Below the pieces are notes generated by a model that worked only from the letters and a program-made list of their open reading frames with translations, did no database searches and was not told where the DNA came from. Shown here piece after piece: positions 1 to 32,735 of a DNA stretch of 32,735 nt. This DNA comes from Puniceicoccaceae bacterium (GTDB taxonomy: Bacteria; Verrucomicrobiota; Verrucomicrobiia; Opitutales; Opitutaceae). The stretch lies in NCBI GenBank assembly GCA_007695295.1, contig REEB01000141.1:1-32735 (forward strand), in the 5' to 3' direction. The position numbers were made by a program, and so were the translations under genes. Positions within the stretch are counted from its first letter, which is position 1. Each line of letters opens with the position of its first letter.

Positions 1-2
1 TC

Positions 3-1235
3 AGCGACCCCGATTCGGTCACGGTCATCGGGATGAACTTGGACGGGCCGGCCAGTGCGGTTTATGACGTGCGGGTGGCGCGCCTGACCATCCCGGTGGC
101 GGGCAGCGTGTTGCAGCCTCCGGGCGCGCCGACCGGTTTGGCGGCCACAGCGGTCTCGCACGAAGAAGTAAGCCTGAGCTGGATGGCGGCCGATGCGTTG
201 GCCGACGGCTTCCGCATCGAGCGGGCCACCGGCGGTGGCACCTTCTCGTTGCTGACCGAAGTCGGCCCGGGAGCGACTTCCCACGCCGATACCACCGTGT
301 CACCGGAAACACAATACAGCTATCGGGTACGCGCCTTCAATGCGGCTGGTGATTCTCCATGGTCAGCAACGGACTCGGCGACGACCCCGGCCGCGCCGCA
401 GCCACCGGCCGCGCCGAGCGGCCTGGTCGCGCTGCCCCTTTCCACCAGCGAAATCCACCTCGACTGGCTGGACAACGCCACCGATGCGGACGGGTTCACC
501 GTGCAGCGCGACGGCGGGGCCGGCTTTGACACCATCGCCACCGTTACGTCACCGCAAACCGACTACACCGATGACGGCCTGCCGCCGGACACCGGTTTCA
601 ACTACCGGGTGCGGGCCTTCAATGCCGTCGGCGACTCCGCTTGGTCCAACACCGCCTCGGCTGCAACCTTCGCCGAGGAGGAGGAGTGGACCGCTCAGGA
701 CATCGGCAGTGTCGGTGTGGCCGGCAGTTCCAGCTACGATCCCATGACCGACAGTTTCACGGTGAGTGGATCGGGCGCTGACATCTGGGGAACGGCAGAC
801 GGTTTCCGGTTTGTCTGGTTGGAGCTTTCCGGCAACGTCTCGGTGCGGGCACGGGTCATGAGCCAGCAAAACACCCATGTTTGGGCGAAGGCGGGGGTCA
901 TGATCCGCAACAGCCTCACGGCCAACTCGGCTCATGCGATGACGGTGATCACCCCCAGCCACGGGGTGGCCTTCCAGCGCCGGACGGCGGCGGGCAACAG
1001 CAGCTTGCATACCTCCGGCGGCTCCGGTTCGACCCCGATATGGGTGCGGATCGACCGGGTCGGCAACAGCTTCACCTCCTACCGGTCGGCCGACGGGGTG
1101 AACTGGACGCAGATCGGATCGCCGGTGACGATCTCGATGAGCAACCCCGTTTTTGTGGGCCTGGCGGTTACCAGCCACAACAACAGTGTTCTCAGCCAAG
1201 CTGTGTTTGAGGAAGTAAGTGTGATCACTGACTAG
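3..1235 (+). CDS. FN3-repeat secreted protein with C-terminal ConA-like domain (5' partial)
   Basis: The frame is open from the first base of the window, so this is the C-terminal part of a larger protein; the ATG at 33 is probably internal. About 35 residues from an unidentified upstream domain are followed by two tandem fibronectin type III domains (roughly residues 40-130 and 130-225 of the visible part). Both contain the typical YRVRAFNAxGDSxWS strand. An acidic linker (EEEEW) leads to a C-terminal beta-sandwich of about 180 residues. That part resembles the DUF1349/concanavalin-like modules found at the ends of exported proteins (motifs AGVMIRN and VGLAVTSHNN). FN3 modules in bacteria are mostly spacers in secreted carbohydrate-active enzymes. 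Any catalytic domain would lie outside the window, so I assign no activity. The gene ends at TAG and is followed by its own terminator. Confidence 0.85.
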   Translation, partial: SDPDSVTVIGMNLDGPASAVYDVRVARLTIPVAGSVLQPPGAPTGLAATAVSHEEVSLSWMAADALADGFRIERATGGGTFSLLTEVGPGATSHADTTVSPETQYSYRVRAFNAAGDSPWSATDSATTPAAPQPPAAPSGLVALPLSTSEIHLDWLDNATDADGFTVQRDGGAGFDTIATVTSPQTDYTDDGLPPDTGFNYRVRAFNAVGDSAWSNTASAATFAEEEEWTAQDIGSVGVAGSSSYDPMTDSFTVSGSGADIWGTADGFRFVWLELSGNVSVRARVMSQQNTHVWAKAGVMIRNSLTANSAHAMTVITPSHGVAFQRRTAAGNSSLHTSGGSGSTPIWVRIDRVGNSFTSYRSADGVNWTQIGSPVTISMSNPVFVGLAVTSHNNSVLSQAVFEEVSVITD

Positions 1236-1249
1236 TTTTGGGAACCCCG

Positions 1250-1316
1250 CGCGGGCTGGCAGGGAGTGGCCGACCTCATTCCGAGGGGCGCTCTCCTGTC
1301 AGCCCGTGTTTTATTT
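1250..1316 (+). terminator. Intrinsic terminator of the FN3 gene
   Basis: Arms at 1250-1263 and 1295-1308 pair over 14 positions (12 Watson-Crick, two G:U). The right arm is followed directly by a T-rich tract (TTTTATTT, 1309-1316). The 31-nt loop can pair further at its base. It lies 15 nt after the FN3 stop. It also covers the GTG at 1266, an in-frame upstream start for the LacI gene, which argues against that start and gives the regulator its own transcription unit. Confidence 0.8.
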
Positions 1317-1420
1317 GAGCAAAGCTTCCAGCGGCGTGCCGGGCCTCTGCCTTCCGGCTTGCCGAGGGCGGCCGCTCTGCTCCACCTTTCGGAAGCTTCT
1401 ATGACCGCGCGTGATCGCAA

Positions 1421-1428
1421 GGAGGAGG
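1421..1428 (+). promoter_or_regulatory. Ribosome binding site deciding the LacI start
   Basis: GGAGGAGG lies 5 nt before the ATG at 1434, the strongest Shine-Dalgarno match near the head of this gene. It favours 1434 over the in-frame ATG at 1401 and the GTG at 1266, although it lies inside the reading frame opened by those two. Confidence 0.6.
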
Positions 1429-1433
1429 TGCGG

Positions 1434-2522
1434 ATGGTGGATGTGGCCCAAGCCTGCGGACTGGCTTTGTCCACCGTCTCGAGTGCTTTGAACGGAACCG
1501 GTTCGGTTTCCGAGCGGACGCGCCAGCGGGTGGCGGCGGTGGCCAAGTCGATGGGTTACCGCCCCAACGTTCATGCCGCCGTCTTGGCGCATGGAAGAAA
1601 GCGGGCTGTGCGGAGTGACTTGGTGCCGGTGGCGGTGCTTTTCAACGGACGCAAGGAGGAGAACGGATCTTGGCTGAAGCGGGAGTGGATGAGGAGCGTG
1701 GTGCCGGAGGTGGACCGCTTTTCCTTCGAACTGATTCACCTCGAAGGCGAGATCGATGGCGAACGGTTGTCGCGTCGGTTGTACCAGCGTGGCGTCGCCG
1801 GCATCATCCTTTCGCGGATGCTTCGGAAACCGGAACTCCAAGGGTTCGACTGGTCTCTCTTTGCAGTCGTGCAGGAAGGAGGGCGATGCCTCGCCGAGTG
1901 GCCCTTCGACCAAGTGCGACCCAGTCCGGCCAACACAGTCCGCTATCTACTCCGGCTGGCCTGGGAACGGGGTTACCGGAGGCCGGGCTGCGTTTTCTTT
2001 ACCCATGAGGAGGAGATTGATGAGGATGAAATCCGGCTTGGGGAGGCCTTGGGCTTCAACCAGTTGCGTGTGCGGAAGCGGCCAGTCCCGCCGTTGACGA
2101 CCGCCATTGCCAGAGACAGACAGGCTTTTCTGGACGACCGGCGCCGCTTGCTGGCCTGGTTTGCGGAACACCGTCCCGACTGTGTCATCGGTTTCAATGC
2201 GGCGTCGTATCATATTCTGCGCTACTGCGGGGTTCGTTTCCCGGAGGATGCGGGTTTTCTGAGCAGTGAGCTCCACTTTCGCGATCCCGAGGATGACGGG
2301 ATTTCCGGACTGTGGGAAACCCATCAGGAAGTCATCCGGGAAGCCCTGGAGCGGTTAATGTACCTGATTCATCACAACCGCAAAGGAGTACCGGATCGGC
2401 GCACGACCATCATCGTGGACCCGGTTTTTCGTGAAGGAATCACGCTTCCCCGGCGACGGCAGCCCACGCAGGTGGGGCCGGCGATGAGGAACGGCGCATC
2501 CGGAATGGCCGTGGCGCTTTGA
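1434..2522 (+). CDS. LacI/GalR-family transcriptional regulator
   Basis: The protein has 362 residues from ATG 1434 (373 from ATG 1401). The N-terminus is a LacI-type DNA-binding domain: VDVAQACGLALSTVSSALNG is the helix-turn-helix, followed by the region ending GYRPNVHA. The rest is a periplasmic-binding-protein-like effector domain, with RRLYQRGVAGIILS as the usual segment before the hinge strand and a C-terminal lobe containing PDCVIGFNA. Family members bind a sugar or sugar phosphate and control carbohydrate genes through palindromic operators. The final 40 residues are basic and less typical. It is separated from the FN3 gene by a terminator and converges on the CocE gene, so its target is not given by operon structure. 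The inverted repeats noted elsewhere in this window are candidate operators, but the link is only inferred. Confidence 0.88.
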   Translation: MVDVAQACGLALSTVSSALNGTGSVSERTRQRVAAVAKSMGYRPNVHAAVLAHGRKRAVRSDLVPVAVLFNGRKEENGSWLKREWMRSVVPEVDRFSFELIHLEGEIDGERLSRRLYQRGVAGIILSRMLRKPELQGFDWSLFAVVQEGGRCLAEWPFDQVRPSPANTVRYLLRLAWERGYRRPGCVFFTHEEEIDEDEIRLGEALGFNQLRVRKRPVPPLTTAIARDRQAFLDDRRRLLAWFAEHRPDCVIGFNAASYHILRYCGVRFPEDAGFLSSELHFRDPEDDGISGLWETHQEVIREALERLMYLIHHNRKGVPDRRTTIIVDPVFREGITLPRRRQPTQVGPAMRNGASGMAVAL

Positions 2523-2932
2523 CTGCCAGCGCGGGGCCGGAAGCGGAGATTGACACTCTCAAATGGTCCCCGGGCGGCTTCTGCTGTGGCTGGCCTCTGC
2601 TGCGCTGCCGTTGGAATCAATTCGAGGGCAAGGTGGTAGCCGGCGATGAAATCAAGTCGTCGACATGCAGTCGCGAGTGATGGCGGCTTTCCCGTGGCTT
2701 TTCAAAGGCGAACAGGACTTTGATGGAGCAGGCCTGGCTTCACCACCAGGGTTCTTGCTGCTCGACGTGGATGCAGGAAAAAGCATTACCGGATCAATGC
2801 CGTAGTGAAGAGGCTTCGTGTAGAGACGTCGCGGAGTGCCAGAATGCCGCTGGTCCGGCAGGTGCTGCCCCAAGTCGTACGGAGTTTGGTGAGGGTGTTC
2901 ATCGGTGCCTTCCGGCGGCAGGACACGCGGCT
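2523..2932. other. Gene-free convergent spacer
   Basis: These 410 bases lie between the convergent LacI and CocE genes. Short open frames exist on both strands, but none has a ribosome binding site, a recognisable domain or good codon use. I found no convincing intrinsic terminator for either gene. It may hold the remains of a deleted gene, but nothing specific supports that. Confidence 0.5.
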
Positions 2933-4768
2933 TTATTTGTCCCAAGCGGCCAGCTTGCGACAGAGGGCATGGACTTTGGGGTCAAAAACGGTCCCTGCAT
3001 CGACCGGGGTGACGGGCAGGATCAAGCGGGAAGGATGGGAGGCTGAGACATGCAGCCGCTGTCGTGCGACCTTGGACTCTTCATAGCTTTCGATGGGGTC
3101 ATAGGTATTGGGGTGGACGGCAAAGCGCCCGGCATCGCTGCTGGTTACAAAGAGCCCGATGCGGTGACCTTGGTTGAAGACAAGGGCGGTGCTCCAGAGG
3201 TCGATTTCAAGACGGTAGATTTGCCCGGGGCGCAGAGGTTCCGGCTGGTTCAAGCTGCGGTGGTAGCGGGCCATGAGGACACCGTGGGCGATCATGGCCT
3301 CGTAGCCGTCGGGATAAATATCGAGCAGCTTGACCATGAAGGTGGTGTCCGGGACGTCGGTGCTGATGAACAATTCGGCTCGAATCCTTCCAGTGATCCC
3401 AAGCGGGTGATCCAACACCTCGGAGGCAAAGAAAACGACGTCCGGCCGTTTCCGGAGCGGTCGCTGGTCGGCTGGTCCATCGGCTATCAGTCCCTTCCAT
3501 CCCATGTCGACTCGGACGACCGGATCACGGGGATCGTAGGTATAATCGATGGAGGCATCGGTCGGGTCGGATGGTTGGAGGTTGAGACGATGATCGGAAG
3601 TGAGGTAGAAGGATCGCTCCTCAAATGGCGGCGGCCAGTCCTGAGCAATCATCCAGCGGTTGCCCGGCGCGAGGGGATCAAGAAAGTCCCCCATCTGGAA
3701 GTAGAGCAGAACCGACCGAACCGAGTCGGGGTCGACGCCGTCAGTGAGTAGGTTGAACTGCGGCACATCGGGCCAGAAGATATCGGCATCGCAGTAGTCG
3801 GGCGGAACCCGGGAAGGGCGGGGGTGGGGACCGTGGGAACCGGCCCCGATCACGAGGACGGCCCGGCCGGTGGCTTTCCAGGCGAGCCAGTCGTCGATGC
3901 TTCCCTGCAAAAAGATGTCGAACCAGCCCGCGAGGTCGGTTTTGAAAGTCGCGACCTGTTCCTCGGGCAGCACCGGGCGGAGCCCTCCCTGGCCGCTTGA
4001 CTCCGGCAAGGCGGGCGTCCAGCTGCCCCGATCCTCCGGATTGTAGTGGCGTTGTGAGGACACCCCTCCACGGAGGCGAAAGATGCCGGCCGCATCGGCG
4101 GAAGCAATATGGGTGACGATGGCGCTTAGCTCCGGCGGGCGCAGGTTGAGCACCGGCAGGGTGGCCATGCCGCCGGCCGAGTAGCCGAAGAGCGCGATCC
4201 GGCCGTTGCACCAGGCTTGGCCGGTGACCCACGCCAGCAGGTCGCGGGTATCGGGCGCGGGATCGCGCCTCCGGATGCTGCGGCCTCCGTGCATGCCGCG
4301 CTCGAGACGTTCCTCCTCCGGGACCAGATCCTGGGAGACACAGGCAAACCCCTTGGCGAGATACCAGTGGGCGCAGTCCATCTGGCCGCCTTGCCGGATT
4401 CCTCGTCCCACCAAGACCGGAAAAGGCCCTTCGCCGGCCGGCAAGTAGACCTGGGTGGCGAGAATGGTGCCATCGCTCATCGCGACCTGCTCTTTCCACT
4501 GACTGACCCCTGCGGGCAGCCACTTCAGCAAGTCTTGGCCGGGGGTGATGAGTGGCACGCGGCGGGCATGCCAACGGACCGCCTCTACGGGGCTGATGGT
4601 CCCGTCGCCGTCTTCATCGGCGGAGGGAAACTGCTCCAGCAGCCGATCAAGCCAGCGGTGGTCGCGGTAAAGCTCGATGTAGAGTTGGTCGGGGTCGGCC
4701 GCTTGGTTGACCCATCCATTGATTTTCAGGAGCTGATCGCGGCCCCAGTATCCGTAGTATTCACCCAT
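2933..4768 (-). CDS. CocE/NonD-family (X-Pro dipeptidyl-peptidase-like) hydrolase with EF-hand loop
   Basis: The protein has 611 residues from ATG 4768. It is an alpha/beta hydrolase of the peptidase S15/CocE family, which cleaves ester or amide bonds. The nucleophile elbow GYSAGG puts the serine at about residue 197; IGAGSHGPHP is the probable catalytic-histidine region. The last 250 residues form the jelly-roll C-terminal domain (DQGHRIGLFVTSSDAG-type segment, here starting NQGHR). Residues 51-62 (DEDGDGTISPVE) form a complete 12-residue EF-hand calcium loop before the hydrolase core. No signal peptide is visible, so it is probably cytoplasmic. It is the last gene of the minus-strand operon, 26 nt after the NIF3-like gene. 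An in-frame GTG at 4816 would overlap that gene and lacks a ribosome binding site; the ATG was preferred. In a glycan operon it may remove acyl groups, but the substrate is unknown. Confidence 0.88.
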   Translation of the reverse strand: MGEYYGYWGRDQLLKINGWVNQAADPDQLYIELYRDHRWLDRLLEQFPSADEDGDGTISPVEAVRWHARRVPLITPGQDLLKWLPAGVSQWKEQVAMSDGTILATQVYLPAGEGPFPVLVGRGIRQGGQMDCAHWYLAKGFACVSQDLVPEEERLERGMHGGRSIRRRDPAPDTRDLLAWVTGQAWCNGRIALFGYSAGGMATLPVLNLRPPELSAIVTHIASADAAGIFRLRGGVSSQRHYNPEDRGSWTPALPESSGQGGLRPVLPEEQVATFKTDLAGWFDIFLQGSIDDWLAWKATGRAVLVIGAGSHGPHPRPSRVPPDYCDADIFWPDVPQFNLLTDGVDPDSVRSVLLYFQMGDFLDPLAPGNRWMIAQDWPPPFEERSFYLTSDHRLNLQPSDPTDASIDYTYDPRDPVVRVDMGWKGLIADGPADQRPLRKRPDVVFFASEVLDHPLGITGRIRAELFISTDVPDTTFMVKLLDIYPDGYEAMIAHGVLMARYHRSLNQPEPLRPGQIYRLEIDLWSTALVFNQGHRIGLFVTSSDAGRFAVHPNTYDPIESYEESKVARQRLHVSASHPSRLILPVTPVDAGTVFDPKVHALCRKLAAWDK

Positions 4769-4794
4769 GGTGTTTGAGGGAGTGGTTGGTGCGT

Positions 4795-5587
4795 TCAGAG
4801 GACTTGATATGGACACGTGTTGGCATAGTAGCTGACCTGGAACTGTGGAAACGCTTCCGCGAGGAGGCGGGAAAAGCGTCGAAACCCCGGATTCTCGCAG
4901 ACCTCGTGCGATGTTTCGATGAGCGGAATGCCGGATTCGAGCGCGTAGCGGAATCCATAGTTGTCGGTCTCCCCGGCGATGAAGGCATCCACTCCGGCCC
5001 GGACCCCGGGTTCGAAAGCGGCCCCGTTGGCCACGAGGGCGACCCCGCCCACGAGCAGTCCGATGCGCTTGACGGAGACATCGAGGCCCCGGGGGGCGGC
5101 CACTCTGAGCGCGGGGAGGCCTGAGACACGTTTGGCCCGATCGACCAAATCGCGGAGGGAGGTGGGCTCGATGTCAAAAACCGAATTCCAGGTCCGGTAG
5201 TCCCGGGGAGGTGAACTCAGTCCCAGCCAGACCGCCATTTCTGATGTGACACAGAGCCAGTCGATGGTGGTGTGCAGACGCAGACAGGTGAGGCCGTGGT
5301 GATCGAGCTGTTGTTTGCGGCGCTGGTTGATGGCCCAGGAAGGCCAGTCTGGCGTGCGCTGGGGGTCGAAATCAAAGTAATAGGGGTAATGCAGGCTTTC
5401 ATGGACAATGAGGAGACGATCGCCGCGTTTCCCGGCAGCCTCGATCGCGCCGGGGGGTGGCTTTCCAGCAGATGGTGACCCCGGAGACGGGTGCCTCGGC
5501 ATCGCCGTGGTGTACGCCTTCCTCGGGATTGAGGGGACCCACTTTCAGGCCCTCGACCCATGCGATGATAGCGCGGGTGCGAATCAC
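4795..5587 (-). pseudogene. NIF3-like dinuclear-metal protein, frameshifted
   Basis: Translation from GTG 5587 gives a good N-terminus (MIRTRAIIAWVEGLKVG...VTICWKA). This must shift by one base to join the downstream frame (GAIEAAGKRGDRLLIVHESLHYPY) that continues to the stop at 4795. The break falls at a run of six G at 5452-5457 (C on the coding strand). Removing one base yields about 263 residues, normal for the NIF3/GTP-cyclohydrolase-I-type-2-like family. Metal-binding positions appear retained: the HES-LHYP segment after the break, and GETDNYGFR followed by ETSHEVCENPG near the end, matching the family's late His and Glu. The GTG overlaps the upstream stop (GTGA), indicating translational coupling. 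The family's biochemical role is poorly defined. The lesion may be real, a sequencing error, or +1 slippage at CCC-C. Confidence 0.75.
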
Positions 5588-6804
5588 GGGTTGGTTTCCA
5601 GATCCGGATTGCCGGGGCCGTAGTGTTTGAGCATGACGAGCGGATCGGAGTCGGAATCGTTGCGGATGAGGACACCTTCCCGTGCGGCCGTCTCGGAGAC
5701 AAAAAACTCATCACGGGTGGTCTGGCCGAAACGGATGAGAGCGGGCGTCTCCACTTGCCAATGCCCCATCATTCCGTGGCCCTGCATCATGATCATACCG
5801 TAGGCGGCCGCATCTTTGATGGTCGCGGAGCACCCCGGGAGTATGGTCAACTCCTGGGCGCTGAAGGCATCGGAGCGGTAGCAGATCCAGCGTGCATGGT
5901 AACCCTCGGCCTCCATTTCCTCCGCCGGTCGAACCGGTCGCGGCGGCATGAAGTGATCGCGGGCGAGATCGGGATTTACGTTCAGCTCCCAGTCAATCAC
6001 CTCCATGAGGTAGTCGAAATCACCGACCTGCTCGGGCGGGGTATCCTTCCAGAGCAATTCCTCCGGCACGACCTGGCGGTTCATGATCACGCTCTGGTAC
6101 ATGGCGAAGACATCGGAGGCGCGCTGGGGCTCGTAGGTGCAGAGGCTGCCCGGGGCGTGGAGCATGCCTGGAGGCACATCCCAGCCCGTGCCCGGCTCGA
6201 GCCGGTAGGCGCGGGAGTGGAGGGTGATGCGGTTATCGCCCCGGGCGAACTGCTCCAGGCAGCGGCGGATGTCATCTCTGCGGGTGTGGGGATGGAGGCC
6301 GAAATAGGTGGCGGCAAAGTCGCCGCCATGGTTGTTGAGCTGGGGCGGGAAGTAGTAGGCCTCGGGTTTACTGCGCTGCCCGACCCGGCGGGCATGTTCC
6401 TCACGGTGGTGGATGTGGAAGGGCAGCGGCATTTGGTTGTCAAAGAATTTCGAATACATGGGCCAGCTCTTCCATTCCTTCCAGAGGCGGGTGCCGATGA
6501 GGTCGGCTTTGAGTTCATCGACCGCGTCGCGGAAGAGAAAGGAGTGCCGGTCCCCCCCGTGCTCGAAAAGCACATGGCTAAGCCCTTCATGGGTGGAGGT
6601 GAGAGGACCATTGTCGGCCGGAGTGGTGGAGGCGAGCCAACGCTCGTCGATGCCGCCGCGCACTCCCCCGAGGGCGTAGTAGTCGTCGGGGTGGAGTTTG
6701 ATGCGGCGGCCGGGGATGCAAAAGGAGCGGGGCACCCAGGTTGGGGTGAGGCGGAGAATGCCTTGGCCTTGATCGAAAGCCTGGTGGATGAGGGCAGTTT
6801 TCAT
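5584..6804 (-). CDS. Phosphomannose-isomerase-like cupin protein
   Basis: The protein has 406 residues from ATG 6804, 10 nt after the stop of the GHL6 gene. It resembles class I mannose-6-phosphate isomerases: FHIHHREEHA (residues 129-138) and KPEAYYFP (146-153) match the metal-binding His and Glu segments. WDVPPGMLHAPG (208-219) matches the late motif with the third metal His, here about H216. The order and spacing support a metal-dependent double-stranded beta-helix. Family enzymes interconvert aldose and ketose phosphates. This one is diverged enough that its substrate is open; a sugar released by neighbouring glycosidases is a fair inference. No signal peptide is visible. An in-frame ATG further upstream (6900) lies inside the preceding gene and adds low-complexity sequence, so it was rejected. 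Its stop overlaps the NIF3-like start by 4 nt. Confidence 0.8.
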   Translation of the reverse strand: MKTALIHQAFDQGQGILRLTPTWVPRSFCIPGRRIKLHPDDYYALGGVRGGIDERWLASTTPADNGPLTSTHEGLSHVLFEHGGDRHSFLFRDAVDELKADLIGTRLWKEWKSWPMYSKFFDNQMPLPFHIHHREEHARRVGQRSKPEAYYFPPQLNNHGGDFAATYFGLHPHTRRDDIRRCLEQFARGDNRITLHSRAYRLEPGTGWDVPPGMLHAPGSLCTYEPQRASDVFAMYQSVIMNRQVVPEELLWKDTPPEQVGDFDYLMEVIDWELNVNPDLARDHFMPPRPVRPAEEMEAEGYHARWICYRSDAFSAQELTILPGCSATIKDAAAYGMIMMQGHGMMGHWQVETPALIRFGQTTRDEFFVSETAAREGVLIRNDSDSDPLVMLKHYGPGNPDLETNP

Positions 6805-6814
6805 AGGGGGAGGG

Positions 6815-8812
6815 TCAGTCGAAGTAGTCCGGGATGCGGATGCTCTGCATGAACTCCAGCTCCGGGATGCGGAATTGAAGGTCGTCTCCGGAGGATGCAC
6901 CTGGCAGCGTGCGGCCGGCGGGTTCGAGCACGGCCTCGATGGGGCGGCCGTCGGCTCGAATGAGCAGGGGCAGGTCGCGGATGACCGGCATGTACTCCGT
7001 CACCGGATACCAGCCATTGAGAAGCGATTCACGGCCGCTGTGATTGACGAGGTGCACGATTAGTTCCCGCTTCCGGCGCATGGTGACCAGCTCGACTTGG
7101 GCCGGGGTCTCGATCCGGGCGATAGGGCGGGGGAGGAGCCGGTCGATGATTGCCAGTACCTCGGTGGCCACATGGGGGTTGGCGCGGCGGTGGTACTCGC
7201 CGAAGACCGGCATGGCGAGATAGGCAACTTGGCCGCGGCCATGGCTGCGGTGGAGGACGGCGGCAAAGCCGTCGTCGGTGGCCGCGGGCGCGCGACCGTG
7301 GCCGAACTTGGCGCCACCATCGCCGGCTTGAAGCGGCGTGATGAGCTTGACCAGACGGCGGGTGTCGTGGCGAGGACGCACGAGGGCGCAGCGCCCGGCG
7401 GCCGCATGGGGCTCCGGCAGATCTCCGAAGTAGTGATAATCGAGAGGACTGAACGCTTCGAACTCGGCCCCGGCGAGGTCGAGCAGCGCGGGATTGAGAC
7501 CCTCTTCCCCCGCGGATTGCGTAATGAGCAGGCACCCCCCGGCTTCCACGTAATCGGCGATGCGGCGGACCTCCGTTGCTCGAAGATAGTGAACCTCGGG
7601 CAGGATAAGCAGCGGGTAGCGCGGCAAGTCATCCTTGAGGGCTTCGGTGCCAATGGCGGTGTAATGACGTCCTTTGAACTGAAACATCCGCGAGCATCCC
7701 TCGAACGGCGCCGCTCGGCGCTGGCGTTCCGCCGGATCGGGAAAGAACTGCAGCCGGTCACCCATGAGGTGGTCGTGGGATAAAAGAACCGCGATTTCCG
7801 GAACCGGTTTTGTATCCACCACCACGCGACGACGATCCTGCACAAAGGAGAAGACTTGGCCCATGATGTCGAGGGCGCGCTGCTCAAGGGCACCATTGGG
7901 GAGCTGCCGGTCGATCAGCCAAAAACCGCCGCCGTTGGCGATGGTCGCGGCCGCGGTGTACATGAGGCTGGTGGGGAGGTTGTTTTCCCAGTCTCCGAGG
8001 CCGTCGAGAAAACGGCCGCACATGTAGTCGTAGGGGTGGCCGGTGCCGGCAAAAAAACGGGTTAGGGTACTGGCGATCCGGCCGGTCGGAATCAGATCCG
8101 CAATCAAGCGGGTGATGTGCGGTGGCGGCGGGACCGGCCGGCGCGGCCCCCATTCCCAGTTGAAGGCCACCCCGACCCTCGGATCGGCGGCTTGCAGCGC
8201 TTCGGCGGTGCGGGCGAAGAAGTGATCGTAACAACCGCGGTACCAGGCGACATACTCCAGCCAGTGTGGGTCGCGGTCGTTCTCCGGGATGGGTCCGCCG
8301 AATTTTTCGCGGCAATGAACACAATGGCAGGGCTTGAAGCCGGTCATCGTATCCAGCAGCACTTCGTCAACGCGGTGCTTCTGCAGCACTTCCACGGCCT
8401 GGGGGATGAACAGTTCCTCGAGATAGGGGCTGTTGACACAGACGGGGCGGTAGTTGCCGCTGTCGAACCCCGCGTCGACCCTGCGGTCGGAAGCCCGGAT
8501 CTCCCAGTCCGGATGTTTTTCCACCGCGACGGTGTCGAGGAAGACTGAGAAGTAGACCACGATGCCGAGTTCATGGCGGTGGCAGGCTTCCACGATGGCG
8601 GCGAGCATGTTCTGCTTCAGCCCGGGATGGCGGTTGCCGAAGGCGGTGTCGTAGTAGGCGTGGCCGTAGTGGCACTTGGCAAAAAAGGCGAGCAGGTCGA
8701 CCCCGAGGGCGGCGAGTCCCGCGACGTAGCTCTCGGCGTCAAAGCCCTCGCCGACGACCGTATCGGCTGGGATGTGAAAATCCGGATGCAGCTTGCAGAG
8801 GGAGGGTTTCAC
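6815..8812 (-). CDS. GHL6-type glycoside hydrolase with beta-galactosidase trimerisation-like domain
   Basis: The protein has 665 residues starting at GTG 8812, 17 nt after the oxidoreductase stop. The N-terminal half is a TIM barrel of the hypothetical glycosyl hydrolase 6 type. D154 in VLLDTMTGF is followed by the characteristic cysteine cluster at C162, C164 and C167 (CHCVHCREKF), with an F-N-W-E-W-G segment later. From about residue 345 the protein continues with a flavodoxin-like domain similar to the middle (trimerisation) domain of GH42 beta-galactosidases, starting PEIAVLLSHDHLMGD and including YPLLILPEVHYL and VEAGGCLLIT. A small C-terminal beta domain closes it (LIVHLVNHSGRES). No signal peptide is seen, so it probably acts on imported oligosaccharides. 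The specificity of this family is not established. The cysteine cluster may bind metal. Confidence 0.83.
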   Translation of the reverse strand: MKPSLCKLHPDFHIPADTVVGEGFDAESYVAGLAALGVDLLAFFAKCHYGHAYYDTAFGNRHPGLKQNMLAAIVEACHRHELGIVVYFSVFLDTVAVEKHPDWEIRASDRRVDAGFDSGNYRPVCVNSPYLEELFIPQAVEVLQKHRVDEVLLDTMTGFKPCHCVHCREKFGGPIPENDRDPHWLEYVAWYRGCYDHFFARTAEALQAADPRVGVAFNWEWGPRRPVPPPPHITRLIADLIPTGRIASTLTRFFAGTGHPYDYMCGRFLDGLGDWENNLPTSLMYTAAATIANGGGFWLIDRQLPNGALEQRALDIMGQVFSFVQDRRRVVVDTKPVPEIAVLLSHDHLMGDRLQFFPDPAERQRRAAPFEGCSRMFQFKGRHYTAIGTEALKDDLPRYPLLILPEVHYLRATEVRRIADYVEAGGCLLITQSAGEEGLNPALLDLAGAEFEAFSPLDYHYFGDLPEPHAAAGRCALVRPRHDTRRLVKLITPLQAGDGGAKFGHGRAPAATDDGFAAVLHRSHGRGQVAYLAMPVFGEYHRRANPHVATEVLAIIDRLLPRPIARIETPAQVELVTMRRKRELIVHLVNHSGRESLLNGWYPVTEYMPVIRDLPLLIRADGRPIEAVLEPAGRTLPGASSGDDLQFRIPELEFMQSIRIPDYFD

Positions 8813-8829
8813 CGAGTCAGGTCCGGTCC

Positions 8830-9834
8830 TCAGCCGGCACTAGCGGCCAGCCCATTGCGGATAAGGCGAATGTCGTTGGAAGCTTCATCGAGGGTGGCCA
8901 GATTGCGAGGCCAACGGCCGCCACGGTGGACCGCGGCAAAGCTGTCATAGATGGTTTCGGGAAGCGGCGGACAAGGGATGATCTCATCCACGCCGTGGCG
9001 GGAAGCACGGAGCACAACCTGTCCCTCCCGGTAATCCTTGGTCAGGCGCCAGCCCTGGTCGGTGACAAGGTAAAACAAGTCGATGTGTTCGCGATCATTG
9101 CCCTCGGTAGTATGAACTGCCAGGTCGGCGGCCCAAGTAATAAAGAGGTGGGCCACGCCTCCACCTTCGAAGTGAACCACCATCGACTCGGTGTCGGCGC
9201 ATTTCAGACCGGGATGGGCAAGGCGGTCGGAAAAGAACGTGCTCCGCGCCACCGGCCGCCCCATCAAATGACAGGCGGCATTCAGATTGTGAATCATGGC
9301 ATCCATGAAGGGGCCGCCGTTCTTTTCCGGATCCGTCGCCCAGTCGTTCCACTGCGGATAGGCATGAATCCAATCCTGGCGGTAAAGGGCGAGTCGGCCG
9401 AATCGACCCTCGGTAAAGAGATCCTTGGCCGTTTCCAGAAAGCGGTCTTCCGTACGATTGTAAATCACCCCTGCGGTAATGCCCTTTTCCCGGGCGGCCC
9501 GGCAGATGGCATCGCAGTCCTTGATGTGGGAAGCCAGCGGTTTGGTGGTGATGACCGCCAAATTGGCGGCGATCGCTTGCAGAAAGAGCGCTTTTCGAAC
9601 CCATGGCGGTACGAAGAGAGCGACGGCTTCGATGGATGCATCACTGAAAATAGCGTCTGGATCGGACGCGACGGTGCCGCCGAAAAGCGAAGCGTACTTT
9701 TGTGCACGGGTCTGATCCGGGTCGTATAAGACACGGACTCGAATATCACGGGATTTCTGCAGGGAGGCGGCTTGCCAGCGCAGGAAGTCACCACAGCCGA
9801 GGATGGCGAGGTTGAGAGGTTCGGATGAGTTCAT
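8830..9834 (-). CDS. Gfo/Idh/MocA-family oxidoreductase
   Basis: The protein has 334 residues. The N-terminal Rossmann domain begins NLAILGCGDFLRW, a dinucleotide-binding loop. The family's EKP motif appears as TTKP in AVITTKPLASH. The catalytic segment is DAMIHNLNAACHLMG, whose His matches the conserved active-site His of the family. The C-terminal alpha/beta domain is short but complete. Family members use NAD(P) to oxidise or reduce sugars, inositols or sugar acids in the cytoplasm. It lies 17 nt after the exported glycosidase gene and 17 nt before the GHL6 gene, so it belongs to the same transcript. It probably oxidises a sugar liberated by those hydrolases; the position oxidised cannot be read from sequence. 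Confidence 0.9.
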   Translation of the reverse strand: MNSSEPLNLAILGCGDFLRWQAASLQKSRDIRVRVLYDPDQTRAQKYASLFGGTVASDPDAIFSDASIEAVALFVPPWVRKALFLQAIAANLAVITTKPLASHIKDCDAICRAAREKGITAGVIYNRTEDRFLETAKDLFTEGRFGRLALYRQDWIHAYPQWNDWATDPEKNGGPFMDAMIHNLNAACHLMGRPVARSTFFSDRLAHPGLKCADTESMVVHFEGGGVAHLFITWAADLAVHTTEGNDREHIDLFYLVTDQGWRLTKDYREGQVVLRASRHGVDEIIPCPPLPETIYDSFAAVHRGGRWPRNLATLDEASNDIRLIRNGLAASAG

Positions 9835-9851
9835 GGGAGAGGTCGAGAGAC

Positions 9852-12581
9852 TCAGTCCTGGCCGGCAGGCGTCACCAAGGTGTAGAGAACATCCGCGGGC
9901 AGCTCGATCCAGAGGTCGTCGCCGCGGTTTTCAGTGCGGACCGACCGGTTGGTCGGGTAGCCGTTGGCATCGAGAGCGGTGACGCGGGCATTGGCCCGGC
10001 CCTTGAGGACGACTTCGGCGCGGACCTTTTCCACCATGAGCGGATAGCCGCCGACGGTGGTGATGCGGACGGCGCCATCGTCGCCGACCGGTTCGGTGGA
10101 GTACCCATGGGGCTGGTCGCGGGTGGCGGCCTGGATGAGAATGCGGGCGGACTCCGCCAGGGGGCGGTCGTCCAGCGCCACCGCCACCAGAGATCCGTAG
10201 CTATTTTCCGAATACAGGGAGAGATTGGAGAATTCGAGGCGTCCGGCCTCGGCGAGAAAGCCAGCCGCGCCTTGGCTGGTTGGTGTTTCCACCCGGACGT
10301 GGCCGGCCCCGTAGTGCCATTCGAGCTGGCCGTTGGTATTGCGGATGACCCTGGCCTCCTCGTCGATGAGGCGGTTGAGGTCGGCGGTTTCCAGGCTGGG
10401 CTCGCCGTCGGTGAAGTGGAGGCGGACCGGGCCGGTGAAGAAGGCTCGCGGGGAGAGCTGGGAGCGGAAGTCGACCGTGGGATCGCCGCCGAGGGTGGCC
10501 TGCCAGACGGCGTCCTTGTACTGGATTTCCGGGAGGGCGATGGCGTCGCGGCGGTAGAGGCGATCGAGGTTTACATGTTCAACCACCGCGGGCGGGCCGG
10601 TGGCGACGTCGCCGCGGCGGAACATGAGGGCGTAGGCGGGGTACTGACCGAGGACGTCGGTGGTGTTGGTGTTCCAGACCCCCTTGGGAGCGGACCAGAG
10701 TTGGTTGTCGTAGGAGAAGAAGTTCCAGATATCGACGCCGGCCATCGCCCCGTAAGTGGCGACGAGGAAGGGAAACTCGGCCCGGTAAATGGAGGGGTTG
10801 TCCCAGTTGTTTTCGATGATGCCGTAGGTGTGGCCGGCAGGCTGGGCGGTCATGAGAACGCCGGCGATTTCCGGTGCGCGCATGGCCGAGAGGGAGACGA
10901 AAGTGTCGCCCTCCTCGACGGCGAAGAAGCGCGGGTTTTCGATCTGGACGGGGCTGAAGTATTCATTTTTTGCGACCAGATCGGAGGGGAGGTAGGAGTA
11001 GTATTCGAGGATGCCGAGGTTGCTGGGGTCGGCGGTTTTCCAATTGCTTCCGGAGATGAGGGAGCGGATGCCAAGGTCGTGGAAACGCCCGATCATGTAT
11101 TCATAGAAGTCATACTGGGTGCGGGTGAGAAACTCGGCTTGGTCGGCGACGCGGCGGTCGTTGCCGGTGGCTTGGGTGGTGAGGTGCCAGATGCCGAGAA
11201 AACCGGCCCGGCCGTTGGCCGGGTCATCGCCCTCGACGGTGTCGCCCCAGTGGGCGAAGGCGGCCTCGAGACTGCCGTAGCGTTCGGCGGCGAAGCGCCC
11301 GAAGGAGTGGCGGATGAGGTCGGCGGAGTGAGCGGGGAGGTTGGCCGGGTTGAGGGTCCAGAAGAGGGTGTTGCTCTCGTTCTGGACCTCGATGAAGGCG
11401 ACGGCGGGATCTTCGGCGAGGGAGAGACCGGTGTAGGGGTTTACCGGTGACACCAGAGCTTCGATCCATTCGAGGTATTTCTCCCGCAGGGGCTCGTTGA
11501 AAAAGAGTGCGGTGGTGGCGGCTTCGCCGGAGCGCAGCCCGGGCAAGTCGTCATCGTGGAAAGCGCGCACGCTGGTGTCCCAGAAGAGGTGGCCAAGAAA
11601 AGTGTAAATGCCTTCGTTTTTGAAGGAGGCGACCGTGTAGTGGATGCGATCGAGGTCCCGGGCGAAGGCTTCCTCATCGCCCCGTCGCCAGGTGGCGAAG
11701 AGATCGAGCAGCATTAGCCTGGCAAGGTTGACGCCGTATTTGGCGAGGCGGCGGGTATGGTGGTCGACCATGGCGGGGCGCATTTCCTGGAGGCCGGAGG
11801 CCTGGGTCATCCAGAAGCGGACCGGGGTGCCGTCGCCGAGCAGATAGCGGTCGCCGTCGCGGGTGACGTGTCCGTGGATGCCGGCGTGGGGCTCGTTGAG
11901 GCGGCGCAGGTCGAGGGGACTTTCCGCGAAGCGGTCGGCCGGTGGATCCCAGGCGAACCAGCCGGATTTCTCGGCCTCGACTGTTTCGTCGGGCCGGAGT
12001 TTTCCACGCGGGACGAAGGGTCCGTCAATGAGCAGAAAAGCGTCGAAGGCGGAGGCTTTCCCTTCGCCTTCCTGGGCCAGCAGCCGCAGCTCGAAGTCGT
12101 GGGTGCCGGCCTCGAGTTCGACCTCTCCGAGGTAAACCCAATTGGCACCGAGGTGGGTGCGGATAAAGGTGCTGTCGTGGAGGGCGATGTCCGGCCCGCA
12201 GATGCGCCAATCATCCTCGCCGAAGCGCCAGCGGAAAGGGCCGTGTTTCCAGAATTTGCGGGTCCAGAATTGATAGCTGCCGGCTTCGGGCACCTCGACG
12301 TGGTAGCGGGCGAAGGCCTCCGGTTCGCCGGGGGCGCGGTCGCCGGAGTTGCTGAGCCAGTCGCCGCCGGAGAGGATTTCGTGGCGGCGGTCAGCGAAAG
12401 TGTCGGCGGAAAAAGCGCTTCGCTCCGGGAAGTTGGTTTCCACTGGGTTTTCGCCTTCCCACCAGATGAAGGCGGGATCGGAAGACGACGCGGCCTCGGG
12501 GGCGCTGGTGCAGGCCATGGGGATGAAGGCCGCGCTGGTTGCCAGCAGGGCGGCACGAAGAAGGCGGGGTGTTGGTTTCAT
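9852..12581 (-). CDS. Exported GH-A-like (GH5/GH42-type) glycoside hydrolase
   Basis: The protein has 909 residues from ATG 12581. The start gives a basic N-terminus, a hydrophobic core and a possible lipoprotein cysteine at residue 24 (AFIPMAC). The lipobox has Pro at -3, so ordinary signal-peptidase cleavage remains possible. Residues about 30-185 form a beta-sandwich resembling a carbohydrate-binding module. A (beta/alpha)8-like domain follows, with RYLLGDGTPVRFWM as its entrance strand. AFIEVQNESNTLFW places E402 as candidate acid/base, and TYGIIENNWD places E590 as candidate nucleophile. A beta-rich C-terminal region covers about residues 680-909. This arrangement fits retaining clan GH-A enzymes, but I cannot assign a family number. 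An open frame extends upstream to 12935 inside the epimerase gene; the signal peptide fixes the shorter start. Confidence 0.82.
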   Translation of the reverse strand: MKPTPRLLRAALLATSAAFIPMACTSAPEAASSSDPAFIWWEGENPVETNFPERSAFSADTFADRRHEILSGGDWLSNSGDRAPGEPEAFARYHVEVPEAGSYQFWTRKFWKHGPFRWRFGEDDWRICGPDIALHDSTFIRTHLGANWVYLGEVELEAGTHDFELRLLAQEGEGKASAFDAFLLIDGPFVPRGKLRPDETVEAEKSGWFAWDPPADRFAESPLDLRRLNEPHAGIHGHVTRDGDRYLLGDGTPVRFWMTQASGLQEMRPAMVDHHTRRLAKYGVNLARLMLLDLFATWRRGDEEAFARDLDRIHYTVASFKNEGIYTFLGHLFWDTSVRAFHDDDLPGLRSGEAATTALFFNEPLREKYLEWIEALVSPVNPYTGLSLAEDPAVAFIEVQNESNTLFWTLNPANLPAHSADLIRHSFGRFAAERYGSLEAAFAHWGDTVEGDDPANGRAGFLGIWHLTTQATGNDRRVADQAEFLTRTQYDFYEYMIGRFHDLGIRSLISGSNWKTADPSNLGILEYYSYLPSDLVAKNEYFSPVQIENPRFFAVEEGDTFVSLSAMRAPEIAGVLMTAQPAGHTYGIIENNWDNPSIYRAEFPFLVATYGAMAGVDIWNFFSYDNQLWSAPKGVWNTNTTDVLGQYPAYALMFRRGDVATGPPAVVEHVNLDRLYRRDAIALPEIQYKDAVWQATLGGDPTVDFRSQLSPRAFFTGPVRLHFTDGEPSLETADLNRLIDEEARVIRNTNGQLEWHYGAGHVRVETPTSQGAAGFLAEAGRLEFSNLSLYSENSYGSLVAVALDDRPLAESARILIQAATRDQPHGYSTEPVGDDGAVRITTVGGYPLMVEKVRAEVVLKGRANARVTALDANGYPTNRSVRTENRGDDLWIELPADVLYTLVTPAGQD

Positions 12582-12630
12582 GGGCGGAATTGAATCAATG
12601 ATGGGTGAAGTGGGGTTGAAATGAGATCCC

Positions 12631-13659
12631 TCAGGCCGGCAACTTGCCGGGCATGGTTTCGAGAGCCTTCCGCCAAGCCGACAGGTATCCATCCATGGTC
12701 CGGTTGATGCCGGGAACAATGGTCTGCCGGGCGGGATCCGCCTCGAACCAGGCGAGGGTTTGGCGGATGCCGGTGTGGAAGGGGATCCGGGCTGCAAAGC
12801 CGGGCACGAAGTGCTTGATCTTGGAATTGTCAAAAAGAGTGGAGTGCGCTTTGTCTCCGAGCAGGTTGCCTCTTTCCCATTGATTGAGGCGGGCGAGAAA
12901 CTCGCTTGGGATGGGAACCAGTCGGGGCTCGACACCGGCGGCTTCAGCGATGGTGGTGTAGATTTGGCTCCAAGTCAGAACTTCGTCGGAGGTGATGTGA
13001 AAAGCATGTCCGATGGCATTGGTATTGCCAAGCAGTCCGTTGAAACCTCGGGCGAAATCCTCGGCGTGGGTGACGGTCCAGAGAGAGGTGCCGTCGCCAT
13101 GGACGATCATTTCACCGCCGCGCCGGATTCTATCAATAAGGGTGAAGTCATTCCAGCCGCCGATGGCCACCGGCCAGACGGTCTCATAGGTGAGGGAGGG
13201 GCGGACGATGACCGAGGGAAAGTCCTGCTCCCGATAGGCGCGGGTGAAGACGGCTTCGCAGTCGATTTTGTCCCGTGAGTACTGCCAATGGGGATTTTTG
13301 AGCGGGTGAGACTCGGTCACGAAGGGATGGCGGAGCGGCTTCTCATAGACGGAAGCGGAGCTGATGAAAACGAATTGCCCGCACCTGCCGGTGAAGAGGC
13401 GGATGTCCCGCTCCACATCATCCGGCTTGAAGGCGATAAAGTCCGCCACCGCGTCGAAGGTGCGCTGTCCCAAGGCGGCGGAAACTCCGGCCTCGTCCCG
13501 GGCGTCTGCGACCACCGATTCGGCTGCGGCCGGGATGCCGTAATCGAAGAGGGGGCGGTGGCCACGATTGAGGAGCGTCACCTGATGACCTTGGGCGAGG
13601 GCGAGGCGGACACAGGCCGCGCTGATGTTGCCGGTCCCGCCGATAAAGAGCAGCTTCAT
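12631..13659 (-). CDS. NAD-dependent epimerase/dehydratase (extended SDR)
   Basis: The protein has 342 residues. GGTGNIS at residues 7-13 is an extended-SDR variant of the GxxGxxG nucleotide loop. FISSASVY (98-105) supplies the catalytic Ser, and Y127 with K131 (YSRDK) completes the active site. GDGTSLWTVTHAEDFARG is a typical substrate-domain segment of this branch, which includes nucleotide-sugar epimerases and CSP41-like proteins. It is the first gene of the seven-gene minus-strand operon, 49 nt before the exported glycosidase. It starts 94 bp from the divergent AraC regulator. A frame extending to 13716 would run into the divergent promoter and has no better start. Whether it acts on a free sugar or a nucleotide sugar is not clear from the sequence. 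Confidence 0.88.
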   Translation of the reverse strand: MKLLFIGGTGNISAACVRLALAQGHQVTLLNRGHRPLFDYGIPAAAESVVADARDEAGVSAALGQRTFDAVADFIAFKPDDVERDIRLFTGRCGQFVFISSASVYEKPLRHPFVTESHPLKNPHWQYSRDKIDCEAVFTRAYREQDFPSVIVRPSLTYETVWPVAIGGWNDFTLIDRIRRGGEMIVHGDGTSLWTVTHAEDFARGFNGLLGNTNAIGHAFHITSDEVLTWSQIYTTIAEAAGVEPRLVPIPSEFLARLNQWERGNLLGDKAHSTLFDNSKIKHFVPGFAARIPFHTGIRQTLAWFEADPARQTIVPGINRTMDGYLSAWRKALETMPGKLPA

Positions 13660-13753
13660 GGGCGACACGGTATCACACTCAACGAAGAAAATCGTGCTTT
13701 GGATTGATGAAAACATTGCTTCCCTTGATCTGCGGAAGACAGTGGGAGCTGCG
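13660..13753. promoter_or_regulatory. Divergent promoter region between the glycan operon and araC-type gene
   Basis: These 94 bp separate the starts of the seven-gene minus-strand operon and the AraC-type regulator. The region is clearly less GC-rich than the flanking genes. Both promoters, and presumably the AraC-protein sites, should lie here. I could not pick convincing -35/-10 pairs or a clear direct repeat by eye. GGGAG at 13744-13748 is the ribosome binding site for the ATG at 13754. Confidence 0.55.
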
Positions 13754-14581
13754 ATGGCACCGCCGATCCTGCTTCATTTTCGTGACCGTACCATGCAGGG
13801 GGAGTGGTTCCAGCTTTTGCGCGTGGACTCCGGCCGAGTCTCCTTGCCGCGCTATCACCGGCACGATTATGCGGAGATTTTCTGGCTCAACCAAGGCCGC
13901 TGTGCCCACCTCTGCAACGGCCGCACGGAAGCATTGCAGGCGGGATCGCTGCGGCTTCTGCGGCCGGAGGATGCACACCAACTGAGACCATGGCGCGGGG
14001 GTGAAGCCTTTCGCTTCACCAACCTGGCGATCAGTCCCCGGGCTTGGCGCCGCCTCCGCGACCGGTATCCCCTGGAGTGGAAGCGACTCTACGGGCAGCC
14101 CGGAAGCAGGGTGGGGGCGGAATTGACCTCCTCGGAGCTGAATGAATTTGATCGGATGGCCGGTGCCCTGGCCTCCGAAGCGAACACCGCCTTTCATGTT
14201 GAACGCACGGTATTGACCATTTGGAGTCATTTCCTGCGCGGAGGACAGGTGCCGCCTGCCGAAGGGGTTCCGGCCTGGCTCGCCCACGCCTTGCTCGAAG
14301 TGCAGGAGCCGGAGGTTTTGAGCCGGGGTGTTGCCGGGTTGGTGGCAGCTGCGGGGCGCTGCCACGAACATGTCAGCCGGATGTGCCGGCGCTATTTGGG
14401 AAAGACCCCCACCCAGCTGGTGAACGAAGCGCGGCTGCGACAGGCCGCCCACGCTCTCCGCATGAGTTCGGGCTCGGTCTTGGATGTTTGCCTTGCCTGT
14501 GGTTTTGAAAATCCGGCCCAATTTCATCGATTGTTTCGTGCCCGGTTCGGGACCACCCCGGGCCGTTACCGGCGAAGCTGA
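13754..14581 (+). CDS. AraC-family transcriptional regulator
   Basis: The protein has 275 residues from ATG 13754, chosen because GGGAG sits 5 nt upstream; earlier in-frame starts (13625, 13658) fall in or beside the divergent gene. The N-terminal half is a cupin-type sensor domain: RYHRHDYAEIFWLNQG is the usual His-rich strand and LLRPEDAHQL closes the barrel. The C-terminal domain has two helix-turn-helix motifs: RGVAGLVAAAGRCHEHVSR-type first motif and SVLDVCLACGFENPAQFHRL-type second, then the FGTTPGRYRR signature. Such proteins usually activate transcription when a sugar binds the cupin. Its divergent position makes the seven-gene operon the most likely target, with the downstream ThuA/Gfo pair a possible second one. 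Confidence 0.92.
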   Translation: MAPPILLHFRDRTMQGEWFQLLRVDSGRVSLPRYHRHDYAEIFWLNQGRCAHLCNGRTEALQAGSLRLLRPEDAHQLRPWRGGEAFRFTNLAISPRAWRRLRDRYPLEWKRLYGQPGSRVGAELTSSELNEFDRMAGALASEANTAFHVERTVLTIWSHFLRGGQVPPAEGVPAWLAHALLEVQEPEVLSRGVAGLVAAAGRCHEHVSRMCRRYLGKTPTQLVNEARLRQAAHALRMSSGSVLDVCLACGFENPAQFHRLFRARFGTTPGRYRRS

Positions 14582-14637
14582 AGCGGGGAAGGCCAAATCA
14601 TCGATCAATGGCCTCAACTCTGCCGGGGTTGTGGCCT

Positions 14638-14666
14638 GCCAGGCTTGGCACCGGCCCAAGCCTGGC
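14638..14666 (+). promoter_or_regulatory. Perfect 11-bp inverted repeat before the ThuA gene
   Basis: GCCAGGCTTGG (14638-14648) and CCAAGCCTGGC (14656-14666) are exact inverted copies around a 7-nt loop (CACCGGC). They lie between the AraC stop and the ATG at 14680. No T tract follows, so it is not a classical intrinsic terminator. It could be an operator, or an RNA hairpin ending 13 nt before the start codon and affecting translation. Its centre shares CTTGGCAC and CAAG with the repeat at 22554-22579. Confidence 0.6.
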
Positions 14667-14679
14667 CTAGTCCGGGGTC

Positions 14680-15387
14680 ATGACCAAGCGTATGGTATTC
14701 CACACCGGCGGGCCGTTTCATCCCTCCGCGGCGCAGGCTCGACGGATGGCCGAATTTCTCGGCGGGGACTTCGAAATCGTGACGCGGGACGGGGCGTCGG
14801 TTTTCGAGGAACTGGATCATTGCGATCTCTTTGTCGCCGCCGGACTGCACTGGACTGGCATGGATGGCCTGGTGGACCGGCCGGACTGTTGGCCGGGAGA
14901 GGCGACCCCCATGCGCTACCGATCGCCGAATGAGCGGCAGCGCCGGGCCTTTCGCGAGTTTGTCGCCTCCGGCAAGCCGCTGCTCGGTTTTCATGGCGGC
15001 ATCGCCAGTTACGACGACTGGCCTGAGTATGGCCAGCTCCTCGGGGTGTACTGGGACTGGCGGGTTTCGAACCACGGAGTCCTGCAGGAATGGACGGTGA
15101 CTCCAACCGGGACGGGCCACCCGGTGATCGAAGGCGTGCAGACCTTTGGCCTGCGCGATGAGGTTTACGTGAACCTGCAAATGACACCCGGACTGCCTTA
15201 CGCCGTCCACGCCACCGCCGATTGCCATGGGATGCGGTTTCCCATGGTGGTCACGGCCGAGGGAGGGCGGATCAATGGCGCGGGGCGGATGGCTTACCTC
15301 GCCAACGGACATGACGAAAGCACCTTGGAATGCACCGACTTCCGCACTCTCATCCGAAACACCGTTCATTGGCTTACCGTATCCTGA
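14680..15387 (+). CDS. ThuA-like domain protein
   Basis: The protein has 235 residues of the ThuA (trehalose-utilisation-like, class-I-glutamine-amidotransferase fold) family. The start strand RMVFHTGGPFHP and the nucleophile-elbow equivalent LLGFHGGIASYDDWPEYGQLLG are the clearest signatures; the elbow has His where amidotransferases have Cys. The C-terminal part includes GAGRMAYLANGHDEST, similar to the family's closing GRVFYxxxGH segment. ThuA proteins participate in the conversion of 3-keto sugars and are often next to Gfo/Idh dehydrogenases. Here the oxidoreductase starts 2 nt downstream, so the pair is certainly co-transcribed. No signal peptide is seen. The 98-bp upstream gap carries a strong inverted repeat, so this pair may be regulated apart from the AraC gene. 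Confidence 0.85.
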   Translation: MTKRMVFHTGGPFHPSAAQARRMAEFLGGDFEIVTRDGASVFEELDHCDLFVAAGLHWTGMDGLVDRPDCWPGEATPMRYRSPNERQRRAFREFVASGKPLLGFHGGIASYDDWPEYGQLLGVYWDWRVSNHGVLQEWTVTPTGTGHPVIEGVQTFGLRDEVYVNLQMTPGLPYAVHATADCHGMRFPMVVTAEGGRINGAGRMAYLANGHDESTLECTDFRTLIRNTVHWLTVS

Positions 15388-15389
15388 TC

Positions 15390-16478
15390 ATGACTACAAA
15401 AACGTATCGCTGTGCCGTCATTGGCGTCGGCAAACCCACCCTCACCTGGGCCAAGGGGGGCGGCCACCAGATCGGCTACGCTCATGCCCGCATGGTTCAG
15501 GCGCACCCGCGGCTGGAATTGGTTGCCGGGGCCGACATCGATGCCGGCAACCTTGAGGCCTTCCAGAAAACCTTCGGAGTGGAGCGTGGCTATGCCAACT
15601 ACCGGGAAATGTTGGAAAACGAGAAGCCCGACATCGTCAGCATCTGTACGTATGTGGGGCTGCATGAGCCGATGGCGGTAGCCTGCGCCGAAGCCGGGGT
15701 ACGGGGCCTGTTTCTCGAAAAGCCTGTCGTTCACAGTCCCGCCGCCTTCGACCGCCTTTCGGCGGCAATCGACCGCAGCGGAATGAAAGTATCCGTGGCT
15801 CACATACGGCGCTACATCCCCGCCTTGGCCCGGGTGCGGCGGGAACTGGCCGCGGGCACGATCGGCCGGCCGCTGCTTTTCATGGCGGGCATCGACGGTT
15901 GGGACCTGAGCGAGTGGGGCAGTCACTGGCTGGATGCGTTCCGGTTTTTCAATCAGGACAGGCCGGTTAATTGGGTGATGGCGCAGGGCCGGGTGCGCGA
16001 CCTGCGCGGCTATGGCCATGCCATGGAGGACCATGCGGTGGCCTGCTTCACCTTTGAAAACGGTGCCCGGGGCTTGCTTGACGGCGGCCGGGCGATCGGC
16101 CCGGTGGGCGAGGCGGAGGGCGGACCAGAAGCGCCCACCATGACCATTGTCGGCAGCGCCGGGGTCATTTACCTGCGGCAATGGCTCAAAGTCGTCGATA
16201 TCCATCACGTCGCCGGGCGCACCGCTTTCACGGAACCTGCCGGAGGCGACCGGGGCGAAGCGACTGAGACCACTTGGACGCCGTACTGCGCCGGCCTGGT
16301 GGATTGGCTGGAAGGCGGAGAGGCGCCACCCACCGCGTGGGAGTTCACCCGGGGCAGCGCCGAACTCAATCTCGCTTGTTATCTTTCCATAGTGCGCGGT
16401 GACCGGATCGACCTTCCCTTCGATGATGAAGCCCGGGCGATCGATGAATGGCCCTTGGAAATCCTGGCCCGGCGCTGA
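15390..16478 (+). CDS. Gfo/Idh/MocA-family oxidoreductase (ThuA partner)
   Basis: The protein has 362 residues from ATG 15390, 2 nt after the ThuA stop. The Rossmann start is CAVIGVGKPTLTWAKGGG, with an unusual insertion after the glycine loop. LFLEKPVVHS carries the family's EKP motif, and EWGSHWLDAFRFF carries the catalytic His-x-x-Asp pair. The C-terminal domain includes DHAVACFTFENGARGLLDGG, a standard strand pattern. By family it is an NAD(P)-dependent sugar or sugar-acid dehydrogenase. The ThuA neighbour suggests formation or processing of a keto sugar, for example 3-keto derivatives as in the thuAB system, but this is an analogy. An open frame reaches back to 15330 inside the ThuA gene; the ATG at 15390 is the natural coupled start. 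Confidence 0.9.
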   Translation: MTTKTYRCAVIGVGKPTLTWAKGGGHQIGYAHARMVQAHPRLELVAGADIDAGNLEAFQKTFGVERGYANYREMLENEKPDIVSICTYVGLHEPMAVACAEAGVRGLFLEKPVVHSPAAFDRLSAAIDRSGMKVSVAHIRRYIPALARVRRELAAGTIGRPLLFMAGIDGWDLSEWGSHWLDAFRFFNQDRPVNWVMAQGRVRDLRGYGHAMEDHAVACFTFENGARGLLDGGRAIGPVGEAEGGPEAPTMTIVGSAGVIYLRQWLKVVDIHHVAGRTAFTEPAGGDRGEATETTWTPYCAGLVDWLEGGEAPPTAWEFTRGSAELNLACYLSIVRGDRIDLPFDDEARAIDEWPLEILARR

Positions 16479-16491
16479 GGCCGGGGGACCG

Positions 16492-16517
16492 GTGCGGCGC
16501 ACTTAGTTGCGCCGTGC
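16492..16517. terminator. Hairpin at a convergent gene end
   Basis: A ten-pair stem (eight Watson-Crick, two G:U) with loop CTTAGT sits at the junction of the converging oxidoreductase and 1094-residue genes. It contains the TAA of the minus-strand gene. It lacks a T tract on either strand, so it may be a weak bidirectional terminator or an mRNA 3'-end structure. Confidence 0.4.
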
Positions 16518-19500
16518 GATGAGGCCGAAAAAGACGCCGATGAAGAGGGCGAAGGAAGCCCAGGCGATGATGTGAAGGATGGCCCCATCGCCGTGGACGA
16601 CTTCATCGGTGCCGGAGAGGAGAAACCAGAGGAAAGCCGTTATCCCGAGAGCATAGGTCAGGCAGAGGGTCAGAAATCCCATTGCCCGCAGCAGCAGTCC
16701 GAGCGCGCGCCATCCGGCCTTGTCTTCGGGAGCCGGCCGACATTTTCGCCGCAAGTCCGCGGTGAGGTAAAGGAGGGTGCCGCCGGTGGAGAGCAGCGCG
16801 GTGAGCAGGATGCCGCGCCGGTCGGCGATCTCCGCCATCGCCATCCAGGCATCGCCGAAGTCCAGCATGAGAATGGCACCGACCGTCAGTGCGACCCACA
16901 TGGCCGAGAAATGCCCCAGGAGCGCCAGCGGCGCCGGGGCCAGGCGCCGGCCGCGTCCTCGACGGCCGAGATCCGCGACGCGGGCGGCGTCACGGAGCCG
17001 GTAGCGGTCCAGCAGCCATCGCCTCACGGTGCCGAGGAAGGCGGAGGCCTCGGGTTCGGGCGGGTTCAGTCCGGCTTGCGTCGCCGCGGCGAGGAGGCGG
17101 TGGACTCTGCTTTCGTATCCGGCGGTCATGGCTTGTTCACCCAGCTCGCGCCAGAGGGCAAAAGCCCGCCCGGCCCACTCCGCACGGAATTCATCCGGGG
17201 TTTCGCGGCACTGGCGGAGAGCCCACTGCAGGCGTTGAAAAGCGATGGTCCAGTGGTCGCCGGTCTGAGCGAGAGCGTGATCCGCCTCGGTTGACCCGAT
17301 CGAAGACCAGACCAGATCGCGGAAGCGGCGGCGCAGGGCCTGCTGGGGATGCCGGTCGCAGTGTTCAAAGAGACGTTGCCAGCGGGCGGTGGGGTTGCCA
17401 TCGGCGCGGGCGTTCCAGACGTCGGCGAGTTGGTGGAGGGTTGCTTCGGCGGCATCAAGCTTCTGCCGGAGCTGATTGAGGCAGGCAGCGAGGAGTCGGG
17501 CTTCGGGGACGGGGAGAAGCGGGCTCCAAGCGGTGCGGATCTCTTCCAAGTCCGAGGCGAGGCGCAGGTGTGCTTCCCGGACGGACTCCAATTCGTCGAG
17601 GTTTTCTGCCTCGATGCGGGGGGCGGAACGGAGGAGACCGGCGGTGAGCCGGGCGAGGTCGGCGGCGAGGGTGTCGCTGGCCCGCGGGTCGAAGGCGGGG
17701 TAGCCGCGGCGGGCTGGAGGGGCATGCTCATTGAGCCGGCGCACGAGGCCGAGCAAGGTGGGGTGGCCACCGGGTTCGTCGTCGGGGTCGGTGCCCAGCC
17801 AAGCCGCCAGGCGCGGGAGGAGGTCGCCCGGGCTGTCCGCGGGGAGCGCCAGCGGGGCCGCCCGGCGGAGGCCGTGCAGCCAGGCCGCGAAGTTGTCACC
17901 AAAAACAGGATACAAAGCGGGGGCCGGATCCGGAGTCTCCGGGCGGGTTTCGGTGGCGAGGTGGTCAATGATGGCCGCGAGGGGAATGGTTTCGCCATCG
18001 GCGCGGCGGTAGTCCCGCTCGTGGCAGACCGCCCGCAGGCGGCTGAAAAACTCCTCGTGGGGGTGGCGGACGAGGGAGCGGTAGAGACAGCGGAAAGGGC
18101 TGAAGCCGGGGCGGGCGGCCAGGCGCATGCGCAGGTGGTGCTCGAAGGCGTCGGCGAGGATCGAAAGCAGTTCGCTGTGGCGGCCGCTGGGCAGGAGGGC
18201 CACGAGCAGGCTGTCATCCTGCAACTGGTGCAGGAGACGCGATTCGACGAAGGAGCCGCCGGTGTCTTCCTCAAGACTGATGATCCGGAGAAGGACCGGC
18301 AGGGTGGCGACGGAGAGGCGGCTGCGACCGGGGGCCGGACCTGCCTCCTCCGCCGGAACGGAGGCGGCGCGGAACCCATGATGCGCCAGGAGGGCGGCCC
18401 AGCGGCTGTCGGAAAGGCGGGCAAACTGGGCGAGGTCGAGGAGCAGGAAGGCGGTCAGGGCCCGATTTCCGGGCGCCCGGGAGCACCAGGCGGCGGAGTC
18501 GCCGAGCGGGCGGAGGAGGAGTGCGGCCAAGTCCGCTTCCGCTTCTTGGCGGGCATCCTCGAGGAGGAGACGGCCGGCTGGCGCCGGTCGTGAGAGCAGC
18601 CGGGCAAAAAGATCCGGATCGGCCCCGGCAGGGAGGACTTCGTGAAGATTATGTAGCGAAAAAGTCGATACATTGTCCGACTCGCGGTTCTGCCAGACGG
18701 CAATCCGGAGCCGGGCGAGGGCGGCGAGGTCCGGGGGCAGACCCCAGGAGGCCGCCGCCTCGATCCGCTGTTGGACGGCGGCGGGCAGGAAGGCGACGGT
18801 GCGGAGAACTTCGTCGAGAAGATTGAGGAGCCGGAGGGTTTCGCCGAAAGTTGTCGGAGCGGTGGATCGCAGCCGTTCCACCAGGTTTCCCAGGAGGCGG
18901 GTCCAGAGCCCAAGAGAGGCCGCCGTGTCGGGGCCGTGGGGGTGGTCGACGAGAAGGCAGAGAAGGCGGCCCCACTTCTGGAGCAATGCGCGATCGAGGG
19001 GCTGGTTGGTTTCCCGGGCGATGGCCTCCAGGATGACGGTGCAGTCCGCGGCCAATGGGTCCGGGGGTCGGGTGGAGCGCAGGCAGGTTTCGGCGGCCAA
19101 GAGCAAGGCGGAGGCATCGGAGAGGTCGTGGCGGCGCTCCCGCCAAGCCGCGAGGGCGAAGGGAGGCGCGACGGTGGTGTCCGGGTGGGCGCAGGCGGCG
19201 GCGGTCCGGGCGAGCAGGATGCGCCGCCGGCTGCGCTGGCCGTTGAGGGCGATGGGTTTGGCGGGGTCGAGGGAGCGACCGCGGATGTAGTGGTCCACGG
19301 CCGTGCGCAATTCCGGGCAGGCATGGTAATGGGTGCCGACGGTGAGCGCCGCCGCCTGGTAGAGTGCGGGATCCGAGGCGCGGAAGAAGAACATCAGGAA
19401 TCCAGTTAATCCGGCATCGATCTTGGTGCCGAAGCGGAGAACCTCCAGTCGCAGACGCAGTTCCTCGCGGTCGCGGACGCCGCTCCAGGAAGCCCAGAAC

Positions 19501-19787
19501 GACTGCCTGCCGGAACGTTCCATAGCCCGACCCGCCCACTCTTTCGCCGCCGGTCGCGGGAGGCCGCCGGCCTCCGCGAGAGCGACGAGGCGGAGAGCGG
19601 CCACCGGCTCGGGGGTGTCATCGCCCTCAGGTCGCAACAGCGCCAAGAGAGGTTTCCAGGCCGATGACCAGCGCTCCGGGGTGAGCTCGGCGGGTGGCTG
19701 GGTTGGTCCGGGAACTTCCTCTCCGGCCGCACCGAGCCAATCGAGCACGGACTCGGCTTCGGAGCGGATGGAAGTGGATGTATCCAT
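16503..19787 (-). CDS. Large protein of unknown family with four C-terminal membrane helices
   Basis: The protein has 1094 residues from ATG 19787, and I do not recognise a family. About the first 950 residues look cytoplasmic and mostly helical: rich in Ala, Leu and Arg, without a signal peptide, Walker motif, protease triad or kinase signature. A stretch near residues 755-820 (ENLDELESVREAHLRLASDL and onward) could form a coiled coil. The C-terminus has four hydrophobic segments at about 954-976, 992-1010, 1030-1057 and 1069-1091, followed by ARRN. The likely form is a large helical domain held on the inner face of the membrane. Antisense frames are long but are shadows of the high GC. It stands alone, converging with the ThuA operon and diverging from a sulfatase by 201 bp. 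No ribosome binding site is visible. Confidence 0.85.
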   Translation of the reverse strand: MDTSTSIRSEAESVLDWLGAAGEEVPGPTQPPAELTPERWSSAWKPLLALLRPEGDDTPEPVAALRLVALAEAGGLPRPAAKEWAGRAMERSGRQSFWASWSGVRDREELRLRLEVLRFGTKIDAGLTGFLMFFFRASDPALYQAAALTVGTHYHACPELRTAVDHYIRGRSLDPAKPIALNGQRSRRRILLARTAAACAHPDTTVAPPFALAAWRERRHDLSDASALLLAAETCLRSTRPPDPLAADCTVILEAIARETNQPLDRALLQKWGRLLCLLVDHPHGPDTAASLGLWTRLLGNLVERLRSTAPTTFGETLRLLNLLDEVLRTVAFLPAAVQQRIEAAASWGLPPDLAALARLRIAVWQNRESDNVSTFSLHNLHEVLPAGADPDLFARLLSRPAPAGRLLLEDARQEAEADLAALLLRPLGDSAAWCSRAPGNRALTAFLLLDLAQFARLSDSRWAALLAHHGFRAASVPAEEAGPAPGRSRLSVATLPVLLRIISLEEDTGGSFVESRLLHQLQDDSLLVALLPSGRHSELLSILADAFEHHLRMRLAARPGFSPFRCLYRSLVRHPHEEFFSRLRAVCHERDYRRADGETIPLAAIIDHLATETRPETPDPAPALYPVFGDNFAAWLHGLRRAAPLALPADSPGDLLPRLAAWLGTDPDDEPGGHPTLLGLVRRLNEHAPPARRGYPAFDPRASDTLAADLARLTAGLLRSAPRIEAENLDELESVREAHLRLASDLEEIRTAWSPLLPVPEARLLAACLNQLRQKLDAAEATLHQLADVWNARADGNPTARWQRLFEHCDRHPQQALRRRFRDLVWSSIGSTEADHALAQTGDHWTIAFQRLQWALRQCRETPDEFRAEWAGRAFALWRELGEQAMTAGYESRVHRLLAAATQAGLNPPEPEASAFLGTVRRWLLDRYRLRDAARVADLGRRGRGRRLAPAPLALLGHFSAMWVALTVGAILMLDFGDAWMAMAEIADRRGILLTALLSTGGTLLYLTADLRRKCRPAPEDKAGWRALGLLLRAMGFLTLCLTYALGITAFLWFLLSGTDEVVHGDGAILHIIAWASFALFIGVFFGLIARRN

Positions 19788-19988
19788 ACGGCAACAACCA
19801 ATAAAGCAGTTTCGTCTCTGCCAAGAAAAAGTTGGCCCGTCACAGCGGAGGTTGTGGCGGGATGGTCGAATGGAAGGCCGACGGCAGGGAAGCGCGTCGT
19901 TTCATTTTAACTACAGGGTGGGCCTAGTGTGGATTCGATTTGATGCCGGGGCGCTGCCAGGCTTCACTGACCGGGTCGTTTTGATGCC
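19788..19988. promoter_or_regulatory. Divergent intergenic region (orphan membrane protein / sulfatase)
   Basis: These 201 bp separate two diverging genes and should hold both promoters. For the minus-strand gene a possible pair is TTGGCA and TATTGG with a short 15-bp spacing, which is weak. TTAACT occurs at 19907-19912 and CTAGT at 19924-19928 ahead of the sulfatase. Similar words precede the fusion gene and the second sulfatase. Confidence 0.35.
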
Positions 19989-21461
19989 ATGGCGGCAACT
20001 CCCAATATCCTCATCTTCATGACCGACCAACAGCGGGGTGACAGCGTGTCGCCCGGAAGCGCTGGCAAAGCCGTGACCCTGCGTCTGGATGCCTTCCGGG
20101 AAGAGGCGGTCGCTTTTGATCATGCGTATTGCCCGGCGCCGCACTGCTGCCCGTCGCGGGCCTCCTTTTTCACCGGCTTGTATCCAAGCGAGCACGGCGT
20201 GTGGAACAACGTCTGCGTTCAGAACGCGCTTTCCACCGGACCGCGGGCGGCCGTGCGGCAGTGGAGCGAGGTCTTCGCGGCGGCGGGCTACGATCTCAGC
20301 TTCTGTGGGAAATGGCATGTCAGCCGCGAGCAGGGGCCGGCGGATTTCGGCTGGCGGGAAGGCATGGTGACGGCCGGCACACGCGCCCATGGCCAAGGCG
20401 TGATGGGGCCGACGTGGGAGAGCTATGCGAACCTTGTTGAAGAGGACCGGCCGCGCAGGGAGGGGGAGATTTCGAGGCCTGGCTACGGTTCGACGACGCT
20501 ATACGGCGTCCATCAGCAACCCTTCAACGATGTCACTGTGGTCGAGGCCGGGATCGAGTGCCTCAGTGCCGCGGCAAAAAACGGCAAACCATGGCTGCAT
20601 TTTATTGGAACGCTCGGGCCGCACGATCCTTATCAGGCTCCGCAATGGGCGCTGGACTGCTATGATCCCGTTGCCATCGAGCTGCCCTCCAGTTTTGGCG
20701 ATGCGATGGAGGACAAGCCGGGGCTTTACCGTCGCATGCGGGAGCGCTTCGCGACCCTGGCCCCGGAGGAGCATCGGGCCGCCCTCCATCATTATCTTGC
20801 GGCCTGCACCTACCAAGACCACCTCTTCGGTCGGCTGCTCGATGCCTTGGAGGAAACCGGTCAGCGGGAAAACACCCTCGTGCTCTACTGCTCGGACCAC
20901 GGCGACTATGCCGGCGAACACGGCCTTTGGGCCAAAGGCTTGCCGGCCTTCGAGAGCTGTTACCATGTGCCCGCGCTGGTGCGCTGGCCGGCGGGCCTGA
21001 AGGCGCCGGGGCGGACGGTCGCCGACTTTGTCGATTTGGTGGATTTCGGTCCGACCTTCCTCGAAGCGGCCGGACTGGAGATTCCGGAGGCGCTCTCGGG
21101 GCGGAGCCTGCAACCCTTTCTGCGGGGCGAGCGACCGGAGGACTGGCGGACGGCGCACTGCCGCCAGACCAATGGCAATGAGCTTTACGGCATCCAGCGC
21201 TCGATCCGCACCGCCGAGTGGAAATATGTCTTCAACGGCTTCGATTTCGACGAGCTCTACCACCTCGAGGACGATCCGGGTGAAACCCGAAACCTCGCCC
21301 GCGATCCCGCCCATCGCGGCACGGTGGAAGCCCTCTGCGCGGAGATGTGGCGCTTCGCCCGCGATCATGGCGATGCCTGTATCAACAACTACATTACAGT
21401 GGCGTTGGCCCCTGTCGGCCCGGGGGCGGCCTTTCGTCAGGCCGGCGATGGGCCCAGTTGA
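19989..21461 (+). CDS. S1-family sulfatase (formylglycine type)
   Basis: The protein has 490 residues. The start PNILIFMTDQQRGD holds the first metal Asp (D13). The sulfatase signature is CCPSRASFFTGLYPSEHG: the C-x-P-S-R motif puts the residue converted to formylglycine at C53. FCGKWHVS supplies the conserved Lys/His, and YCSDHGDYAGEHG the later Asp-His metal pair. The C-terminal part (ELYHLEDDPGETRNLA) is typical of the family. Such enzymes remove sulfate esters from sugars and need a formylglycine-generating enzyme encoded elsewhere. No signal peptide is visible at this start, so it may act on imported sulfated oligosaccharides in the cytoplasm, or use an unrecognised export route. Its 3' end overlaps the convergent UroD-like gene by 25 bp. 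The specificity is unknown. Confidence 0.93.
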   Translation: MAATPNILIFMTDQQRGDSVSPGSAGKAVTLRLDAFREEAVAFDHAYCPAPHCCPSRASFFTGLYPSEHGVWNNVCVQNALSTGPRAAVRQWSEVFAAAGYDLSFCGKWHVSREQGPADFGWREGMVTAGTRAHGQGVMGPTWESYANLVEEDRPRREGEISRPGYGSTTLYGVHQQPFNDVTVVEAGIECLSAAAKNGKPWLHFIGTLGPHDPYQAPQWALDCYDPVAIELPSSFGDAMEDKPGLYRRMRERFATLAPEEHRAALHHYLAACTYQDHLFGRLLDALEETGQRENTLVLYCSDHGDYAGEHGLWAKGLPAFESCYHVPALVRWPAGLKAPGRTVADFVDLVDFGPTFLEAAGLEIPEALSGRSLQPFLRGERPEDWRTAHCRQTNGNELYGIQRSIRTAEWKYVFNGFDFDELYHLEDDPGETRNLARDPAHRGTVEALCAEMWRFARDHGDACINNYITVALAPVGPGAAFRQAGDGPS

Positions 21462-22537
21462 TCGGCGGCTGGGTTTTTCCGGAGGAGGCCGTCGGGTGTT
21501 GTGAGCCGACGGTAAAGCGATGCGGCCTCTTCGGCCGATGTGCATTGGAAGCGCAGGTTCAACCCCGGAGCGGACAGGCCGCCGCGGATTGCTTCGATCT
21601 CGTCTTCCGGGAGGGGTACGTTCCAGCTTCCGCAAACGACCGGCCGATCGTCCTGCTGGATGCTTTTGACGACTTCGATGCGCTGGAGGGTATTGGGGCC
21701 ATTGGGGTCGTTGCCGATCTCGAAGGCGACCCAAGGGGGCAGTTCGAGCATGGCCGGAATGTGGCGGTAGCCCGCGGAGTGGGTGTGAAAGAGCACCGAG
21801 TCCATCTCGGCGCAAAGCCGGCGATCGGCGGCGAGGAAAAACTCCGCGTAGTGGTCGGGGTTGATCAAGGTGGTGAAGTCCTCCACCAAGAGGCCGGCCC
21901 AGCCTGGCTGGTAGGTATTGAAGGGAGTGGCGGTTCCATCCGTCACTCCGGCGGACCGGAAGAGGTTTTTTTCGAAACGGATCACTTCGCACATGAAGTC
22001 CGTGGCGGCTTCGACGGCCGCATGCACATCCCCGGGGGAGTCGATCAATTCCAGGGCGAGAACTTCAGGGCCGAGGAAACCAGCCAGGATATCGCCCGGG
22101 CCGTCATAGCCGCTGGTGGCCGGGAGGTAAGCATCCCAACTCCAACCCTCCAAAAGGGCTTCGAGGCGCTCCCGGTAAGCCCCATAGAGACCGCGGCCGG
22201 GGTCGAAGGACTCAATGCACACTTCGCGGGCCCGTTCCGCCTTGGGAAGCGTCCAGGAGGTATGCCGGTCAAAGAGGAAATCCGCACCCGCGGCGGCCGG
22301 GTAGAGTGCGGTGGCGAAATTGATCCGGGCGAAGACGAGTCCGTCTTGGAGGGCTCGCGAGCGATGCTGTGCTTCCGCGTTGCGCAGTTTGCGCGAGCGG
22401 ATCTCCGCCACCGGAACGTCCACATCCAAACCGCCGAAGGGAACCGGTTCGGGAAACCAGTTGATCACCAGAGGCGTGTCATTGCGACGTTCCCACCACG
22501 TGGTGTGCCGTGCGGCTTGGCGGCGCAAATCAACCAT
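21437..22537 (-). CDS. Uroporphyrinogen-decarboxylase-like protein
   Basis: The protein has 366 residues. The fold is that of the UroD / MtaA-CmuA methyltransferase family as judged from overall pattern. It has an N-terminal ERRNDTPLVINWFPEP segment, DFMCEVIRFEKNLF, then LFHTHSAGYRHIPAMLELP where family methyltransferases carry a His-x-Cys zinc site, and VAFEIGNDPNGP as a late barrel strand. The canonical His-x-Cys is here His-x-His. True HemE function is unlikely because HemE's N-terminal arginine motif is not seen. In PVC genomes such paralogues commonly sit in glycan or demethylation gene clusters. Removal of a methyl group from a methylated sugar is a possible role, but this is speculation. 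It converges with sulfatase 1 and diverges from the next oxidoreductase. Confidence 0.7.
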   Translation of the reverse strand: MVDLRRQAARHTTWWERRNDTPLVINWFPEPVPFGGLDVDVPVAEIRSRKLRNAEAQHRSRALQDGLVFARINFATALYPAAAGADFLFDRHTSWTLPKAERAREVCIESFDPGRGLYGAYRERLEALLEGWSWDAYLPATSGYDGPGDILAGFLGPEVLALELIDSPGDVHAAVEAATDFMCEVIRFEKNLFRSAGVTDGTATPFNTYQPGWAGLLVEDFTTLINPDHYAEFFLAADRRLCAEMDSVLFHTHSAGYRHIPAMLELPPWVAFEIGNDPNGPNTLQRIEVVKSIQQDDRPVVCGSWNVPLPEDEIEAIRGGLSAPGLNLRFQCTSAEEAASLYRRLTTPDGLLRKNPAADQLGPSPA

Positions 22538-22553
22538 TGAGTAGGATCATTCC

Positions 22554-22579
22554 ATGGTCTTGGCACGGTTCAAGACCAT
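22554..22579 (+). promoter_or_regulatory. Perfect 9-bp inverted repeat in a divergent intergenic region
   Basis: ATGGTCTTG (22554-22562) and CAAGACCAT (22571-22579) are exact inverted copies around GCACGGTT. They lie 17 bp upstream of the UroD-like start and 100 bp upstream of the Gfo/Idh start, where a shared operator would be expected. No T tract follows. The CTTGGCAC centre is shared with the repeat at 14638-14666. Confidence 0.55.
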
Positions 22580-22678
22580 CCGCCTCCCCGTTCGGGGCGG
22601 GTTGCGCCAGAAATGAGTCGGGCTGACCGGGATAAGCTTGGTCCTGCGGACGGAACGTGGTTTTCTCCTGCCATCCCC

Positions 22679-23923
22679 ATGACCTCAAAACCAACCACCA
22701 TCGCCATCATTGGCGCCGGCGGGCGGGGCAGCAGCTTCGCCTCCCTGATCGAAAACCTGCCCCACCTCGGCACCGTTGTCGCCGTCGCGGAGCCGCGGGC
22801 CGCCTATCGGGAGCGCCTGGCGAAGCAGTTTTCACTGCCACCGGAGCGGGTCTTCGAGCGGTGGCAGGACTTTGTTGCGGAGGGCAAGCTCTGTGATGCG
22901 GTGGTCATCGCGACCATGGATCAGGATCACGTTGGTCCCGCGGTCGCCTGCACGGAGCTGGGCTGCCACATGTTGCTGGAGAAGCCGATGGCGGTGGCGC
23001 TGGAGGATTGCCGGGTCATTGCCGAGGCGCAGCGCAAGGCGGGGACGATCACCGCGGTCTGCCACTCGATGCGGTACCACAAAGGTTTCGCCAAGCTCAA
23101 GGAAGTGGTGGACTCCGGGCGGCTGGGCCGGATCGTCACCGTGGACCAGCTTGAGCAGGTGGCCTGGTGGCACCAGGCCCACAGCTTCGTGCGTGGCAAC
23201 TGGGGCAACGAAGCCCGCTCGACCTTCATGCTCTTGGCCAAAAGCTGCCACGACATCGACTACCTTGCCCATCTCATTGGGACGCCCTGCCAGCGGGTGG
23301 GGTCATTTGGAGCGCTCACGTATTTCCGCCCTGAATACGCACCGGAGGGCAGCACGGAGCGCTGCGTGGACTGCCCGGTGGAGCCCGACTGCGCCTACTC
23401 CGCGCTCCGGCACTATGTTTATACCAACCGCGAGGGCTGGCCGGCGGCGGTGGTGTCTCCGGATCACAGCCTTGAGGCGCATCTCAAGGCCGTGACCGAA
23501 GGCCCCTACGGACGGTGTGTCTGGAAGACCGACAACGACGTCGTCGACCACCAGGTGGTGATGATGGAATTCGAGGGCGATGTGACCGTGACCTTCACCA
23601 TGACCGCGTTTACCCAGCATGGTGGCCGGCGCGTGCGGGTGCACGGGACCCTGGGCGAGGCGCATTTCGAGGAGAGGAAAATCGAAGTCAGGGACTTCGC
23701 CAGCGGCAACACCGAGACCATCACGATCGGCCCCGAGCCGGGTGGCCACGGCGGCGGGGACCGCCGCGTCCTGCTGAGCTGGCTGAACGCGATCGCTTCC
23801 CGGGATGCCTCCCTCGTTCGCACCGATGTGCAGGAATCCTACCACACCCACCGGATCGTCTTCGCGGCCGAGCGGGCGCGGCGCGAGGGGCGGCTCATCG
23901 TACTGGACGAGTTTGAGGCCTGA
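22679..23923 (+). CDS. Gfo/Idh/MocA-family oxidoreductase with cysteine motif
   Basis: The protein has 414 residues from ATG 22679. The Rossmann loop is IAIIGAGGRGSSFAS. MLLEKPMAVALEDC carries the EKP motif, and LLAKSCHDIDYLAHLIG the catalytic His and Asp. An insertion at about residue 240 holds C-x2-C-x5-C (ERCVDCPVEPDCAYSA), a feature of one branch of this family, possibly a structural metal or disulfide site. The C-terminal half ends with GGHGGGDRRVLLSWLNAIAS, also typical of that branch. The ATG 22679 was chosen over 22613 because it starts just before the Rossmann strand. The upstream divergent region carries a perfect inverted repeat. The last codons lie inside the first copy of the 28-bp direct repeat. 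It probably oxidises a sugar or sugar acid. Confidence 0.92.
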   Translation: MTSKPTTIAIIGAGGRGSSFASLIENLPHLGTVVAVAEPRAAYRERLAKQFSLPPERVFERWQDFVAEGKLCDAVVIATMDQDHVGPAVACTELGCHMLLEKPMAVALEDCRVIAEAQRKAGTITAVCHSMRYHKGFAKLKEVVDSGRLGRIVTVDQLEQVAWWHQAHSFVRGNWGNEARSTFMLLAKSCHDIDYLAHLIGTPCQRVGSFGALTYFRPEYAPEGSTERCVDCPVEPDCAYSALRHYVYTNREGWPAAVVSPDHSLEAHLKAVTEGPYGRCVWKTDNDVVDHQVVMMEFEGDVTVTFTMTAFTQHGGRRVRVHGTLGEAHFEERKIEVRDFASGNTETITIGPEPGGHGGGDRRVLLSWLNAIASRDASLVRTDVQESYHTHRIVFAAERARREGRLIVLDEFEA

Positions 23924-23937
23924 GGCGGCGGGGGCGT
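23910..23937 (+). repeat. 28-bp direct repeat, copy 1
   Basis: This copy matches 27623-27650 at 26 of 28 positions; the differences are G/A at 23918 and 23922. It covers the last codons and stop of the Gfo/Idh gene and the first bases after it, including AGGCGGCGGGGGCGT. The two copies lie 3.7 kb apart and bracket the fusion gene and sulfatase 2. Confidence 0.75.
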
Positions 23938-23944
23938 ATTCGCT

Positions 23945-23982
23945 GTTAACTGATGCGCACAGAGAGCAAGAGAACGATCAGT
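23945..23982 (+). promoter_or_regulatory. Candidate control region of the fusion gene
   Basis: GTTAAC (23945-23950) overlaps ACTGAT (23949-23954), which is inverted as ATCAGT at 23977-23982 across 22 nt. This lies 44-81 nt before the ATG at 24026. The arms are short, so the call is weak; it is kept because TTAACT words also precede both sulfatases. Confidence 0.3.
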
Positions 23983-24025
23983 CGGCTCTAGCATTCAAGC
24001 CCCACCCGCCGCTAAGATCGAGCGT

Positions 24026-25900
24026 ATGAAATTATCCATCTTCTGCGATGAGCTTGGCTTGGACGTACGCCAGGCGCTGCCTGAGATCCGGTCATGGGGT
24101 TACGACTACATCGATCTGCGCGCCCTCCTGTTTGGCAAGGCCTTCGAGCAGCTTTCCCCGGAGGAGATGAGCGAGCTGAAAACGTTGCTCGACCGGCACA
24201 GCCTGAAGGTCGCTGTGCTGCAGTCTTCGCTGGCCAAGGTCCACCTCCCCGACCGCGAGCGGCAGCAGCAGGAGGCGCAGAAGCTGGAGGCGATCATTCG
24301 CGCCGCCGACATCTTCGGGTGCCGCATCGTGCGCTCCTTTCATTACTGGCAGCCCGGCAAGGGCGAGCTGCGCGGGGAGTTGACCCGCCGTCCCGACGAA
24401 CTCCAGCGCGTCCTCGACAGCTACCGGCCTTTGGCGGAACGCGCCCGGCAGGCCGGCCTGGTCATCGGCTTCGAGAACTGCGGGGTTGAACCGGATGAGG
24501 TCTTCGCCGTGCTCGACGCGCTCAACGTGCCGGGCTGGGGGCTCGCTTGGGATCCCTACAATACTTGGTCAGGCGACGAACGCCGCCGAGACGAAAATGC
24601 CTATATTCGCCGGATGCTGGCGCGGGCGAATCTCATCCACGTGAAGGCCGAGGGGGCCGTGCCGGAGATGCAGAGCGAACTGATTCCCTACGAGAAAATC
24701 GTGGCCGCCGGTCACGCGGTGGGGACGATTCACGCCATCAGTGTGGAAACGCACGCGCGGCAGGACAAGGTGGCGATCTCGCGCAAAGTCACCGAGCGCC
24801 TCCGTCGGGCCTGGCCCTCTGCCGCCCCCGGCTCGCTCGATGAAGCACTGGCCGCCCCCGTGACGGTGAAACGACCCTGGGCCAGGGACCCCGCCCGCTT
24901 TGTCGTGGTTGGGTTAGGCATGGGGCGCAACCGCTCGCGCATGATCAAGTCCACCTCGGGATGCCGATTGCTGGGAGTGTGCGATCTCGTCCCCGGGCGC
25001 GCGGAGGAAGCCGCCAAGGATTTGGAGGTTCCGTGGGAGACGGACGTTACCAAGTGGCTCGAACGCGACGAGGTGGAGGTCGTGTTTGTGGTCACCGAGA
25101 CGGGCAACCACGCGCAGGTGGCGATCCAGGCGCTGGATGCGGGCAAGCACGTGATTTCCACCAAACCCATGGAAGCCAACTTGGCCGCGGCGGATACCAT
25201 GGTGGCCGCGGCTCGTCGCAACGGTCGCCTGCTCGCGGTCGATTTCGAGGCCCGTTTCCGGCCGGAGGCCGTCTCCCTCAAGGATGCGGTCGTGAGCGGC
25301 GCTTTGGGTCGCCCGCTCTTCGTGAACGCCTCCCTCACGATTCGGCGCACCGCAAAGTATTTTGCCGAGAACGGCGGTTGGCGCGGGACCCGGCGGCTCG
25401 ACGGCGGCGGCGTGCTCTCCAACCAGGCCGTCCATCTCATCGACGAGCTGGCCTTCGTTTTCGGCCTCCCGCAGCGGGTGCGGGCCATCGCGCGGACCCA
25501 AGTGCATGCGATCGAAGGGGAGGACCTCGGGGTCGCGATCTGGGAATACGACCACGGTCTGGTGGTGAATCTCTCCGCCAGTTCGACCTTTCCCCAGAAC
25601 ACCTGGTATCCGCGGATCGAGGTGCATGGCGAAGAGGGGGCTTACGCCCGCTTCTCCGGTGGCCAGCATGCGAAGCTCAACACCCAATGGTTTTTGCAGG
25701 GGAAGTGGACCGACCTCCCGCCCACCGACGCGAAACCGCGCTGGCTGAACTCCGTGGACAACATGGCCGCCGCCCTGCGCGACCAAGCTCCTCTCATCGC
25801 CTCCGGTGACGACGGGCGGGCGACCCAGGCTATTCTCGAAGCCATGTACATCTCCGCCCTTCAGCGCGACGGCGGTTGGGCCGGCGTCGATAGCAGATGA
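24026..25900 (+). CDS. Fusion: TIM-barrel sugar isomerase/epimerase + Gfo/Idh/MocA oxidoreductase
   Basis: The protein has 624 residues with two complete domains in one uninterrupted frame. Residues 1 to about 265 are a xylose-isomerase-like/AP-endonuclease-2 TIM barrel (start MKLSIFCDELGLDVRQALPE). Its metal ligands are recognisable in GFENCG (Glu), LAWDPYNTW (Asp), NLIHVKAEG (His) and SVETHA (Glu). After a linker of about 25 residues, RFVVVGLGMGRNRSRM from residue 291 begins a full Gfo/Idh/MocA enzyme. HVISTKPMEA is the EKP-motif equivalent, and GGGVLSNQAVHLIDELAF holds the catalytic His and Asp. These two families are often separate neighbours in inositol and sugar catabolism. Fusion would let the product of isomerisation or epimerisation be oxidised, or the reverse. 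No internal stop or weak joint suggests an assembly artefact. It lies 102 bp after the Gfo/Idh gene. Confidence 0.93.
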   Translation: MKLSIFCDELGLDVRQALPEIRSWGYDYIDLRALLFGKAFEQLSPEEMSELKTLLDRHSLKVAVLQSSLAKVHLPDRERQQQEAQKLEAIIRAADIFGCRIVRSFHYWQPGKGELRGELTRRPDELQRVLDSYRPLAERARQAGLVIGFENCGVEPDEVFAVLDALNVPGWGLAWDPYNTWSGDERRRDENAYIRRMLARANLIHVKAEGAVPEMQSELIPYEKIVAAGHAVGTIHAISVETHARQDKVAISRKVTERLRRAWPSAAPGSLDEALAAPVTVKRPWARDPARFVVVGLGMGRNRSRMIKSTSGCRLLGVCDLVPGRAEEAAKDLEVPWETDVTKWLERDEVEVVFVVTETGNHAQVAIQALDAGKHVISTKPMEANLAAADTMVAAARRNGRLLAVDFEARFRPEAVSLKDAVVSGALGRPLFVNASLTIRRTAKYFAENGGWRGTRRLDGGGVLSNQAVHLIDELAFVFGLPQRVRAIARTQVHAIEGEDLGVAIWEYDHGLVVNLSASSTFPQNTWYPRIEVHGEEGAYARFSGGQHAKLNTQWFLQGKWTDLPPTDAKPRWLNSVDNMAAALRDQAPLIASGDDGRATQAILEAMYISALQRDGGWAGVDSR

Positions 25901-25905
25901 ACTTA

Positions 25906-25936
25906 CCCAGTTAATGCTGAACCTTTTTTAACTGGG
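25906..25936 (+). promoter_or_regulatory. Perfect 9-bp inverted repeat before sulfatase 2
   Basis: CCCAGTTAA (25906-25914) and TTAACTGGG (25928-25936) are exact inverted copies around a 13-nt spacer. They start 6 nt after the fusion-gene stop and end 17 nt before the ATG at 25954. The T run (25924-25929) is before and within the right arm, not after it, so a terminator is unlikely. An operator or 5'-leader hairpin is more probable. Confidence 0.5.
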
Positions 25937-25953
25937 CGCTAGTGAACCAATTC

Positions 25954-27588
25954 ATGCAAAGTCCCCCAAGTCCCAATATCGTGATGGTGATGGCCGATGA
26001 TGTCACACCGGCCTACCATGGCTGCTATGGCGGCCCGACTCCGACGCCCCACATCGACCGGCTGTCCCGCGAGGGCATCCGCTTCAATTGCGCCCACGCC
26101 GTGGCTCCCTTGTGCAACCCAAGCCGATATTCGGTTTTTACCGGATGTTACCCCGGTCGGGCCGCGGCGGCCTCGGAGGGGTGCACGCCGGAGGAGCCCT
26201 ACTCCATTACGCAAAACGCCGATCTGTTTCCCGAAACGCCCACCCTGGCCAAGCACCTTCGGGCTGCGGGGTATTTCACCGGGCATGTGGGCAAATGGCA
26301 CAGCAATTTCTCCGCGGCGGGCGATCAGGAATGGTCGCGGGATCTTGGTCGGGACGCGGACCTCGATGATCCCGAAGTGGACGCACTTTTGCGGAAGCGC
26401 CAGGAGATCCATCAGGATGTGGTGAGACGCTGTGCGGGATTTGAGTGGGTGGGAGCTGTCAATTGGGGAAATCTCATGGGGGATCGCCCGCGGCGCCTCC
26501 GGCATCACAATCCGGCATGGATGACCGATGCCGCACTCGGGTTTCTCGATGCGGCGCGGGAGTCGGAGCGACCATTTTACCTCCACCTCGCCAACACCGT
26601 CCCGCACGGCCCCGACCCAGACCGCTCGCTGGGCGCCGACCACCGTTACACCTTTTCCGGTCGCCAGGAGAACGCGCCCGCGTCTCACCCGCACGACAGC
26701 ACCGTCTTCGAGCGCCTGCGTGCGGCGGGCCTCCAGAACTCCGGCCCGATCGCAGGGATCAACGCCGGAATGATCCAGATCGATGATCAAATCGGTGCCC
26801 TCATTTCCGCTCTGGAAGCCCGGGGCGAACTGGACAATACCCTGTTTCTTTACACGGCCGACCATGGCATTCACGGCAAAGGCACCTGTTACCTCGGTGG
26901 CTACCACATGCCATTGGTCATGCGTTTGCCCGGAGTGATTAAGCCAGGCCGGGTGAGCGATGAGCCGGTCTCGCATGTGGACCTCATGCCGACGCTCTGT
27001 GAACTGGCCGGGGCACCCGTACCGCAGGATGCGCTTTGCGATGGGCTGAGCTACCTTTCCCTGCTGCGGGGGCAGGCTGGCTCGCCCCGGAGTTTCACCT
27101 ACCAGGAGATGGGGGTGGGGCGGGCCGTGACCCAGGGTGCCTGGCGCTACATCGACTTTCACTACCCCCGATCAGTCATTGCACGGATGGAATTCGGAGA
27201 ACTTGACATTCCGCCCAGCCTGCAGGCTTACACCGAAGGACCATTTTGCGATTACAATTTTATCAACAAGCCCCACTACTTCGATCCCTGCCAGCTTTAC
27301 TGCCTGGACGACGATCCTTTCGAGCGACACAACCGTGCACATGATCCCGCATGCGCGGAGATTCTCGGCCAGATGCGCGAGCTACTGCGTTCGGTCACGC
27401 GCACTTTGCCGGGTCCTTACGCCCACGACGTGCCTGCGTTCATGCGTTCGCTGAAATACAGACGCATGGTCGAGAAACGCCGCCTCCAGGTCAGCCGAAA
27501 ATCCTTTTATCCATCCGGCTTCGATCAGGAAAAGATCTTCAACCTGAACCTGCCTGATCCGCTGCAAATGGACGCCGCAATCGGCTAG
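25954..27588 (+). CDS. S1-family sulfatase (formylglycine type), second copy
   Basis: The protein has 544 residues from ATG 25954 (548 from GTG 25942). PNIVMVMADDVTPAYHGCYGG carries the double-Asp metal site (D15, D16). APLCNPSRYSVFTG holds the C-x-P-S-R motif, with the formylglycine cysteine at about C54. HVGKWHSN supplies the Lys and His, and YTADHGIHGKG the later Asp-His. The C-terminus has DPCQLYCLDDDPFERHNRA, a family signature near the end. No export signal is visible, as in sulfatase 1. The two sulfatases differ widely, so they are not recent duplicates and may attack different sulfate positions. The GTG lies in a CTAGTG word beside the inverted repeat. It probably shares a transcript with the fusion gene, with a 53-bp gap. 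Confidence 0.92.
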   Translation: MQSPPSPNIVMVMADDVTPAYHGCYGGPTPTPHIDRLSREGIRFNCAHAVAPLCNPSRYSVFTGCYPGRAAAASEGCTPEEPYSITQNADLFPETPTLAKHLRAAGYFTGHVGKWHSNFSAAGDQEWSRDLGRDADLDDPEVDALLRKRQEIHQDVVRRCAGFEWVGAVNWGNLMGDRPRRLRHHNPAWMTDAALGFLDAARESERPFYLHLANTVPHGPDPDRSLGADHRYTFSGRQENAPASHPHDSTVFERLRAAGLQNSGPIAGINAGMIQIDDQIGALISALEARGELDNTLFLYTADHGIHGKGTCYLGGYHMPLVMRLPGVIKPGRVSDEPVSHVDLMPTLCELAGAPVPQDALCDGLSYLSLLRGQAGSPRSFTYQEMGVGRAVTQGAWRYIDFHYPRSVIARMEFGELDIPPSLQAYTEGPFCDYNFINKPHYFDPCQLYCLDDDPFERHNRAHDPACAEILGQMRELLRSVTRTLPGPYAHDVPAFMRSLKYRRMVEKRRLQVSRKSFYPSGFDQEKIFNLNLPDPLQMDAAIG

Positions 27589-27622
27589 CCCAACTCGCTC
27601 TGGCTCTTTGGCCTTCTTTGAT

Positions 27623-27650
27623 AGTTTGAGACCTAAGGCGGCGGGGGCGT
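27623..27650 (+). repeat. 28-bp direct repeat, copy 2
   Basis: This is the second copy of the repeat at 23910-23937 (26/28 identical), 34 nt after the sulfatase 2 stop. It resembles a copy of the Gfo/Idh gene's last codons: GAG-GCC-TGA there corresponds to GAG-ACC-TAA here. Confidence 0.75.
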
Positions 27651-27657
27651 TCCCCGC
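27641..27657. terminator. GC-rich hairpin between convergent genes
   Basis: GCGGGG (27641-27646) and CCCCGC (27652-27657) form a 6-bp stem with loop GCGTT, between the sulfatase 2 stop and the SGNH-hydrolase stop. There is no proper T tract (only TTT at 27661-27663 on the plus strand). It is a possible weak terminator. Confidence 0.35.
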
Positions 27658-27663
27658 GGGCTT

Positions 27664-28596
27664 TCAGTTCCGGTCGGCGGAGAAGACGACCCGGGCAACG
27701 ATCTTCTGGACGGCGCGGACGGTTTCAGGGCGGAGCGCCGGGTAGGTGTTTCCGTCCCAGGTGCGCCGATCCCAGTAGCTGTTGCCCCAGACATCCCGGA
27801 TTTCCCCGCTGAGGCCGACCGGCGAGCGGCCTGTGAGGACGGCGTAGTGGCAGAGGGCGACAATGAATTTGCCGTAGTGATTGGTGTGGATCTCGTCGCC
27901 GAAGATGTTGTTGATCGAGGACCACTCGGGGATGTCGCCCGCCTCGATGGCGTCGTGGACGGCGGCGAGGACCTGTCCGCCGGGAATGATGCGGACGGGG
28001 TGGGCGCCGGGGTGGGCTTCGTTGACGCGGCGGACGATGTCCTCCCACATGGCCCGGTCGGCATCGAGGCGCTGGCGCCAGCGGAGGTGGCGGCGTGGGC
28101 TGGCGGTGTCGTATTCGCTGTTGTCTGGTGTGCCGCTGGTGAGGTGGTGCCATGTTTCGTAATAATAGACGCGGACCTCGGGATTGTGCTCGCGAGCGAA
28201 GGCGAGGAAGCGGCCGAGATAGTCGACCGTTTCGGCCTCCAGTTGCTCTCCGCCGCGGGGCACGCTGTCAGTGACGATCAGGTGAGTGTAGGTCTCCTGC
28301 GGGAGGTGGAGGTGGTAACGTCCGCCGAAGCGCGGCTCGAAAGTGCTCTCGCGTTCTTTTTCCTGCCACTGCCAGCGCAGGGGTGCGCCGGGGATGTCCT
28401 GGTGGCGGAAGGAAAACTCCGTCTCGCCGTCGGCCATGGCCAGACCACGGGTCATGGACGGAATGTCACTCATCAGGCTGTGTCCGATAAAGAAGGCGCG
28501 GATGGGTTCGGCCACGGCGAGGGCGGCGAAAAACAAGGATCCCAGAATAGCAAGTATGGAGCGCAGGAGGAGCGGGGCCGGATTAGGAATTGTCAT
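27664..28596 (-). CDS. Exported SGNH/GDSL-type hydrolase
   Basis: The protein has 310 residues from ATG 28596. The start is fixed by a clear signal peptide (hydrophobic residues 9-28, likely cleavage after AVA at 29). IRAFFIGHSLMSDIP is a variant of block I of the SGNH superfamily, with S40 as nucleophile (GHSL in place of GDSL). GDEIHTNHYGK near the end holds the Asp-x-x-His block (D234, H237). The family hydrolyses ester bonds, often acetyl groups on polysaccharides, so a secreted deacetylase role fits the setting but is not shown. The frame is open back to 29487; that extension is proline- and arginine-rich shadow sequence opposite the next gene. Only 27 bp separate it from the divergent gene, so the two promoters must overlap the coding regions. 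Confidence 0.83.
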   Translation of the reverse strand: MTIPNPAPLLLRSILAILGSLFFAALAVAEPIRAFFIGHSLMSDIPSMTRGLAMADGETEFSFRHQDIPGAPLRWQWQEKERESTFEPRFGGRYHLHLPQETYTHLIVTDSVPRGGEQLEAETVDYLGRFLAFAREHNPEVRVYYYETWHHLTSGTPDNSEYDTASPRRHLRWRQRLDADRAMWEDIVRRVNEAHPGAHPVRIIPGGQVLAAVHDAIEAGDIPEWSSINNIFGDEIHTNHYGKFIVALCHYAVLTGRSPVGLSGEIRDVWGNSYWDRRTWDGNTYPALRPETVRAVQKIVARVVFSADRN

Positions 28597-28623
28597 AGAG
28601 GTGATCTGCTTGAGAATGCAGGC

Positions 28624-29181
28624 ATGAGCAAGGCAGCAAAAGTGGAAATGCCGTGCGGCGGTGAAGCGGTGAAGGCCAAGACCGGGCGAGACTGGGCGGA
28701 GTGGGGCCGCGTGCTGGACGAAGCCGGGGCGAAGCAGCTCAGCCACGCCGACATCGCCAAGCTGGTCGACTCCCGGCAGCCGGCCGGCGGTTGGTGGTCG
28801 CAGCAGGTCACGGTCGGCTATGAAAGGATGCGGGGCCTGCGGGCGCCCGGAGAAGCGAAGGGCAAGGGTTTCACCGCCAGCGCGAGCAAGACTCTCGCGA
28901 TCCCCGCGGCCGCGGCCCACGATTGGTGGACGGATGCCGCTCGTCGTCGCCGCTGGCTGGATACGGAAGTGGAAATCACCACCGCCACTGCGCCGAAGTC
29001 GGTTCGCCTCAAGCTGGCCGATGAAACGCGGGTGCAGGTCTGGATCACGGCGGCGAGCGAAGCCAAGAGCCGGGTCGGGGTGGAGCACACCGGCCTGGCG
29101 GATGCGGCCGCGCGAGAGGCGGCGAAAGCGTTCTGGTCGTCCGCTCTCGCACTGTTGAAGACCGCGGCGGAGGGCGGTTGA
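28624..29181 (+). CDS. DUF4287-like / SRPBCC domain protein
   Basis: The protein has 185 residues from ATG 28624. Residues about 18-72 (TGRDWAEWGRVLDEAGAKQL and on to GYERMRGLR) resemble the DUF4287 domain, with its Thr-Gly, W-x-x-x-L and GWWSQQVTVGYE features. Residues about 80-185 look like an AHSA1/START-type SRPBCC beta-barrel: FTASASKTLAIPAAAAHDWW start, RRRWL and a C-terminal helix FWSSALALLKT. No enzymatic function is established for this architecture, and the SRPBCC pocket would suggest binding of a small hydrophobic ligand. It probably has a housekeeping or stress role unrelated to glycan degradation. The frame is open upstream to 27847, antisense to the SGNH gene; that part is a shadow. 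Confidence 0.8.
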   Translation: MSKAAKVEMPCGGEAVKAKTGRDWAEWGRVLDEAGAKQLSHADIAKLVDSRQPAGGWWSQQVTVGYERMRGLRAPGEAKGKGFTASASKTLAIPAAAAHDWWTDAARRRRWLDTEVEITTATAPKSVRLKLADETRVQVWITAASEAKSRVGVEHTGLADAAAREAAKAFWSSALALLKTAAEGG

Positions 29182-29198
29182 GGCCGTTGTGAAGGCGG

Positions 29199-29462
29199 TC
29201 AGTCCGGGGAGCGGCCGGGAAGGGCGAACCCGATGACGGCCAGGGCGAGCGCCAGACCGAGGATGAGGAGGGCGCCGGTGAGCTGGGGAAGCGGCTCGCC
29301 GGAAGGGGAGATGAGATCCCCGACTCCGTTCACCCAACCGGCGTCGCCGCTCGGATCGGCGGGTCCGCCTGTGAAAGAAGCTGCCAGCAGCAAGCCTCCG
29401 GCCAGGGCGGAGAGGAGGGCGAAGGCGATGACGACGCCTTTGGTGGAAACGAGGGGCGGCAC
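29199..29462 (-). CDS. Small two-helix membrane protein (hypothetical)
   Basis: This possible 87-residue protein starts at GTG 29462, 11 nt after the stop of the broken beta-lactamase-like gene. It has two hydrophobic segments (GVVIAFALLSALAGGLLLAA and LTGALLILGLALALAVIGFAL) joined by a polar, glycine-rich loop of about 35 residues. The two clean membrane segments argue that the frame is coding. The frame is also open upstream through the pseudogene, so the start is uncertain. No family is recognised. It may have been co-transcribed with the intact ancestor of the pseudogene. Confidence 0.4.
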   Translation of the reverse strand: MPPLVSTKGVVIAFALLSALAGGLLLAASFTGGPADPSGDAGWVNGVGDLISPSGEPLPQLTGALLILGLALALAVIGFALPGRSPD

Positions 29463-29473
29463 GATCGTCGGTT

Positions 29474-29894
29474 TCAGGGCAGGGCAAAATCCTGGATCAG
29501 TCGTCCGACCACGGCATCGACCGCGTTGAAGGCTCCAGTGCCGCCGTAGTTGGTGCAGGCGACGACGGCAAAGTTGGTCTCCGGGGCGATCCAGATGGAG
29601 GTGGTGCCATTGGGTGTTGCTGCCATTGTGTTGAAGGACGCCGCCGCCGGCCCAGGTGCGGTCGGCCACGAACCAACCGAGGGCATAGGTGTGGCCGAAG
29701 GCGGGAGCGTGGAGCTTTGCGAAAGATGACGAGGAGAGCAGGGGGGAAGCCTCGCCACGGGATCCCGCCAAGTGCAGGGCCACATGGCGGGCGAGATCGG
29801 ACAGGCTGGCGTGGAGGGTCGCAGCCGGGTCGGTGGCCGGAGGATTGTCCGCTCCGGTGGCGGAAACGAACGGGTTTTGGTTGGCCGGAGTACC
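29474..29894 (-). pseudogene. Serine hydrolase (beta-lactamase fold) remnant, frameshifted and 5' truncated
   Basis: Two frames must be joined. The first (29894 to about 29614) reads PANQNPFVSATGADNPPATD, DLARHVALHL and YALGWFVADRTWAGGGVLQHNGSNT. The second (about 29614 to 29474) reads GTTSIWIAPETNFAVVACTN and ends VGRLIQDFALP. Together they match the C-terminal third of class C beta-lactamase-like serine hydrolases, whose H-x-GSN and later aPexnfxvvvxTN segments are recognisable. One extra base at the GGG of 29612-29614 explains the break. In the first frame a stop at 29895-29897 lies immediately upstream, and I find no N-terminal S-x-x-K catalytic region. The gene is therefore broken at least twice, or badly assembled. 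Confidence 0.7.
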
Positions 29895-30276
29895 TCATTG
29901 ACCGATGGGGTGGTGGTGCGCTGCGCATGATGGATCGAGCCGGCTTCGGTGGGTTGACGGGGGGGGGCGGCGGGTTCGATGCTGAGCGCCGATGCGGTTG
30001 AGGCCAGGATCAGCTTCGGCGCCGGGAAGCTGCTGTTGCGGAGGAGAGTCATCGTGCGGATTGGGGATTCCGCCGGAGTTCCGGCCAGTGCCGACCGGCG
30101 AGCCCGGCAAGATGGTTAGGGCCGTCGATCAGCCTAACACGCGGATGAGGGGAGGAGAATACGCTGAATTGCGCAGATAATGCAGAGGAGGGCGGAGCAC
30201 GAAGATCCGCGGTTTGTGCAGGGAGGGGGCTCGGTCAGCTCAAACAGGGCTCCGTCGATTTCTCTCCGAGGGGCTT
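29895..30276. other. Non-coding or decayed stretch
   Basis: These 382 bases lie between the serine-hydrolase remnant and the DUF4405-like gene. A run of nine G at 29959-29967 could cause frame errors. A minus-strand frame across it (30052 onward) reads KLILASTASALSIEPAAPP, which could be a mangled leader of the same hydrolase, but the catalytic domain is absent. I see no RNA gene or mobile element. Confidence 0.45.
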
Positions 30277-30780
30277 TCAGTCGATCGCACGAAAGGGAGC
30301 TCGCTCGCGGCCGCGGTCGCCACCGCGTTGCTGCTGAGGTCCCAGTTCGAAGCTTGCTTCTGCGCGATGGCTTTCGCGGATTTCGGCCCGCTGCCCGGCC
30401 AGCCAGGCGCCCGGCCCCTGCAGCCAGGCGGCCGCGCCCACGAGCAGGATTCCGGCCGCGATGGCCGCCATCAGTTCCAGTCGCAGGCCGCCTGGTGAGT
30501 AGAAGCGTCGTCCCGGCCGCAGGTGGGCGAGCAAGGCGCGGGCGTTGAAGGCGAGCAGGTGAATGAGGCCGAGGATGAGAAAAACCGCCGCCAGGGTCAG
30601 GTGGACCGAAATCCACTGGTCCTTGGAAAAAGCAAGAAAGCTCCATGAGACTTCACGGGCGACTCGGCCGGAAGGGGCGAGAAAAAGGGCTGCTCCAGAG
30701 AGGGAAACTCCCGCGAAAACCACGGTCAGCAGCAGCGAGACCATTGCCCGGAAAGAAAACGAATGATCCGGAGTGTTCAT
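30277..30780 (-). CDS. DUF4405-like membrane protein
   Basis: The protein has 167 residues with three hydrophobic segments at about residues 11-35, 59-78 and 101-125. The second carries SVHLTLAAVFLILGLIHLL, where the two histidines 17 residues apart resemble heme-ligand positions of DUF4405/cytochrome-b-like small membrane proteins. Residues 126-167 are a polar tail rich in Arg, Gln and Glu. A role in membrane electron transfer is plausible from the family, not shown. A consensus TATAAT lies just upstream with a small dyad. It does not obviously belong with the carbohydrate genes. Confidence 0.72.
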   Translation of the reverse strand: MNTPDHSFSFRAMVSLLLTVVFAGVSLSGAALFLAPSGRVAREVSWSFLAFSKDQWISVHLTLAAVFLILGLIHLLAFNARALLAHLRPGRRFYSPGGLRLELMAAIAAGILLVGAAAWLQGPGAWLAGQRAEIRESHRAEASFELGPQQQRGGDRGRERAPFRAID

Positions 30781-30789
30781 GAGAATAAG

Positions 30790-30809
30790 ATGACATTCGG
30801 GTCATTATA
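30790..30809 (-). promoter_or_regulatory. Promoter -10 box with overlapping dyad
   Basis: The minus strand carries a perfect TATAAT at 30809-30804, 23 nt before the ATG of the DUF4405-like gene. No good -35 is seen. ATGAC (30790-30794) and GTCAT (30801-30805) form an inverted repeat around the expected start of transcription, a natural repressor position. Confidence 0.5.
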
Positions 30810-30849
30810 TTCCCGCCGGAGCGATCGCGATGGATGTGGGGCGGATGAT

Positions 30850-31473
30850 TCAGAGTGCCGGGAAGTGGCGTCGGAGCCAGTCGCGGGGCACCTCGGTATC
30901 GTCGGGCCCGAGGCCGTGTCCGGTGGGCACGGCAAAGCGTTCGACGATGGCGCCGGCCTTTTCGAGCAGGTTGGCCAGCTCGATGGCGAGCTCTCCGGGG
31001 ACGTAAGGATCCTGATTCGAGGAGAGGATGAGAACGGGCATGCCGCCGAGCCTGGGGAGTTCCCTGGGGCGGAAGGGAACCATTGGCCGCAGGAGGATGG
31101 CCCCGGCGAGGGGGATGCCGGAGAGCAGGAGGCTGGCCGCCATGTTGGCGCCGTTGGAGTAACCGAGGGCGACCCATTGATCCGCGGGGGCTTCGTAGGT
31201 GCCTTCCGCCCATTGGAGAAAGCCGGCCATCTCGGTGGTGCGGCGGTGCAGGTCCTCGAGGTCAAAAACACCGATCGCCTTGCGGTGGAAGTAGCGCGCC
31301 ATGCCATGTTCGAGGACGGTGCCGCGGGGCGAGAGCACGGGAGCTTCGGGGGCGATCCGCCCGGCGAGGGGCAGGAGGTCCCGCTCGGTGCCGCCGGTGC
31401 CGTGGAGCAGAAGCAGGGACGGCGGGCGAATGCCGGGGGCGAAGTGGTGCGGGCGCTGGGCGTGGTCGGTCAT
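30850..31473 (-). CDS. Alpha/beta-hydrolase esterase (phospholipase/carboxylesterase type)
   Basis: The protein has 207 residues from ATG 31473. LLLLHGTGGTERDLLPLA is the oxyanion strand-loop of the phospholipase/carboxylesterase group. ALGYSNGANMAAS gives the nucleophile S106. ILSSNQDPYVP gives the acid D155, and VPTGHGLG the base H186. The spacing and the 200-residue length match small cytoplasmic esterases of this group, such as YpfH-like enzymes and dienelactone-hydrolase relatives. No signal peptide is visible. An upstream frame to 31791 would cross the tRNA gene and is rejected. It lies 69 bp upstream of the DUF4405-like gene, but that gene has its own -10 box, so the two may be separate units. 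The natural substrate is unknown. Confidence 0.88.
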   Translation of the reverse strand: MTDHAQRPHHFAPGIRPPSLLLLHGTGGTERDLLPLAGRIAPEAPVLSPRGTVLEHGMARYFHRKAIGVFDLEDLHRRTTEMAGFLQWAEGTYEAPADQWVALGYSNGANMAASLLLSGIPLAGAILLRPMVPFRPRELPRLGGMPVLILSSNQDPYVPGELAIELANLLEKAGAIVERFAVPTGHGLGPDDTEVPRDWLRRHFPAL

Positions 31474-31520
31474 GGTGCAGGGGAGCGGAATCTGCAATAG
31501 GGCACGGTCAAATGCCCGCC

Positions 31521-31559
31521 AAAACAAAAACCAGGCCCGGCGGATGCCGGGGCCTGGTT
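31521..31559 (-). terminator. Intrinsic terminator of tRNA-Glu
   Basis: On the minus strand, AACCAGGCCCCGGC pairs with GCCGGGCCTGGTT (13 pairs, one bulged base, loop ATCC). It is followed by TTTGTTTT, 25 nt after the tRNA 3' end. This is a strong rho-independent terminator. Confidence 0.85.
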
Positions 31560-31583
31560 GGGTGTGGTTGGTCGGGAAAAAGA

Positions 31584-31661
31584 TGGCGTCCCCTAGGGGA
31601 TTCGAACCCCTGTTCTCACCGTGAAAGGGTGGTGTCCTGGACCGGGCTAGACGAAGGGGAC
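31584..31661 (-). tRNA. tRNA-Glu (anticodon UUC)
   Basis: The minus strand reads GTCCCCTTCGTCTAG... to ...AGGGGACGCCA, nearly the standard bacterial tRNA-Glu. The acceptor stem GTCCCCT/AGGGGAC is perfect, the T-arm is AGGGG-TTCGAAT-CCCCT, and the anticodon loop is CTTTCAC, with TTC at 31625-31623. The encoded CCA is included in the coordinates. One C-A mismatch lies at the top of the anticodon stem. It has its own promoter and terminator. Confidence 0.97.
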
Positions 31662-31678
31662 GCGTTGGAAAAGGGTTC

Positions 31679-31706
31679 AACGTAGGCTGGGCGGGACCGG
31701 CTTCAA
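31679..31706 (-). promoter_or_regulatory. Probable sigma-70 promoter of tRNA-Glu
   Basis: On the minus strand TTGAAG (31706-31701) and TACGTT (31684-31679) are separated by 16 bp and end 17 nt before the tRNA 5' end. That is a suitable distance for a short leader. The -35 box also forms one arm of a small dyad (31701-31720). Confidence 0.5.
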
Positions 31707-31975
31707 GCCCTTTTTTGAAGAAAATCGGACCTGCCAAAGCGAGTTTGTGACGGCGGCTGGCATGCTCAAGCCCGAGGGATCGGCGTTCCACGGAAATGCC
31801 GTTGCAATGGCTTGGACGGCGGCTGTGGGGCGGTCCGAAATACCGGCGGTTTTTGGAGATCAGCCGGTTGCGAAAGAAATCTGGCCGGTTTGTTCAAACA
31901 GAGAGAACTTTGGGTCGGAGTGCGGTTTGACCCTGCCAGTCGGTCAGTCGATGGTTGCGGCATCCTTATTCCCCC
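31707..31975. other. Intergenic region upstream of the GH30-like gene
   Basis: This stretch separates the tRNA promoter from the plus-strand GH30-like gene. It contains no credible gene. Two GCCGGTT words lie near 31862-31900, and TTGACC occurs near 31927 without a matching -10. The promoter of the glycosidase gene is presumably here but cannot be placed. Confidence 0.4.
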
Positions 31976-32735
31976 ATGTTCCCTCAAAAGCACCTATTTA
32001 CTCACGCGGGCATCGTCGCTCCGCTCCTGTCCACCGTCCTCGGTGGAATTTTGCTTTTCAGCGCCGTCGAAGTTGAAGCTGTCGAACTGACGGTCGATTT
32101 CTCCCGCTCCTACCAAGAGATCGAAGGTTGGGGGACGGCGATCGTGCCAGTGAGCGGCAACCACCGCAACGCGGCTTGGCGGGCGGCCTACCGCGACCTC
32201 GGTCTCAACATCATGCGGATCGAGCTGGACAAGCGGGTCCTTGCCCACTCGACCACCGACTGGGCGACTCCGGTGGAGCTGACCGATGACCTGGAGTAAA
32301 ATCTGGCTAAAATGGGCATTGCCGCGCCACGTAATTACAACCCGCCGGGCTTGGCGATCGGCTTCCAGGTGATGGATCAGTTTGGCGATACGGCGGAATG
32401 GCTGGCGGAGAACGCCCTCGAGCCGGAGCGGGTGCGGATCGTTGGCTCGCTCTGGACGCCTCCTCACTGGATGAAAGGTCCGACCGGGGAGAGTTCTGAC
32501 TTCGTCGGCATCGCCGGCACCAACACTCCGACTCCCTTTCTCAGCGACATGGTGGTGCCTTGGATGCAGGCCAATCCTCGTCCGACCGGCGACAGTGTCG
32601 GGGGCCGCCTGAAGACGGAGGATCCCTGGACGCTGGAGCAGTACGGCAGATACATTGCCAGCTGGGTGGCGGGCTGGAACCAGCGCTATGAGGTGCCGCT
32701 GTATGCGGTCAGCCTGCAGAACGAATCGACCTTCG
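31976..32735 (+). pseudogene. GH30-like secreted glycoside hydrolase, in-frame stop at codon 108 (3' partial)
   Basis: From ATG 31976 the protein begins with a signal peptide (hydrophobic residues about 11-30, probable cleavage after VEVEA). QEIEGWGTAIVP is the entrance strand of GH30-type retaining glycosidases. A TAA at 32297-32299 ends the frame after DDLE. The same frame then continues without shift as NLAKMGIAAPRNYNPPGL, LWTPPHWMKGPTG (the GH30 S-P-P-W-M-K region) and YAVSLQNES. The last puts the acid/base Glu at codon 250 near the window edge. One base change (for example CAA to TAA) explains the stop. Restart at ATG 32312 is possible but would lack the signal peptide and first strand. 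GH30 members cleave xylan, beta-glucans or related glycans; which applies is unknown. Confidence 0.8.

Follow-up and report, generated by a model that had tools for sequence, protein, structure and literature searches.

The locus described here raises the question of whether a single polypeptide holds two complete enzymes and, if so, what they do together. On contig REEB01000141.1 of a Puniceicoccaceae bacterium (the window, meaning the whole stretch of 32,735 nucleotides analyzed), a forward-strand gene runs from an ATG at 24026 to a stop at 25900 and encodes 624 residues, with no internal stop in the ORF reading. The N-terminal part (residues 1-265; 24026..24820, +) is a xylose-isomerase-like TIM barrel by Pfam, alignment, invariance and fold, and PF01261 (AP_endonuc_2) covers its residues 20-260 (E 1e-21; 78 bits for a cut-off of 31). 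A linker (residues 266-290; 24821..24895, +) leads to a Gfo/Idh/MocA dehydrogenase. This half is composed of a Rossmann NAD(P)-binding domain (residues 291-407; 24896..25246, +) with the glycine loop and K380-P381, matched by PF01408 (GFO_IDH_MocA; E 2e-21), and of a C-terminal alpha/beta domain (residues 418-613; 25277..25864, +) with N466-Q467-x-x-H470, matched by PF22725 (E 7e-24) and PF02894 (E 3e-18). All Pfam calls exceed the curated cut-offs. Together with the Glu, Asp, His and Glu ligands of the barrel, and with the KP motif and catalytic His of the second half, they place the two halves in the AP_endonuc_2/xylose isomerase-like superfamily and the Gfo/Idh/MocA family.

The junction is not a random join, since a conserved AWPxAAxG motif marks the start of the linker, with P264, A266, A267 and G269 invariant in a 13-sequence alignment. 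AlphaFold2, given the family alignment, modeled the whole chain with a mean pLDDT of 93.6 and a pTM of 0.85, falling to pLDDT 75-79 around residues 261-280. As the best 50 structure matches of the whole model concerned the dehydrogenase half only, we also folded the barrel alone (pLDDT 94.1). The initial annotation knew of no characterized enzyme with this architecture, and this holds within the PDB and NCBIfam libraries that we searched: no NCBIfam model spans both halves, and no PDB chain matched both among the best 60 of 74, the best 60 of 99 or the best 50 matches. A literature search, limited and partly obscured by unrelated matches, found no account of a barrel-Gfo/Idh fusion. One fold match of the barrel, 5hmq, has an AP_endonuc_2-type barrel fused N-terminally to a 4-hydroxyphenylpyruvate dioxygenase-like domain, and thus differs in partner domain and chemistry.

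We then looked for the fusion in other genomes. While a query of GTDB genome contigs with the single protein returned no relatives, an alignment-based profile search yielded 46 loci (hereafter L-numbers), of which 44 are intact single-frame fusions of 611-643 aa. These span at least nine phyla (Lentisphaerota, Planctomycetota, Verrucomicrobiota, Kiritimatiellota, Armatimonadota, Chloroflexota, Poribacteria, Spirochaetota and Bacillota) and include the complete genomes of Planctomycetes bacterium syqfu (CP087563) and Blautia parvula (NZ_CP084061); B. parvula and Oligosphaera ethanolica are cultured species that carry the gene. Among 387 genomes of the window's phylum, the N-terminal half was found in 12 others at 44-53% identity, always within a long frame; these frames encode proteins of 624-634 aa that align end to end, and some are the same genes as among the 46 GTDB loci. 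The two unfused exceptions (L085:146-3509 and L086:855-3007) come from PVC-group bins and encode, in this order, a Gfo/Idh protein of another subfamily, a stand-alone barrel 47% identical to the window's N-terminal half, and a sulfatase (an ORF and a sulfatase-like frame in L085, a sulfatase-like frame match in L086).

An assembly or annotation artifact joining two neighboring genes could be imagined from the draft status of the contig, from the separate genes of L085 and L086, and from a Paenibacillus cellulosilyticus plasmid match (99% query cover) that had the appearance of a distant fusion and proved to be a similar pair of ORFs 15 bp apart. We consider it extremely improbable and reject it: the 44 intact frames come from independent assemblies, complete genomes among them, and the linker motif is conserved. 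The initial annotation had named a stop or frameshift at residues 265-290, or halves always encoded separately in relatives, as grounds against a fusion; the junction is open, and the same 44 relatives read straight through it as fused genes. The barrel and dehydrogenase are therefore confirmed as a real single-chain protein, neither a chance nor an assembly join.

The window gene itself stands somewhat apart. Its terminal branch in the tree is long (0.7), and no sister is well supported. A whole-protein search of 57 relatives (36 of the same family) returned C-half matches only, and among 286 genomes searched of the window's class, no other genome had a close N-terminal half, and two gave distant matches only. 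The long branch and the absence from close relatives suggest that the gene was gained by transfer, or lost widely elsewhere.

Both active sites are preserved across the family, as judged from an alignment of 44 sequences (43 fusions plus the window protein; L078 was omitted for its alternative start). In the dehydrogenase half, the glycine loop G296-x-G298-x-G300, K380-P381 (25163-25168, +) and N466, Q467 and H470 of the N466-Q467-x-x-H470 motif (25421-25435, +) are invariant in 44/44. The glycine loop, KP motif and catalytic His listed by the initial annotation are thus present, but not its catalytic Asp in the canonical place: the canonical Asp before the catalytic His is replaced by the invariant Asn N466, with D473 downstream. 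The nearest folds are WlbA (Z 40.4), levoglucosan dehydrogenase (38.2) and glucuronide 3-dehydrogenase (37.4), and several of the nearest sugar dehydrogenases act at C3. WlbA, a UDP-GlcNAcA 3-dehydrogenase, is the best match in both structure and sequence (26% identity), although it acts on a nucleotide sugar and has no barrel. The D-glucoside 3-dehydrogenase YcjS, of the same superfamily, matches this half with 101 bits. The best NCBIfam match is TIGR04380 (IolG); at 88 bits for an equivalog cut-off of 355, we rejected an assignment as inositol 2-dehydrogenase.

In the barrel, alignment with D-tagatose 3-epimerase supported the Glu, Asp, His and Glu ligands proposed in the initial annotation: E150 (24473-24475, +), D176 (24551-24553, +), H205 (24638-24640, +) and E241 (24746-24748, +) align with the metal and catalytic residues of that enzyme, which we take to be E152, D185, H211 and E246, and are invariant in 44/44. 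So are K71, H73, W108, Q109, N151, C152, K207 and H243. Two complete active sites are therefore carried by one chain and are invariant family-wide, as the initial annotation had expected of two complete enzymes, and as the Pfam domains also support.

C152 is informative because it occupies the position of the catalytic His of eliminases. Lyases of this barrel fold are marked by a published signature: a His is essential in the eliminases AtOGE and PuCGE (H134 and H143, respectively), and AtOGE loses its activity when H134, which follows the beta5 ligand H132 by two residues, is mutated (PMC10628242). The fused family has E-N-C(-G) at this signature, without exception, and so lacks the His of AtOGE and CGE/DgpB-C; membership in the eliminase family was rejected on these grounds. 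The dehydratase AsbF has E-T-H there, while the epimerases and isomerases compared here likewise have no His at this position (YcjR LEPL, IolI LEFV, UlaE MEIM, D-tagatose 3-epimerase LEAV). The barrel is nevertheless no ketose 3-epimerase by family: the match is limited to E 1e-4, and the E-x-x-N-R motif is missing, as is the E-x-x-N common to ketose 3-epimerases and YcjR. YcjR scored 0.5 bits against the N-half profile, no significant similarity, and membership in its family by sequence was rejected as well. The nearest folds of the barrel model (all Z 20-22) are AtHYD, UlaE, D-tagatose/ketose 3-epimerases, IolI, IolE, AsbF and YcjR, and the C-glycoside eliminase DgpB-C is also among the matches. 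AtHYD (8ro4) is the top match at Z 22.1 but is tied with several others and shares 12% identity in the structural alignment, so the modeled fold does not by itself choose among these enzymes.

We next examined the genes around the fusion. In the window, a stand-alone Gfo/Idh/MocA gene (22613..23923, +; Pfam) ends 102 bp upstream, and the two genes probably form one operon. Sulfatases (PF00884) with the C-x-P-S-R formylglycine motif lie on the same strand 41 bp downstream (25942..27588, +) and further upstream (19989..21461, +). The source genome is rich in keto-sugar and sulfated-glycan enzymes, with 36 AP_endonuc_2 and 23 sulfatase-domain matches in 4.6 Mb; by a rough count, this number of sulfatases makes two within about 4 kb unlikely to be chance. 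The sulfatase setting from which the initial annotation derived a dedicated step in desulfated-sugar metabolism is thus real locally but does not extend to the family: sulfatase-like frames were found in the flanks, many of them short, of only 5/46 relatives (L042, which is the closest relative, L043, L054, L085 and L086), and other settings occur elsewhere. We therefore rejected such a specialization as a family trait.

Elsewhere in the window, an AraC regulator gene (13625-14581) adjoins a ThuA-domain gene (14680-15387, +) that overlaps a Gfo/Idh gene (15330-16478, +), an arrangement that recalls ThuA/ThuB of disaccharide 3-oxidation. On the opposite strand, a Gfo/Idh gene (8830-9834, -) lies just upstream of a gene for a protein with a GHL6 domain and a GH42-type trimerization domain (6815-8812, -), and a tRNA gene is found at 31587-31661 (-; Rfam RF00005, 54 bits).

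In other lineages, an AraC-type regulator is found near the fused gene in many loci. Blautia and another Lachnospiraceae member have an ABC sugar transporter upstream and a Gfo/Idh gene downstream, and stand-alone barrels are found nearby in Spirochaetes and L065. In two Spirochaete operons (L062:11857-13703 and L073:2019-5819), the fused gene is followed by a separate barrel with the E-T-H signature that resembles AsbF, and then by a GH130-family gene; the L073 operon continues with an inositol monophosphatase family protein and an aldo/keto reductase.

What might the two active sites do together? That one chain would catalyze two consecutive steps, as the initial annotation proposed, is plausible from gene order: ycjR precedes ycjS in E. 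coli, the same barrel-first order as in the fused protein, and the two Paenibacillus ORFs are arranged likewise. The reading that we favor, to which we give close to an even chance, is a conserved bifunctional enzyme combining a sugar dehydrogenase with a keto-sugar epimerase or isomerase, in the manner of YcjS and YcjR or of IolG and IolI. The C-terminal half would use NAD(P)+ to oxidize a secondary hydroxyl, most likely at C3, of a sugar, glycoside or cyclitol that probably depends on the lineage. The metal-dependent barrel would then move a proton on the carbon beside the new carbonyl, epimerizing or isomerizing the intermediate via an enediolate, and the same dehydrogenase, or a neighboring one, may then reduce the product again. 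Overall, an otherwise unreactive position would be inverted or isomerized, as achieved by E. coli YcjS and YcjR with separate proteins, and having both halves in one chain would hold the labile keto intermediate close by. This likeness to YcjS and YcjR is a resemblance in working, not membership. YcjR (3-keto-D-glucoside 4-epimerase; 6wn6) shares the superfamily, the Glu-Asp-His-Glu set and the lack of a His at ligand +2 with the fused barrel, and their folds are alike (Z 20.1) despite the lack of significant sequence similarity. Conservation of the ligand set with both Glu residues speaks for an epimerase or isomerase, as do E-N-C throughout the family and the separate E-T-H barrel in the Spirochaete operons. 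The fold matches also agree with this reading, with C3-acting sugar dehydrogenases near the C-terminal half and with 3-epimerases, UlaE, IolI and YcjR near the barrel, although AtHYD is tied with these. Against this, the barrel sequence is near no epimerase, with a score close to zero for YcjR and the weak D-tagatose 3-epimerase match, and the invariant K71, H73, W108, Q109, K207 and H243 could serve another chemistry.

Two other readings, both of which we judge unlikely and to the same degree, draw on glycoside breakdown. In one, the dehydrogenase would make a 3-keto-glycoside, and beta-elimination by the barrel would then break its glycosidic bond or expel water, on the pattern of DgpA with DgpB/C, LgdA with LgdB1, or IolG with IolE. 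The same two superfamilies are known as neighboring-step partners (PMC7676230, PMC10628242): in the levoglucosan pathway and with the C-/O-glycoside eliminases, a Gfo/Idh 3-dehydrogenase or 3-keto-sugar reductase works with a TIM-barrel lyase or hydratase. Fold comparisons point the same way: levoglucosan dehydrogenase and glucuronide 3-dehydrogenase resemble the dehydrogenase half, and the barrel's matches include DgpB-C and IolE. H73 or H243 could also take the role of the catalytic His. However, the His required in AtOGE and PuCGE is the invariant Cys152 in 44/44, which disfavors oxidation with elimination, and a second, dehydratase-like barrel with E-x-H is encoded separately in the Spirochaete operons, where elimination would not have to fall to the fused barrel. 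In the other reading, the barrel would hydrate a 2-hydroxy-3-keto-glycal and the dehydrogenase would then yield the free sugar by reducing the 3-keto-sugar; in the non-hydrolytic glycoside pathway, these are the two final steps (LgdB2 with LgdC; AtHYD with a Gfo reductase). These steps are consecutive in known pathways (PMC7676230, PMC10628242), the position of AtHYD at the top of the fold matches is in keeping with them, and the first steps could fall to another Gfo/Idh gene (window 22613-23923, L081, L082 and L064) or to the separate E-x-H barrel (L062 and L073). Yet the barrel's identity to AtHYD is low, and no locus was shown to hold all four steps. LgdA/LgdB1/LgdB2/LgdC, DgpA with DgpB/C, AtOGE and AtHYD are separate proteins, unlike the fused family.

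That the protein is a true inositol-catabolic fusion, in which IolG-IolE or IolG-IolI would act on myo-inositol, appears quite improbable. This reading would agree with IolG as the best NCBIfam match and with the inositol monophosphatase family gene in the L073 operon, but the match falls far below its cut-off, inositol enzymes do not stand out among the fold matches, and no iolB-, iolC- or iolD-type gene was recognized in a partial survey of neighboring genes.

A further link emerged in anaerobes, from eight loci (L061, L068, L070, L071, L072, L074, L077 and L083) in which the fused gene is directly followed by genes for a radical-SAM activase and an uncharacterized glycyl radical enzyme (L068:11897-14990 and L083:11872-15043); the reading frame is broken in L077 and some others are clipped by contig ends. 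In the longer loci, an unannotated protein of 252-268 aa and a mannose-6-phosphate-isomerase-like cupin protein come next. The glycyl radical enzyme (∼740 aa) has the Gly loop RVTGF and the Cys loop GCHW, whose Cys corresponds in alignment to the catalytic one of choline TMA-lyase. It lacks the +2 Glu of that enzyme (GCVE), having Cys-His-Trp where dehydratases and lyases have Cys-x-Glu, and it scored far under the cut-off of every NCBIfam equivalog. Across the 387 genomes of the window's phylum, this enzyme family occurs in 8/13 genomes with the fused gene and 14/374 without (Fisher p 3e-8), and a close subgroup in 5/13 and 1/374, respectively (p 1e-7), values that are inflated by genome relatedness. 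Even so, two clades that lie far apart in the tree of fused proteins, Lentisphaeria and Oscillospiraceae, both show the pairing. B. parvula has the fused gene with no glycyl radical enzyme nearby. YbiW and PflD are glycyl radical enzymes acting on 1,5-anhydrohexitol 6-phosphates (PMC12441222), which makes a sugar-derived substrate plausible here as well. Somewhat more speculatively than for the epimerase or isomerase reading, we propose that the fused enzyme may act early in an undescribed anaerobic pathway for sugars or cyclitols, with a new glycyl radical class at a later step that lineages like that of the window do without.

Altogether, the fused family is widespread, conserved and apparently uncharacterized. 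It is undescribed within the libraries searched, while its halves are otherwise known as separate keto-sugar partners, and both they and their partnership are known in kind. One such protein could reveal a coupled oxidation and rearrangement step. The glycyl radical operon is the most interesting lead from the family, as it offers a handle on an anaerobic carbohydrate pathway of gut and sediment bacteria, including Oligosphaera ethanolica.
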